Source: Roseobacter sp. MED193
GTDB lineage: Bacteria > Pseudomonadota > Alphaproteobacteria > Rhodobacterales > Rhodobacteraceae
Assembly (NCBI RefSeq): GCF_000152965.1
Contig: NZ_CH902583.1
Coordinates: 1,518,919 to 1,574,971 of the forward strand
Direction: 5' to 3'
DNA: 56,053 nucleotides
The notes under the pieces are model-generated. The model searched no databases. It was not told where the DNA came from and saw only the letters and a list, made by a program, of their open reading frames with translations. Both the position numbers and the translations under genes were made by a program. This document shows, in pieces, positions 1-56,053 of the stretch (its first letter is position 1; every line of letters starts with the position of its first letter).

Positions 1-599
<599 letters not shown>

Positions 600-1324
600 A
601 AAAGCAATCGCTTGCTTATCCTTGACGTTCGAACCTCTGCACATCTCCAATACTCAAGGCCACCTTTGGGGGCAGGCCTCTATGTCCACCCGGCTAAGGA
701 TTGGACACGTATCGGAAGTCATCTGTTTGATGTACACAGTTTTCATAAGAAAACAGTGAACCGTTCAAACAGTGAAGCTGACACTCTATCATCGCGCTAC
801 CGCTTCGCTACTTGAGCGCCGCAATATTACTAAGAGCGTTGATATACAGACGTTGATCCATCGAAACGAACCAAACCGCCCACATATCTCTTCAGTTTTC
901 ATCAATGTCAAAGAGCTACACCCTCGAAGACAAAAATCCCAGCCGCGCCCCAATCTCTTGCTGCGCCGCCGTTCCTTCAGAACCCTCGGTGGTGACCGTC
1001 AGCGCCTCAGCGCCGCCGGTAGAGGGGGTTCTAAGTATAACCCCGGGGACCCGCAACCCAAAAACCAGTCAAATTCCACTTTTCTGCAAAAGAAATGTGA
1101 TAAGTAAACAAAATCAACGCTCTAACAGGTAACAAAGTCAACTCAACTGACCCTTTTTACAGCACCCCTGCCCCCAAAAGGACCCCAATCCCACGAGTCA
1201 CCCGCACAACCAGAACTTACCCACAGACTTAATCACAGACTCACAACACAAGAGGGGGCTGCGAGTCGGCCAAAAACACAAATGCGAGTCGCAAACTTCA
1301 ACACTCAGACCCGCCCGGCCGCCT
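600..1324 (-). other. rRNA leader and promoter region, no protein gene
   Basis: About 725 bases lie between the 16S 5' end and the ridA terminator. The region is AT-richer than its surroundings and shows no convincing ribosome binding site or coding bias, so the short ORFs in it are treated as chance. Immediately before the 16S gene there is a perfect hairpin, AAGCAA-tcgc-TTGCTT (602-617). A boxA-like antitermination motif (CGCTCTTAGTAA, complement near 829-840) is possible but weak. By analogy with other rrn operons this should be a transcribed leader containing antitermination and RNase III processing signals. Confidence 0.7.
1034..1061 (-). promoter_or_regulatory. candidate rrn promoter
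   Basis: On the minus strand, TTGGGT (complement of 1056-1061) is followed after 16 bases by TATACT (complement of 1034-1039). It points at the 16S gene and would give a leader of about 430 nt. A second -35-like TTGACT lies at 1067-1072 but is 27 bases from the -10 box. Assignment is by motif and position only. Confidence 0.4.
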
Positions 1325-1360
1325 CAAAAAGGAAAAGGCCCGACCAGAGGTCGAGCCTTT
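1325..1360 (-). terminator. intrinsic terminator of ridA
   Basis: AAAGGC and CGACC pair with GGTCG and GCCTTT around an AGA loop (1334-1360). On the minus strand the hairpin is followed by a T-rich tract (complement of 1325-1333). It sits 28 bases past the ridA stop codon and separates ridA from the rRNA leader. Confidence 0.85.
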
Positions 1361-1388
1361 GACTTGAAACCGCAAGTGGCGCGCGCCC

Positions 1389-1739
1389 TTAGGGCTTAGC
1401 CGCGGTCACGATGAATTCCACCAAGAATTCGGGCAACGCCAGTTTGGCTTCACCGCAGGCGCGCGCGGGGGCATGGCCTTCGGGCACCCAGGCATCCCAG
1501 ACCGCATTCATTTCGGCAAAGTCCTTCATATCGGCCAGCCAGATGGTGGTCTGCAACAGACGAGTCTTGTCCGAGCCGACCTCGGCCAGCAGGGCGTCGA
1601 TCTGATCCAGGCAGTCCTGGGTCTGCTGTGCCACGCTGGCGCCCTTTGTGCCGACCTGTCCGGCCAGATATATGGTGTCACCATGGGTGACGATCTGGCT
1701 CATGCGGGTGCCAGTGTGAAGACGTGTAATTTTGGACAT
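1389..1739 (-). CDS. ridA: RidA family protein (enamine/imine deaminase)
   Basis: This 116-residue protein has the length and layout of the YjgF/YER057c/UK114 (RidA) family. RidA proteins are cytosolic trimers that hydrolyse reactive enamines and imines, such as 2-aminoacrylate released by PLP enzymes. The C-terminal 'PARAC' motif supplies the arginine used for substrate carboxylate binding in active RidA members, and 'LAGQVG' near residue 26 is typical. The start ATG follows an AGAGGTAG-like ribosome binding site. The gene is probably monocistronic, since the terminator at 1325-1360 follows directly. The subfamily is not certain. Confidence 0.88.
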
Positions 1740-1813
1740 CGATAGACTACCTCTTGTGAAGGGGGGAAGACCGGACCAAACTTGCCCAGCACATTAAAGG
1801 CAATACGTCTCCC

Positions 1814-2224
1814 CTATTGAGACAAAAGCCAAGCCCCAAATGCTCGATCGCAAAACTTGCGATCAAACTGACGCCTGCCCGTCTCACCACCAGGAACAGC
1901 AGTGTGGCGCAGAATTAGACATGTAGCCCCCGTGCCTTTCGACCAGGACCTCTCCCATGAACCACCCAAGTCTCCGGACAAGAGCCGCATCTTGACCTTG
2001 CCATAGGCCTGAGTATCCGGATTATTCCACTCTACCGACCCTCCTGGGAGACGTTTGGAACGGTACAAAAGCATCCTCTCGGCGGCCCGCATGGCTTCCA
2101 GGTCACTGGGCTGAAACGGTGCGTTCGCCAGTATACGGTTCAGCGGTTCAGCCGCCAATGGGGGCGCCCCGAAAGTGAGCACAGAGAAGCCCAGCGCAGT
2201 AAAAAAGCAGAATACTTTCACCAC
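1814..2224 (-). CDS. small secreted protein, surface-antigen-like
   Basis: This 136-residue protein starts with GTG after an AAGGGA element. Residues 1-25 form a signal peptide (hydrophobic core, then a 'LAAEP' cleavage-like site). The mature part has 'NRILANAP', an acidic helix 'LEAMRAAER', a 'WNNPDTQAYG' segment, and two cysteines near the C-terminus followed by 'GAWLLSQ'. The W-NP-(T/S)-G-V layout with C-terminal Cys and 'G-W' resembles the 17-kDa surface antigen-like domain of alphaproteobacteria, but this is recognition by eye only. It is a paralogue of the gene at 2282-2647, lying in tandem on the same strand. No lipobox is seen. Function unknown. Confidence 0.72.
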   Translation of the reverse strand: MVKVFCFFTALGFSVLTFGAPPLAAEPLNRILANAPFQPSDLEAMRAAERMLLYRSKRLPGGSVEWNNPDTQAYGKVKMRLLSGDLGGSWERSWSKGTGATCLILRHTAVPGGETGRRQFDRKFCDRAFGAWLLSQ

Positions 2225-2281
2225 AATCCCTTAACGTCTATATTACGCCAGAACTAAAACCCAATGCCACCATCTGGTGCA

Positions 2282-2647
2282 CTACTGTGACAGCAACCAC
2301 GTGCCACTGGCAGATTTGCAGAACCTGCGAGACACATTTGCCGTCGAAGCCCCGCCATTGGGATGCGCTGTGTGCGCCAGCGAGACACAGGCGCCCTGCT
2401 TGGCCGTCACTTTGACCACGCCGTATGAACGCGTTTGTGGATTGCTCCACTTAACAGAGCTGCCAACTTTTACGTTCGCATGCTCATACAGTGCCGCCTC
2501 TGCCGCGCGCATAGTGTCAAAATCGGCAGGGGACAGCGGCGATTGCGCCAAAATCCGGCTCAGGGGCTTGGCCGTTGCTGGGACCACGGCAAATACAGCA
2601 GATGTTGCAACAACAAGTGCGGAGAAAAGAACAGCGGATTTGATCAT
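2282..2647 (-). CDS. small secreted protein, surface-antigen-like (paralogue)
   Basis: The chosen start is the ATG at 2647, which gives 121 residues beginning 'MIKSAVLFSALVV'. An upstream ATG at 2677 would add ten residues ahead of the signal peptide and is less likely. A signal peptide of about 26 residues ends near 'ATAKP'. The mature domain parallels the neighbour at 1814-2224: 'LSRILAQSPLSPADFDTMRAAEAAL', then 'WSNPQTRSYGVVKV', two cysteines and the terminal 'GTWLLSQ'. A tandem duplication followed by divergence is the simplest explanation. The protein is probably periplasmic or surface-exposed. Function unknown. Confidence 0.72.
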   Translation of the reverse strand: MIKSAVLFSALVVATSAVFAVVPATAKPLSRILAQSPLSPADFDTMRAAEAALYEHANVKVGSSVKWSNPQTRSYGVVKVTAKQGACVSLAHTAHPNGGASTANVSRRFCKSASGTWLLSQ

Positions 2648-2780
2648 GGTGGTCTCAACCTGAAAGAAAATGTTCAAAACAGCCCGCCCTGCACCCTACG
2701 ACAGGGCAAGAGCTGGTAGGCTCCAACATGACGTAAGCCGCCTGCCCTGTCCATCCACCACGGCGCAAAGCCCGGTGTTC

Positions 2781-3653
2781 TCATGAAAATTTGCGGAACA
2801 AGCGCGTCGTATCAAAGAGCTCATCCAGGCGGTCATAGCGCTCTTTGGTCTTGTCCCAGCTCTCCTCCTGGGTGGCGGCGATCATTGCCTCTAGCAACAT
2901 CATGGTCGAGATATTCGAATCCCAGGCTGAGGGGATCTCAACCCAGCAATTAAAGGTATGTGCAGCAACCGCCGCGATTGGGCTGGCCCACTGATCCGTT
3001 ATCAGCACGACTTTAACACCGCGCTCTGCGGCCAATTCAGCCAGGCGCTGCAGGTTGGTCTCGTAGCGGCGCACATCAAACAACAGCAACGTGTCCCCCT
3101 CCTCCATGTCCAACACATAGTGCGGCCATGTGGCAGAAGAGGAGGTCATATGTGTGACCCGCTGGCGGATCGCCTGAAAATGGGTGAAGGCATAATCTGC
3201 CAAAGCCCGCGTTATCCGCCCCCCAACAACATAGAGCCGCCCCTCGGTCTTGGCGAGCTGACGCACGGCGGCATCAAACTGCCCCGAATCCACATTGGAA
3301 AAAGTCTGGCTGAGGTTATCCGTCACCGCCTGGGAGAACCGGTTGAGCATATGCCCTTCCGGCGCTTCGGAGGCCCAGTTTTCGCGACGTTGCGTTGGGC
3401 CAGAGACCTTGGCTTCCAGCTCTTTCAGGAGCGCCTGGTGGAACTGCGGATAGCCCTTGAATCCCAGCTTTTGCACCATCCGCGCGATGGTCGGCGTGGA
3501 GACCTCGGCATTGGCTGCGACAATAGTGATCGAGGCCAGCCCCGCTGCCGGATATTTCTCCAGCAAAGAGTTTGCAAACTTACGCTCCGACTGGGTCAAG
3601 GTCGGGTAGTGGTCCCGGATCAGCTCTCGCACTGTGAGCGGCGGTTTGGTCAA
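2781..3653 (-). CDS. MurR/RpiR family transcriptional regulator
   Basis: This 290-residue protein has an N-terminal RpiR-type helix-turn-helix of about 75 residues ('LTQSERKFA', 'VSTPTIARMVQKLGFKGY') and a C-terminal SIS domain ('LYVVGGR', 'DTLLLFDVRRYE', 'KVVLITDQ') that usually binds a phosphorylated or small-molecule effector. The start is TTG, supported by AGGAGG seven bases upstream. The gene is divergent from the hydrolase-TRAP-ligase-dehydrogenase operon beginning at 3811, with two TTCTG/CAGAA inverted repeats between them. It is therefore the likely local regulator. Whether it activates or represses cannot be read from sequence, and the effector is unknown. Confidence 0.9.
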   Translation of the reverse strand: MTKPPLTVRELIRDHYPTLTQSERKFANSLLEKYPAAGLASITIVAANAEVSTPTIARMVQKLGFKGYPQFHQALLKELEAKVSGPTQRRENWASEAPEGHMLNRFSQAVTDNLSQTFSNVDSGQFDAAVRQLAKTEGRLYVVGGRITRALADYAFTHFQAIRQRVTHMTSSSATWPHYVLDMEEGDTLLLFDVRRYETNLQRLAELAAERGVKVVLITDQWASPIAAVAAHTFNCWVEIPSAWDSNISTMMLLEAMIAATQEESWDKTKERYDRLDELFDTTRLFRKFS

Positions 3654-3721
3654 GGGGCCCCCTCCTGCGGGTGACTAAAAAATAGGCGGCAGAGCCATAG
3701 TAGGCACCATTAAAGCATGCG

Positions 3722-3787
3722 TTCTGCCAGTACAGAAAAAATCTCTTCTGAAATTATATTGACAGAATTTACCCCTCGTGAAAAGAT
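3722..3787 (+). promoter_or_regulatory. promoter with two inverted repeats (candidate RpiR operators)
   Basis: TTCTG-N6-CAGAA occurs at 3722-3737 and TTCTG-N12-CAGAA at 3746-3767. The second overlaps a -35 candidate TTGACA (3759-3764), followed after 17 bases by AAAGAT (3782-3787). The position between the divergent RpiR gene and the operon suggests regulator binding at this promoter. The -10 box is weak. Confidence 0.45.
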
Positions 3788-3810
3788 TTTTCCAAAACGG
3801 GGAGAAATGC

Positions 3811-4596
3811 ATGTCACTGAGCGATTCCAACGCTCGCTGCGAAGCTTACGAAGTGCTCAACGGTGCAGGCCGTGGGGGCGCTCTGATCCTATGCGAACAT
3901 GCCAGCCATCACATCCCGCGCCGCTATGGAGACCTGGGATTGGCCGAGGCGGATCGCAAAAGCCACGCTGTCTGGGACCCTGGTGCCCGCGCAGTGGCCC
4001 GGTCCCTGTCAGAAGCACTGGATGCCCCCTTGATCGCGTCGCGCGTGTCACGGCTGGTCTATGACTGCAACCGCCCCCCAGAGGCCGCCTCTGCGATGCC
4101 GGTAAAATCCGAGTTGATCGAAGTGCCAGGCAATATTGGCCTGCGGCCCGAACAGCGCGAAGAGCGAATCCACACGGTATATCAGCCCTTTTGCGACGCG
4201 GTTTCGCGACTGATCACAGCCCGCAAAGCCGAAGGGCTGGAGACGGCGCTCATCACCGTGCACAGCTTTACGCCCATCTATTTTGGCACCCACCGCGCAG
4301 TCGAGATAGGCATCCTGCATGACACCGACAGCCGCTTTGCTGATGCAATGTTGGATCACGTCTCCGCCCTGCCCCATCGTCAGATCGACCGGAATGAGCC
4401 CTATGGCCCCGGCGACGGTGTCACTCATAGTTTACAATATCATGGGCTAAAAAACGGGCTGGCCAATGTTATGATCGAAGTCCGCAACGATCTATTGAGC
4501 ACACAACAAGAGGAAGCCCAAATCGCGGAAGAGCTGCTGGCCCTGCTGCGTCCTGCGCTGGCAACATTGCAAGACGAAGGAGGCACCAGTGCCTAA
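3811..4596 (+). CDS. N-formylglutamate amidohydrolase family hydrolase
   Basis: This 261-residue protein starts at the ATG preceded by GGGGAGA; an upstream in-frame ATG lacks such a site. Family signatures include 'ILCEHASHHIP' (near residue 25), 'RLVYDCNRPP', 'ITVHSFTP' and 'RNEPYGPGDG', typical of the Zn-dependent FGase fold. Classical members release formate from N-formyl-L-glutamate in histidine degradation, but no hut genes are here. It is the first gene of an operon with a TRAP importer, a glutamine-synthetase-like ligase and two dehydrogenases, and overlaps the next gene by 8 bases. I infer that it hydrolyses a glutamyl-type amide made in this pathway. That substrate assignment is a hypothesis. 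Confidence 0.88.
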   Translation: MSLSDSNARCEAYEVLNGAGRGGALILCEHASHHIPRRYGDLGLAEADRKSHAVWDPGARAVARSLSEALDAPLIASRVSRLVYDCNRPPEAASAMPVKSELIEVPGNIGLRPEQREERIHTVYQPFCDAVSRLITARKAEGLETALITVHSFTPIYFGTHRAVEIGILHDTDSRFADAMLDHVSALPHRQIDRNEPYGPGDGVTHSLQYHGLKNGLANVMIEVRNDLLSTQQEEAQIAEELLALLRPALATLQDEGGTSA

Positions 4597-5185
4597 GATT
4601 ATTTTGCGCTATATTCGCGCCGTGGAGGCGATGAACCGGTTCATTGGCCGTTTTGCAATGTACCTGATCTTTGCTCTCATCGCGGTGTTACTTTGGTCCT
4701 CAGTCTCAAAGACCTTTTTCAACCCCTCGCTTTGGACCCTTGAGATGGCTCAGTTCATCATGGTCGCCTATTATATCCTGGGCGGACCCTATTCGATGCA
4801 GATGGGATCGAATGTGCGGATGGATCTGTTCTATGGGGGCTGGACCACCCGAACCAAGGCCTTCGTCGACGCCTTCACCGTGCTGTTCCTGATGGTCTAC
4901 TTGGGCATCCTGCTTTATGGCGCCGTAAGTTCGATGGCCTATAGCCTCGGCTATTTTGGTCTAGAGCCCTTCACCTTCTTTGGTGACATCATCGCCACCT
5001 TCTTTACCGAAGGGCCAAGTGCTGCCTGGAGCAAGCTTGGCTATATCGAGCGTAGCTCCACCGCCTGGCGCCCCTATCTGTGGCCGGTAAAATCCATTCT
5101 CTGCTTCGGCGTCTTTCTGATGCTGCTGCAGTGCCTAGCTGAATTGTTCCGCGATATCGGACGTCTTCGCGGAGTTGAAATCTGA
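4589..5185 (+). CDS. TRAP transporter small permease (DctQ-like)
   Basis: This 198-residue inner-membrane protein starts with GTG inside the end of the upstream gene, with AAGGAGG just upstream. It shows four hydrophobic segments, with 'FIMVAYYILGG' and 'VRMDLFYGG' typical of DctQ subunits. It is somewhat longer than a usual DctQ because of an extra loop of about 30 residues around 135-165. With the large permease and binding protein it forms a Na+-dependent high-affinity importer. The substrate is unknown. The stop codon overlaps the next start (TGATG), so translation is probably coupled. Confidence 0.92.
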   Translation: MPKIILRYIRAVEAMNRFIGRFAMYLIFALIAVLLWSSVSKTFFNPSLWTLEMAQFIMVAYYILGGPYSMQMGSNVRMDLFYGGWTTRTKAFVDAFTVLFLMVYLGILLYGAVSSMAYSLGYFGLEPFTFFGDIIATFFTEGPSAAWSKLGYIERSSTAWRPYLWPVKSILCFGVFLMLLQCLAELFRDIGRLRGVEI

Positions 5186-6687
5186 TGCCTTATGAATTGA
5201 TCGCAATCGTGATGTTTGCCGGCATGATGCTGATGCTGATGACCGGTCAACGGGTCTTTGGCGCCATTGGTTTTGTTGGCGCTGTGGCGGGCATGCTGCT
5301 TTGGGGGACTGGCGGGGTCGAGATCCCCTTTGCCGCCTCGATGAAGCTGATGAAATGGTACCCGCTACTGACGCTGCCGATGTTCATCTTTATGGGCTAT
5401 GTGCTGTCAGAATCCAAAATTGCCGATGATCTTTACCGGATGTTCCACGTTTGGATGGGACCGGTGCAGGGCGGTCTGGCGATTGGCACCATCGGGTTGA
5501 TGGTGCTGGTCTCGGCCATGAATGGTCTGTCCGTCGCAGGCATGGCCATTGGGGCCACCATCGCGCTGCCGGAACTCCTGCGTCGGGGCTATGACAAGAT
5601 CCTGGTGACCGGCACCATCCAGGCCGGGTCTTCTCTGGGCATTCTGGTACCACCCTCTGTGGTGTTAGTGCTCTATGCGATGATTGCGCGTCAGCCAGTT
5701 GGGCAACTGTGGCTGGCCGGTGTGGTGCCGGGCCTTTTGATGGCGACGATGTTCATCATCTACATCTATATCCGCGCCAAGATGCAACCTAACCTTGGCC
5801 CCGCCATGAGCCACGAAGAACTGGCTGAATATGATGAAATCAGCACCCACCCTCTGCGGTTGAACTTCATTGTGCTGGCCGGGATTGTGCTGGTTCCCTT
5901 GTTGGTCAAACTGGATGTGATCGCGCCAAAGTCCGCTATTGGCTTTGCCCTTGGTGCTGCGGTTCTGGCCTTCGCCACCCGCGCCATGCCGCTGTTCTAC
6001 CGTGATGTTTACCTGAAGGAGAAACACCGGCTGCTGTTTTCCGGTGTGCTGCCCCTGGCAATCTTTGCCACCATGATGGTGCCCTTCGTGAATGGCTGGA
6101 CCTCGCTGGTGGAAAGCTCGGCCATTGGCGCCATGACCGCCTTCATCGCCGCCGTTCTCAAGGGCCGCATGAACAAGGCGGTATTCGAAACCACCGTGCG
6201 ATCAACCCTGGGGATCTCCTGCATGTTCATGTGGATCATCCTCGCGGCCCTGGGCTTTGGTGCCATCTTTGATGGGCTGGGTGCCGTGAAAGCGATTGAG
6301 GATCTGTTCACCGCGCAGCTGGGCCTCAGCCCCTGGATGATCCTGATCCTGATGCAGCTCAGCTTTATCGTGATGGGCACCTTCCTGGATGACACTGCGA
6401 TGCTGGTCATCGTCGCACCGCTCTATGTGCCGCTGGTTGGCGCGCTTGGCTTTGACCTGATCTGGTACGGGGTGCTTTACACCATCACCACGCAGATCGC
6501 CTATATGACGCCGCCCTTTGGCTATAACCTATTCCTGATGCGCGCCATGGCGCCGCCAGAAATCGGCCTGAAAGACATCTATATCTCCATCATCCCCTTT
6601 GCCGCCGTCATGGTGGTGGCCCTGGCCCTCATCATGGCCTTCCCACAGATCGCGCTGTGGCTGCCAGATCTGGTTTATGGCCGCTGA
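5185..6687 (+). CDS. TRAP transporter large permease (DctM-like)
   Basis: This 500-residue protein has about a dozen predicted membrane spans. DctM-type features include 'LPMFIFMGYVLSES', 'GTIQAGSSLGILVPPSVVLVLY' and 'TPPFGYNLFLM', which form the ion- and substrate-translocating core. Its length is within the upper range of the family. It belongs to the same transporter as the preceding small permease and the following binding protein. A short GC hairpin follows it before the binding protein gene. Confidence 0.95.
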   Translation: MPYELIAIVMFAGMMLMLMTGQRVFGAIGFVGAVAGMLLWGTGGVEIPFAASMKLMKWYPLLTLPMFIFMGYVLSESKIADDLYRMFHVWMGPVQGGLAIGTIGLMVLVSAMNGLSVAGMAIGATIALPELLRRGYDKILVTGTIQAGSSLGILVPPSVVLVLYAMIARQPVGQLWLAGVVPGLLMATMFIIYIYIRAKMQPNLGPAMSHEELAEYDEISTHPLRLNFIVLAGIVLVPLLVKLDVIAPKSAIGFALGAAVLAFATRAMPLFYRDVYLKEKHRLLFSGVLPLAIFATMMVPFVNGWTSLVESSAIGAMTAFIAAVLKGRMNKAVFETTVRSTLGISCMFMWIILAALGFGAIFDGLGAVKAIEDLFTAQLGLSPWMILILMQLSFIVMGTFLDDTAMLVIVAPLYVPLVGALGFDLIWYGVLYTITTQIAYMTPPFGYNLFLMRAMAPPEIGLKDIYISIIPFAAVMVVALALIMAFPQIALWLPDLVYGR

Positions 6688-6713
6688 TGGAATTTCCGAA
6701 TAACCCAAGAAGA

Positions 6714-6728
6714 GCCCCGCTCGGGGGC
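6714..6728 (+). other. short intergenic stem-loop in TRAP operon
   Basis: GCCCC-gctc-(G)GGGC lies between the large permease and the binding-protein gene. There is no T-run. It may tune expression of the downstream binding protein. Confidence 0.35.
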
Positions 6729-6766
6729 CTAAGTTCACAACCGAGATCCAACAAGGAGTGAGACGA

Positions 6767-7801
6767 ATGACAACAAGACGTAAGTTTCTGCAAACCGCCG
6801 GTGTGGGGGCAATGGCCGCCCCGCTGGCGACACCCGCCCTGGCACAATCCACCATCAAATGGCGGATGCAGACCTATGCCGGCACCGCCCTGGCCGAGCA
6901 CGTGGTGAAACCCGCCATCGACATGTTCAACCAGATCGCTGGCGACCGCATGCAGATCGAGCTGTTCTACGCCGATCAGCTGGTCCCCACAGGTGAGCTG
7001 TTCCGCGCCATGCAGCGCGGCACCATCGATGCCGTGCAGTCGGATGATGACTCGATGGCATCGCCGACCGAAGTCACGGTCTTTGGCGGCTACTTCCCCT
7101 TCGGCTCGCGCTACTCACTCGACGTGCCGGTCCTGTTCAACCAGTACGGCCTGAATGAGATCTGGGACGAAGAGTATTCCAAGGTTGGCGTCAAACACAT
7201 CTCTGCCGGTGCCTGGGATCCCTGCCACTTTGCCACCAAAGACCCGATCCGCAGCCTCGAAGACCTGAAAGGCAAGCGCATCTTCACCTTCCCAACCGCG
7301 GGTCGCTTCCTCAGCCAGTTTGGCGTTGTGCCTGTGACCCTGCCTTGGGAAGACATTGAGGTCGCTCTGCAAACCGGTGAGCTTGACGGCGTTGCCTGGT
7401 CTGGCATCACCGAAGACTACACCGTTGGCTGGGCCGATGTGACCAACTACTTCCTGACCAACAATATCTCTGGTGCCTGGGCTGGTAGCTTCTTTGCCAA
7501 TCAGGGCCGCTGGAACGAGCTGCCCGAAGACCTGCAGACCCTGTTCCGCGTCTGCTGTGACCAGTCGCACTACTATCGTCAGTGGTGGTACTGGGGTGGC
7601 GAAGCCTCCCTGCGGGTCAATGGCCCCAAGATGGAGCTCACCACCATTCCCGACGCAGAATGGGCCCAGGTCGAAGGCGCTGCGGTCCAGTTCTGGGATG
7701 AAATCGCCGCCGAAAGCCCCACCAAGGCCAAGGTTGTCGAGATCTTCAAGAAGTATAATGCTGACATGCAAAAAGCCGGTCGCCCCTACCGCTACGGCTA
7801 A
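6767..7801 (+). CDS. TRAP transporter substrate-binding protein (DctP family), Tat-exported
   Basis: This 344-residue protein starts at the ATG six bases after AAGGAGTG. Residues 4-27 form a twin-arginine signal ('RRKFLQTAG' then 'ATPALAQS'), so it is probably exported folded, like TakP-type TRAP binding proteins. The mature part has DctP features: 'GTIDAVQSDDD', 'LEDLKGKRIF', 'GRFLSQFG' (a position where family members carry the carboxylate-binding arginine), and 'LQTGELDGVAWSG'. If that arginine is functional, the ligand carries a carboxylate, which must be squared with any amine-substrate model for the operon. A strong hairpin follows the stop codon. Confidence 0.94.
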   Translation: MTTRRKFLQTAGVGAMAAPLATPALAQSTIKWRMQTYAGTALAEHVVKPAIDMFNQIAGDRMQIELFYADQLVPTGELFRAMQRGTIDAVQSDDDSMASPTEVTVFGGYFPFGSRYSLDVPVLFNQYGLNEIWDEEYSKVGVKHISAGAWDPCHFATKDPIRSLEDLKGKRIFTFPTAGRFLSQFGVVPVTLPWEDIEVALQTGELDGVAWSGITEDYTVGWADVTNYFLTNNISGAWAGSFFANQGRWNELPEDLQTLFRVCCDQSHYYRQWWYWGGEASLRVNGPKMELTTIPDAEWAQVEGAAVQFWDEIAAESPTKAKVVEIFKKYNADMQKAGRPYRYG

Positions 7802-7812
7802 ACCAATCTGCT

Positions 7813-7831
7813 CCGGCGCGGTCTGCGCCGG
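7813..7831 (+). other. stem-loop after TRAP binding-protein gene
   Basis: A perfect 7-bp stem, CCGGCGC-ggtct-GCGCCGG, lies 11 bases past the stop codon. There is no T-run, so it is more likely an mRNA-stabilising or attenuating element than a full terminator. Comparable hairpins follow phnD and the TctC-type gene in this window. Confidence 0.5.
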
Positions 7832-7860
7832 GGCACCCTATCTGAACAGGAAAATGCCCC

Positions 7861-9222
7861 ATGACTGGTGTTCTGACTTTTGACGATCTGAAAGCCCAAG
7901 TTGCCGCAGGCGACGTTGATACCGTGCTGGTCTGCCTTGTGGACATGCAGGGCCGCCTGATGGGCAAGCGTTTTCACGCCGGGCATTTTGTTGCTGGCGC
8001 CTATGAGGAAACCCATTGCTGCAACTACCTGCTGGCCACCGACCTTGAGATGGCGACGCCCGATGGCTTTGCCTCGACCAGCTGGGAGTCGGGCTATGGC
8101 GACTATGTGATGAAGCCGGACCTAACCACTCTGCGCCCCCTGCCTTGGCTCGAAGGCACGGTGATGGTGCTCTGTGATGTGCTGGATCATCACAGCCATG
8201 AAGAGGTCCCCCACAGCCCCCGCGCCATTCTGAAGAAACAGATCCGCCGTCTGGACGCGCTTGGCTTTGACGCCATGACAGCGACCGAGCTTGAGTTTTT
8301 CCTGTTTGAAAAAGGCTTTGACGAGATCCGTAAATCGGACTTCCGTGATCTACAGCCCATTTCCGGCTACAATGAAGACTACCACATCCTGCAGACCACC
8401 AAGGAAGAGCATGTGATGCGCCCACTGCGCAATCACCTGTGGAACGCGGGCATTCCGGTGGAATGCACCAAGGGTGAGGCTGAGGCCGGCCAGGAAGAGC
8501 TGAACATCAAGTATGGCCGCGCTCAGGATACCGCCGATTTCCACACCATCGCCAAACATGCCACCAAAGAGATCGCCTGGCAGCAGGGCCACGCCGTAAC
8601 CTTCCTGCCCAAATGGCATCACGACAAGGTTGGCTCATCCTCTCACGTGCATCAGTCGCTGTGGAAAGACGGCAAACCTGCTTTTTACGACGGCGATGAC
8701 GCGCTTGGCATGTCAAGCCTGATGAAGAACTACATGGCCGGGCTGCTGAAATATGCGCCTGATTACACCTACTTCATGGCGCCCTATATCAACAGCTACA
8801 AGCGCTTCATGAAGGGCACCTTTGCCCCAACCCGCATCATCTGGTCGGTGGACAACCGCACTGCCGGTTACCGCCTTTGCGGTGTTGGCAGCAAGTCGAT
8901 CCGGGTGGAATGCCGTATTCCGGGGTCGGATATGAATCCCTACCTGGCCATGGCCGCCATGCTGGCCGCCGGCATTGCAGGTATCGAAGAAGGGCTGGAG
9001 CTGCAGCCCCCTGCGAGCGGTGATGTTTATCAGGGCAACAGTGGCATGATCCCTGAAACTCTGCGGGAGGCCCGTCTGAGCCTGAAGGGCTCTGAAATGC
9101 TGCGCGCTGCCATGGGAGACGATGTGGTGGATCACTACACCCGCGCAGCCGAAGTTGAGATCGAAGATTTTGACCGCGTGGTCACCGACTATGAAATTGC
9201 CCGAGGGTTTGAGCGCGCCTGA
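7861..9222 (+). CDS. glutamine synthetase family protein (gamma-glutamyl-amine ligase-like)
   Basis: This 453-residue protein has the GS catalytic domain: 'ATELEFFLF' and 'GEAEAGQEELN' (metal and ATP ligands), 'GSSSHVHQSL' (ATP loop), 'PYINSYKRF', and 'RVECRIPGSDMNPYLAMA'. The 'DGSS' ammonia-site motif of true glutamine synthetases is not seen in the N-terminal domain. This pattern is shared with PuuA-like gamma-glutamylpolyamine and gamma-glutamyl-amide synthetases, which join glutamate to an amine using ATP. Flanking genes (hydrolase, importer, ALDH, Fe-ADH) fit a gamma-glutamylated intermediate. The amine is not identifiable from sequence. It is probably not the housekeeping glutamine synthetase. 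Confidence 0.88.
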   Translation: MTGVLTFDDLKAQVAAGDVDTVLVCLVDMQGRLMGKRFHAGHFVAGAYEETHCCNYLLATDLEMATPDGFASTSWESGYGDYVMKPDLTTLRPLPWLEGTVMVLCDVLDHHSHEEVPHSPRAILKKQIRRLDALGFDAMTATELEFFLFEKGFDEIRKSDFRDLQPISGYNEDYHILQTTKEEHVMRPLRNHLWNAGIPVECTKGEAEAGQEELNIKYGRAQDTADFHTIAKHATKEIAWQQGHAVTFLPKWHHDKVGSSSHVHQSLWKDGKPAFYDGDDALGMSSLMKNYMAGLLKYAPDYTYFMAPYINSYKRFMKGTFAPTRIIWSVDNRTAGYRLCGVGSKSIRVECRIPGSDMNPYLAMAAMLAAGIAGIEEGLELQPPASGDVYQGNSGMIPETLREARLSLKGSEMLRAAMGDDVVDHYTRAAEVEIEDFDRVVTDYEIARGFERA

Positions 9223-9231
9223 CGGCGCGCA

Positions 9232-9279
9232 GCCTCCGGCGGAAATATTTTTGGAAAGATGAAAGGGGGCGCCCCTTTC
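9232..9279 (+). repeat. interspersed intergenic repeat, copy 1
   Basis: The core GCCTCCGGCGGAAATATTTT continues to TGGAAAGATGA (9232-9262). A hairpin, GAAAGGGG-gcg-CCCCTTTC (9261-9279), overlaps its end. The same core, with variations, occurs at 10686-10713 and 48642-48672 in the opposite orientation. All three copies lie next to a gene end. I associate this element with Roseobacter-group genomes from general familiarity. Function unknown. Confidence 0.7.
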
Positions 9280-9298
9280 AAACGAGATGAGGAAGACC

Positions 9299-10681
9299 AT
9301 GGGCCAGACCCTGAATTGTATCTCTCCGATAGACGGATCCGTCTATGCCAGTCGCGAAACGCTCAGCCGGGATGAGGGCTTTGCTACTGCCAGCGCCGCC
9401 CGAGCCGCGCAAAAGGCCTGGGCCGCGCGCCCGCTGCAAGAACGCATTGATTTGGTGATGGCAGGCGTCGCCGCTGTCGGCGCCATGAATGATGAAATTG
9501 TGCCAGAATTGGCCCATATGATGGGGCGCCCGGTGCGCTACGGCGGCGAGTTCGGCGGCTTCAACGAGCGCAGCTCCTATATGGCCCAAATCGCTGAGAC
9601 AGCGCTGGCGGATATCGAAGTCGGCGAAGATGAAGACTTCAAACGCTATATCAAGCGGATCCCGCATGGGGTGGTCTTTATCGTTGCTCCCTGGAACTAC
9701 CCCTACATGACCGCGGTGAATACACTGGCCCCTGCTCTGATTGCAGGCAACACCGTGGTGTTGAAACATGCAACACAAACACTGCTGGTCGGCGAACGCA
9801 TCGCAGCGGCCTTTCACTCTGCTGGTGTTCCAGCTGATGTGTTCCAGAATGTATTTTTGGATCACGACACCACCTCGGCACTGATCGCAGACCGCGCCTT
9901 TGACTTCGTCAATTTTACTGGTTCGGTTGGCGGCGGACAGGCTATGGAGCGCGCCGCAGCAGGCACCTTCACCGGTGTCGGAACTGAGCTCGGCGGCAAG
10001 GATCCTGGCTATGTCATGGAAGACGCCGATCTGGATGCGGCCGTAGACACTTTGATCGACGGCGCCATGTTCAATGCCGGTCAGTGCTGCTGCGGTATCG
10101 AGCGTATCTATGTCCATGAAAGCCTCTATGATGATTTTGTCGCAAAGGCTGTGGAGATCGTCAAAACCTACAAACTGGGCAACCCGCTAGACGCCGACAC
10201 AACCATGGGCCCCATGGCCAATGTGCGTTTTGCAGCCGAAGTCCGCGCCCAGATCGATGAGGCCGTTGCCGCTGGCGCCACTGCCCATATCGACACCATG
10301 GAAGCAGATGACGGCGGTGCTTACCTGACACCACAGATCCTGACCGATGTGACCCACGAGATGCGGGTGATGCGCGATGAGAGCTTTGGCCCTGTTGTAG
10401 GCATAATGAAGGTCTCCTCGGATGAAGAGGCGCTTGCCCTGATGAATGACAGCGAGTTTGGTCTCACCGCCTCGCTCTGGACACGCGATCTTGACCGTGC
10501 CGTCCGCATTGGTGATGAGATCGAGACCGGCACCGTCTTCATGAACCGCGCAGACTATCTGGATCCGGGTCTGTGCTGGACCGGCTGCAAGAACACAGGC
10601 CGCGGTGGCGGTCTGTCGGTGATCGGGTATCAGAACCTCACCCGCCCCAAGAGCTACCACCTGAAAAAGCAGACAAGCTAA
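9299..10681 (+). CDS. aldehyde dehydrogenase family protein
   Basis: This 460-residue protein starts at the ATG behind GAGGAAG; an in-frame ATG four codons earlier is less well placed. It is an NAD(P)+-dependent ALDH with 'VAPWNYPYMTAVNTLAPAL' (cofactor cleft), 'NFTGSVGGG' (Rossmann glycine loop), 'GTELGGKDPGYV' (general-base glutamate) and 'NAGQCCCGIERIYVHE' (catalytic cysteine). It lies between the GS-like ligase and the iron alcohol dehydrogenase. The inferred role is oxidation of the aldehyde produced by the latter to a carboxylate. Confidence 0.93.
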   Translation: MGQTLNCISPIDGSVYASRETLSRDEGFATASAARAAQKAWAARPLQERIDLVMAGVAAVGAMNDEIVPELAHMMGRPVRYGGEFGGFNERSSYMAQIAETALADIEVGEDEDFKRYIKRIPHGVVFIVAPWNYPYMTAVNTLAPALIAGNTVVLKHATQTLLVGERIAAAFHSAGVPADVFQNVFLDHDTTSALIADRAFDFVNFTGSVGGGQAMERAAAGTFTGVGTELGGKDPGYVMEDADLDAAVDTLIDGAMFNAGQCCCGIERIYVHESLYDDFVAKAVEIVKTYKLGNPLDADTTMGPMANVRFAAEVRAQIDEAVAAGATAHIDTMEADDGGAYLTPQILTDVTHEMRVMRDESFGPVVGIMKVSSDEEALALMNDSEFGLTASLWTRDLDRAVRIGDEIETGTVFMNRADYLDPGLCWTGCKNTGRGGGLSVIGYQNLTRPKSYHLKKQTS

Positions 10682-10685
10682 CATA

Positions 10686-10746
10686 TCATCTTTCTAGAAA
10701 TATTCCGGGGGAGCTTGCCGTAAGGCAAGCGGGGGCAGCGCCCCCT
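10686..10746 (-). repeat. interspersed intergenic repeat, copy 2, with two hairpins
   Basis: TCATCTTTCTAGAAATATTC at 10686 onward is the reverse-oriented variant of the copy at 9232. It is followed by the perfect stem GCTTGCC-gtaa-GGCAAGC (10713-10730) and GGGGGC-agc-GCCCCC (10731-10745). The element fills the gap between the ALDH and alcohol dehydrogenase genes. Confidence 0.68.
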
Positions 10747-10773
10747 CCCCGGTCTCAATACAGGAACACGCAG

Positions 10774-11919
10774 ATGTCTCTCGTTGGAAACTGGTCCTAT
10801 CCGACCGCAATCAAATTCGGCGCAGGCCGGATCAAAGAACTGGGCGATGCCTGTGCCGCCGCCGGTATCAAGAAACCACTGCTGGTCACTGACAAGGGCC
10901 TGGCAGATCTGCCCGTCACCCAAGGCACCCTCGACATAATGGAGGCCGCAGGCCTGGGTCGTGGTATGTTCTTTGAGGTCGATCCCAACCCAAATGAAAA
11001 AAACCTCGAAGCAGGTGTCGAAGCCTATAAGGCCGGCGGCCATGACGGTGTGATCGCCTTTGGCGGCGGCTCGGGCCTAGATCTGGGCAAGATGGTTGCC
11101 TTCATGTGCGGCCAAACCCGCCCAGTCTGGGATTTTGAAGACATCGGCGATTGGTGGACCCGCGCCGATGCTGATGCCATTGCACCCATCATCGCCGTGC
11201 CCACAACGGCCGGCACCGGTTCCGAAGTGGGCCGCGCCTCTGTGATCACCGACAGCGTCAGCCATGTCAAAAAGATCATTTTCCACCCCAAAGTGCTGCC
11301 TGCCGTAGTGATCTGTGATCCTGAGCTCACCGTTGGCATGCCACAATTCATCACCGCCGGCACCGGCCTTGACGCCTTTGCACATTGCGTCGAGGCTTTT
11401 TCCTCGCCCCATTACCATCCGATGAGCCAGGGCATCGCGCTGGAAGGCATGCGTCTGGTCAAGGACTACCTGCCGCGCGCCTATGCCGACGGCACCGATA
11501 TCGAAGCCCGCGCACAGATGATGTCGGCGGCGGCCATGGGGGCCACGGGTTTTCAAAAGGGCCTTGGTGCCATCCACGCCATGAGCCACCCCATTGGAGC
11601 CCATTTCAACACCCACCACGGAACCACCAATGCCGTTTGTATGCCAGCGGTGCTCGCCTTCAACGCGTCCGCAATTGCCGAACGGTTCAACATGGCCGCA
11701 GCTTATCTCGGCATTGAAGGCGGTTTTGAAGGCTTCTGCGCCTATGTGCAGGAGTTGAACGACAGCCTTGGCATCCCCCGCAAACTCTCCGATCTGGGTG
11801 TGACCGAAGCCTCGATCCCCGATCTGGTCAAAGGGGCGATCATTGACCCCTCTTGCGGTGGCAACCCGATCGAGCTGACCGAGGCCAATCTAACCCAGCT
11901 GTTTAAAGCCGCGTTGTAG
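10774..11919 (+). CDS. iron-containing alcohol dehydrogenase
   Basis: This 381-residue group III (Fe-dependent) alcohol dehydrogenase starts at the ATG preceded by AGGAA; reading-frame extension upstream crosses the repeat and is not coding. Motifs are 'FGGGSGLDLGKMVA' (NAD+ binding), 'PTTAGTGSEVG', and metal ligands in 'DAFAHCVEAF' and 'GAIHAMSHPIGAHFNTHHG'. It is the last gene of the operon begun at 3811. The inferred reaction is oxidation of an alcohol, possibly glutamylated, to the aldehyde used by the upstream ALDH. Pairing of a gamma-glutamyl ligase with ALDH and ADH recalls the isopropylamine/alaninol pathway of Pseudomonas. The link is inference. Confidence 0.92.
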   Translation: MSLVGNWSYPTAIKFGAGRIKELGDACAAAGIKKPLLVTDKGLADLPVTQGTLDIMEAAGLGRGMFFEVDPNPNEKNLEAGVEAYKAGGHDGVIAFGGGSGLDLGKMVAFMCGQTRPVWDFEDIGDWWTRADADAIAPIIAVPTTAGTGSEVGRASVITDSVSHVKKIIFHPKVLPAVVICDPELTVGMPQFITAGTGLDAFAHCVEAFSSPHYHPMSQGIALEGMRLVKDYLPRAYADGTDIEARAQMMSAAAMGATGFQKGLGAIHAMSHPIGAHFNTHHGTTNAVCMPAVLAFNASAIAERFNMAAAYLGIEGGFEGFCAYVQELNDSLGIPRKLSDLGVTEASIPDLVKGAIIDPSCGGNPIELTEANLTQLFKAAL

Positions 11920-12048
11920 TCCCAGAAGTCGCTTAGATCTCCTGCTTCTCGGTCTCCGGCCGGGGAGCATTTAATGCATAAATATGGGTCGTAAATTGGG
12001 GAGAATACGCCTAACGAATGACCAAGCGTTTGACGACAGAGGTTCCAG

Positions 12049-12189
12049 ATGGAAATCATTTTGGAAGCCTGCATGGATTTCATCCAGCGCATTTTCCAGA
12101 GACATAGGATTCTAAAGGCCTTTCTTATGGCACTTATCTTTATGGTTGGAAGTGGGTTGGTTTACATCGAATGGTCGGGTGTTAAATAG
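12049..12189 (+). CDS. putative 46-residue membrane protein
   Basis: An ATG preceded by AGAGG at six bases opens a 46-codon frame in the 307-base gap between the iron alcohol dehydrogenase and the LacI-type repressor. It has an amphipathic start ('MEIILEACMDFIQR'), a basic stretch ('QRHRILK') and one hydrophobic segment ('AFLMALIFMVGSGLVYI'), consistent with a single-span membrane protein with the N-terminus inside. I do not recognise a family. The composition and ribosome binding site favour a real gene, but conservation is untested. Confidence 0.5.
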   Translation: MEIILEACMDFIQRIFQRHRILKAFLMALIFMVGSGLVYIEWSGVK

Positions 12190-12226
12190 TACCGCGTTTT
12201 GCCTGACCAATAGAAAACGCAGGCAC

Positions 12227-13231
12227 CTAAAGTGACTGGCCCAAACTGATACGAGGGCTGAGCGTCTCGCAGATCGGCGCCAGCTCGGATTTGCTGTCGC
12301 GCGCTTCCAACAAGATCTCAGCCGCGCGCTCGCCAATTTCACGGCGACAGGCATCAGTTGTCGCCAGCTCCAGCGGCAGGCCCTCAAGGATCTGTAGATT
12401 GTTGAAACCAGCCAGGGCCACATCCTGCGGCACACTCAGCCCAGCAGCCAAACAGTGCATATAGCCCCCAACACTCATCACATCACTGGAATAATAGATG
12501 CACTCCAGATCTGGGTGTCGGTCCAACATTTGGGCCGTCAGCTGCCGTCCAGTCGCGATCGAGCTGTCGCCAGAATAATGCTCCACATCAACCAAGGACA
12601 GGTCCTGTGCTGTCAAGGCTTCGATAAAGCCGTCAAACCGCTTACGGGCCCGAAAATCTTGTGGCATCTTGGTTCCGATAAAGCCAATACGCCGATAGCC
12701 ATGGGACAGAATTTGCGCGGCCATGTCCCGCCCCGCCTGCAGGTGAGAGATCCCAACGCAGTGGCGCAGCGGCGTGCCATCCACATCCATCACTTCCACT
12801 ACTGGGCAATCCGCCTGGGCCAACATGCGACGGGTTGCATCGTTGTGCTCCAGCCCGGCCACGATCAGCCCAGAGGGTCGCCAGCTGAGCATCTCGCGGA
12901 TGACCTCTTCTTCCTCGTCCAACTCATAGCCAGAAATCCCGACCACCGGTTTAAGCGGGCTTTGTTTCAGGACTGAAGAAATCCCCGACAACACCTCTGG
13001 AAAGACAAAACTGTTGAGCGATGGCACCACCACGGCGACCAGGTTCACCGATTGCGAAGACAAGGAGCCAGCTATCCGGTTTGGCACATAGCCATGGGCG
13101 CGGGCAATCTCTTCGATTTTGGCGCGGGTTGATTTGGAAACATCCGGTGCCCCACGCAATGCGCGGCTGGCCGTCATCTCGCTCACACCAGCAAGCTGGG
13201 CAACATCCTTTAGGAGCATCTTTTTAGTCAT
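12227..13231 (-). CDS. LacI family transcriptional regulator (GntR-like)
   Basis: This 334-residue protein starts at the ATG at 13231, because the LacI-type helix-turn-helix ('LKDVAQLAGVSEMTASRALRG') must sit at the extreme N-terminus. It is followed by the hinge ('NRIAGSLSSQSVNLVAVVVPSL') and a periplasmic-binding-protein-like effector domain ('GRDMAAQILSHGYRRIGFIG'). The length and HTH resemble GntR, the gluconate repressor. It is divergent from gap with two palindromes between them, so GAPDH is the probable target along with its own promoter. The effector, probably a sugar acid or sugar phosphate, is inferred only. Confidence 0.93.
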   Translation of the reverse strand: MTKKMLLKDVAQLAGVSEMTASRALRGAPDVSKSTRAKIEEIARAHGYVPNRIAGSLSSQSVNLVAVVVPSLNSFVFPEVLSGISSVLKQSPLKPVVGISGYELDEEEEVIREMLSWRPSGLIVAGLEHNDATRRMLAQADCPVVEVMDVDGTPLRHCVGISHLQAGRDMAAQILSHGYRRIGFIGTKMPQDFRARKRFDGFIEALTAQDLSLVDVEHYSGDSSIATGRQLTAQMLDRHPDLECIYYSSDVMSVGGYMHCLAAGLSVPQDVALAGFNNLQILEGLPLELATTDACRREIGERAAEILLEARDSKSELAPICETLSPRISLGQSL

Positions 13232-13314
13232 CTGCTTATGGTCTTGCACTTCGCGTCTCACTGCAAGGGCAGCAAACAAAAATGACCAGATTGAGGGTTG
13301 CTATTTCTCTCCGT

Positions 13315-13346
13315 TATCGATACCGATACATAATGTTAGCGATAAC
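13315..13346. promoter_or_regulatory. two LacI-type operator palindromes
   Basis: TATCG-atac-CGATA (13315-13328, perfect 5-bp arms) and GTTA-gcga-TAAC (13335-13346) lie in the gap between the repressor and gap, centred 19 bases apart. Size, central CG and symmetry match LacI/GntR-family operators. Binding by the adjacent repressor is inferred. Confidence 0.6.
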
Positions 13347-13418
13347 GAATGTTCTTCAATATCGCCAGCTCAAAACAAACGTTCACCCCGCCCCCTTGTC
13401 GCATATCGGAGCCTTAAC

Positions 13419-14423
13419 ATGACCCTCAAAATCGCAATCAATGGATTTGGCCGCATTGGCCGTGGGGTGTTACGCGCACTGTTGGAAAGCGGTGCCAAGG
13501 ATATTGAAGTGGTGGCCATCAATGATCTGGCCCCAGCTGCTACCCTGGCGCATCTGCTGAAATACGACTCGGTGCATGGTCGGGTAAAGACCACAGTCGC
13601 CCATGGCGAGGACCAGATGACCGTGGGCGGCAAGCCGATTCGCCTGACCGCGATCCGAGACCCCAAGGCCTTACCCTGGTCGGATGTAGATATCGCCTTT
13701 GAATGTACCGGACACTTTACCTCCCATGCGGCCGCCTCGGCCCATTTGGGCAATGGATCCAAACGCGTGTTGCTTTCTGCCCCTGGCAAAGAGATGGATC
13801 GCACCGTGGTCTACGGTGTAAACCACAGCGATCTGACATCACAGGATCTGATTGTCTCAAATGCCTCCTGCACCACAAACTGCCTGGCACCCCTGGCGCA
13901 GGTCCTGGACCAGAGCTTCGGCATTCAGACTGGGTATATGACCACCATCCACGCCTATACTGGTGATCAGCCCACACACGACAGCCCCCATAGCGATCTT
14001 TACCGTGGACGCGCTGCCGCTCTGTCGATGGTGCCAACCTCCACCGGGGCGGCCCGTGCCATCGCCGAGGTACTGCCACAGCTCAAAGGGCGCCTCGAAG
14101 GCTCTGCCATCCGCGTGCCTACCCCAAATGTGTCCGTGGTGGATTTGAGCTTCATGCCCGAACGCCCCGCAACCGTGGAGCAGATCAATGCAGCGGTCCA
14201 AGCAGCGGCCAACGGGCCTCTCCAAGGCGTCCTCTCCTATGAGACCGACCCAATGGTTTCGGTGGATTTCAATCACGACCCACATTCGTCCTGTTTCGCA
14301 GCGACCCAGACCTCGGTAACGGCCGGTGGACTGGTTCGTGTTGTCAGCTGGTATGACAATGAATGGGGTTTTTCCAACCGGATGCTGGACACCGGACGAC
14401 ATATGGGCTGCCTGCTCAAATAA
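13419..14423 (+). CDS. gap: type I glyceraldehyde-3-phosphate dehydrogenase
   Basis: This 334-residue protein starts at the ATG opening 'MTLKIAINGFGRIGRG', the canonical NAD-binding beginning; the longer upstream frame is not coding. The catalytic cysteine lies in 'ASCTTNCLAP', and the C-terminal 'SWYDNEWGFSNRMLD' is typical. The acidic residue in 'VAINDLA' favours NAD+ over NADP+. The enzyme oxidatively phosphorylates glyceraldehyde-3-phosphate in central carbon metabolism. It is not clustered with pgk, and its own LacI-type repressor suggests a regulated second copy rather than the housekeeping one. Confidence 0.96.
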   Translation: MTLKIAINGFGRIGRGVLRALLESGAKDIEVVAINDLAPAATLAHLLKYDSVHGRVKTTVAHGEDQMTVGGKPIRLTAIRDPKALPWSDVDIAFECTGHFTSHAAASAHLGNGSKRVLLSAPGKEMDRTVVYGVNHSDLTSQDLIVSNASCTTNCLAPLAQVLDQSFGIQTGYMTTIHAYTGDQPTHDSPHSDLYRGRAAALSMVPTSTGAARAIAEVLPQLKGRLEGSAIRVPTPNVSVVDLSFMPERPATVEQINAAVQAAANGPLQGVLSYETDPMVSVDFNHDPHSSCFAATQTSVTAGGLVRVVSWYDNEWGFSNRMLDTGRHMGCLLK

Positions 14424-14462
14424 GCCTAACCAGCGCCCTTGATGTTAAACCAAACCCCCAAC

Positions 14463-14489
14463 GCCAGGCCTCCGCAGGTCTGGCTTTTT
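14463..14489 (+). terminator. intrinsic terminator of gap
   Basis: GCCAGGCCT-ccgc-AGGTCTGGC (9-bp stem with one G-T pair) is followed by TTTTT, 40 bases beyond the gap stop codon. Confidence 0.88.
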
Positions 14490-14548
14490 CTTGCCTTTTT
14501 GCGTCAAGAAGTGGCACTCTGACGGGATGCTGATAGGGGAGAAAGCAG

Positions 14549-16546
14549 CTGAAATCCGTCCGTCTCAGATTGCTGGTGCTGGCCCTTCTGCCCCTCGCCG
14601 TATTGATGCCGCTGCTGCTGACATTGGCGATGGCGCGGTGGAATGCCGATTATGACGCCGTCCTCATCGCCAAGGTCGAAAGCGATCTGCGCATTGCCGA
14701 GCAATATCTGGGTCACCTGCAAACTGGCAGTGCCGAAAGCCTGCGCAGCATTGCCAATTCAACCGCATTTCAACAGGCGCTTGCCAAAGGCCCTGCGGCA
14801 GTGCGCTCTCACCTTGAGGCCCTGCGCGGCGACTTGGAGTTGGATTTCCTCGAGTATCTCACGCTTGCAGATCTGACCCCACCTCTGGGGCAATGGCCAG
14901 TTATCCAGGCCGCGACACAGGGGCAGCGCGCCTCGCAGATTGATATTTTCACTGCTGAGGATCTTGCCAATGTCGCCCCGCATCTGGCGGATCAGGCCCG
15001 CATTCCACTGATCGACACCGAAGCGGCCGAACCAACCTCGCGCGAGGTTGAGGACAGGGGCATGGTCCTACATACCGCCGCACCGGTCGCTCTCTTGGGC
15101 CATCACGGCGTGCTGCGCGGTGGCCGTTTGCTCAACCGCAACCTTGGTTTTATCGACACGCTGAATGCGCTGGTCTACCTCGGCGGACCCGCTGAAAAGA
15201 ACCGTCAGGGCACAGCAACCCTGTTTCTAGAGGACACTCGGATCTCCACCAATGTGCGCCTGTTTGAGGATGTCCGCGCCCTGGGCACCCGTGTCTCAGC
15301 GGTGGTGCGCAACAAGGTTCTGGGGGAGGGGCAGACCTGGCTTAATCGGGCTTTTGTGGTCAATGATTGGTACATCTCGGGCTATCTGCCCCTGACTGAC
15401 AGCTACGGCACGCGGGTGGGGATGCTCTATGTCGGTTTTCTAGAGGCCCCCTACACTGCCGCAAAACGGAACGCATATTGGACCATCGTCGCAGTTTTCC
15501 TGGCTGTCCTTGTGCTATCTGCCCCCCTGTTCTTGTGGCTCGCCAAAGGGATCTTTTCACCACTGGAACGCATGAGCCTCACCATGAAACGGGTCGAACG
15601 TGGCGATCTGGCGGCGCGCAATGGCAATATCGGACGGCAGGATGAAATCGGCCAGGTTGCCAGGCATCTGGACAGTCTGCTGGACCAAATCCAAGAGCGC
15701 GATCAGCGCCTGCGCGATTGGGCGGGAGAGTTGAACCAGAGGGTTGACCGGCGCACAATCGAATTGCGGGCGGCCAACGAAAAGCTCGAGGAAACATTCA
15801 AGCAATTGGTGATGAGCGAGAAGCTCGCCTCCATTGGGGAAATCACCGCTGGGGTCGCCCATGAAATCAACAACCCCGTGGCCGTGATCCAGGGCAACGT
15901 CGATGTCATGCGTATGACGCTGGGCCCCGCAGCCAAGGAGGTAGGAACAGAACTCGACCTCATCGACAATCAGGTCATGCGCATTGGAGCCATTGTTGGC
16001 AGGTTGTTGCAGTTTGCCCGCCCCTCGGAGTTTGGTACTTTTGAAGAGAGCCTGGACCTTGCGCCCCTGGTGAGTGACTGCCTCGTGCTGGTGGACCATG
16101 TGATCTCCCGGCAGGCAATTCAGGTGGAAAAGCAGTTCGACCAGGGAACGCAGCCGGTTCCGCCGGTTCGCATCGACCCCGGAGAGTTGCAACAGGTGGT
16201 GATCAATCTCATCCTCAATGCAGCGCAGGCCATGGAAGGCCCCGGCCTTCTACGCTTGTCCCTGGAATCCTCTTCCCGCGACGGGCGCGATGGTGCCTTG
16301 CTGACAGTTGCTGACACCGGCTGCGGTATAGCAGAGGATAATCTTGCTGCAGTGTTCAACCCGTTTTACACTACCAAACTTGGTGAAGGCACCGGTCTGG
16401 GCCTATCGATCAGCCAAACCTTGATCCAGCGGGCGGGCGGGATCATTACTGCACGCAACCGGAAATCTGGAGGAGCGGCCTTCTCCATCTGGCTACCCTC
16501 GGCACAGAATGCGCCGATTGAGGCCAGCAACAAAGCTGCCGAATAA
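14549..16546 (+). CDS. sensor histidine kinase with periplasmic domain, HAMP and HATPase (CTG start)
   Basis: The best start is CTG at 14549, seven bases after GGGGAG, giving 665 residues beginning 'MKSVRLRLLVLALLPLAV'. The first conventional alternative, TTG at 14570, would cut away the positive residues before the first membrane span. Order: TM1 (about 7-27), a periplasmic Cache-like sensor of about 270 residues, TM2 (about 310-332), HAMP, coiled coil, HisKA with phosphoacceptor H438 in 'GVAHEINNP', and HATPase ('LNAAQA', 'DTGCGI', 'GTGLGLSIS'). The layout is DctB-like. It converges on the response regulator at 16651-18033, its probable partner. The signal is unknown. Confidence 0.9.
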   Translation: MKSVRLRLLVLALLPLAVLMPLLLTLAMARWNADYDAVLIAKVESDLRIAEQYLGHLQTGSAESLRSIANSTAFQQALAKGPAAVRSHLEALRGDLELDFLEYLTLADLTPPLGQWPVIQAATQGQRASQIDIFTAEDLANVAPHLADQARIPLIDTEAAEPTSREVEDRGMVLHTAAPVALLGHHGVLRGGRLLNRNLGFIDTLNALVYLGGPAEKNRQGTATLFLEDTRISTNVRLFEDVRALGTRVSAVVRNKVLGEGQTWLNRAFVVNDWYISGYLPLTDSYGTRVGMLYVGFLEAPYTAAKRNAYWTIVAVFLAVLVLSAPLFLWLAKGIFSPLERMSLTMKRVERGDLAARNGNIGRQDEIGQVARHLDSLLDQIQERDQRLRDWAGELNQRVDRRTIELRAANEKLEETFKQLVMSEKLASIGEITAGVAHEINNPVAVIQGNVDVMRMTLGPAAKEVGTELDLIDNQVMRIGAIVGRLLQFARPSEFGTFEESLDLAPLVSDCLVLVDHVISRQAIQVEKQFDQGTQPVPPVRIDPGELQQVVINLILNAAQAMEGPGLLRLSLESSSRDGRDGALLTVADTGCGIAEDNLAAVFNPFYTTKLGEGTGLGLSISQTLIQRAGGIITARNRKSGGAAFSIWLPSAQNAPIEASNKAAE

Positions 16547-16650
16547 ACGTCCGGCCTTCGTTTGCCCCGTTCTTGACGCCAACAGGCACTGCACCGCGGG
16601 CGCCTAGCGTCAGCAAACTTTGCCGAAAAATGGCGCCCAGTTCGCTCGCT

Positions 16651-18033
16651 TCAGACCTCCCAGCTGGAACACTTGCGATCAACGGTCTTGCGAGAGACAC
16701 CCAGTCGCCGGGCCGCCTCTGCTCGGTTGCCATCGCAGGCGTCCAGAACATGCATGATATGGCGTTGGGTCACCAGATCCAGGGATTCAACCGCCGCTAC
16801 GCCGGTGATTGCCCCTTTCCCAGCGAACTCCTCGGGGAACTCCCCCAGGATCACGGAACGTTCGATAAGATTTCGCAATTCCCGCACATTTCCTGGCCAA
16901 TCATAGCGAGAGAATTTCAGCAGAGTTTCCTCGTTTAGCTCCAGCGCCGCCATCCCTAGGCTGATGGCAAATTGCTCCATAAAGAGCGCCGCCAACTCGA
17001 CGATATCTTCGACACGCTCCTTTAACGGTGGCATCTTAATTTCGACGACATTGATCCGATGGTACAGATCGGCGCGAAAACGCCCTTCGGCTACCGCCTG
17101 TTGCAGATCCGCGTTGGTGGCAAACAAAAAACGCAGGTTCAGGGGGATATCTCGCTCCGCCCCAACAGGGCGCACCCGCTGATCCTCCAGAACCCGCAGC
17201 AACGCAGCCTGCACTTGATCCGGCATCTGCGCCACCTCGTCCAAAAACAAAGTCCCGCCATCCGCATGGAGAAATAGCCCGTCCTTGCGACGGTTTTGGT
17301 CATCTATCTGGCCAAACAGTTCATGGGCGATGCGATCGGGTGCAATCGCTGCACAGTTGACGGCCACAAAGGGTTTTGCCGCCCGTTCTGACAACGAGTG
17401 CAGGGTACGAGCAGCGATTTCCTTGCCAGTCCCACTGGCACCGGTGAACAAAACAGGAGTCGGCAAAGGTGCCAGCCTGTGCAACATTTCACGGGCCTGA
17501 CAAATTGCAACAGATTTCCCCAACAACCGCCCACGGGCCGCATTGCCCTCCGCCGACAGCTCATGTTTCAGCAGGTAGTTCTCCCGGCGCAGATATTTTC
17601 GGTCTAAGGCACGCGCAACAGAGTTGAGGATCTGATTGGCCCGAAACGGCTTGAGCACAAAATCAGCAACCCCAGCCCGTAGCGCCAGGATCGCGGTTTC
17701 GAGGTCTGCGTAGGCCGTAACAAGAATAGTATCCGCAAACAGCCCCACCCGGCGCTGTTCCTGCACCCATTCCAACCCCGTCTTGCCCGGCATCACATTG
17801 TCCAGAATGATCAGGTCAAAATGCGCCTGATCCAGGATAGCAGACGCCTCCGCGGCGGAGGCTGCCTGCTCCACACGTTTACAACGCGGCTCCAGGATCT
17901 TGGTGAGGAAGTTGCGCATACCCGGTTCATCATCGATCACCAGGATAGACGCACCGACAAGGCTCTCGCCATATTCATCGCTTGCGCTCTCCGCCGGACG
18001 CATCGCTGTTACCATCCCGTCTCTCATCCCCAT
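16651..18033 (-). CDS. NtrC-like response regulator lacking the GAFTGA loop
   Basis: This 460-residue protein has a receiver domain (acidic pocket D34/D35, phosphoacceptor D78 in 'IILDNVMPG'), an AAA+ domain ('GASGTGKE' Walker A, 'GGTLFLDEVAQMP' Walker B, 'FRADLYHRINV') and a C-terminal Fis-type HTH ('RAEAARRLGVSRKTVDRK'). Between 'ELFGQ' and 'GLFLHADGG', where sigma-54 activators carry GAFTGA, it has 'IDDQNRRKD' instead. It therefore probably does not open sigma-54 promoters, and may act with sigma-70 like Rhodobacter capsulatus NtrC. A start two codons later (18027) has better spacing from GAGGGG. It follows the formate dehydrogenase gamma gene by 57 bases, perhaps in the same transcript. 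Confidence 0.9.
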   Translation of the reverse strand: MGMRDGMVTAMRPAESASDEYGESLVGASILVIDDEPGMRNFLTKILEPRCKRVEQAASAAEASAILDQAHFDLIILDNVMPGKTGLEWVQEQRRVGLFADTILVTAYADLETAILALRAGVADFVLKPFRANQILNSVARALDRKYLRRENYLLKHELSAEGNAARGRLLGKSVAICQAREMLHRLAPLPTPVLFTGASGTGKEIAARTLHSLSERAAKPFVAVNCAAIAPDRIAHELFGQIDDQNRRKDGLFLHADGGTLFLDEVAQMPDQVQAALLRVLEDQRVRPVGAERDIPLNLRFLFATNADLQQAVAEGRFRADLYHRINVVEIKMPPLKERVEDIVELAALFMEQFAISLGMAALELNEETLLKFSRYDWPGNVRELRNLIERSVILGEFPEEFAGKGAITGVAAVESLDLVTQRHIMHVLDACDGNRAEAARRLGVSRKTVDRKCSSWEV

Positions 18034-18078
18034 GCCCCCTCAGCCTGACGCCTTTGCTGGCAAAAATCAAACTGTCTA

Positions 18079-18102
18079 CCCGCAGTCCGGTTATTCTGCG
18101 GG
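18079..18102 (-). other. hairpin across the end of the FDH gamma gene
   Basis: A perfect 7-bp stem, CCCGCAG/CTGCGGG, has the gamma-subunit stop codon in its loop. On the minus strand a T-rich stretch (GATTTTTG) follows 13 bases later. It may be a weak terminator or attenuator that lowers expression of the response regulator. Confidence 0.4.
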
Positions 18103-19323
18103 CGTCGCAGCACTGTCTTCAGAGGCCTCTGTCTGTTTATCCTGCATCTCTTGCAGCCAGATCGAGTGGTGCTGTTTGGCCCAGGCCTCATCCACTTCAC
18201 CAGATCCCATCGCGTCATAAGCGCCCTCCATCCCAACGGAGCCGATGTAGATATGTGCAATAATGATAGCCATCAGTACAAAGGCCAGAATAGCATGCCA
18301 AGCTTGGGCAAGCTGCATCTCTTCCTGCGGCGCCAGCGCTACAGGCAACTGACCGAGGCCCAAGAGTTCAGACAGGCCCGTCGTATTCAAGAACCCAAAG
18401 GTCTTGGCAAAGAGTGGTAACTCGTAGGGGAACAGCAAGGACACACCTGACAGCGAGATCGACGTGCCAAATACCACCACGGACCAGAAGATCAGTTTTT
18501 GTCCTGCGTTGAATTTCTTGGCGGGCGGATGCGCCGAGCCAATGATGCCGCCAAACTGACGCAGCCAGGTCAGGTCGGTCCGATTGGGGATGTTATGTAC
18601 GGCCCACATGACAAAGATCATCACCAATCCCGCGATAAACCCCCAAGCCACGACATTGTGCAGCCATTTGCTCAGATCCAGCAGCGTCGCATTCGCCACC
18701 TTCCCGAGGTATGGCGCAATAAACAGTCGCCCAAATAGGGACAGAATGCCGGTAATACCCAAAACAATGAACGAGCCTGCCAGTAACCAGTGACCAAAAC
18801 GTTCAATACTCTTGAATCTGGTCACCGTGCGGCCTGTTTTTTCTCCATCAATGCGAATTCTTCCCCGCAACAAAAAGAATACCCCCAAGGCCGCAATTGT
18901 GCCCAAGAGCAGCCAACCTCCGTATTGGCGCAGCGGTCCTGCGCGAAACTCAAGCCAACGCATGCCCCCGTCCTGCACCAGCACTTTGGCAACTTCGCCA
19001 CCGCTCGACACCGAAATCTGCGCTGAATCATAACGCAGTTGCCGCCACAGCTCAGAATCCGAAACCCCGCCCAATGTTCCGAGCTGTTCGCTCAGCGCCG
19101 CTGCGGCCTCCGGGTTGCCAATATTTTCCTGGCGAAAACGCTCATCCAGTTTTTGCTGCTGCTGCCGCGCGAGGATATCATCCAGGGTCTGGGCTCCACC
19201 CGTTGCGCTGCGATCCACAGCTGTGTTCGCATCTGCCGGGACCGCCTGAGCTATCACCGGATCAGACATCAAGAAGAAACACAGCGTTAGCTGCAATAAA
19301 GATAGAAATGCCAGGCGCAGCAT
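18091..19323 (-). CDS. formate dehydrogenase gamma subunit (cytochrome b556)
   Basis: This 410-residue protein starts at the ATG behind AAGGAGTG; a longer reading would precede the signal peptide. Residues 1-25 form a signal peptide, then a periplasmic stretch of about 110 residues ('ILARQQQQKLDERFRQEN'), then the cytochrome b domain with hydrophobic helices and candidate heme histidines ('FGHWLLAGSF', 'WLHNVVAWGF', 'AWHAILAFVLMAIIIAHIYIG'). In FDH-N/FDH-O type complexes this subunit anchors the alpha-beta dimer to the membrane and passes electrons to quinone. The extended periplasmic N-terminus matches the longer gamma subunits of this FDH type. It is last of the three structural genes. Confidence 0.92.
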   Translation of the reverse strand: MLRLAFLSLLQLTLCFFLMSDPVIAQAVPADANTAVDRSATGGAQTLDDILARQQQQKLDERFRQENIGNPEAAAALSEQLGTLGGVSDSELWRQLRYDSAQISVSSGGEVAKVLVQDGGMRWLEFRAGPLRQYGGWLLLGTIAALGVFFLLRGRIRIDGEKTGRTVTRFKSIERFGHWLLAGSFIVLGITGILSLFGRLFIAPYLGKVANATLLDLSKWLHNVVAWGFIAGLVMIFVMWAVHNIPNRTDLTWLRQFGGIIGSAHPPAKKFNAGQKLIFWSVVVFGTSISLSGVSLLFPYELPLFAKTFGFLNTTGLSELLGLGQLPVALAPQEEMQLAQAWHAILAFVLMAIIIAHIYIGSVGMEGAYDAMGSGEVDEAWAKQHHSIWLQEMQDKQTEASEDSAATPAE

Positions 19324-19422
19324 GGGCCACACTCCTTTGCAGGTCGCAGATAAGAAAATACCACATCGCGGACGGCCCACATCACGCAGGCCGTCCCCGT
19401 TTCATGTGAACGTCAAAGGCGC

Positions 19423-20016
19423 TTAGCCGCCCTTTTGCTCATAGGCTGTGCCCCAGCCCCAGGCGCCGGAGCCAAAGCCACGTGCCACAATCCGCTCCCG
19501 GTAGATTTCCGAGACGGTGTCACCGTCGCCCGCCAGCAGCGCCTTGGTCGAACACATTTCTGCGCAGATCGGCAGCTTGCCTTCCGCGATCCGGTTGCGG
19601 CCATATTTGGAGAACTCCGCATTGGAGTGGTTCTCCTCGGGGCCACCGGCGCAGAAGGTGCATTTGTCCATCTTGCCACGGCTGCCAAAGGCGCCCGCCT
19701 GTGGATATTGCGGCGCCCCAAAGGGGCAGGCGTAGAAGCAATAGCCACACCCAATGCACAGATCCTTGGAGTGCAGCACCACACCATCAGCTGTCTGGTA
19801 GAAACAATCCACCGGGCAAACCGCCATGCAGGGCGCATCGGAACAATGCATACAGGCCACGGAGAGCGAACGCTCACCAGGTGTGCCGTCGTTCAGGGTG
19901 ACGACCCGGCGGCGGTTGATGCCCCAGGGCACTTCGTGCTCGTTTTTACAGGCGGTCACGCAGGCATTGCATTCAATGCAGCGTTCGGCGTCGCAGAGGA
20001 ACTTTGCTCTTGCCAT
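19423..20016 (-). CDS. fdh3B: formate dehydrogenase beta subunit (4Fe-4S ferredoxin type, FDH3-like)
   Basis: This 197-residue protein carries four cysteine clusters for [4Fe-4S] centres: 'CIECNACVTAC', 'CMHCSDAPCMAVCP', 'CIGCGYCFYACP' and the split 'CTFC...CAEMC'. It transfers electrons from the molybdopterin alpha subunit to the cytochrome b gamma subunit. It lacks the C-terminal membrane anchor of FdnH-type beta subunits and matches the short FDH3-type beta. It starts 12 bases after the alpha stop codon, behind GGAGAGAGA. The symbol follows common annotation of this short type. Confidence 0.93.
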   Translation of the reverse strand: MARAKFLCDAERCIECNACVTACKNEHEVPWGINRRRVVTLNDGTPGERSLSVACMHCSDAPCMAVCPVDCFYQTADGVVLHSKDLCIGCGYCFYACPFGAPQYPQAGAFGSRGKMDKCTFCAGGPEENHSNAEFSKYGRNRIAEGKLPICAEMCSTKALLAGDGDTVSEIYRERIVARGFGSGAWGWGTAYEQKGG

Positions 20017-20028
20017 GTCTCTCTCTCC

Positions 20029-22923
20029 TTATGCTGCAGTGATTTTGCAAAGAGTGCATTTGCTCTCTTGCATTTGGGTGACGCTGTCATAGCCATAGGT
20101 GAAGGCCACGTTGGCGCTTTCACCCAAAACATAAGGGTCTGCGCCTTCGGGATATTTATCCCGCAGGTCCTTACCCTGGAAATGACCACCAAAGTGGAAG
20201 GGCATAAAGGCAACGCCTACCCCAACCCGCTCGGTGACCATGGCCATGACTTTGACCTTGCCGCCCTCGGGGCCTTCGACCCAGCACTGTTCGCCATCCC
20301 GCACGCCCAGGTTATTGGCGTCGCGCGTGTTGATTTCGACAAACATGTCCTGCTGCAATTCTGCCAGCCAGGGGTTCGAACGGGTTTCTTCACCGCCGCC
20401 CTCATATTCCACCAGTCGCCCGGAGGTGAGGATGATCGGATAGTCCTTAGAGACATCGTTCTTCTGGATCGAGGCATAAAGGGTCGGCAGACGATAGGCC
20501 TGACGGTCCTCATATGTTGGGTAGTCCTCTACCAGATCGCGGCGGTTGGTATAAAGCGGCTCGCGGTGAATAGGCACCGGATCCGGGAAGGTCCAGACAA
20601 CGGCCCGCGCCTTGGCATTGCCAAAGGGCGCACATTCGTGCTTGATCGCCACCCGCTGAATGCCGCCCGACAGGTCGGTTTTCCAGTTGGTCTTTGGACC
20701 TGCCACAGCCTCAATCGAGGCGCGCTCTTCGTCCGTCAGATCGCCATCCCAGCCAAGATCCATCAGCATCTGCATGGTGAATTCGGGATATCCATCCTGG
20801 ATTTCCGAATTCTTGCTGTAGACGCCTTCGGCCAGCAGGTTGTCGCCATCCCGTTCTACGCCAAAGCGGGCGCGGAAGGTGAGACCACCCTCAGAGACCG
20901 GCCGGGACATATCATAGAGGTTTGGCGTGCCTGGATGGTTCATTTCTGGGGTGCCCCAGCAAGGCCACGGCAGACCATAGAAATCGCCATCCGCAGGGCC
21001 ACCCACGGCCTGCAGCGTGGTGCGGTCAAAGGTATGCTGGTTGGCCATGTGCAGCTTTAGCCGTTCCGGGCTTTGACCAGTGTAGCCAATAGTCCAGAGC
21101 CCCTTGTTGAACTCACGGGTGATGCTTTCAACATTGGGGGTTTCAGGGTCATCCATTTCGATGTTGCGGAACAGACGATCCGCCCAACCGAACTTATTGG
21201 CGAACTTGGCCATGATGACCTCATCCGGCAGGCTCTCAAACAGAGGTTCGACCACGCGGTCGCGCCACTGGAAGGAGCGGTTTGACGCCGTAACAGAGCC
21301 ACGGGTTTCAAACTGAGTACAGGCCGGCAGCAGGTAGACGCCATCGGTACGGTCCTGCAACACGGCAGAAACTGTTGGATAGGGGTCAATGACGACCAAC
21401 ATATCCAGCTTTTCCATCGCCGTTTTCATTTCCGTCATCCGGGTCTGCGAGTTGGGCGCATGCCCCCACAGAACCATGGCCCGCACATTGTTGGGCTGAT
21501 CAATGTTATCCTTGTCTTCGAGGATGCCATCAATCCAGCGGCTGACTGGAATGCCCTTCAGGTTTTGGAGGCTCTTGTCCTTGCCGTCAGCCCCCTTCAG
21601 CATATCGAACTGATTGGAGAGCCACTCGGGGTCTTCCTCCCAAACACGCGCCCAATGGGCCCAGGCCCCTTTGGACAGGCCATAGTAGCCCGGCAAAGTA
21701 TGCGAGAGCACGCCAAGATCCGTCGCGCCCTGAACATTGTCATGGCCACGGAAGATATTGGTGCCACCACCAGAGGCGCCCATGTTGCCCAGCGCCAACT
21801 GCAGAATGCAATAGGCTCGGGTGTTGTTGTTGCCGGTGGTATGCTGGGTCCCCCCCATGCACCAGATCACGGTGCCGGGACGGTTGTTGGCCAGGGTACG
21901 CGCGACGCGCTCCAACTGTTCCCCTGGCGCTCCGGTGACGCGCTCGACCTCAGCGGGGTTCCATTTGGAAACCTCATCCTGGATCTGCTCCATGCCCCAG
22001 ACACGGGTGCGGATGAACTCTTTGTCTTCCCAGCCGTTTTCAAAAATATGCCACAGAATTCCCCAGACCAATGCGACATCGGTGCCGGGCCGGAAGCGGA
22101 CATATTCATCTGCATGGGCTGCGGTACGGGTAAAGCGCGGATCACAGACGATCACCGGCGCGTTGTTCTCTTCCTTGGCCTTCAAGAGGTGCAACAGCGA
22201 GACGGGATGCGCCTCGGCCGGGTTTCCACCAATGATGAAGATCGATTTGGAGTTGTGAATGTCGTTGTAGCTGTTGGTCATGGCGCCGTAGCCCCATGTA
22301 TTTGCCACACCCGCAACAGTGGTTGAGTGACAGATCCGCGCCTGGTGGTCGACGTTGTTGGTCCCCCAGTAGGCCGCGAACTTGCGGAACAGATAGGCCT
22401 GTTCGTTGTTATGCTTGGCCGAGCCAAGCCAATAGACGCTGTCGGGTCCGCTTTCTTCGCGGATATCCATCATACCGCCGCCGATCTCGTCGATGGCCTG
22501 ATCCCAAGAGATGCGCTTCCACTCACCGCCCTCTTTTTTCATCGGGTACTTCAGGCGGCGCTCTCCATGAGCGTGTTCGCGCACCGAGGCCCCTTTGGCG
22601 CAATGGGCGCCTAGGTTAAAGGGGCTGTCCCAACCGGGTTCTTGCCCGATCCAGACACCACTATCCACCTCAGCCACAACTGTGCAGCCAACGGAACAAT
22701 GGGTACAAACTGATTTGATGGTTTCGACCGCGCCAGCAGCTGCAGTCGCCGCCGTCGCCTGAGTGACAGTGCCACCAGTGGCACTGATGGCAGCCAAGCC
22801 GCCTATGGCCAGGCCAGAGCCGCGTAAAAATGAGCGGCGGTCAACGGATGTTTCCGCGACCTTGTTGAGGATCGAGCTCCGCTGGGGGCGTCTCGCAACC
22901 CCGTTGGTCTTTTTCCTAAGCAT
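20029..22923 (-). CDS. fdhA: formate dehydrogenase alpha subunit, molybdopterin, Tat-exported
   Basis: This 964-residue catalytic subunit starts at the ATG following GGGAGG. A twin-arginine signal (RR at 29-30 in 'VDRRSFLRG') directs folded export, so formate is oxidised in the periplasm. C73, C76, C80 and C108 bind the N-terminal [4Fe-4S] cluster. The metal ligand is cysteine (C198 in 'ARICHSTTVAG'), where E. coli FdnG and FdoG have selenocysteine. 'MGGTQHTTGNNNTRAYCILQLALGN' and the C-terminal molybdopterin-binding domain ('LTSGRLVEYEGGGEETRSN') are present. The reaction is formate to CO2 plus two electrons. The metal (Mo or W) cannot be told from sequence. Confidence 0.96.
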   Translation of the reverse strand: MLRKKTNGVARRPQRSSILNKVAETSVDRRSFLRGSGLAIGGLAAISATGGTVTQATAATAAAGAVETIKSVCTHCSVGCTVVAEVDSGVWIGQEPGWDSPFNLGAHCAKGASVREHAHGERRLKYPMKKEGGEWKRISWDQAIDEIGGGMMDIREESGPDSVYWLGSAKHNNEQAYLFRKFAAYWGTNNVDHQARICHSTTVAGVANTWGYGAMTNSYNDIHNSKSIFIIGGNPAEAHPVSLLHLLKAKEENNAPVIVCDPRFTRTAAHADEYVRFRPGTDVALVWGILWHIFENGWEDKEFIRTRVWGMEQIQDEVSKWNPAEVERVTGAPGEQLERVARTLANNRPGTVIWCMGGTQHTTGNNNTRAYCILQLALGNMGASGGGTNIFRGHDNVQGATDLGVLSHTLPGYYGLSKGAWAHWARVWEEDPEWLSNQFDMLKGADGKDKSLQNLKGIPVSRWIDGILEDKDNIDQPNNVRAMVLWGHAPNSQTRMTEMKTAMEKLDMLVVIDPYPTVSAVLQDRTDGVYLLPACTQFETRGSVTASNRSFQWRDRVVEPLFESLPDEVIMAKFANKFGWADRLFRNIEMDDPETPNVESITREFNKGLWTIGYTGQSPERLKLHMANQHTFDRTTLQAVGGPADGDFYGLPWPCWGTPEMNHPGTPNLYDMSRPVSEGGLTFRARFGVERDGDNLLAEGVYSKNSEIQDGYPEFTMQMLMDLGWDGDLTDEERASIEAVAGPKTNWKTDLSGGIQRVAIKHECAPFGNAKARAVVWTFPDPVPIHREPLYTNRRDLVEDYPTYEDRQAYRLPTLYASIQKNDVSKDYPIILTSGRLVEYEGGGEETRSNPWLAELQQDMFVEINTRDANNLGVRDGEQCWVEGPEGGKVKVMAMVTERVGVGVAFMPFHFGGHFQGKDLRDKYPEGADPYVLGESANVAFTYGYDSVTQMQESKCTLCKITAA

Positions 22924-23054
22924 GTAAACCTCCCTTGCTAGCCCCTTCACACTTGAAAGAGCGCGCTTGGTTCAAGGAAACCACTTGGCGGTCGGGCGTC
23001 TCGCTACCAGTTGCCACGCGGCGAATGAATACTCTTGTCTGCAACCGGTGCTGG

Positions 23055-23246
23055 TTAGAACCGGGTGCTGTCGTAATAGGCGCGGGTATGCGCGGTATCC
23101 TGCATCCTGTCTGATGCCAGATCAGGCTCTGCGGCCGCAGCCTCAGTACCGCTGGTGGCAACCACCACCGCAGCCAGCGGCGCGCCTGTCGCCGCCATTT
23201 TCAGAAAGTCGCGGCGGCTGTTGGCCCCCTCATCTTTCTTGCTCAT
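23055..23246 (-). CDS. formate dehydrogenase region Tat-target small protein
   Basis: This 63-residue protein starts at the ATG behind GGAGGAG. It is almost entirely a twin-arginine signal ('NSRRDFLKMAATGAPLAAVVVATSG') with about 25 further residues ending 'AYYDSTRF'. It matches the small 'formate dehydrogenase region TAT target' family found between torD-like and alpha-subunit genes. Its role is not established. It might be a fourth periplasmic subunit or a maturation partner of the alpha subunit. Its position, 130 bases before the alpha start, is as in other such clusters. Confidence 0.85.
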   Translation of the reverse strand: MSKKDEGANSRRDFLKMAATGAPLAAVVVATSGTEAAAAEPDLASDRMQDTAHTRAYYDSTRF

Positions 23247-23330
23247 GTGAACTCCTCCTCCTGGCGCCTGGGCCAAGTACTTGTTTCACGGGTTACGGCG
23301 CCGGGTATTCGCCCAGCACCCTTTTGCGGA

Positions 23331-24002
23331 TTACTCCGCGCTCATCCGAAAAGCCTCAGCTTCGATCTCCATGAACTGCCGCCCGACAGCGCCGAGCGCA
23401 GCATAAAGAACCGAAGATTTGGCACCTTCGAGATCTGAAAAGAAATGTCCGGCCCAGGGGCCGATATGTTTGGAAAAGAACTGCTTTTGCTGCGCCAGAT
23501 CCGCCGCCGTGCCAAAGCGCCCAGCGATCATCGCCCCCATCATTTCCATGAGGGAGGCAATATTATCCTCAGGCTCATAGGCATTGGGCGCGCGGGTCAG
23601 ACCGCCAGCCGCCATGTCCTGACGCAGCTGCGCCAGTGGTTTTTCATTCAGAAAGCCAGTGAGGTAATAGCTGGCATAGGGCAGCAGCTCACCACGACCC
23701 AGCCCAATGAATAGCTTGTTGAACTCGCGCTCTGCCGAAGCAGTTTTGCTATGGCGCGCCAATTTAGCCAGGGCATTTATAGCGTCACCCAATGGGCTGT
23801 CATCACCCGCCAATCCGGAGGTCTGCCCCAGCAGCATTTCATCCGGTGGCCCGGCCAGCATCACCCCAAGATAGTTATAGAGATCGGCGCGCATCTGATC
23901 TTCTGCCCCAACCTTCACAGGTGGCACTGGGACCTGCGTCATAGTCTCTAACTCTGTCATCAATTCGGACTCCTCATGGGTCTTCGTCTCGCTCAGGCTC
24001 AT
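23331..24002 (-). CDS. TorD/DmsD family molecular chaperone for formate dehydrogenase
   Basis: This 223-residue all-helical protein has 'RADLYNYLGVMLAGPPDEMLL', 'EFNKLFIGLGRGELLPYASYYLTGF' and 'PEDNIASLMEMMGAMI', typical of TorD-family proteins. These cytoplasmic chaperones bind the Tat signal of molybdoenzymes and hold them until the cofactor is inserted. The client should be the alpha subunit encoded downstream. The start at 24002 overlaps the DUF3306 stop by four bases. An ATG 14 codons in, behind GAGGAG, is a possible alternative. Confidence 0.9.
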   Translation of the reverse strand: MSLSETKTHEESELMTELETMTQVPVPPVKVGAEDQMRADLYNYLGVMLAGPPDEMLLGQTSGLAGDDSPLGDAINALAKLARHSKTASAEREFNKLFIGLGRGELLPYASYYLTGFLNEKPLAQLRQDMAAGGLTRAPNAYEPEDNIASLMEMMGAMIAGRFGTAADLAQQKQFFSKHIGPWAGHFFSDLEGAKSSVLYAALGAVGRQFMEIEAEAFRMSAE

Positions 24003-24667
24003 ACTCCGGCTCCGTCAAACGAAAACCGCATACGCCGCGGGGCAGCTGTGATTTGTGTTTCGGCCAGTGGAACGGCATCGGCGCTCGGATCGGCCTGTCC
24101 GGCCTGGATCGCAGCAAGAGCCAGTTCTGGATCTGGTGCCGGGATCGATGCCGGTTCCTGTGCTGATATCACGCTTTCAGGCTCACCCTCGGGGGCAGCG
24201 TCCTCCACTGGCAGGATCTGCGGTTCGGGGTCGCAAGAGGCTTGGGCCGCAAGGCGTTCCGCTTCAGCTTCTTGCGCCAAGGCCTCCACATGCTGGGTCA
24301 TACCCTTGCCCACCTGATAGGCGGTTTGCAGACCTTCAATGACGCAGGCTGCGTCAGTGAAATCCTCCCCATAATCCACCAGCCCATCCACGCAGGCCAA
24401 GACCGGATTGGCGCGCCACAGGTGCCGCAGCGCGCGGGTTTTGATCCGGGCAGGAATCTGATCAGTCAGAAAGACCTTAAAATCATCCCCCTCCGCGAGG
24501 CTCTCAGGTGCGGGCAGATCCAGCGCAGCCAGGATTTCTTCGTCACTTTGCTCCGCAAGCTCAGCCTCACGGACGGCCGACTGGGCGGCCAACACCGCCT
24601 GTTCTTCGGCTTCAGCCTCGGCCGCAACCGCGGCCTGTCGACGGGACCAGAAATTGCCGCCGCTCAT
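23999..24667 (-). CDS. DUF3306 domain-containing protein
   Basis: This 222-residue acidic, alanine-rich protein opens with 'MSGGNFWSRRQAAV', the typical DUF3306 beginning. A conserved middle section 'IPARIKTRALRHLWRANPVLACVDGLVDYGEDF' carries most recognisable signal. The C-terminal 100 residues are low-complexity, and the protein ends with a basic 'APRRMRFSFDGAG'. DUF3306 genes accompany DUF3305 and FDH genes in many proteobacteria. The molecular role is unknown, but maturation or regulation of FDH is plausible. Start and stop overlap both neighbours by four bases. Confidence 0.88.
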   Translation of the reverse strand: MSGGNFWSRRQAAVAAEAEAEEQAVLAAQSAVREAELAEQSDEEILAALDLPAPESLAEGDDFKVFLTDQIPARIKTRALRHLWRANPVLACVDGLVDYGEDFTDAACVIEGLQTAYQVGKGMTQHVEALAQEAEAERLAAQASCDPEPQILPVEDAAPEGEPESVISAQEPASIPAPDPELALAAIQAGQADPSADAVPLAETQITAAPRRMRFSFDGAGV

Positions 24668-25233
24668 TGCATCCGTCCCCGCTTGGATAGAGACGGCGAG
24701 CGATACACATCGGTGAGCTGCGAAATGCGCGGATCACCGATGCCATCCTCGCTACCGCCGATATCCTTCTTGTCCCGGCGGCGTTTCTTAAATTCTTCCT
24801 CCTGGAAATGCGCTAGGGTAAATTCCCGCAGCCAGGCAACCAGCCCCGGGGGCATCGCCACCTTCTCGACCAGCTCTTCACCGCTGTCGGCATAGTCCTG
24901 CGCCTCAAACGGCGAGGCCGTGATCAGCGTGACCTCTAGGGGAAACTCTCCCTGGCTGACCTCTCGCAAGATCACATAGAGGGAGGGGGGAGTGGTCGTC
25001 AGCGCCTGCATATAGGCCTCTGCTTCGGCACGGTGCAGCTCCAATGGCAGTGTCGCAGCATGGTATTCGCTAACGCCGCCTTCACTGCGTAACAGCTGCC
25101 ACTCCGCCGCCGCGGCCGCGGGCAACAGAGCCGAAACGGTCCAATTCCATTTGGCCCAACGGGTCACACCGGGTGAGCGGCGCAAGACCACTCCCACAGG
25201 CATCACATCAGTTTTCTGTGTGTTTTGACTCAC
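24664..25233 (-). CDS. DUF3305 domain-containing protein
   Basis: This 189-residue protein has the DUF3305 pattern 'MPVGVVLRRSPGVTRWAKWNWTV', 'LELHRAEAEAYMQAL' and 'PSLYVILRE'. The C-terminus is basic ('EFKKRRRDKKD'). It is the first gene of the minus-strand FDH operon, so the promoter should lie in 25234-25623. Members occur next to DUF3306 and formate dehydrogenase genes. No catalytic motif is visible and the function is unknown. Confidence 0.88.
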   Translation of the reverse strand: MSQNTQKTDVMPVGVVLRRSPGVTRWAKWNWTVSALLPAAAAAEWQLLRSEGGVSEYHAATLPLELHRAEAEAYMQALTTTPPSLYVILREVSQGEFPLEVTLITASPFEAQDYADSGEELVEKVAMPPGLVAWLREFTLAHFQEEEFKKRRRDKKDIGGSEDGIGDPRISQLTDVYRSPSLSKRGRMQ

Positions 25234-25623
25234 CCGTCACGACACCCTTTGTCATTTCCACTGTCACAGCTGCAGCCCAGTCGCGAAACGCCGGACCGTC
25301 GTTTGTTAATCCCAGATTGCGCCGACCGGGTGACGCCACGAAAGCCTAAAAAGAGGGCAGTTGAAGAAAACTGCCGCGTTGGGACAAATTGGGGCGCTGC
25401 AATATCACCACCACAGCCCAGCGGTCTAAATGTCTATTTTGACAAAAAAGATCAGGAACTCTGCTCACCACCAAATGGCGAATCACCAGCTCTCAGCATC
25501 TGCCCGAACAGCTGCTTCTGGAGGTGAAAGCCGGTTTACCTCGACAAAGAATCAGAGCTAGTCTGACCCCCCAGCCAGCGGAGGATCCGATCGGATTTTG
25601 CCGAAATTTTCGCGAGGAAAAGA
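25234..25623. promoter_or_regulatory. divergent FDH control region with perfect stem-loop
   Basis: This 390-base gap separates the two arms of the formate dehydrogenase cluster, so both promoters should be here. The clearest structure is the perfect inverted repeat GGCAGTT-gaagaa-AACTGCC (25356-25375), which could be an operator or an mRNA hairpin. No sigma-54 type -24/-12 pair was found, in keeping with the regulator's missing GAFTGA loop. The plus-strand gene has GAGGAAAAG as its ribosome binding site. No protein gene is supported here. Confidence 0.5.
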
Positions 25624-27597
25624 ATGACCAAACAATTGATTTTATGTGATTGTTCAGGGACACAAGCCCTCAACCCCGAGGCCCTTTCCAAGGCCACCGG
25701 ACTGGAGTGCAGTCGCGTTCATTCTGCCCTGTGCACCACCCAGGTGGAGGCGGCGGCAGCTGCAATTTCAAGTGGCGAATCGGTCATTTGCTGCGCCCAG
25801 GAAAAAAGATTTTTTGCTGACCTCGCCTCAGAACTGGACCAGCCTGAACTCCCGGTGCTCGACCTGCGGGATCGGGCCGGTTGGACCACTGATACCGGTG
25901 ATCTGATACCCAAAATGTCCGCCCTGGTGGCAGAGGCCTCATTACAGATCTCCCCTGGCAAGTCCCTGGACGTGACCTGCGAAGGGCTATGTCTGATCCT
26001 TGGTGCGCCAGAGGCAGCGCTGGCCGCGGCCGAACGGCTCCAGGAGGTGCTGGGCATCACCGTGCTGCTTGATACCGATGCGAAAGAAGGCATATCTGAT
26101 CCCGAGCGCCTCACCATGGGGCGCGCCTTTGATGTGGTGCGCGGCAAATTGCAGCGCGCCACAGGCGCCTTGGGTCAGTTCAAAGTCCGCTTTGATGCGC
26201 TTCAGCAACTGGATGCAACGGGACGCAAGTGGAGCTGGACAGCGGCACGCGACGGGGCCGTCTCCGAGTGTGACCTCATTCTGGATCTGCGCGGGGGAAC
26301 GCCGCTGTTTCCGGCACCAGAAAAGCGGGAAGGCTATCTGCGGGCTGACCCCAGGAACCCACAGGCGGTTGCAGATGTCATTCTGTCCGCATCACAGATG
26401 GTGGGCACCTTTGAAAAGCCTCTCTACCTGCGCCATGAATCCCTGCTCTGTGCCCATTCCCGTGCTTCACAGTCGGGCTGCAGCAAATGTTTGGACCATT
26501 GCCCCACCTCGGCTATCAGCTCCGCTGGGGATCACGTCAGCATCGACCCGATGATCTGTGCAGGCTGCGGCGCCTGCGCGGCGCTCTGTCCCTCCGGCGC
26601 GATCACCTATGACGCCCCTGCTACGGACGCCCAGTTCCGTCGCATTCAAGTTCTGGCCAAAGCCTATCTGGAGGCCGGAGGCCAAAACCCTCGCTTGCTG
26701 GTGGTTTCCCCTCATGGCAGCGAAATGATCAGTCTCGCAGCTCGCTTTGGCCGCGGGCTTCCTGCGGACGTGGTGCCGCTTGAGGTCACCGCGCTCAATG
26801 CCTTTGGCCACGCGGAAATCCTAGCGGCGCTCGCAGCAGGTTTTGCCGATGTCTCGATCTTGCTAAGTCCTGGGATCGACCGCAATGTTCAAGAGGCAGA
26901 GCTCGCCCTGGCTCTGGCAATTGCCGGCCCAGAGCAGGCACGGCTGCTGGACCTTTCCGACCCGGACGCACTGAGTGATACGCTCTATGAGGCTAAGGCC
27001 CCTGCCGCTCTGGCAGCGCCGATCCGCCCCATGGGATCACGGCGCCAGATTGCGCGACAGGCCGCTATGGCGCTGCAGCCAGAGGCAAAACACCTGCCCC
27101 TGCCCGCGCAGGCCCCCTATGGTGCTGTTCTGGTCGATCAGGATAGCTGCACCCTGTGCCTGTCCTGTGTGTCGCTTTGCCCTTCCGGCGCATTGGGTGA
27201 CAACCCCGATCTGCCGCAACTTCGGTTCCAGGAAGAAGCCTGCCTGCAATGCGGCATCTGTGCCAATACATGCCCAGAAGATGCGATTTCATTTGAGCCA
27301 CGGCTCAATCTTGATCCCGTCGCCTTGTCACAGGTCGTCTTGCATGAAGAAGAGCCCTTTGCCTGTGTTGAATGCGGCGCTTTATTTGGGGTGAAATCCA
27401 CCGTAGAGAAGATCACCGAGAAACTGGCCGGAAAACACGCCATGTTCGCCCGCCCAGAAATGGCGCGGATGATCCAGATGTGCGATGATTGCCGGGTTCA
27501 AGCCCAGTTTCACCAAAAGGACAGCCCCTTGGCTGGGGCAGAACGCCCCAGGGTCCGCACCACAGAGGATTATCTGAGCAAACGGCGGGATCATTGA
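25624..27597 (+). CDS. multi-cluster 4Fe-4S protein of formate dehydrogenase accessory cluster
   Basis: This 657-residue cytosolic protein has an N-terminal segment with scattered cysteines ('LILCDCSG', 'SALCTTQ', 'VICCAQE'). About residues 285-325 hold a bacterial ferredoxin pair ('CSKCLDHCP', 'CAGCGACAALCP'), about 510-560 a second pair ('CTLCLSCVSLCP', 'CLQCGICANTCP'), and a C-terminal Cys cluster follows ('CVECG', 'CDDC'). At least four [4Fe-4S] centres are expected. It heads the plus arm divergent from the FDH operon, followed by Mrp. The role, electron transfer to a cytosolic acceptor or Fe-S assembly for FDH, is inferred from context. Confidence 0.88.
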   Translation: MTKQLILCDCSGTQALNPEALSKATGLECSRVHSALCTTQVEAAAAAISSGESVICCAQEKRFFADLASELDQPELPVLDLRDRAGWTTDTGDLIPKMSALVAEASLQISPGKSLDVTCEGLCLILGAPEAALAAAERLQEVLGITVLLDTDAKEGISDPERLTMGRAFDVVRGKLQRATGALGQFKVRFDALQQLDATGRKWSWTAARDGAVSECDLILDLRGGTPLFPAPEKREGYLRADPRNPQAVADVILSASQMVGTFEKPLYLRHESLLCAHSRASQSGCSKCLDHCPTSAISSAGDHVSIDPMICAGCGACAALCPSGAITYDAPATDAQFRRIQVLAKAYLEAGGQNPRLLVVSPHGSEMISLAARFGRGLPADVVPLEVTALNAFGHAEILAALAAGFADVSILLSPGIDRNVQEAELALALAIAGPEQARLLDLSDPDALSDTLYEAKAPAALAAPIRPMGSRRQIARQAAMALQPEAKHLPLPAQAPYGAVLVDQDSCTLCLSCVSLCPSGALGDNPDLPQLRFQEEACLQCGICANTCPEDAISFEPRLNLDPVALSQVVLHEEEPFACVECGALFGVKSTVEKITEKLAGKHAMFARPEMARMIQMCDDCRVQAQFHQKDSPLAGAERPRVRTTEDYLSKRRDH

Positions 27598-27601
27598 GGG
27601 C

Positions 27602-27650
27602 TTGGTGCATCGGATAAAGCGCCCATTTGCGCAGATGGCGGATGCACCAA
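27602..27650. other. large intergenic inverted repeat
   Basis: A perfect 10-bp outer stem, TTGGTGCATC/GATGCACCAA, encloses a smaller imperfect stem (GCCCAT.../...ATGGC). It begins five bases past the stop of the 4Fe-4S gene. A second inverted repeat, TGAGGCA/TGCCTCA, follows at 27689-27719. Neither has a T-run, so these may be mRNA structures or protein-binding sites before mrp. Confidence 0.6.
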
Positions 27651-27772
27651 AGCTACAAGTCAGATAGATAATAGAAAAACAAAGAGGCTGAGGCACGCGA
27701 AACGGCGCCTTTTGCCTCAAAGCCAGACAGCCAGTGCCCAGCATGGGCCACCATCAAAGGAGCAAGTCCCGC

Positions 27773-28840
27773 GTGTCCATTACCCGAGAATCCGTCCTCG
27801 CGGCGCTGAAGAACATTTCCGATCCTGTCAGCGGCCAGGACATTGTCGCCGCAGGCCTCACACGGGGCCTCACCGTTGAGGGCGGTAGCGTGTTGTTTGT
27901 TCTGGAGATCGACCCTGCAAAGGCCGACATATATGGCCCGATCCGGGATCAGGCCGAGTCCGTGGTCAAAGACCTTGCAGGTGTGGAAAAGGTCTCGGTG
28001 ATGCTGACGGGCCATTCCGCCAAGGCACCGCCCCCAGATTTGAAGCCCTCCAAACCCGCCGCACCGCAGGGCCCACAAAAAATCCCTGGCGTGGATCGTA
28101 TTCTTGCCGTTGCCTCGGGCAAGGGCGGCGTGGGAAAATCCACTGTCTCTGCCAATCTTGCCTGCGCGCTGGCCGCTCAGGGACGACGCGTTGGGTTGCT
28201 GGACGCGGATGTCTATGGCCCGTCGCAACCCCGGATGCTGGGCGTCTCTGGCCGTCCCGCCAGCCCGGATGGCAAAACCATACTGCCGCTGCGCAATCAC
28301 GGTGTCACCATGATGTCGATTGGCCTGATGACCAATGACGATCAAGCTGTTGTCTGGCGCGGGCCGATGCTGATGGGCGCGCTGCAGCAGATGATGATGC
28401 AGGTGCAATGGGGGGCTTTGGATGTGCTGATTGTTGATCTGCCGCCGGGCACCGGCGATGTGCAGATGACTCTGGCGCAAAAGGCCCATGTGGATGGCGC
28501 GGTGATTGTCTCGACCCCGCAGGATGTGGCCCTGATTGATGCCCGCAAAGGCATCGATATGTTCAACAAGCTCAACGTGCCAATCGTGGGCATGATCGAA
28601 AACATGTCGACCCATATCTGCTCCAATTGTGGCCACGAGGAACATGTCTTTGGTCACGGCGGTGTGGCGGCTGAAGCAGCCAAGCTCAACGTGCCACTGT
28701 TGGCAGAAATCCCGCTGCATCTGGATGTGCGCCTGGCTGCGGACAGCGGTGCCCCGATCGTCGCCGCCAAGCCAGATAGCGCCCAGGCAAAGGCCTTTAT
28801 TGACGTCGCTGCGTCTCTGGTCGAACGGGGCGCCGCATGA
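27773..28840 (+). CDS. Mrp/NBP35 family Fe-S carrier ATPase (ApbC-like)
   Basis: This 355-residue protein starts at GTG, ten bases after AAAGGAG; upstream ATGs lack a ribosome binding site. The N-terminal 90 residues form a MIP18/DUF59-like domain ('ITRESVLAALKNISDPVSGQD'). The ATPase domain has a deviant Walker A 'GKGGVGKSTVSANLA' and 'DLPPGTGDVQ'. A CxxC motif in 'ICSNCGHEE' near residue 280 binds the transferred cluster at the dimer interface. The family delivers [4Fe-4S] clusters to apoproteins. Next to FDH and a poly-ferredoxin, those are the likely clients. The stop overlaps the next start (ATGA). Confidence 0.95.
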   Translation: MSITRESVLAALKNISDPVSGQDIVAAGLTRGLTVEGGSVLFVLEIDPAKADIYGPIRDQAESVVKDLAGVEKVSVMLTGHSAKAPPPDLKPSKPAAPQGPQKIPGVDRILAVASGKGGVGKSTVSANLACALAAQGRRVGLLDADVYGPSQPRMLGVSGRPASPDGKTILPLRNHGVTMMSIGLMTNDDQAVVWRGPMLMGALQQMMMQVQWGALDVLIVDLPPGTGDVQMTLAQKAHVDGAVIVSTPQDVALIDARKGIDMFNKLNVPIVGMIENMSTHICSNCGHEEHVFGHGGVAAEAAKLNVPLLAEIPLHLDVRLAADSGAPIVAAKPDSAQAKAFIDVAASLVERGAA

Positions 28841-29541
28841 GCCAGCTCTCCTTCCCGCCTCTGATGTCAGGCCTGGCCGTGACCGGGCAGGAAGATCCAT
28901 TCGAAACCGCCTGCCAGCGCGCCGTCTTGGGCTGTGATGCAGGATTGTTGACCTATAATCTGGGGGCCGATCTGCTACGTGCCGCGCTGGTTTTTGCTCC
29001 AGAGGTATCCTTGCACAAAGCCATGGCCATGTTACCCACCTGCGGGATCGGCCTGCAAAACGCCCTAGGCGCCCTGGCCCCGCCCGAGGTGGCGGTGCAT
29101 CTGGAATGGGGCGGCGGTCTGCGCATCAACGGGGGGCGCTGTGGTCGGCTGCGTGTCGCTGCCAGCACCAGCGACCCAGAGGCCATGCCAGACTGGTTGG
29201 TGGTGGGGCTGGAGCTGCCGCTTTGGCCCGCCAGCGAGGACACCGGTGAGACACCGGATCAGACCGCGCTCTACGCCGAGGGCTGTGCGGATGTTAAAGC
29301 TCCTGCCCTGCTTGAAAGCTGGGCCCGCCATGCGCTGCACTGGATCGCACGGTGGGAAGAAGATGGGGTGGAACCCCTGCATGCCGAATGGCGTGGTCTG
29401 GCACATGGGCTCGGTGAAGCCGGGCAGTGGAACGGCGCCTCTGGCACCTTCCTCGGCGTTGACGAAGATTTTGGTATGTTGCTGCGCGAGGCAGACACCA
29501 CCCGGCTTATTCCTTTGACCACACAACTGGAGACCCCATGA
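28837..29541 (+). CDS. biotin/lipoate-protein ligase-like protein, degenerate active site
   Basis: This 234-residue protein has a BirA/LplA-like fold pattern: 'DLLRAALVFAPEVSLHKAMAMLP', 'VHLEWGGGLRINGGRCGRL' and 'PDWLVVGLELPLW'. In genuine biotin ligases the central motif is KWPND with a downstream lysine. Here it reads EWGGG, and no GRGRxxR loop is seen, so ordinary biotinyl or lipoyl transfer is doubtful. It is translationally coupled to mrp upstream and to the DUF6505 gene downstream. A role in FDH maturation or cofactor attachment is possible but unproven. Confidence 0.82.
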   Translation: MSQLSFPPLMSGLAVTGQEDPFETACQRAVLGCDAGLLTYNLGADLLRAALVFAPEVSLHKAMAMLPTCGIGLQNALGALAPPEVAVHLEWGGGLRINGGRCGRLRVAASTSDPEAMPDWLVVGLELPLWPASEDTGETPDQTALYAEGCADVKAPALLESWARHALHWIARWEEDGVEPLHAEWRGLAHGLGEAGQWNGASGTFLGVDEDFGMLLREADTTRLIPLTTQLETP

Positions 29542-30020
29542 TGTATCTCGCCCGCGCCATCCATTTCGACGAGAGCGATCAGAATGTCTTTGCCAATCCT
29601 GCCCGCACTGGGGAATGGTGCATTTCCGGCGGCTTTGAATTCTCCAATTGGGTCGAGGACGACCTCACCGGCAAACAACGACAGGCTTTTGCCAACGGTT
29701 GGTTGGGGTTAGAGACATCGGGCCGGGTGACCTTTGTTGCGGTCACGCAGATTGAGCAGGGAGAGTTGGACAATTTGATTGAGCTTCTGGCGCAGCATTT
29801 TGTCGATTTTTACGGAGCCCCGGACCTCGCCTGCGCCCGCCCAGTGGCCATAGGAGAGCTGCAACAAATGCAGGATCTTTGCACGGAGAACCCAACGAAC
29901 ACTCTGCTCACTGTATCACGCGAACTGAGCGATGCTGGGGTGAGGGAAAGCTTCCGCAGCATTGAGCCGCAATCTGCCGGGCTCGAACAATTTGCTCTCC
30001 ACGCCACCCCGGAAGACTGA
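29538..30020 (+). CDS. DUF6505 family protein
   Basis: This 160-residue soluble protein overlaps the preceding stop by four bases. It begins 'MMYLARAIHFDESDQNVFANPA' and contains 'EWCISGGFEFSNW' and 'RQAFANGWLGLE', which I associate with the DUF6505 family found beside the ligase-like and Mrp genes of FDH clusters. There is no signal peptide, membrane span or metal motif. It ends the plus arm. Function unknown. Confidence 0.78.
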   Translation: MMYLARAIHFDESDQNVFANPARTGEWCISGGFEFSNWVEDDLTGKQRQAFANGWLGLETSGRVTFVAVTQIEQGELDNLIELLAQHFVDFYGAPDLACARPVAIGELQQMQDLCTENPTNTLLTVSRELSDAGVRESFRSIEPQSAGLEQFALHATPED

Positions 30021-30333
30021 CCTTGCCTGACAAGGGCGCTCTCCCGCCCGTCGATAGATCCTTCCAGGATCTTCTCCCGTTGGGCCCAGCGCCGCTGACG
30101 CGGCGCGGGACCTTCTTTCAGAAGAGACAGGTCAAGGGCCGCAAAGCGGCCCTGCCGATAGGCAGGGTTTACCCTTGAGGTGTCGCTGATCCAATAAAAT
30201 GGATAGGGTCCTTCAGCGGCAAATCTGACCCGGAAGGACCTCTCAGCAAATCTGTGTTGCGCCGTGCACCTGCGGCAGCGGGAGCCCCCCTATGGCTGGC
30301 AGCACCAGGGCGTCGCTCCAAGGAACAGTTCTG
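30021..30333. other. 313-base intergenic region with hairpins
   Basis: The gap lies between the convergent DUF6505 and acyltransferase genes. It holds CCTTG-cctga-CAAGG (30022-30036), the perfect stem GGGCCGC-aaa-GCGGCCC (30136-30152) and CCTGCC-gata-GGCAGG (30151-30166), followed by GTTTACCC. These probably form a bidirectional termination region. Short ORFs here lack coding features. Confidence 0.5.
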
Positions 30334-30987
30334 CTACAAACCACCCAGACGCGGCTCAGATGCATATTTCTCCAGAAAGGCCTCAGCGGTGAGCCTGCGA
30401 AAATCTGGCAGGCAGGTGCGCAACCGGGCGTGGTCCCAGTCCCACCAGGCCAGCTCCATCATTTGCTCGGCGACCAAGGCTGTATAGCGACGCCGGATCA
30501 ACTGTGCCGTGTTGCCACCAACGATTGTATATGGCGCCACATCCTTGGTCACCACCGAACCCGAGGCAACAACGGCCCCATGGCCTATGGTCACTTCGGG
30601 CTTGATCAGGGCACCATGGCCGATCCAGGTATCATGCCCGATGTGCGCCCGCCGACTGGCGCGGTGCGCGAACCAATCCGCATCATCTGCTGCATCATCC
30701 CAATAGAGCGCAGAGCGATAGTGAAAGTGATGCAGAGAGGCCTTCTCCATCGGGTGATCCGTGGCTCCAATACGGGTGGCACTGGCAATATTTGAGAACT
30801 TCCCAATCTTTGCATTGGCGATATCGCTATTGCGGTCACAATAGGAGTAGTCGCCAAAATGGCTATTGGCCACACGGCTGCCTGCGCCAATTTCCACATA
30901 AGCGCCGAAACTGCTGTCGCTAATCTGGCAATCAGGATGAAAAAAAGGAGTCTCTGCGGATAGTCGTGCCACGTGGTGTACTTTCAC
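30334..30987 (-). CDS. hexapeptide-repeat acyltransferase of phosphonate cluster
   Basis: The protein has 217 residues from the GTG at 30987 (GGGG seven bases upstream); GTG at 30972 is an alternative. It is a left-handed beta-helix transferase: 'SSFGAYVEIGAGSRVANSHFGDYSYC', 'ANAKIGKFSNIASATRIGATDHP', 'RAHIGHDTWIGHGALIKPEVTIGHGAVVASGSVV'. The histidine in 'TDHPMEKASLHHF' lies where xenobiotic acetyltransferases place their catalytic His. The length and sequence fit the transferase family regularly found in phosphonate gene clusters. It follows the second phnE by 62 bases on the same strand. The acceptor is unknown. Confidence 0.85.
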   Translation of the reverse strand: MKVHHVARLSAETPFFHPDCQISDSSFGAYVEIGAGSRVANSHFGDYSYCDRNSDIANAKIGKFSNIASATRIGATDHPMEKASLHHFHYRSALYWDDAADDADWFAHRASRRAHIGHDTWIGHGALIKPEVTIGHGAVVASGSVVTKDVAPYTIVGGNTAQLIRRRYTALVAEQMMELAWWDWDHARLRTCLPDFRRLTAEAFLEKYASEPRLGGL

Positions 30988-31049
30988 TTTTCGGCCCCAG
31001 CCCCTTACCGAAAGAAGCTGGGGGTGTCGGTTACTTTGAAACCTGGGGT

Positions 31050-32429
31050 TCAGGGCAGCAGGAAGGCCTTGCCATCGGCGCGGGCCCTGCGCTTGGTCTT
31101 GCCGCCTTCTCCCTTGATCAGGCGGCGACGCAGCCAGCCTGACAGCCAATCCATCATCATCACCATCAGGATGATCAACACGATGTAATAGGCCACTTCT
31201 TCCCAATCTTTCTGAGTAATGATCGCTTGGGTCAAAAGCAGGCCGATACCACCACCGGTAATCGCACCAATAATGGTGGCAGAGCGGGTATTGGATTCGA
31301 GGAAGTACAAAAGCTGGCTCAACAGAACCGGTGTGATCTGCGGGATCACCCCAAAACGATAGCGTTGCGCCGGTTTGGCCCCCGTCGAAGACACCCCTTC
31401 GATCTGCTTCTCATCCACATTTTCCAAAGCTTCCGAGAAGATTTTGCCGAAGGTCCCGGTATCGGTCACCAGAATGGCCAGGGCACCTGTCAAAGGACCG
31501 GGGCCAAAGGCCCGCGCCAGCACCACGGTCCAGATCAGCGAGTCCACACCACGCAGGAAGTCAAAGAAACGGCGGACCACAAACCGCAGGGGCCCAAAGG
31601 GAGAGAAGTTTCGCGCGGCGATAAAGGCCAGTGGCAGGGCAAAGATTCCCGCACCAATGGTGCCGAGGAAGGCCATCAAAAGGGTTTCCGCGATGGCCCA
31701 AGCCACATCCTGATGCCGCCACATTTTGTTGTTCCAGAAGTCATGGAAAATTGCGCCTGCCTCGCCGGTTGCGGCACGTGTCAGCACCTCGCCGATGCCC
31801 ATCCCGTGATAGGGGCTGTCCAGGGTAAAGAAGAACAGCTCCCAGCCAGTGAAATAACGGAAGACCTCGGCGCGGTTGCGGGTCACAGTCAGACGACCGG
31901 CATCGGTGGTAATGGCCAGACGGTTCTTGGAGACGCTGATCCACTCTGGCACATCGCCTGCGGGCAGCTCTGCCTGAACGCCTTTGGCGCGCGTTGGGGT
32001 GGCCCGGACCAACCCATAACCTGGAATGTCATATTCGATGCTGTCTGAGCCAAAGCGCACCAGATGACCATTCTCGAGATCGATCACGGTCTCGCCTTCG
32101 GCACCGGCAGCCAGCGTCACCCAGTCAGGGCTTTGTCCCTCAGGATAGGAGCCCTTGCGTTCGCCCTCAATGGCAACCGAAACCGAGGCATCGCGATTGT
32201 CGCGGGTCACATGGGTCTTGTAGCTATAGGTGTCGCTCACCAGGGTCTGGGCGTTTTGCCAGCTGACCCGCTGCCACAACCCGGGCATGTCAAAGGCAAA
32301 GAAGACATAGGTCATATAGGCTAGGACCAGAGCCGGCAGGGCAAAGCCCATCAGCTTCTTTTTCAAAAACAGGCGTTCCATATCCTGTTTTAACGTCGCG
32401 GGGGTCAATTCGGCCTCGAGAATGGTCAT
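31050..32429 (-). CDS. phnE: phosphonate ABC transporter permease PhnE, long form
   Basis: This 459-residue inner-membrane permease has TM1 at about 28-48, then an insertion of about 170 residues with beta-rich character ('SVSVAIEGERKGSYPE', 'GHLVRFGSDSIEYDIPG'), then the permease core ('FLRGVDSLIWTVVLARAFGPGPLTGALAI', 'EALENVDEKQIEGVSSTGAKPAQRYRFGVIPQ'). The 'EG...GA' EAA loop contacts the ATPase PhnC. Ordinary PhnE proteins are about 260-300 residues, so the insertion is the notable feature. By topology it should be periplasmic. The start overlaps the stop of the other phnE by four bases. Confidence 0.93.
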   Translation of the reverse strand: MTILEAELTPATLKQDMERLFLKKKLMGFALPALVLAYMTYVFFAFDMPGLWQRVSWQNAQTLVSDTYSYKTHVTRDNRDASVSVAIEGERKGSYPEGQSPDWVTLAAGAEGETVIDLENGHLVRFGSDSIEYDIPGYGLVRATPTRAKGVQAELPAGDVPEWISVSKNRLAITTDAGRLTVTRNRAEVFRYFTGWELFFFTLDSPYHGMGIGEVLTRAATGEAGAIFHDFWNNKMWRHQDVAWAIAETLLMAFLGTIGAGIFALPLAFIAARNFSPFGPLRFVVRRFFDFLRGVDSLIWTVVLARAFGPGPLTGALAILVTDTGTFGKIFSEALENVDEKQIEGVSSTGAKPAQRYRFGVIPQITPVLLSQLLYFLESNTRSATIIGAITGGGIGLLLTQAIITQKDWEEVAYYIVLIILMVMMMDWLSGWLRRRLIKGEGGKTKRRARADGKAFLLP

Positions 32430-33295
32430 GCTTTGGCTCCATTGATCAAACGGTCACGCATTCCGCTCGAGATCTGATCGACCACGACGATGGTGATAAA
32501 TAGCAAAAGGAAGATGGCGGCGGCTTCATCATAACGCCCCTGCCCCCAGGACATGGCGTTCTTCAGCTCGTAGCCAATGCCGCCTGCGCCCACAAAGCCC
32601 AGGATGGCGGAGGCACGAATGTTGATTTCAAACCGCAACAGGGCGTAGCTCACATAGTTGGGGCCGACCTGAGGGATCACCCCCAGCCACATGCGCTGTC
32701 CCCAGCTGCCGCCAACGGATTCGAGCCCCTCAACGGGTTTCAGCGAGGCATTCTCATTCACTTCAGAAAATAGTTTGCCCAGCGCGCCAGCCGTGTGGAT
32801 GGCAATGGCGATCATCGCTGGAACCGGCCCGCCGCCCAGCAGAAAGATCAGCACCAAGGCGATAACGATTTCAGGGATCGCCCGGCTGATGTCCATGATC
32901 CGGCGAAACAACGGGATGAGACGCGGCCAGGGGGCCATGCCCCGGGTTGAAAGCAGCGACAGCAGAGTGCCAAAAACCACCCCGACCAGTGTCGAGGCCG
33001 CAGCGATGTTCAGTGTTTCAATCAAAGCCGGGAAGAAATTGACCAAATGCCCAGGCAGCTCGGCCGCTTTCTCGCTGGCCTCGGACAGAACCTCGCTTGG
33101 GTAGTCAAAGACATGGGTAATGCCATCATAAAAAGAACCGGCATTTCGGCCGTCTGCGGTTCGGAACCCCGCCATCATCAAGGCGACAAACACCACCAAA
33201 ATTATGCCACCATAAAGACGCTTGCGTCGGGTCATCTCGCTGTATTGCGCGCGAATATCCGCCGTCGTGAGGGGCGCTGCGGTCAGATCTGCCAT
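32426..33295 (-). CDS. phnE: phosphonate ABC transporter permease PhnE
   Basis: This 289-residue protein starts at the ATG behind AGGACGG; a longer frame reaches into the attenuator and is rejected. Hydrophobic segments start at about 24. The EAA loop 'ENASLKPVEGLESVGGSWGQRMWLGVIPQ' and 'GFVGAGGIGYELKNAM' are standard for PhnE. Together with the long PhnE it should form the heterodimeric channel. It follows phnD after an intergenic hairpin. Confidence 0.95.
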   Translation of the reverse strand: MADLTAAPLTTADIRAQYSEMTRRKRLYGGIILVVFVALMMAGFRTADGRNAGSFYDGITHVFDYPSEVLSEASEKAAELPGHLVNFFPALIETLNIAAASTLVGVVFGTLLSLLSTRGMAPWPRLIPLFRRIMDISRAIPEIVIALVLIFLLGGGPVPAMIAIAIHTAGALGKLFSEVNENASLKPVEGLESVGGSWGQRMWLGVIPQVGPNYVSYALLRFEINIRASAILGFVGAGGIGYELKNAMSWGQGRYDEAAAIFLLLFITIVVVDQISSGMRDRLINGAKA

Positions 33296-33352
33296 CTTTG
33301 CCGTCCTGAATTGGGTATCTGTGATCGCGCGCTTCAAAGCGCGTTGATCTTT

Positions 33353-33387
33353 GAAAAACGGGGTCCGGACACTGCTGCCCGGACCCC
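33353..33387 (-). terminator. attenuator hairpin between phnD and phnE
   Basis: A perfect 9-bp stem, GGGGTCCGG/CCGGACCCC (33360-33387), is followed on the minus strand by GTTTTTC (complement of 33353-33359). It sits 23 bases past the phnD stop. This arrangement commonly makes the binding protein more abundant than the permeases by partial termination. Confidence 0.8.
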
Positions 33388-33410
33388 GAAGAAAGAGCCG
33401 TTGAGGCGTC

Positions 33411-34313
33411 TTAGTTAGACTTCAGCTGGCGGGCTTCGATGATCGCCTGATAGGCGTCATGGCCGATTGGCATAACGCCTTTGGCCTCACCGGAGAGCAC
33501 ACCATAGGCGCACTCAGGGTCCATCGCAGGCAGCGAAGCCATCAGGGCAGTGAACTTGACTTTGACGTCTTCTGGCAGGTCCTTGCGCAGAACGATCGGG
33601 CCTTCGGGGATCGGCTTGGACTGCCAGATCTGCACCAGGTCATTCATGTCGACCAGGCCGGCATCCACAGCGCGACGCAGGGCACCCGAGTTGTAGCCGT
33701 CTTCCCAGTTGCCGAGACCGTCGGCCCAGGTCACACCGCCGTCAAAGTCGCCATTGTTGACGCCAACGATAGTCTGCTCGTGACCGCCGGAGAATTTAAC
33801 TTCGCCGAAATAGTCACCCGAGGTCATGGTGGAGCCGGTGATTTCGGGGATCTCAATCGACGGGATCAAGAAGCCGGAAGTCGAGTTAGGATCGCCAAAG
33901 CCAAAGACTTTGCCCTGCATGTCTTCCAGCGAGGTGATGCCGCTGTCGGCGCGGGCAAAACCAACCGAGTAGTAGCCATAGCCGCCATCAACGTTGACCT
34001 TCACCAGGATTGGCTCAACCGCTTCGGGGTCGGACAGGTAGGTTTTAGCGTAACCGGAGGCACCCAACCATGCCATGTCCAGCGTGCCGCCCAGCAGACC
34101 CTGGATAACACCGTTGTAGTCGGCAGGGGCAAACAGCTTGGTTTCAACACCCAGCAGCTCTTCGGTTTTGGCACGCAGGCATTCGTTGTTGTTCAGACGG
34201 TCCTGAGCGTTTTCACCGCCCAAGAGGCCGATGCGGAACTGGGTGATTTCTTCGGCCATGACGGGCGTTGTCAGAGCGGTCGAGGCCAGAGCGGCCAGCA
34301 GCAGTTTTTTCAT
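33411..34313 (-). CDS. phnD: phosphonate ABC transporter substrate-binding protein PhnD
   Basis: This 300-residue protein starts at the ATG behind GGAG. It has a Sec signal peptide (residues 1-20, 'TTPVMAEE'). Motifs typical of PhnD include 'FRIGLLGGENAQDRLNNNECLR', 'DMAWLGASGYAKTY', 'DPNSTSGFLIPS' and 'ALRRAVDAGLVD'. It binds phosphonates, or possibly phosphite or phosphate esters, in the periplasm. Specificity cannot be read off. Confidence 0.95.
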   Translation of the reverse strand: MKKLLLAALASTALTTPVMAEEITQFRIGLLGGENAQDRLNNNECLRAKTEELLGVETKLFAPADYNGVIQGLLGGTLDMAWLGASGYAKTYLSDPEAVEPILVKVNVDGGYGYYSVGFARADSGITSLEDMQGKVFGFGDPNSTSGFLIPSIEIPEITGSTMTSGDYFGEVKFSGGHEQTIVGVNNGDFDGGVTWADGLGNWEDGYNSGALRRAVDAGLVDMNDLVQIWQSKPIPEGPIVLRKDLPEDVKVKFTALMASLPAMDPECAYGVLSGEAKGVMPIGHDAYQAIIEARQLKSN

Positions 34314-34383
34314 CTTATTTCTCCGGTTAAGTTTTCCCGCCCCCCCATCGGGTACGGGTGATGAAATTGGATTGTTCAGGTGG

Positions 34384-35196
34384 TCAGGCTTGCGCCATCT
34401 CGGCCCGGATGGTGGCATCCAGGGTTTCGATCTCGGTGGATGTTGCCGCTTCCGAGAAGCTGGCATCGGCGCCGTAGATCTCGCGGGCGACGCCGGTGGT
34501 CAGCTGCTCGGGCAGACCATCAAAGACGATGCGCCCATCACGCATGCCCACCACCCGGTCGCAATAGCGCCGCGCAGTATCCAGCGTGTGCAGGTTGGCA
34601 ATGACGGTGCGCCCGTCTTCTTCATAGATGCGGCGCAGGGCCTCCATCACGGTCTGAGCGTTCATCGGATCCAGCGAAGCAATCGGCTCATCCGCCAGAA
34701 TGATCTTGGGATCCTGCATCAGGGCGCGGGCAATGGCGACACGCTGCTGCTGACCGCCCGACAGGGCCTCGGCGCGCTTGGCGGCATGTTCGGCAATCCC
34801 AAGGCGATCCAGAATATCAATCGCTTTATGGATGTCATCCATTGGGAAGAGATTGAACATGGTGGCAAAGGTAGAGCGCCGGTTCAACGTACCGTGCAGT
34901 ACATTGGAGACCACATCCATACGCGGCACCAGGTTGAACTGTTGAAAGATCATCGCACAGTCTGACTGCCAGGCGCGCTTGTCGCTGCCCCGCAGGCCGG
35001 TTATCTCGCGGCCTTCAAACAGAATGCGGCCCTCGCTGGCATCTGACAGGCGGTTGACCATCCGCAACAGGGTTGACTTACCCGCGCCTGACCGCCCGAT
35101 AACCCCGATCATGCAGGGTTTGTCGATGTCCAATGTCGCGGCATCCACCGCAATCTTGTCACCAAAACGTTTTGTCAGCTTTTCAATTCGCAGCAC
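34384..35196 (-). CDS. phnC: phosphonate ABC transporter ATP-binding protein PhnC
   Basis: This 270-residue ABC ATPase has Walker A 'GRSGAGKST', Q-loop 'MIFQQFNLV', signature 'LSGGQQQR', Walker B '[13 protein letters not shown]' and a switch histidine in 'VIANLHTLD'. '[19 protein letters not shown]' is characteristic of PhnC. It is the first gene of the operon phnC-phnD-phnE-phnE-acyltransferase. I looked for a Pho box upstream and saw no convincing 18-base direct repeat. No C-P lyase gene is in the window. Confidence 0.95.
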
Positions 35197-35380
35197 GGTT
35201 AGTCCCCTTCATTTCGGGCACTGACTAAGCCGTACAATCAAACGATTTGTGTCAAATGAATGAAGCTTTTGTAAACCTCGGCGCTGCGCAGCGTAAAAAC
35301 TGCCTCTGTGCAGCGGCGCAGCAAGAGAGTATATGGCCACGGAACACTCCTCATTTGTCTTTCCAAAAGGAAACCGCCCG

Positions 35381-36070
35381 ATGTCCTTTGACCGCAAGAT
35401 CAAGATCGCCCCCTCCATCCTGTCCGCCGATTTTGCCAATTTTGGCCAGGAAATTCAGGCCATCGAGGCCCAAGGGGCTGACTGGGTTCATGTGGATGTG
35501 ATGGATGGCCATTTTGTGCCCAATCTCACCTTTGGCCCCATGGCTGTGAAGGCCTTTCGCCCGCATGTGAAAACCGTAATGGATGTGCATTTGATGATCT
35601 CTCCGGTGGATGCCTATATCGACGCCTATGCGGATGCCGGCGCTGATGTGCTCACCGCCCATATCGAGGCAGGCCCCCATATTCACCGCACCCTGCAGGC
35701 CATTCGCGGCGCGGGCATGAAAGCGGGTGTGGCGCTTAACCCTGGCACCCCTGCCGAGGCCGTATCCCATCTGCTTGATCTGACCGATCTGATCTGTGTG
35801 ATGACTGTAAACCCGGGATTCGGCGGACAACAGTTTATCGACATGACGGCCAAGGTGCGCCAGTTGCGCCAGATGATCGGTGACCGCCCGGTCCATATTG
35901 AGATCGACGGCGGCGTAGACCCCAAGACCGCGCCACTGGTTGTTGAGGCCGGTGCTGATGTTTTGGTCGCAGGCTCTGCAGTGTTCAAAGGAGGCTCGGT
36001 ATCGACCCCCGAGGTCTATGGCGAAAACATGCGCGCGATCCGCGCCGCCGCCGAAGGGCACTGGGCTTAA
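35381..36070 (+). CDS. rpe: ribulose-phosphate 3-epimerase
   Basis: This 229-residue TIM-barrel enzyme starts at the ATG behind AAAAGGAAA. Motifs are 'KIAPSILSADFANFGQEI', 'HVDVMDGHFVPNLTFGP', 'MDVHLMISPVDAYI', 'VNPGFGGQQFI' and 'IEIDGGVDPKTA', with the metal histidines and catalytic aspartates conserved. It interconverts ribulose-5-phosphate and xylulose-5-phosphate in the pentose phosphate and Calvin cycles. It is divergent from phnC across about 180 bases and ends in a clear terminator. Ribosyl phosphates are products of C-P lyase pathways, so a phosphonate link is conceivable, but rpe may simply be the housekeeping gene. Confidence 0.95.
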   Translation: MSFDRKIKIAPSILSADFANFGQEIQAIEAQGADWVHVDVMDGHFVPNLTFGPMAVKAFRPHVKTVMDVHLMISPVDAYIDAYADAGADVLTAHIEAGPHIHRTLQAIRGAGMKAGVALNPGTPAEAVSHLLDLTDLICVMTVNPGFGGQQFIDMTAKVRQLRQMIGDRPVHIEIDGGVDPKTAPLVVEAGADVLVAGSAVFKGGSVSTPEVYGENMRAIRAAAEGHWA

Positions 36071-36158
36071 ATTCAGCCTCCCCACTATAATGGCCCCATC
36101 GCACTGCTCGCGCATCGGGCCGGATGTCAGTTTTCATAAACTTCCATCCAAGATTTCG

Positions 36159-36183
36159 GAGCGGTCCTTTGGGGCCGCTCTTT
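36159..36183 (+). terminator. intrinsic terminator of rpe
   Basis: GAGCGGTCC-ttt(g)-GGGCCGCTC (one G-T pair) is followed by TTT, about 90 bases after the rpe stop codon. Confidence 0.8.
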
Positions 36184-36411
36184 GCTGTTGTGCCTGTTCC
36201 TTGGTGCAATAACTCACAGGCCCCAGGGGCCAAATCTCACGGACAAATGGACAGTTGAGGCAAAGACAAATCAATTTTCAGGAAAATTAACCGAATCAAG
36301 TCACCTTCATCCTGTCGTTTTAGGTTTGGCAGTGTTTCGCCGTCTGTTTCGCAACCATCGAACGCCGGTTGTCTCGCTGGAAGCACCCTAGAGAATAGAA
36401 GGTTCGTTTAG
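36184..36411 (+). promoter_or_regulatory. upstream region of chemoreceptor gene
   Basis: This stretch, with the rpe 3' region, makes a 341-base gap. It is AT-richer in its second half. I see no confident -35/-10 pair and no supported ORF. The chemoreceptor start is preceded by GAAGG. Confidence 0.35.
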
Positions 36412-38376
36412 GTGAATAAAGACTCTCTCTTGTTCAAATTGGCTGTGCCAATCCCCCTGTGTCTGTGTCTGGGCCTGCTCTTGGCTGGGATCGTCCTTCC
36501 CTCCGCGATGAGAAACAATGCGATCTCTAACGCCACCGAAGGCGCCAGCCAAACCGCCGAGCAGATCAAAGCCTTTCGCAGCTACTACACCAAATTTGTG
36601 ATTGGCGATGTGAAAGCTTCCGGCGATATGTCTCCTGGAATCGACCACAAAAACGACCCCAACATCGTCCCTCTACCCGCCACCATGGTGCATGACGTTA
36701 GCGCCCAGTTGTCTGGTGAACCGCTCGGCTTTACGCTTTACAGCCCCTTCCCGTTTGAATCCCGCGCTGACCGCCCCACAGATGCCTTCATGGAGCAAGC
36801 CTGGGAGGCTCTTTCCAACGACCCTGAGGCTAGTTTTCAGCAGACCGAAGTGATCAATGGCAGTACCTTCCTGCGCGTCGCAGTTGCTGATCCTATGATC
36901 TCACAGGACTGCGTCTCCTGCCACAACACGGTGGCCGGTTCCCCCAAAACAGACTGGAAGGTGGGTGATCTACGTGGCGTGATCGAAGTCCGCCGCAACC
37001 TGGATCCGATTTTGGCCGGCGCGCAGTCGCTGTCACGCAACATCCTCATCGCCCTTGCTGTGGTTGGGACCATTCTTTTGGCCGTCTGCATATCTGTGGC
37101 CCGCTCGGTGACACGCCCGATAGGCCGCATCTGTAGCGACATTGCTGCCGTGTCTACGGGCGATCTGGAAACCGAGGTAACATCAGCGCACCGCAAAGAT
37201 GAAATCGGCAAAATTGGCAAGGCCCTGGTCGAGTTGCAATCTGACCTACAACAGGCCCGCGTCGGCGAAGAGCGCCGCGCTGCCTTGCAGCAGGAACAGC
37301 ACGACGTGGTTCAACACCTCAGCTCGGGGCTGGTCCGGCTCTCACGTGGGGATTTTTCCCAGCCGATTGATGTCGAATTCTCCGGGGCCCATGAAAAACT
37401 CCGTCAGAACTTCAATCTTACAATTGATACCCTCTCTGGCACCGTGTCCCAGGTCATTGAAGCATCAGAATCCATCGGTAATGGCGCAACCGAGATCAGC
37501 CAGGCCTCGGATGATCTGTCACACCGTACCGAAAGTCAGGCTGCAACGCTGGAACAGACCGCTGCAGCGCTGGACCAGATGACCGCATCGGTCAAGGCCG
37601 CCGCAGATGGGGCTCGCAGCGTCGAAGCCACCATGGCAGAAGCCCAAAATGAGGCCAAGAGCAGCGGCGAAGTTGTTGCCAATGCCGTTGCCGCCATGAC
37701 CGAGATTTCAGATTCCTCCAGTCATATCGGTCAGATCATCACGGTGATTGACGACATCGCCTTCCAAACCAACTTGCTGGCGCTAAATGCCGGGGTTGAG
37801 GCCGCTCGGGCCGGAGAAGCTGGACGCGGATTTGCGGTGGTCGCCGCCGAAGTACGCGGCCTTGCACAGCGTTCTTCAGAAGCGGCAATGGAGATCAAGG
37901 CGTTGATTGGCGCCAGCGCCGAACAGGTTGGCCGAGGTGTTGATCTGGTTGGCAAAGCCGGCGAGGCGCTGAATTCCATTGTTGGCCGGGTGAACGAGAT
38001 TTCGGAGCTCGTCTCCGATATTACTGAAGGCGCGGTTGAGCAATCAACCGGTCTGGCCGAGATCAATATTGGCGTCACGCAGCTTGACCAGGTGACCCAG
38101 CAAAATGCCGCAATGGTGGAAGAATCAACTGCCGCTGGCCACCTGCTCAAAGCCGATGCGCTCACGCTCACCCGGGTGGTTTCAGGATTTCAAATCCAGG
38201 GCGACAAGCGCACAGCCAAACCGCAAGAAGCCCCCACCCCTGTGGCCACAGACCCCACGACCGTCTCCCATGACTATTTGGACTGGGGCGATGAAGAGGT
38301 CCAACAAAGCGAACCTGTGCCACAGCAGGTCAATGGCCCTGTCGACAGTGGTGAAGGCAAGTGGCAGGATTTCTAA
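36412..38376 (+). CDS. methyl-accepting chemotaxis protein with heme-c (CxxCH) sensor domain
   Basis: This 654-residue transducer starts with GTG, nine bases after GAAGG. TM1 is about 7-30. The periplasmic domain (about 31-205) resembles Tll0287/DUF3365 and carries CVSCH at 167-171, a covalent c-type heme site. TM2 is about 212-232, followed by HAMP, a second HAMP-like region and the MCP signalling domain with the hairpin tip around '[29 protein letters not shown]'. It should steer motility through CheA/CheW in response to a redox or gas ligand at the heme. No che genes are adjacent. Confidence 0.93.
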
Positions 38377-38402
38377 AGGCCTCGCCCGCATGCTGACGAT
38401 GG

Positions 38403-39896
38403 TTATCGCAACTGCTGTGCAAATTGCTCCAACAGACGGTGCTTTAGAATTTTCCCGGTAGGGGCGGCTGGTAGGGCCTCGGTCAGTACGATCTGGGCTG
38501 GGCATTTGTACCCGGCCAGCTGATCACGCACAAACTGCATCAACTCCACCACCTCAGGCCTGTTCCCTTCTGCGACCTCAACAAAGGCCAATACCTCTTC
38601 ATCGCCTTGGCTACGACGCCCGACAACAGCGGATTGCACCACCTGAGGATGGGCATTCAGCGCCGCCTCTACCTCGGGCGGGAAAACGTTGAAGCCCCCA
38701 TGGATAATCAGCTCCTTTGAGCGCCCCTCAATGTGCAAAAACCCCTGCGCATCCAAGCGGCCCAGATCCCCGCTGCAGAGCCATCCCTGAGCATCCAGCA
38801 CCTTAGCGGTTTCCTCTGGGTTGCGATAATAGCCCAGCATCACATTTGCGCCGCGCATCTGCACCTCACCGATGCCATCGCCACCGCCTGCCACGCTTTC
38901 ATCTATCCGTACCTCCACCCCCGGCAGCGGCGGCCCAACCGAAATATCCGGGTTACCTGTACTTTGGTTCTTGGTCGCGCAAACACCGGCTGTGGCTTCG
39001 GTCATGCCATAGCCGTTTTGCAGGGGTACGCCATAAAAAGCCTCTGCCCGTCGTTTCCAGTCGGGATCCAATGGCGCCGCCCCAGAGGAGACATATTGCA
39101 AAACCGGGCTATCGAGGCGATCCAGTCCCTGTTCCTTGGCAAATTGCATCACCAGGGCATGCATCTGTGGCACCGCTGCCAGCCGGGTCACGCCACGTCG
39201 CAGAGCCTCATACAGTTTTGCAGCCGAGAACCGCGCCTCCAGCCAGACCTCGGCCCCCGCATAAAGCGAGGCTGTCATCACAGAAGCCAGCCCAAAAACA
39301 TGGGTCATTGGCAAAACCCCGTAGATCACATCCCCAGGCACCATATTGCGCAGCTCGGCAGAGGCCTTGCCCCCAAAGAGCAGGTTGCCATGGGTCAGCA
39401 TCACCCCCTTGGGGGCGCCGGTTGTGCCAGTGGTATATAGGATCACCGCAACGCCCAAAGGCGCATCGCCTACGCTTGGGTAGGGGCAGAGCCTATGCAT
39501 CGCACCGAAAGAGCCAGTTATTTGCTCCGCCTCCAACCGCGCCGCATGAGCCTGTGCAGGGCCTTCTAGCTGCGTAGAAATCAATACCAAAGCCGGGCGA
39601 GCATGGTCCAGTATCCGATCCACCTCGCTGTTGCTCATGCGGGCATTGACCGGCACTGCCACTGCGCCACATTGGGAGGCTGCCATCAGGGAGGCGACGA
39701 CCGCACAGCAGTTTTCTGCCAGAACCATCACCCGATCACCGGGCTGCACCCCAGCGCCTGACATCACCTGCGAGAGCTCCGCCGCAGCGATCGCCAGCTC
39801 TTTATAGGTCCAGCTGACCCCCAAACTATCGGAAAACCCAGCCGCCTCGGGTCGCGCGGCGACCTGAGCTGTCAATAGATCATGCCATAGCTTCAT
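38403..39896 (-). CDS. AMP-dependent acyl-CoA synthetase/ligase
   Basis: This 497-residue ANL-superfamily enzyme starts at the ATG behind GGGAG. Motifs are 'ILYTTGTTGAPKGVMLTHG' (AMP/ATP loop), 'YGMTEATAG', 'SGDLGRLDAQGF', 'KELIIHGGFNVFP' and the C-terminal catalytic lysine in 'PTGKILKHRL'. It activates a carboxylic acid to its CoA thioester, feeding the beta-oxidation enzymes of the same operon. It is the last gene on the minus strand and ends 26 bases from the convergent chemoreceptor. Chain-length preference is not evident. Confidence 0.92.
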   Translation of the reverse strand: MKLWHDLLTAQVAARPEAAGFSDSLGVSWTYKELAIAAAELSQVMSGAGVQPGDRVMVLAENCCAVVASLMAASQCGAVAVPVNARMSNSEVDRILDHARPALVLISTQLEGPAQAHAARLEAEQITGSFGAMHRLCPYPSVGDAPLGVAVILYTTGTTGAPKGVMLTHGNLLFGGKASAELRNMVPGDVIYGVLPMTHVFGLASVMTASLYAGAEVWLEARFSAAKLYEALRRGVTRLAAVPQMHALVMQFAKEQGLDRLDSPVLQYVSSGAAPLDPDWKRRAEAFYGVPLQNGYGMTEATAGVCATKNQSTGNPDISVGPPLPGVEVRIDESVAGGGDGIGEVQMRGANVMLGYYRNPEETAKVLDAQGWLCSGDLGRLDAQGFLHIEGRSKELIIHGGFNVFPPEVEAALNAHPQVVQSAVVGRRSQGDEEVLAFVEVAEGNRPEVVELMQFVRDQLAGYKCPAQIVLTEALPAAPTGKILKHRLLEQFAQQLR

Positions 39897-39947
39897 AACC
39901 GCATCTCCCAATTACTTTATGTTCTTTTACAGAAACTTAGGTCCTAC

Positions 39948-40730
39948 CTAACGCGCGCCAAAACATGGGCGACGTTTCTCCAGAAATGCGGCGATTCCCT
40001 CGCCCGCCTCTGCCGCGCCGGCTGCTGAGGCCATCGCATCTCGCTCCCGGTCAAGCTGCGCCGCCTCAGGTGTCTCATAGGCCTCGGCCATCATATGGCG
40101 GATCACTTGCTGGGCCTCAGCTGGGCCTTTGGCCAGGGTATCCGCCAGGGCCTGCGCTGCAGCTAGAACCTCCTGCCTGGGCACCACCAGATTGACCGCC
40201 CCCAAGGCCTCCATGCGTTCGGCCGTTACGGGACGGGCCAAGAGACACATTTCCATCGCCAGGGGCCGTGGCAGGATCCGTGCTAGTGCAGAGGTCAATC
40301 CGCCATCCGGCACCAGACCGGCCTTGACATAGGCCGCCGTGAATTTGATGCCTGCCCCTGCCACGATAAGGTCAGCGGCCAGAGCAAGCGACAAACCTGC
40401 CCCAGCTGCCCCGCCTTCGACCGCAGCAATCACCGGCACCGGTGCTGCGCGCAGACCCCGGATCATCCCATGCAGCTCATCCACCTTGTCGCGCCGCTGG
40501 GCTTCGGTCAGGTTGCGTCGCTCGATCAGAACATTCAGATCACCGCCCGCGCAGAAAAAGCCGCCCTCAGATGTGAGCAAAATGGCGCGAATGCGTGGCT
40601 CCTGTGCCAGGGCGACAGCGTCATTGATCGCCTGATAAAGATCCGGCGAAAGAGCACCACGCCGTGCTGCATTCATGTTTACGACAACAGCACGATCACC
40701 TTGATCTTCCAGTCGAGCCAAAACCGTCAT
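39948..40730 (-). CDS. enoyl-CoA hydratase/isomerase family protein
   Basis: This 260-residue crotonase-fold protein has the oxyanion-hole segments 'FFCAGGDLNVL' and 'VEGGAAGAGLSLALAADLIVAG'. 'KFTAAYVKAGLVPDGGLT' is typical, with aspartate at the position often held by the second catalytic glutamate, so hydratase activity is likely but isomerase or another activity cannot be excluded. It overlaps the thioesterase stop by four bases. It is part of the acyl-CoA degradation operon, which also encodes a FadB-like bifunctional protein with its own hydratase domain. Confidence 0.9.
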   Translation of the reverse strand: MTVLARLEDQGDRAVVVNMNAARRGALSPDLYQAINDAVALAQEPRIRAILLTSEGGFFCAGGDLNVLIERRNLTEAQRRDKVDELHGMIRGLRAAPVPVIAAVEGGAAGAGLSLALAADLIVAGAGIKFTAAYVKAGLVPDGGLTSALARILPRPLAMEMCLLARPVTAERMEALGAVNLVVPRQEVLAAAQALADTLAKGPAEAQQVIRHMMAEAYETPEAAQLDRERDAMASAAGAAEAGEGIAAFLEKRRPCFGAR

Positions 40731-41194
40731 TTTCTGATCCTTTTGAAAACACCTGTGGCCGTCGCCAAGAGCCGCCCCTCATCGTCGTGCAATTCTCCAA
40801 AGAGATGCGCGATAGAGGCACCACCCCCGGTCACCCGCGCTGTGGCCGTGATCCGACCCTTGCGCACCGCTGCCACATAGGACAGCGTCAAAGAAACCGT
40901 GACCAAGGCAGCATGGTTTTCGCGATCAAAGAACTGCGATGCCGTATTGCCACAGACCACATCCAGCAGCGTCGCAACGATTCCCCCATGCAGTATACCG
41001 TGGCGGTTCAAATGGGGCGGCTGCAGATCGAGTATGACCACACATGACCCATCCTGCCGGTCAATCGTTGTCTTGTAACCAACCAGTTGCTGCACCCCCG
41101 GATCTTCGATCTGGAAGGTCTGGTCCGACTGCGACGGGCCAGTCTCATCCTGGCCCGTCGCCTGTTGATCTGCCTCAGGCAGCGCTTTGGTCAA
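40727..41194 (-). CDS. PaaI-type hotdog thioesterase
   Basis: The best start is TTG at 41194, seven bases after GGAG inside the end of the upstream acyl-CoA dehydrogenase gene, giving 155 residues; a TTG at 41227 would lengthen the overlap. The hotdog domain has 'HLNRHGILHGGIVATLLDVVCG', with the HGG motif and catalytic Asp of PaaI/4-hydroxybenzoyl-CoA-type thioesterases. It should hydrolyse an acyl- or aryl-CoA and so recycle CoA in the pathway. The overlap indicates translational coupling. Confidence 0.9.
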   Translation of the reverse strand: MTKALPEADQQATGQDETGPSQSDQTFQIEDPGVQQLVGYKTTIDRQDGSCVVILDLQPPHLNRHGILHGGIVATLLDVVCGNTASQFFDRENHAALVTVSLTLSYVAAVRKGRITATARVTGGGASIAHLFGELHDDEGRLLATATGVFKRIRK

Positions 41195-42317
41195 TGAACC
41201 GCTCCAGCTGCGTATCCGTGTCGCCAAAGCGGTGGTCCGCCATCACGATCCGCTTCGCGATATGAGCCAGCTCATATTCTTCGGTCATGGCAATACCGCC
41301 ATGAAGCTGAATGCTTTCCTCAGCGACCAAACGTCCTGCCCGGCCAACCAGGTTACGCGCAGCTGAAATCTGCAGGGCCTGTTCCTCTGCGGAGGTCTCC
41401 AGGTGGCCTGCGGCATTGATCACGGCAGAACGCGCTTGCTCAAGCTCGATCAACAGGGTCGCCATGCGGTGCTGCAGCGCCTGGAAGCTGCCAATTGGCC
41501 GCCCAAACTGTTGCCGTGTCAGCAGGTATTCCCGCGTCATCTCGGTCGCAGCTTCCATGGCCCCGAGCGTTTCGGCAGCCAGAGCCACCTCAGCCCGATT
41601 GCTTGCCCGTTTCAGCGCTGCATAGGCTGCACCAGACGTCCCCAGGCGTGCATTCGCGGACAGACGGAGCCCGTCCAGGTCGACCTCAGCGGCCCGACCG
41701 CCAGCCAGCAATGCATAGCCACGCAGCGTCAGCCCCGCGCTGTCGCGCGGCACCAGGAACAAGGAAATACCCTCTTCATCGCCCGTCGCACCGGATTCGC
41801 GCGCCGAAACAATTAGATAGTCCGCAGCTTCGGCATTGATCACAACAGCCTTACGCCCAGTAAGGATAATGTCATCGCCCTCGGCCTTTGCCGTAGTCTC
41901 CACCTGCGCCAGATCATAACGGCTGTTGGGTTCACCATGGGCCAGAGCCAGGTGCACTTCACCACCGATAACTTGCTCGACCAGCTCTTTTTGCGCGTCG
42001 TTGCCCAGTGCGGCGATCAAACCACCGCCCAGAATTGCGGTATCCAGCAGCGGCTCTACCGCACCTGCACGCCCCAGCTCCTCGAAAACGGTGGTGAGGT
42101 CAAAGCCTGCGCCGGCAAACCCGCCCTCTTCTTCGCTGAACAGGGCACCGATGACACCCAGCTCGGCCAGCTTGGTCCAGATCCCGGCATCAAAGCCCAG
42201 GGAATTTTCCGCATTGCCCAAACGGGTGCTGGCGCGCAGCGCTTCCTGATTGTCCCGCAGGAATCGACGCAGGCTGTCTTGCAGCATTTGACGTTCTTCT
42301 GTCAGATCAAAGTTCAT
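41175..42317 (-). CDS. acyl-CoA dehydrogenase, partner-type subunit
   Basis: This 380-residue protein has the acyl-CoA dehydrogenase fold: N-terminal helices, the beta domain, and C-terminal helices with 'TREYLLTRQQFGRPIGSFQALQHRMA' and 'QLHGGIAMTEEYELAHIAKRI'. It is more diverged than its neighbour at 42314-43513, with which it overlaps by four bases. In heteromeric dehydrogenases of the ChsE/FadE type, two unequal subunits from adjacent genes form one FAD enzyme with one active-site glutamate per pair. A similar arrangement is inferred here. Confidence 0.9.
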   Translation of the reverse strand: MNFDLTEERQMLQDSLRRFLRDNQEALRASTRLGNAENSLGFDAGIWTKLAELGVIGALFSEEEGGFAGAGFDLTTVFEELGRAGAVEPLLDTAILGGGLIAALGNDAQKELVEQVIGGEVHLALAHGEPNSRYDLAQVETTAKAEGDDIILTGRKAVVINAEAADYLIVSARESGATGDEEGISLFLVPRDSAGLTLRGYALLAGGRAAEVDLDGLRLSANARLGTSGAAYAALKRASNRAEVALAAETLGAMEAATEMTREYLLTRQQFGRPIGSFQALQHRMATLLIELEQARSAVINAAGHLETSAEEQALQISAARNLVGRAGRLVAEESIQLHGGIAMTEEYELAHIAKRIVMADHRFGDTDTQLERFIDQSAA

Positions 42318-43513
42318 GCCCCGCCTCCCAGTTTGACTTTGGCAATGATGTTCTTCTGGACCTCGTTAGAGCCTCCAAAGATCGAAAGTTTGCGATTGTT
42401 GAAATACTGCGGGGCGGCGGCTGCGCTGCCTTCAGGACCCATATCAGGCTCATTGGCGCCTTCCAGGGCCTCTGACACAAAGGGCATGGCATAGGCACCA
42501 GCGGCGCGACGCGCCAGATCGTTGATCTCTTGGCGGATTTCAGTCCCCTTTACCTTGAGCATCGAACTTTCGACCCCCGGCGCCTGACCCGCAGCCGCGC
42601 GGGAGATAATCCGCAAATTTGTGGTGGACATGGCCATCAAGTCAATCTCAGCCCGTGCCACACGTGCGGCAAAATGCGCGTTCTCGCTCAAAGGCTTGCC
42701 CCGGTGCATCTGGCTGCTTGCCATACGTTTCACCGCGTCCAGTCCGGCGCGACTAAACCCGACACCGGCGATATTAGTCCGCTCATGAGTCAGCAGGTAT
42801 TTGGCATAGGTCCAGCCCTTGTTTTCCTCACCCACCAGATTTTCGACCGGCACTTTGACGTCGGTGAACCAGACCTCGTTCACCTCATGGGTGCCGTCCA
42901 ACAGGATGATGGGGCGCACTTCGATACCCGGCGTGTCCATGTCGATCAGCAGGAAGGAAATACCAGACTGCTGCTTGGCATCCGGATCTGTGCGCACAAG
43001 GCAGAAAATCCAGTTGGCGTGCTGACCCAGAGTGGTCCAGGTTTTCTGCCCATTGACCACATAGTGGTCGCCCTCCCGCACAGCGCGGGTTTTCAAACTG
43101 GCCAGATCCGACCCGGCGCCAGGCTCGGAATAGCCCTGGCACCACCAGTCTTCACCAGACAGGATACGCGGCAGATAGTGGTCTTGCTGCGCCTTGGAGC
43201 CGAACTTCTGTAGCACCGGTGCCAGCATCGCCAGACCAAAGGGCACAATGCGCGGCGCATGGGCACGACAGCATTCTTCTTCAAAGATATGGCGCTGCAC
43301 CGCGTTCCATTCACAGCCGCCAAATTCCTGAGGCCAGTTGGGAGCCAGCCAGCCCTGCTCATTCAAAATGGCATGCCATTTCTCGTGCCCCTCTTTGCCA
43401 AGTTCACGCCCCAGGCGAATGGCCTCGGACATTTCCTTTGGCAATTTCTGAGCCAGAAACTCTTGCACTTCGGCGCGAAACGCCTGCTCTTCGACTGAAT
43501 AATTCAGATCCAT
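42314..43513 (-). CDS. acyl-CoA dehydrogenase
   Basis: This 399-residue flavoprotein has 'WCQGYSEPGAGSDLASLKTRA' and 'YVVNGQKTWTTLGQHA' in the middle domain and 'KLSIFGGSNEVQKNIIAK' at the C-terminus, both standard FAD and substrate motifs. It starts behind GGGAGGAAG. It catalyses alpha,beta-dehydrogenation of an acyl-CoA, with electrons passing to ETF. It is probably partnered with the next gene. A 110-base gap with a hairpin separates it from the upstream thiolase gene. The acyl substrate is unknown. Confidence 0.93.
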   Translation of the reverse strand: MDLNYSVEEQAFRAEVQEFLAQKLPKEMSEAIRLGRELGKEGHEKWHAILNEQGWLAPNWPQEFGGCEWNAVQRHIFEEECCRAHAPRIVPFGLAMLAPVLQKFGSKAQQDHYLPRILSGEDWWCQGYSEPGAGSDLASLKTRAVREGDHYVVNGQKTWTTLGQHANWIFCLVRTDPDAKQQSGISFLLIDMDTPGIEVRPIILLDGTHEVNEVWFTDVKVPVENLVGEENKGWTYAKYLLTHERTNIAGVGFSRAGLDAVKRMASSQMHRGKPLSENAHFAARVARAEIDLMAMSTTNLRIISRAAAGQAPGVESSMLKVKGTEIRQEINDLARRAAGAYAMPFVSEALEGANEPDMGPEGSAAAAPQYFNNRKLSIFGGSNEVQKNIIAKVKLGGGA

Positions 43514-43560
43514 TTGGTGCTTCCTCCCTGAAAGCCGCCCCCCGGCCCACAGGCCCGGGC

Positions 43561-43595
43561 GCGCCCAGGCGACCCTCGATGGGTCGTTTGGGCGC
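43561..43595. other. intra-operon stem-loop
   Basis: GCGCCCA (43561-43567) pairs with TGGGCGC (43589-43595), and inside it CGACCC (43570-43575) pairs with GGGTCG (43581-43586). It lies between the thiolase and acyl-CoA dehydrogenase genes. The T-rich stretch is on the side that is upstream for the operon, so it is not a normal terminator. It is probably an mRNA stability or processing element. Confidence 0.6.
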
Positions 43596-43623
43596 TCGTT
43601 TTTGTTGGGTTAAACACTTTTGA

Positions 43624-44799
43624 TCAGTAGATCTCGAACAGGCCTGCAGCGCCCATGCCGCCTCCGACGCACATGGTGACAACGCCCAGCTTGGCCCCAC
43701 GGCGCTTGCCTTCGCGCAGGATGTGGCCAACCATCCGGGCACCGGTCATCCCAAAGGGATGTCCAATCGCGATAGAACCGCCATTGACGTTGCATTTCTC
43801 GTCGTCGATTCCCAGGCGATCCCGGCTATACAGTGCTTGGCTCGCAAAAGCTTCGTTCAGTTCCCAGATATCGATGTCATCCACGGTCAGACCATGACGC
43901 TCCAACAGACGTGGCACAGCAAAAACTGGGCCAATACCCATCTCATCCGGCTCACAACCAGCAACAGCAAAACCTTTGAAGGCACCCATGGCCTCAATCC
44001 CGCGTTGCTCAGCCTCTTTTGCATCCATCAGCACCACCGCAGCGGCGCCATCCGACAGCTGGCTTGCATTGCCTGCAGTAACAAAATTACCCTCGCCCCG
44101 AACCGGGGCCAGGCCACTCAGACCATCCAAGGTGGTGGTGGGACGGTTGCATTCATCCCGGTCTACCAGCGCCTCCTTCATTGAGATCTCACCGGTTTCC
44201 TTGTCCTTGACCGCCATTGTGGTGGTCATAGGTACGATCTCATCTGCGAACAGTCCGGCCTCTTGCGCCGCGGCAATGCGCTGCTGGCTGCGCAGACCAT
44301 AGGCGTCCTGATCTTCGCGGTTGATACCATAGCGCTGTGCCACAATGTCCGCAGTTTCGATCATCGTCATGTAGGTTGCCGGCTTGTGTTCCGCCAACCA
44401 AGCTTCTTTGACTGAACGCGCCTTGGGCTGCACCATCGAGATGCTCTCAACCCCACCGGCGACCATAGGCCCTGCACCCTCGCAGATGATCTGCTGAGCA
44501 GCCAGGGCGATGGACTGCAAACCGGACGAACAGAACCGGTTCACGGTCAGGCCAGATGTTGTCACTGGCATGCCTGCCCGCAGGGCAATCTGGCGCGCGA
44601 TATTGGCGCCGGTCTCGCCTTCGGGCGTGCCGCACCCAAAGATGCAGTCTTCGATCTCAGCAGCCTCAATGCCAGCACGGGCAACAGCGGCTTCCACAGC
44701 CGTGCCGCCCATAGTGGCCCCATGCGTCATGTTGAAAGAGCCACGGAAGGACTTGGCCAGACCAGTCCGGGCAGCGGAGACAATAACGACTTGTTTCAT
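43624..44799 (-). CDS. acetyl-CoA C-acyltransferase (thiolase)
   Basis: This 391-residue thiolase has the nucleophilic cysteine in '[18 protein letters not shown]', '[17 protein letters not shown]' with the catalytic histidine, and '[14 protein letters not shown]' with the second cysteine. It cleaves 3-ketoacyl-CoA with CoA to give acetyl-CoA, the last step of beta-oxidation. The start overlaps the FadB-like stop by one base, so translation is coupled. With the FadB-like protein it is likely to make a FadA/FadB-type complex. Confidence 0.95.
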
Positions 44800-46892
44800 C
44801 AGCTGTTTTCCTTGTTGAGATCGTCAAATGTGCGGCCCTCGGCCACCAGTTTTTCCAAGAGCGGCGCGGGATCCCAGAAGTAAGAGTCTTCCTCGGCGCC
44901 TGCTTTGATTGTCGCCAACACCTTGTCCAGGCCTTCGATATCCGCCCATTTCAGCGGCCCACCGCGATAGCGTGGAAAGCCATAGCCAAAGAGCAGCGTC
45001 ATATCGACATCGAGCGGACGCCGGGCGATGCCCTCGCCCACCACTTTGGCAGCCTCATTGACCATTGCGGCCATATAGCGGGTGACGATTTCCTCATCGG
45101 TAAAGCTGCGCGGGGTGATCCCTTTGTCAGCACGCTCGGCCGCGATCAGATCCGACACTTCCGGATTTGGCGTCCCGCCACGCTTGCCCGCCTCATAGAC
45201 ATAATAGCCCTTGCCGGTCTTCTGACCAAAGTTGCCGGCCTCACACATCTTGTCGACATAGGAGCTGTCGCGTTCGCGCGGGTCCATGCCCTCGGCCCGC
45301 TTGCGTTTGCGCATGGCCCAACCGATGTCGAGCCCGGCCAAATCGGCCACCGCAAAGGGGCCCATGGCAAAACCAAAATCCGTCAGCGCCTTGTCGATCT
45401 GATAGGGCGAGGCCCCATCCAGGATCATGTGATCTGCAGCCTTGCGATAAGTCGACAGAATGCGGTTGCCGATAAAGCCATCGCAAACTCCGGCGCGCAC
45501 CGAGATCTTTTTCAGCCGCTGCCCCAGCGCAAAGCCAGTGGCCACCACGTCCAGCGCGGTTTTGTCGGCAACGACAATCTCCAACAGCTTCATCACATGA
45601 GCAGGCGAGAAGAAATGCAGCCCGATCACATCTTCGGGGCGCGAAGTACAGGCGGCGATTTCATTCACATCCAGGTAGGAGGTGTTCGAAGCCAGGATCG
45701 CGCCTTTCTTGCAAACCTCGTCAAGTTTTCCAAAGACCACTTTCTTGACGCTCATCTCTTCAAAGACAGCCTCAATCACCAGATCCACATCGCTGAGAGC
45801 CGCGTAATCCGTGGACAGGGTCAGGATTTCTTCGGTGAGCTGGGTGAACTGCGCCTCAGAGATCTTGCCCCGCTTCAAAGCGCCTTGCAGGTTGCCAGTG
45901 ATCCGCCCCTTGGCAGCCTCTGCAGCCGCCTCGGTCATCTCCAACATCACAACGGGCAGACCAGAGAGCAGCGCCGCCGTGGCAATGCCCGCCCCCATGG
46001 TGCCGCCACCGATGACACCAATTGAGCCCAGTTCGCGCGGCGCAACACCCTTCAGCTCGGGCAGCTTGCTGACCGCACGCTCCGAGAAAAAGGCATGGAT
46101 CATGCCCTGACGCTGGTCTGTGTTCATCAGTTCCATGAACAGTTCGCGTTCGCGCTTCATGCCCTCATCAAAGGGCAGCTCACAGCAGGCCTGAATTCCG
46201 CGCACCGCTACGGCGGGTGCCAGTAGGCCCCGGCCCTTTTTCAGAACTTTTTCATAGAGCGCGTCAAAGTCAACCGCCTCTGGCGCGGGCATCTCACTGA
46301 CAGGGCGACGCGTGGCGCCACTCTCCAACAGCTCCTGCGTATAGGCCAAACCAATCTCGCGCGGCTCTCCTTCTTCGATACGGTCCAGAATGCCCAGCTC
46401 CAGGGCTTCCTTGGCGCCAACCTGTCGGCCCGAAGTGATGACATCCACAGAGGCCTCTACACCAATCAGGCGTGGCAGGCGCTGCGTCCCGCCGGCGCCA
46501 GGCATCACACCGATCAGGACTTCAGGCAGCCCAACACGGGCAGAGGGTACCGCAATTCGGTAATGCGACCCCAGAGCCACTTCCAACCCGCCGCCGAGCG
46601 CCGTGCCGTGCAGGGCCGAGACAACCAGCAAAGGAGAAGATTCGATACGCGTGCAAAGATCTGGCAAAAAGATCCCCCGTGGCGGTTTGCCAAACTCCGT
46701 GATGTCAGCCCCAGCAAAATAGGTGCGACCGTCACCATAGATCAAAACTGCCTTGGCACCGTCTTTTTCGGCCCGTTCGATCCCGGCCAGCAGGCCTTCG
46801 CGAATATCATAGCCCAGCGCATTTACCGGGGGGTTCTGTGCTTTCAGAACCGCGATATCACCAATGCGCTCATATCCGATGGCATCTGTCAT
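44799..46892 (-). CDS. 3-hydroxyacyl-CoA dehydrogenase/enoyl-CoA hydratase (FadB-like)
   Basis: The bifunctional protein has 697 residues. Start chosen: ATG behind GAGAGGAG. The N-terminal crotonase domain (about 1-190) has '[21 protein letters not shown]' and '[20 protein letters not shown]'. The Rossmann domain starts near 295 with '[13 protein letters not shown]', followed by '[17 protein letters not shown]' and the C-terminal helical domain ('GFGYPRYRGGP'-like, here '[15 protein letters not shown]'). It hydrates enoyl-CoA and oxidises the 3-hydroxyacyl-CoA with NAD+. It is the first gene of the beta-oxidation operon; regulation is not visible. Confidence 0.95.
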
Positions 46893-47354
46893 TCGAATCT
46901 CCTCTCCCTCTGTAGAGCCGCCGGGCATTCCCCAGGGCAGGCCCTCGATATTTCTCAATCTCAGCACAAGCCAAGTCGCCCCGCCAAGCCCCTGTCCTAT
47001 ACAGCAATCCAGAACCCTGCGTCACAGCCCCTGGTCCCGAAGGTACAGTTTTTCAGCCGCGCGGCATTTGTCAAAAATTCCATTATGCAGAACTCAGTTC
47101 CACAGAATTGGAGGCACACTAGGCAAGAGCCACCCAGTGATCAAGCAATAAACTTACGCGACGCTGGGGAATGCCGCACTGCGGAGAGACCTGGTGAAAC
47201 GACAATGGCAAAAGAGGGCAGCTGCCTCATGCAGATACCCTCCTTTGCAAGACGATGGTACTCTGTGCCCCCGCCACATGCCCCTGTGGGACAGCTGACG
47301 AGAAGCGAGGCAGGCAGGCTATCAGCTGCGCCAGAGCGACCTGCTGTTTGTCGT
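46893..47354 (-). promoter_or_regulatory. 462-base gap upstream of the beta-oxidation operon
   Basis: This gap lies between the UPF0261 gene and the FadB-like gene, both on the minus strand. It contains a TTGACA on the minus strand (complement near 47067-47072) without a good -10 partner, and a hairpin with a tiny ORF described separately (47141-47248). No larger protein gene is supported. The promoter of the beta-oxidation operon should be here. Confidence 0.4.
47141..47230 (-). CDS. possible 29-residue leader ORF
   Basis: An ATG eight bases after AAAGGAGGG opens a 29-codon frame starting 'MRQLPSFAIVVSPG'. The strong ribosome binding site lies in an inverted repeat (GCAAAAGAGGG at 47208-47218 against CCCTCCTTTGC at 47238-47248, one mismatch) that would mask it. 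This could be a translated leader controlling downstream genes, or chance. No family is recognised. Confidence 0.25.
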   Translation of the reverse strand: MRQLPSFAIVVSPGLSAVRHSPASRKFIA

Positions 47355-48602
47355 CTATTTCGTCTGTACTGTGGCGCGGACCACACCTTTGGCAGTCCAA
47401 CTGTCGAAAATCTCCAACACGCGCGCGCAAAAATCTGCATCATTGATGTGGCAATCCAGCTCATGCAACGCGACATTGTCAGGGCAGGCCCTGCGCAACT
47501 CGCCACAAAAGGCTGCCAGTCCTTCGGCATCATGCAGATCACCACCAGGGCGATCCCACTCGTTGCACCCCTGGGTGGGTAGAACCACCGCAACCGGAGC
47601 CTGTGCCTGCGCCAGTTTCATGCACATCTCCCGCGCCACTGTGCGGCGCTCGTCCGATTCTAACACGGCCGAAGACAGCAGCCGGTTATGGGCATGAATC
47701 GGCCGTCCCTCGAACGGTTCAGGCACCCCTTGCCAACCCACAAAATCCACCAGGTCATAGCAGCCGGGCGCCACCAATTGTGGCGTCGCAGCCCGCCCCG
47801 CATTTGTCAGGCGATCCGCTCCTGCCGACAGCCCACCGAACAGATGATTTGACACCTCCTGAGGCGCAAAATCCATCACCGCAGCAAAGGCGCCCTCTCC
47901 TGCCAGGCTTTCAAAGGCCCGCCCCCCCATGCCGGTGGCATGAAATACTGCCACCTCAAAGCCGCGCGCCTCCAGTGCCGGCTTAAGCGTCACCATGTAG
48001 TGCAGCACAGTCTTGCCAAAAGACGTCATGCCGATCAAAGGCCGCTCCCGACGGGGGGCTTCGACAGCCCGCGCTGCACCCAATACCGCTCCTGCAGCCT
48101 GGCTCAACGCGGCCTTACAGATCGAATTCAATCCATAAAGCCCCCCGGCCCAAAGGATCATCTGCACGTCCGCCGGAATACGCTCTGGCGGCATCAACGG
48201 GGAAAAGGCGACAGTAGAGACCACATATTTTGGCACTCCGACCGGCAGTGCTGCGCACAGATCCAACGCCAGATCGGTCCCCATGGTGCCGCCCAGCACA
48301 ATCACCCCACCAATACGCCCCGCGCGATACAGCTCCAGCGCTTTGGCTGCGGCCCCGGCACCCATAATCTGCATCGCTGTGTTTTCATCGCCCGATGCAA
48401 TCGCCGCCTCGATCGAGGATCCACCGGCCTCGGCAACCTGATGTTTACTCACATCCGTCGGGCGGCTTGGATCCCCAAGGACACTCACATCCATCGACAT
48501 AACCCGACCACCCTGACCGTGGATAATCTCCGCCAGATACTGCAGCTCATCGTCCTTGGTATCGTAGGTGCCTGCGACCAGAATTACCTTTTCCTCAGTC
48601 AT
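47355..48602 (-). CDS. Tm-1-like/UPF0261 family protein
   Basis: This 415-residue protein begins 'MTEEKVILVAGTYDTKDDELQYL', the hallmark of the Tm-1-like ATP-binding/UPF0261 family, with 'VIVLGGTMGTDLALDL' and 'IGMTSFGKTVLHYMVTLKPALEARGFEVAVFHATGMGG'. In plants Tm-1 binds tobamovirus replicase. The bacterial function is not settled. Bacterial members are often followed by a TIM-barrel PEP-hydrolase-like gene, which is absent here. It follows the ALDH and TTT genes on the same strand, separated by a repeat element. It starts behind GGGAGAGAG. Confidence 0.9.
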   Translation of the reverse strand: MTEEKVILVAGTYDTKDDELQYLAEIIHGQGGRVMSMDVSVLGDPSRPTDVSKHQVAEAGGSSIEAAIASGDENTAMQIMGAGAAAKALELYRAGRIGGVIVLGGTMGTDLALDLCAALPVGVPKYVVSTVAFSPLMPPERIPADVQMILWAGGLYGLNSICKAALSQAAGAVLGAARAVEAPRRERPLIGMTSFGKTVLHYMVTLKPALEARGFEVAVFHATGMGGRAFESLAGEGAFAAVMDFAPQEVSNHLFGGLSAGADRLTNAGRAATPQLVAPGCYDLVDFVGWQGVPEPFEGRPIHAHNRLLSSAVLESDERRTVAREMCMKLAQAQAPVAVVLPTQGCNEWDRPGGDLHDAEGLAAFCGELRRACPDNVALHELDCHINDADFCARVLEIFDSWTAKGVVRATVQTK

Positions 48603-48641
48603 AAAACTCTCTCCCAGCGGCAGCCCGCTGCTCCCCCACCA

Positions 48642-48697
48642 TCATCTTTCCAAAAATATTCCCGCCGGAGGCCACAGGTTTTGCCCCGCAAAACCTG
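48642..48697 (-). repeat. interspersed intergenic repeat, copy 3, with hairpin
   Basis: The core TCATCTTTCCAAAAATATTC and onward to GCCGGAGGC (48642-48672) is the reverse-oriented counterpart of the copy at 9232. It is joined to a perfect 10-bp stem, CAGGTTTTGC-ccc-GCAAAACCTG (48675-48697). The element ends three bases from the ALDH stop codon and may serve as its transcript end. Confidence 0.72.
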
Positions 48698-48699
48698 TT

Positions 48700-50184
48700 T
48701 CACAACTGGATCCAAGCGGTTTTTAAGTCCACATATTTGTCCAGGGCATGCAGGGATTTGTCATGCCCATTGCCAGACTGGCCAACACCGCCCAAAGGCA
48801 CCGTATTGTCAGCGCCCCCATAGGTATTCACATGCACAACCCCAGCGCGGATACCCGCAACCATCCGGTGGGCCCGCGAAAGGTCAGCAGTCCAGACCCC
48901 GGCGGCCAGACCAAAATCAGTGCCATTCGCCAGGGTCAAAGCCTCGGCCTCACTCTCAAATCTGGTAACGGATAAAACCGGCCCAAAAACCTCGCGCTGG
49001 AACAATGCGTGATCGCGCGCCACATGGGTGACAATAGTGGGCGCCATATAGCTGCCGCCGGTCTCTTCCAAAATACGTGACCCGCCAGTCACCACCTGGC
49101 CGCCCTCTGCACGGGCCATATCCATGAAGGAAAGGTTGCGCCGCAGCTGATCCTCGGAGTTCACCGCGCCAATCTGGCTGCCCAGATCCAAGGGGTCCCC
49201 CACGATTAACGCCTCGGCTTCAGCCTTCAACAAGGCCACAAATTCATCATGTACCGCAGCCTCAACCAGCAGCCGCGAGCCTGCCACACAGACCTGACCG
49301 GAATTGCGAAAGATCCCCATGGCCGAAACCTTTGCCGCCTTGGCCAGGTCCGGCGCATCGGCAAAGACAATATTGGGGGATTTTCCGCCCAGCTCCAGAT
49401 AGCAACGCTTAAGGTTGGAGCGCGCTGAGGCCTCCAACAATTTGCGCCCGGTACCACCCGATCCGGTAAAGGTCAGAACATCCACCCCCATGGACATCGC
49501 CAAGGCCGCGCCGGTCTCTGCACCAGAGCCGGTCACCACATTGAACACCCCGTCTGGCAAGCCGCATTCGACGCAGATCTCCGCCAGACGCAGCAGAGTC
49601 AGGGACGCCGTCTCCGCCGGTTTCAACACCACGGAATTGCCCATGGCCAGGGCCGGTGCCAATTTCCAGGCGCCGATCATCAGCGGAAAGTTCCAGGGGA
49701 CAATGGCCCCAACCACCCCAACAGGCGCGCGATGCACCAGCCCCAGCACATCCAGTGCCGTTGGCGCAACCTCACCGGCAACCTTGTCCAACGCCTCGGC
49801 GTAATAACGGAAGGTTCCGGCAGCCGATCCTGGCTCGGCTTTCAAGGCCATATTGAATTCGGTGCCATTGTCGCGCACGCCCAGAACCGCAAGTTCCACC
49901 GCCTCGGCCTCGATCCGATCGGCAATCCGGTGCAGCACCTGCTTACGTGCGGCGGGGGACTGCCGCGCCCAGCGGCCATCCTCAAAAGCCCGCCGCGCCG
50001 ATGCGACAGCGCGTTCAACATCTGTTGCAGAGGCGCCCTCAATTGAGGTCAGAACAGCCCCTTCAATCGGCGAAGTAACTTCGAGTGGCGTCCCCGAACC
50101 TCCTTGCCACGATCCTTCAAGAAAGAGTTTTTGCGGCGCGACATCAGCTTTCCGAAGCTGGTCGATGCGGTTTTGGTCTGCCAT
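48700..50184 (-). CDS. aldehyde dehydrogenase
   Basis: This 494-residue NAD(P)+-dependent ALDH has 'GAIVPWNFPLMIGAWKLAPALA', 'FTGSGGTG', 'LELGGKSPNIVF' (general-base Glu) and 'NSGQVCVAGSRLLVE' (catalytic Cys). The ATG at 50184 is behind GAAGGAGG, a very good ribosome binding site. It lies inside the 3' part of the TctA-type gene, which continues 136 bases past it in another frame. Context suggests oxidation of an aldehyde formed from the solute imported by the TTT system, perhaps after transamination. The substrate is unknown. Confidence 0.93.
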   Translation of the reverse strand: MADQNRIDQLRKADVAPQKLFLEGSWQGGSGTPLEVTSPIEGAVLTSIEGASATDVERAVASARRAFEDGRWARQSPAARKQVLHRIADRIEAEAVELAVLGVRDNGTEFNMALKAEPGSAAGTFRYYAEALDKVAGEVAPTALDVLGLVHRAPVGVVGAIVPWNFPLMIGAWKLAPALAMGNSVVLKPAETASLTLLRLAEICVECGLPDGVFNVVTGSGAETGAALAMSMGVDVLTFTGSGGTGRKLLEASARSNLKRCYLELGGKSPNIVFADAPDLAKAAKVSAMGIFRNSGQVCVAGSRLLVEAAVHDEFVALLKAEAEALIVGDPLDLGSQIGAVNSEDQLRRNLSFMDMARAEGGQVVTGGSRILEETGGSYMAPTIVTHVARDHALFQREVFGPVLSVTRFESEAEALTLANGTDFGLAAGVWTADLSRAHRMVAGIRAGVVHVNTYGGADNTVPLGGVGQSGNGHDKSLHALDKYVDLKTAWIQL

Positions 50185-51668
50185 TCGGCCTCCTTCAGTT
50201 CTTTGCGATCGCGCCAGACACGCAGGATATGACTCGCAAGAACCAAGATGATGATAGTGAAAAGAATGAACGATATCGGTCGGTTGATGAAATCCAACGG
50301 CTCCTTTACTCGGGCCATGCCCGAGCGCAGCTTGACCTCCATGATGCCGCCCAGGACCATCCCTAGGATGATTGGGACTGCCGGAAGGGAAAGCCGTTTG
50401 AGGATAAAGCCAAAGAGGCCAAAGCCCGCGGCAAGCAAGCAATCGGTGGCGGAGTTGCGCAGGGAGTAGACCCCGACAAAGCTGAGCGTCAGGATGCAGA
50501 CCCCAAGAAAGCGGTTGGGGATCTTGACCACCTGAACCAAAGAGCGGGTGGCAAAAAGCAGGAAGATCAGCACCAGCACATTGAGGATCAGCAGCGCCAG
50601 ATAAAGCGCCACAACAAAATCCATATCGTTCTGGAACAGCCCTGGCCCCGGCACCACATTGTGCACGTAAAACACGCTCAGCATCATGGCTGTCAGCGCC
50701 TCGCCGGGGATGCCCAGCGCCAGAAGCGGTACCATAGCGGCGGCGGGCACAGCGTTGTTGGCGGTCTCGGCAGCGATCAGCCCCTCGGAGGAGCCCTTGC
50801 CAAAATCCTGCGGCCGCTTGGAGCTTTTCTGGGCATAGGTATAGGACATGAACTGGGCGGTGAACTCTCCCACGCCAGGGATCATCCCCATCAGCACGCC
50901 AAAACTGGCAGAAACACCAGCAACGCGCGGATGGCGCGCCAGCTCACGCAGGCCTTGAAACATGCCGCCCCGCAGCTTGGTCACATGCACCTTTTCATCC
51001 TCATCCATCAGCAGCACAAAGGCCTGACTGAGCGCAAATAGCCCCAGAACCACAACGATGAGGTTCACGCCGCTGCCCAGAAAGTCCTGATCAAAGGTGT
51101 AGCGCTGGGTGTACTTCACCGGCTCCATGCCGATGGTGTTGAGAAAAATCCCCAGACAGGCCAGCGCGCCGGCAATCAAGGCCTGCCCCCGATGGGCGAC
51201 CACAACCAGGATCAGTCCCAACAACGCAGCAAGGAAGATCTCACGGCTGCCAAACATCGGCGCCACCTTGGCCAAAACCGGCGCAAAGAGGATGAGACAG
51301 ACGACCGAAAACACCCCGCCAAAAAAACTGGCGGAATAGGCGAGGCTAAGCGCGCGACGCGGTTCTCCGCGTGCGGTCATCGGATAGCCATCATAGGTGG
51401 TCAGCGCGTTGACGGCGGTGCCTGGCGTGTTGATGAGGATAGCAGGAATGGCGCCGCCATACATGGAGGAGCCATAGATCCCCAACAGTACCGTCAGGCC
51501 CACAATAGGGTCCATGGAAAAGGTCGCGGGCAACAGAATGGCAATCGCCACCGCTGGGCCAACACCTGGGATCGCACCGATCAAGACACCTCCGACCGAG
51601 CCTGCAAGCAGTGCCAGCGCCACGTCCCAGCGCATCAGAATTTCGATTGCAGAAAGGATGAGATCCAT
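50049..51668 (-). CDS. tripartite tricarboxylate transporter permease TctA
   Basis: This 539-residue protein has about 12 membrane spans. TctA signatures include 'GVLIGAIPGVGPAVAIAILLP', 'GGAIPAILINTPGTAVNALTTYDGYPM' and 'LMGMIPGVGEFTAQFMSYTYAQ'. Usual TctA proteins are about 500 residues. The extra C-terminal stretch from about residue 495 is basic ('KLMSRRKNSFLKDRGKEVRGR') and is encoded over the first 136 bases of the ALDH gene in another frame. Either the tail is a real overlap or an original stop codon was lost. With TctB and TctC it imports a carboxylate-type solute. Confidence 0.93.
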   Translation of the reverse strand: MDLILSAIEILMRWDVALALLAGSVGGVLIGAIPGVGPAVAIAILLPATFSMDPIVGLTVLLGIYGSSMYGGAIPAILINTPGTAVNALTTYDGYPMTARGEPRRALSLAYSASFFGGVFSVVCLILFAPVLAKVAPMFGSREIFLAALLGLILVVVAHRGQALIAGALACLGIFLNTIGMEPVKYTQRYTFDQDFLGSGVNLIVVVLGLFALSQAFVLLMDEDEKVHVTKLRGGMFQGLRELARHPRVAGVSASFGVLMGMIPGVGEFTAQFMSYTYAQKSSKRPQDFGKGSSEGLIAAETANNAVPAAAMVPLLALGIPGEALTAMMLSVFYVHNVVPGPGLFQNDMDFVVALYLALLILNVLVLIFLLFATRSLVQVVKIPNRFLGVCILTLSFVGVYSLRNSATDCLLAAGFGLFGFILKRLSLPAVPIILGMVLGGIMEVKLRSGMARVKEPLDFINRPISFILFTIIILVLASHILRVWRDRKELKEAEWQTKTASTSFGKLMSRRKNSFLKDRGKEVRGRHSKLLRRLKGLF

Positions 51669-51683
51669 CAGAAACCCCGAGGC

Positions 51684-52214
51684 CTAGAGATACAGGATAA
51701 AGAAATTGCGCAAGGCGCCCGGCAGGTACTCATAGAGCAGCGCACCAGGAATTTTGACGGCTAGAATGCCTTTGAACAGCACCACAACCATCAAGGCAAA
51801 GCCGAGGCTGATGCCCATCATGACCCTGCCGCGATAGCCCATACGTCGCGCCAACAGCGGCACAAAGACCAGGGTCACCGGCAGGTATCCAATGATCGGG
51901 ACCAATACCACATAGCCCATAAACCAGATCGCATATTCAGCGCTGCGCCCCCATTGCCGGGCTTCCCACAGATCATAGCGCGAGGCCCGCCGCCAGGGCA
52001 GTTGGTAGAAATGCAAGCCCCCAAGCAACACCATGCCGCCGAGGCTGACGGCGGGCCAGAACCGGGGCTGGGCAAAGAGCTTGGCCTTTTTAACCCAGGT
52101 GGTCTGCTCGCCGATCAGCGCCAAAAGCAGCACCGACAGGGTCAGAAACACAAGGGCAAAAACCAGCTGTCCGCGCCGGGGGCCAACAAAGCGGCGTTCT
52201 CGTTCGGTGGTCAT
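51684..52214 (-). CDS. tripartite tricarboxylate transporter TctB family protein
   Basis: This 176-residue protein has four hydrophobic spans ('LVFALVFLTLSVLLLALIG', 'WPAVSLGGMVLLGGLHFY', 'AIWFMGYVVLVPIIGYLPVTLVFVPLLA', 'VMMGISLGFALMVVVLFKGI'), the layout of the poorly conserved small TTT membrane subunit TctB. It lies between the binding protein and TctA genes, 15 bases upstream of TctA. A hairpin precedes it. Confidence 0.88.
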   Translation of the reverse strand: MTTERERRFVGPRRGQLVFALVFLTLSVLLLALIGEQTTWVKKAKLFAQPRFWPAVSLGGMVLLGGLHFYQLPWRRASRYDLWEARQWGRSAEYAIWFMGYVVLVPIIGYLPVTLVFVPLLARRMGYRGRVMMGISLGFALMVVVLFKGILAVKIPGALLYEYLPGALRNFFILYL

Positions 52215-52245
52215 ATGGGGGATCTTTTTCGCGCTAAAACGGAAA

Positions 52246-52267
52246 CCGGGGCCATTTCTGGCCCCGG
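52246..52267 (-). terminator. attenuator hairpin between tctC- and tctB-type genes
   Basis: A perfect 9-bp stem, CCGGGGCCA-gaaa-TGGCCCCGG (minus-strand reading), is followed by TTTCCGTTTT. It sits 16 bases past the binding-protein stop codon and probably reduces read-through into the permease genes. Confidence 0.72.
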
Positions 52268-52283
52268 CGGGACAAGGAGAGGT

Positions 52284-53228
52284 TTACTCGAGGATCGAGC
52301 CGATCTTTGCCATGGTAGCAATGTCAGTTGCCACACGGGCAGCACTGTCATCTGCGCTCTGCCAGTAGACCAGCGCCCCGGTTTCTGCGGCCACGGCCTG
52401 AGCGCGTTCGCTCATCATGGTTTTCTGCGCCACGGCGATGATTTTCTCGCGCACATCCTGTGGCGTGTCCTTGGTTACAAACAACCCATTCCAAAGCGCA
52501 ATATTGAGGCTCGCGTCCAGCTCACCGATGGCAGGTGCATCCGGCACCAGCGGGATACGCTCGTCCGTGATCGAGACCAGAACCTTGACCTGATCCAGGC
52601 AAGGAAGGATGAGCTGCAGAGTGGTGTTGATCACATCCGCATCGCCCGAGGCCAATGTGTTGCAATCCAGGGCGTCAAAAGCCGCATCCGAGCCCCATTC
52701 AAAACCGGCGTTTTTGGCAAATGCTTTTGTCACCTGGGTTGGGGTCAGCACATCGCCAAAATGGCCCAGCGCCACATCGTTTTCTTGGGCATGGGCAGCC
52801 AGCTCTTCCATGCTGGAATAGGGCGCATCACCCGAGGTAGCGATCACAAACGGATAGGTGAGGAAGATCCCCAGGGGGTCAAACTTCGCGGGTGTCAGCG
52901 GCGGGATGTCGATTTGGTGACCCATGACCGGCACGCCGATCACAAAGGAGCCCACTGTGTAGCCATCGGCGGGCGCATTGGCCACCTCAATGGCGCCAGG
53001 GAAGGGCCCGCCACCGCCGCCGGGCTTATTCACGACAGCAGCCGCAACGCCATATTCTGCCTGGAAGTCATCGGCGATCATCCGCGTCAGCACATCCTCC
53101 AGATCACCGGGAGGCCAGGGGACGATAAAGCTCACAGGCTTTTCTGGGTATTCCGCCTGCGCGGCTACGGCGCTAAGGCCAAGAGCCACCGCCGCTGCGG
53201 TGCCTTTCACGAGATGGGTCAGTTTCAT
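52284..53228 (-). CDS. tripartite tricarboxylate transporter substrate-binding protein (TctC/Bug family)
   Basis: This 314-residue protein has a Sec signal peptide (about 1-25, 'SAVAAQAEYPEKP'). The family start 'YPEKPVSFIVPWPPGD' and 'VVNKPGGGGG' are typical Bug motifs for carboxylate ligands. It binds the solute in the periplasm for the TctA/TctB permease. It is the first gene of the minus-strand operon and is divergent from the IclR-type regulator, with operator-like palindromes in between. The ligand is unknown. Confidence 0.93.
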   Translation of the reverse strand: MKLTHLVKGTAAAVALGLSAVAAQAEYPEKPVSFIVPWPPGDLEDVLTRMIADDFQAEYGVAAAVVNKPGGGGGPFPGAIEVANAPADGYTVGSFVIGVPVMGHQIDIPPLTPAKFDPLGIFLTYPFVIATSGDAPYSSMEELAAHAQENDVALGHFGDVLTPTQVTKAFAKNAGFEWGSDAAFDALDCNTLASGDADVINTTLQLILPCLDQVKVLVSITDERIPLVPDAPAIGELDASLNIALWNGLFVTKDTPQDVREKIIAVAQKTMMSERAQAVAAETGALVYWQSADDSAARVATDIATMAKIGSILE

Positions 53229-53261
53229 TTCAGTCTCCCGGTTGGTGCTGTGGTTTCAGCA

Positions 53262-53325
53262 AATGGTTCATTATTTGAACCGTTGGTTTGAATTTAGATT
53301 GACAGCCCACCCGCTTATCTGTCAA
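53262..53325. promoter_or_regulatory. divergent control region with two inverted repeats
   Basis: AATGGTTCA-ttatt-TGAACCGTT (53262-53284, one mismatch) resembles an IclR-family operator. TTGACAG-N13-CTGTCAA (53299-53325) places a -35-like TTGACA on each strand, facing the other. The -10 boxes are not clear. Binding by the adjacent IclR regulator is inferred. Confidence 0.55.
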
Positions 53326-53372
53326 CAAAATATCAACTCGGGCGTTTGTTTTTCCAAACGCGCATCCAACAA

Positions 53373-54179
53373 ATGGTCAAACGGAGATCAAAGCGGCAGA
53401 TGGGAACCGTCAGTAAAGCCCTTAAATTGTTAAGCTATTTCGCACCTGATCGGACCGAAGTCGGGCTGAGTGACCTCACTCGCCTTTCGGGCATGAACAA
53501 GGCCACGGTCTATCGCCTCATGGGCGAGTTGCAAGAATCAGGCTTTGTCGAACAGGGAGAGAGTGACCGGGCCTACCGGCTTGGGCCGCAGGTTTTGCAT
53601 TTGGCCGCCCTGCGCGAAGCCTCTACGCCGATCCTCTCAGTCTCGCGTCGGGTTCTGCGTGAGCTGAGCGATGAAACCGGCGAAACCACCCATGTCTCGC
53701 TGGGGCATGAGACCCATGTGCAGACACTCAGCCATGCCTATTCCCCCAGTCACGCCACCAAAGTCACCATGGATGACGCCCAAACCGTGACCTACCACGC
53801 CACAAGCTCCGGCCTTGCTATTCTGGCCTATGCTGATCCCGAATTTGTTGAACAGGTTCTGTCCCAGCCCCTTGAGGCCCATACCAGCATGACATTGGTG
53901 GACCCGAATGACATTCGCACCAAACTGGCCGCGGTCCGCGAGACTGGATTGTCGGATACCCTGGGCAGCTTTGAACTGGAGGTGCACTCCCACGCAGTGC
54001 CCATTTTTGGGGCAGATCGCAGGGCCATCGGGGCGCTGGCTGTGGCGGCGCCGGCCTCGCGGATGTCACCGGAACAACAAGAAACCATTCGCGCTGCCCT
54101 GCGTCGCGCCGGAGCCGCGCTGACCCACCGTATCGGGGGCAGCCCGCCCGCCGATTACCCGCAGGATGTCCCCGCGTGA
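53373..54179 (+). CDS. IclR family transcriptional regulator
   Basis: The protein has 268 residues from the ATG at 53373; an ATG at 53400 ('MGTVSKALKLL') is equally plausible, and neither has a strong ribosome binding site. The N-terminal winged HTH has 'VGLSDLTRLSGMNKATVYRLMGELQESGFVEQ'. The C-terminal IclR effector domain has 'LRELSDETGETTHVSLGHE', 'YHATSSGLAILAYADP' and 'FGADRRAIGALAVAAPASRM'. It is divergent from the TTT operon and followed by an aminotransferase gene after 60 bases, so it should control both. The effector is unknown. Confidence 0.92.
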   Translation: MVKRRSKRQMGTVSKALKLLSYFAPDRTEVGLSDLTRLSGMNKATVYRLMGELQESGFVEQGESDRAYRLGPQVLHLAALREASTPILSVSRRVLRELSDETGETTHVSLGHETHVQTLSHAYSPSHATKVTMDDAQTVTYHATSSGLAILAYADPEFVEQVLSQPLEAHTSMTLVDPNDIRTKLAAVRETGLSDTLGSFELEVHSHAVPIFGADRRAIGALAVAAPASRMSPEQQETIRAALRRAGAALTHRIGGSPPADYPQDVPA

Positions 54180-54239
54180 TCCAGCGCCCCTCTCTTCAAG
54201 ATACCCCGGCCCCCGTAGGCCTGATCAGGAGTTTCCTCA

Positions 54240-55595
54240 ATGAAAGATTCCAATTTCCTAAAGGAACATAACGCCAAATCGCTTTGGCACCCTATGGCAC
54301 ATCCTGCCGACAGCCAGGCCAATCCGCCTGCCATTATCACCGCAGCCTCAGGCGTGCGGATCACGGATCTGGATGGGCATGAGGTGATTGATGCGGTTGG
54401 CGGTCTCTGGAACGTCAATCTCGGGTTCTCCTGCCAGCCCGTCAAAGACGCCATTGCCGCTCAACTGGACGTGCTGCCCTATTACTCCACTTTTCGCGGC
54501 ACCAGTAATGATCAGGTGATCCAGCTGGCCGAGATGCTGCGCGATTTCTTTGCCCCCGACGGGCTAACCCGGGCCTTTTTCACCTCTGGCGGTTCGGACT
54601 CGGTGGAAACCGCCCTGCGCCTGGCCCGGCAATACCACAAGGTGCGCGGCGAAGCGGGTCGCACCAAGTTCCTCAGCCTGAAAAAGGGCTATCACGGCAC
54701 CCATATGGGCGGGGCTTCGGTCAATGGCAATGCCAATTTCCGCACCCAGTATGAACCGCTGTTGCCTGGCTGCCACCATATTCCGGCCCCCTACACCTAT
54801 CGCAATCCTTTTAATGAAAGCGACCCCGAACGGCTGGCGCAGCTTTGCCTGCAGGCCCTGGAAGATGAGATCGCCTTTCAGGGGGCGGGCACCATTGCGG
54901 CCTTTATCATGGAGCCGATCCTTGGCGCTGGCGGAGTGATCCCGCCGCATGAAAGCTTCATGCCGGGTGTGCGCGATATCTGCACCAAGTACGGCATCCT
55001 GTTGATCGCGGATGAGGTGATCACAGCCTTTGGCCGCACCGGCTCTTGGTCCGGATCACGGCACTGGGGGGTTCAGCCTGATTTCATGTGCACCGCCAAG
55101 GCAATCACCAATGGCTATTTCCCCTTTGGCGCAGTGATGATTGCGGATGCCGTCGCCGAAGTGTTCGAGCAGGATGAAACCGGGCGGGCTGCCATTGGTC
55201 ACGGCTATACCTATTCCGGCCATCCGGTTGGCGCCGCGGCCGCTCTGGCCTGTTTGGAAGAAACCCTGCGCCTGGATGTGCCGACAAACGCGGCGGCCAG
55301 GGGAAAAGAGCTACATCAGGGGCTGCTGGCGCTACAGGAAAAACACACGTTGATTGGCGATGTGCGCGGTGGCCATGGGTTGATGTGCGCGATGGAGCTG
55401 GTTGCAGATCGCGACAGCAAGGCAGCCGCAGACAAAAAGACCACGGCTGTCCTGCAAGAGGTCACCTATCAAAACGGCGCCATGGTGCGCGTCTCCGGCC
55501 CCAATATTATTCTGTCGCCGCCGCTGGTTCTCAGCTCGCAGGACGTCCAGGGCATCCTCTCTGCCCTGGACGCCGGTTTCTCGGCTGCAAGCTAG
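54240..55595 (+). CDS. class III pyridoxal-phosphate aminotransferase (omega-type)
   Basis: This 451-residue protein has 'SLWHPMAHPADSQ' at the N-terminus, 'FFTSGGSDSVETALRLARQYH' (PLP phosphate loop), 'KKGYHGTHMGGASV', 'LLIADEVITAFGRTG' (the Asp that contacts the PLP nitrogen) and the Schiff-base lysine in 'CTAKAITNGYFPFG'. The fold and motifs fit omega-amino acid:pyruvate aminotransferases and relatives that turn a terminal amine into an aldehyde. Placed opposite a TTT importer and an ALDH, it suggests amine or omega-amino acid catabolism. It may be cotranscribed with the IclR gene. Confidence 0.93.
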   Translation: MKDSNFLKEHNAKSLWHPMAHPADSQANPPAIITAASGVRITDLDGHEVIDAVGGLWNVNLGFSCQPVKDAIAAQLDVLPYYSTFRGTSNDQVIQLAEMLRDFFAPDGLTRAFFTSGGSDSVETALRLARQYHKVRGEAGRTKFLSLKKGYHGTHMGGASVNGNANFRTQYEPLLPGCHHIPAPYTYRNPFNESDPERLAQLCLQALEDEIAFQGAGTIAAFIMEPILGAGGVIPPHESFMPGVRDICTKYGILLIADEVITAFGRTGSWSGSRHWGVQPDFMCTAKAITNGYFPFGAVMIADAVAEVFEQDETGRAAIGHGYTYSGHPVGAAAALACLEETLRLDVPTNAAARGKELHQGLLALQEKHTLIGDVRGGHGLMCAMELVADRDSKAAADKKTTAVLQEVTYQNGAMVRVSGPNIILSPPLVLSSQDVQGILSALDAGFSAAS

Positions 55596-55614
55596 GCCTG
55601 CCACAGGCGCCACC

Positions 55615-55637
55615 GCAGCCGACCATGGGTCGGCTGC
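55615..55637. other. strong stem-loop after aminotransferase gene
   Basis: A perfect 10-bp stem, GCAGCCGACC-atg-GGTCGGCTGC, lies 20 bases past the aminotransferase stop codon. It has no T-run. It may end transcription inefficiently, or mark the joint with the truncated ClpV sequence that starts about 20 bases further on. Confidence 0.6.
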
Positions 55638-55656
55638 CACCAGATACCATGGCGGT

Positions 55657-56053
55657 TTCAAACTCCCCCTTCATCGAGGCGCCAGCCTGCAATAGGCCAA
55701 TATCCAAGGCCAAGAGCCGCACATTTTGCAACGCTGGCGGCACATCTCCACGGGCAATCCGCAGGGCAAAGCCTTCAACAACAGCCGTTTTCCCAACGCC
55801 TGCCTCACCTGTGAGGATCGGGTTGTTCTGGCGTCGCCGCATCAGGATATCAACAATCTGGCGGATCTCTTCGTCGCGCCCCACAATGGGGTCAATTTCC
55901 CCATTGCGCGCCTGTTCGGTCAGATCCGTGCAGAACTGCTCCAGCGCCTCTCCCTTGCCCATGGCACCGGGGGCCATGGCACCAGAGGCCTCGCCGGGTT
56001 CGGCACCGCCACCGGTCACAGAACTGCCATCCTGCGCCGACATCGTGGCCTCA
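55657..56053 (-). pseudogene. truncated type VI secretion ATPase ClpV (TssH) fragment
   Basis: The minus strand reads as the start of the first AAA+ module of a ClpV/TssH ATPase: 'LEQFCTDLTEQARNGEIDPI', 'VGRDEEIRQIVDIL', Walker A 'GEAGVGKTAVVEG', 'LALDIGLLQAGASMKGEFE'. Similarity stops abruptly at 55657, and the following residues ('TAMVSGGSRPMVGCGG') are not ClpV, so Walker B, the second AAA+ module and the C-terminus are missing. The 5' part continues beyond the right edge. ClpV recycles the contracted TssB/TssC sheath. This copy cannot do so, and other T6SS genes may lie to the right. Confidence 0.8.

Follow-up and report, generated by a model that had tools for sequence, protein, structure and literature searches.

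Which compound is handled by an operon that combines a hydrolase of the N-formylglutamate amidohydrolase (FGase) family with a TRAP importer, a glutamine synthetase (GS)-like ligase, an aldehyde dehydrogenase (ALDH) and an iron-containing alcohol dehydrogenase (Fe-ADH), and has such a combination been described before? These genes, together with a divergent RpiR-family regulator, had been named in an earlier note on a stretch of 56,053 nucleotides from Roseobacter sp. MED193, which is referred to here as the window; all of them are present, and Pfam backs every family. The locus is very probably the roseobacter operon for ethanolamine gamma-glutamylation (Eto), because its gene kinds and gene order are those published for strain MED193, its solute-binding protein (EtoX) is close to structure 4uab, its ligase is closest to structure 5dm3, 44 of 65 related loci are collinear with it, and the genome has no EutB match and a separate HutG. 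The activities of the window proteins are assigned by comparison.

According to the open reading frame list of the window, the operon spans exactly 3811-11919 and consists of seven forward-strand genes, and the RpiR gene lies outside this span in divergent orientation (Table 1). The successive junctions of the forward genes comprise overlaps of 8 and 1 bases followed by gaps of 79, 59, 76 and 92 bases, and this tight spacing fits a single operon. Beyond the regulator gene, two adjacent small open reading frames on the minus strand (1814-2224 and 2282-2677) appear alike by eye (LNRILA/LSRILA, MRAAE, and the ends GAWLLSQ/GTWLLSQ) and are a possible tandem duplicate.

Table 1. Features of the Eto locus in the window, with the basis of each assignment.
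Feature	Coordinates	Strand	Basis
RpiR-family regulator	2781..3653	-	HTH_6 8.1e-16 and SIS 9.1e-21 (Pfam); counterpart of MED193_10021 by position; tblastn map
Divergent intergenic region	3654..3810		ATTGACAG at 3758-3765
FGase-family hydrolase, proposed gamma-glutamylglycine amidohydrolase (GGAH)	3811..4596	+	PF05013 3e-39 (Pfam)
TRAP small permease DctQ (EtoV)	4589..5185	+	PF04290 6.1e-14; published gene order; tblastn map
TRAP large permease DctM (EtoW)	5185..6687	+	PF06808 9.6e-61; published gene order; tblastn map
TRAP solute-binding protein DctP (EtoX), ethanolamine-binding type by similarity	6767..7801	+	DctP Pfam 1.8e-21; 4uab/4xf5 match; Phe173, Glu216
GS-like ligase, proposed ethanolamine gamma-glutamylase (ETAGA)	7861..9222	+	PF00120 Gln-synt_C 5.5e-94; 5dm3 match; without DGSS
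ALDH, proposed gamma-glutamylacetaldehyde dehydrogenase (GAADDH)	9299..10681	+	PF00171 Aldedh 1.6e-116; published order; tblastn map
Fe-ADH, proposed gamma-glutamylethanolamide dehydrogenase (GETADH)	10774..11919	+	PF00465 Fe-ADH 5.2e-47 and PF25137; published order; tblastn map

The operon MED193_10021-10056 of Phaeobacter sp. MED193 has been published as an ethanolamine gamma-glutamylation operon, in the order RpiR, gamma-glutamylglycine amidohydrolase, EtoV, EtoW, EtoX, ethanolamine gamma-glutamylase, gamma-glutamylacetaldehydeamide dehydrogenase and gamma-glutamylethanolamide dehydrogenase (PMC10132767). The window holds the same eight kinds of genes in the same order, that is, an RpiR gene beside FGase-DctQ-DctM-DctP-GS-ALDH-FeADH, and comparison with the published description revealed no difference. 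In MED193, phosphorylethanolamine raises five of the operon proteins, the figure that depicts the pathways is captioned 'Predicted', and the genes are called closely related to ones shown to be functional in Chromohalobacter salexigens and Agrobacterium tumefaciens C58, with reference to Vetting et al. (PMC10132767). Moreover, a 2022 review tabulates PF00120, PF00465, PF00171 and PF05013 for C. salexigens (PMC9397018). The belief of the earlier note that no described pathway has this exact set was therefore mistaken, since the same gene kinds and order had already been published for MED193; the window operon is real, well conserved and already described.

The proposed route would start with the import of ethanolamine by EtoX together with EtoV and EtoW, after which the GS-like ligase would couple it to glutamate in an ATP-dependent reaction that yields gamma-glutamylethanolamide. 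The Fe-ADH would then convert the alcohol of this product to the aldehyde, the ALDH would oxidise the aldehyde to gamma-glutamylglycine, and the FGase-family amidohydrolase would release glutamate and glycine, with RpiR as the likely local regulator of the operon. The mechanism put forward in the earlier note, consisting of import, glutamylation, oxidation by Fe-ADH and then ALDH, and hydrolysis by the FGase-type enzyme, is well supported by comparison; what has changed is that the range of substrates is now reduced to ethanolamine, with glycine and glutamate as the products. For relatives of the window proteins, published work has demonstrated the binding of ethanolamine by EtoX, protein induction on phosphorylethanolamine, and the ligase reaction of GlnA4.

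The substrate assignment draws first on the binding protein, of which the nearest solved structure is 4uab/4xf5 (E 3.6e-196), with 272 of 318 aligned residues identical to 4uab. In the alignments with 4yzz and 4yic, its Phe173 occupies the place of an Arg that, going by the family pattern, we take to be the carboxylate-selecting one (Arg-147 equivalent). 4UAB is Csal_0678 of C. salexigens with ethanolamine bound, in which Glu220 serves as the acidic platform residue (PMC12410723), and Csal_0678 is described as a protein without the Arg by which most TRAP binding proteins select carboxylates, Phe being the commonest replacement of this Arg (PMC4646407). The window DctP thus combines closeness to 4UAB with the lack of a carboxylate Arg, as expected for the EtoX type. 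Among the 59 loci with a DctP match (from the 80 loci that were the best 80 of 581), residue 173 is Phe in 51 and Tyr in 8, and residue 216 is Glu in all 59. Glu216 is the sole Glu of the window protein in the displayed stretch of the 4uab alignment, and it would pair with Glu220 only under an assumed 3-residue numbering offset.

The same chemistry could also serve another small amino alcohol, such as alaninol, 1-amino-2-propanol or 3-aminopropanol, and would then yield a different amino acid. This is improbable in view of the identity of the window EtoX to a protein crystallised with ethanolamine and of the affinity of MED193 EtoX for ethanolamine (Kd 7.9 +/- 1.9 uM; PMC10132767), even though amine specificity varies among GS-like ligases, which include polyamine and ethanolamine types (PMC9397018). 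The four named analogues that MED193 EtoX did not bind in the published account were all phosphorylated compounds, so that the specificity described there does not speak against non-phosphorylated amino alcohols (PMC10132767).

The nearest solved structure to the ligase is 5dm3 (9.1e-245), deposited as an L-glutamine synthetase and presumably Csal_0679, followed by 11zs (1e-167). The ligase matched four NCBIfam models, including those for type I and type III glutamine synthetase and for gamma-glutamylputrescine synthetase, and fell short of the cut-off in every case; on TIGR00653 it reached 241.6 against a cut-off of 429.15. DGSS is the ammonia-site motif of glutamine synthetase. The genome has eight GS-family matches, the window ligase counted in, and among these eight aligned proteins the motif was found only in L006 (DGSSIAGW); the window ligase reads DGFASTSW at this position, which bears out the earlier remark that it has no obvious DGSS motif. 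Neither of the features expected for a glutamine synthetase, DGSS and a score above an NCBIfam cut-off, was thus found in the window ligase, and it is proposed to glutamylate ethanolamine.

For the hydrolase, no NCBIfam match was obtained at 1e-3, and hence none to the HutG model TIGR02017, and the only solved relative at E <=0.01 was 2odf (Atu2144, 5.2e-80). The genome has five FGase-family matches including that of the window, and a separate HutG is encoded elsewhere: L002, which adjoins hutH, scores 365.5 on TIGR02017 (cut-off 278.75) and shares with the window FGase a weak local match of 36 residues. A role of the window FGase as the HutG N-formylglutamate deformylase was therefore rejected, in view of the lack of a TIGR02017 match and the HutG beside HutH at the other locus. 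A plain nitrogen-assimilation or histidine operon, in which the ligase would make glutamine and the FGase would act as HutG on N-formylglutamate, is hardly credible given these scores and the absence from the ligase of the DGSS that L006 possesses, despite the fact that both Pfam families are named for those activities. The window FGase is predicted to cleave gamma-glutamylglycine; FGase is the sole hydrolase family that Pfam detected in the eight proteins, with no PuuD- or IpuF-type hydrolase among them. A comparable role has been proposed for SCO1615 of Streptomyces coelicolor as a gamma-glutamylglycine amidohydrolase, the text of that paper placing the protein in the formylglutamate amidohydrolase family and the legend of its Fig. 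2 giving orf5 as a glutamine amidotransferase (PMC6529630). Hydrolysis of gamma-glutamylglycine by an FGase-family enzyme is a prediction in that paper as well, and is an enzymological gap worth closing.

The two oxidoreductases were assigned their substrates from context, since neither reached an NCBIfam equivalog cut-off: the ALDH was below the cut-off in all matches listed (25 of 44 matches) and the Fe-ADH in 15 of 15. Six of the related loci (L037, L043, L059, L065, L069 and L076) carry an Fe-ADH gene after the ligase gene, and tblastn found no ALDH in them; the aldehyde step of these loci may be encoded elsewhere.

Conservation of the gene set was assessed with the ligase as query. The best 80 of 581 confirmed matches were taken as loci, which biases them towards close relatives, and the first-listed matches among them bear mostly Rhodobacteraceae names, so that the host is of the roseobacter type, as for the published operon. 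Of the 80 loci, 65 had an upstream flank of 5 kb or more and a downstream flank of 2.9 kb or more around the ligase gene, and 15 short-flanked loci were left out; a gene was counted as present at a tblastn identity of at least 35% and a distance of no more than 9 kb from the ligase gene. All eight genes were found in the same order in 44 of the 65 loci, so that the co-occurrence of the parts, for which the earlier note had suggested a gene-neighbourhood search, was confirmed by running it. Chromohalobacter israelensis (L087) and Thalassospira australica (L086) belong to this group; the 44 do not represent independent events, as the 80 loci are close relatives. FGase and DctP were present in 55 and 49 of the 65 loci, respectively, and the other 21 lacked one or more of the eight genes nearby (FGase in 10, DctP in 16, ALDH in 7 and Fe-ADH in 3). 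The eight-gene arrangement is not due to chance. In one locus (L064) the ligase gene alone of the eight was found.

Glutamylation followed by oxidation and hydrolysis is also the principle of the Puu putrescine pathway and of the Pseudomonas isopropylamine/alaninol pathway, which employ PuuD- and IpuF-type hydrolases, respectively. These were the known pathways cited in the earlier note; they share this logic with the window operon but differ from it in their amines and in their hydrolases, that of the window belonging to the FGase family, and the nearest known pathway is instead the Eto ethanolamine pathway. Likeness to C. salexigens extends from the binding protein and the best match of the ligase to the four enzyme families in common; the difference is that this organism is a gammaproteobacterium, although its relative C. 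israelensis carries all eight genes in the window order. In the GlnA4 pathway of S. coelicolor (SCO1610-1615), a GS-like ligase likewise acts on ethanolamine, GlnA4 being a gamma-glutamylethanolamide synthetase, and two oxidations and an FGase-family hydrolase are proposed to follow (PMC6529630). That pathway differs, as described there, by having no TRAP importer (a permease occurs in some species and is absent from S. coelicolor), by a short-chain dehydrogenase (Fig. 2 legend) and by the regulator EpuRI (PMC6529630).

The Eut ethanolamine ammonia-lyase route was also considered and rejected: EutB had no match in the genome, and the same search over 14 control genomes matched Escherichia coli alone. 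An Eto operon would allow marine bacteria to use the ethanolamine of phospholipid headgroups without the Eut lyase, and in published ocean data about 5 to 10% of bacteria carry etoX (PMC10132767). The window is a further carrier of the operon.

The region between the rpiR and hydrolase genes contains ATTGACAG, of which an exact copy was found in 17 of 56 related intergenic regions, the window counted in and the chance rate not being computed; this element is probably part of the operon promoter. A TTCTG-N(4-8)-CAGAA palindrome was considered as operator and rejected, because besides the window it was seen in just one region (2 of 56 with the window). Dyads with 4-base arms occurred in 13 of the 56 regions, whereas none of 30 mononucleotide shuffles gave more than 4; no operator is claimed from them, since the shuffles take no account of the kinship among the loci.

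Some of the related loci suggest a variation on the uptake step. In 12 of the 80 loci (best 80 of 581), namely L014, L017, L023, L027, L028, L029, L037, L043, L044, L052, L064 and L079, tblastn with the L052 proteins located a phosphatase gene of the inositol-monophosphatase family, a Na/Pi-cotransporter family gene, or both, no more than about 4.5 kb upstream of the ligase gene; the phosphatase occurs in 9 of these loci and the transporter in 7. Loci L054, L063 and L066 were left out, their phosphatase or transporter matches lying at least 8 kb from the ligase gene. For the transporter, Pfam bore out the assignment in L014, L029 and L052, and for the phosphatase in L029, L037, L052 and L079; the remaining loci were assigned by tblastn. 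L014, L017, L029 and L052 carry both genes and gave no tblastn match to the TRAP genes; the Na/Pi gene of L023 and L044 is located between those for DctP and the ligase, and a DeoR regulator accompanies the phosphatase or Na/Pi genes in several of the 12. These arrangements raise the rather doubtful possibility of a second form of the pathway, in which phosphoethanolamine would be taken up whole, dephosphorylated in the cytoplasm and then glutamylated. In the window genome, a Na/Pi homologue (61% identical) adjoins a DeoR gene about 275 kb from the operon, and the best phosphatase homologue is 38% identical; the occurrence of the DeoR-Na/Pi pair away from the pathway counts against a fixed link. 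No description of a phosphoethanolamine-uptake form was recognised from titles and abstract openings among the open-access papers listed, and this form may be the sole lead from the locus that is new. The window operon itself is the ordinary TRAP form.

Finally, further genes of the same families were observed in the genome. A second pair of GS-like and FGase genes lies on contig C3 (L098:1314-10370, at about 109.3-118.4 kb of G000:C3), where the GS-like gene is 33% identical to the window ligase and the FGase 37% identical to that of the window. This cluster further includes genes for an ALDH and a class III aminotransferase, for an ABC binding protein of the peptide type, for a histone-deacetylase-family protein and for a regulator that appears AraC-like by eye, and it adjoins a VirB11-like gene that scores just below its model cut-off (249.4 versus 249.95). 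From its gene content it looks like another glutamylation route, for which an acetylated polyamine as substrate is only a guess. At the right end of the window, an open reading frame that reads as aminotransferase-like (54240-55595) is followed, about 252 bases past the window end, by a GS-family gene (G000:C1:1575223-1576182), and the two are possibly part of an amine catabolic cluster.
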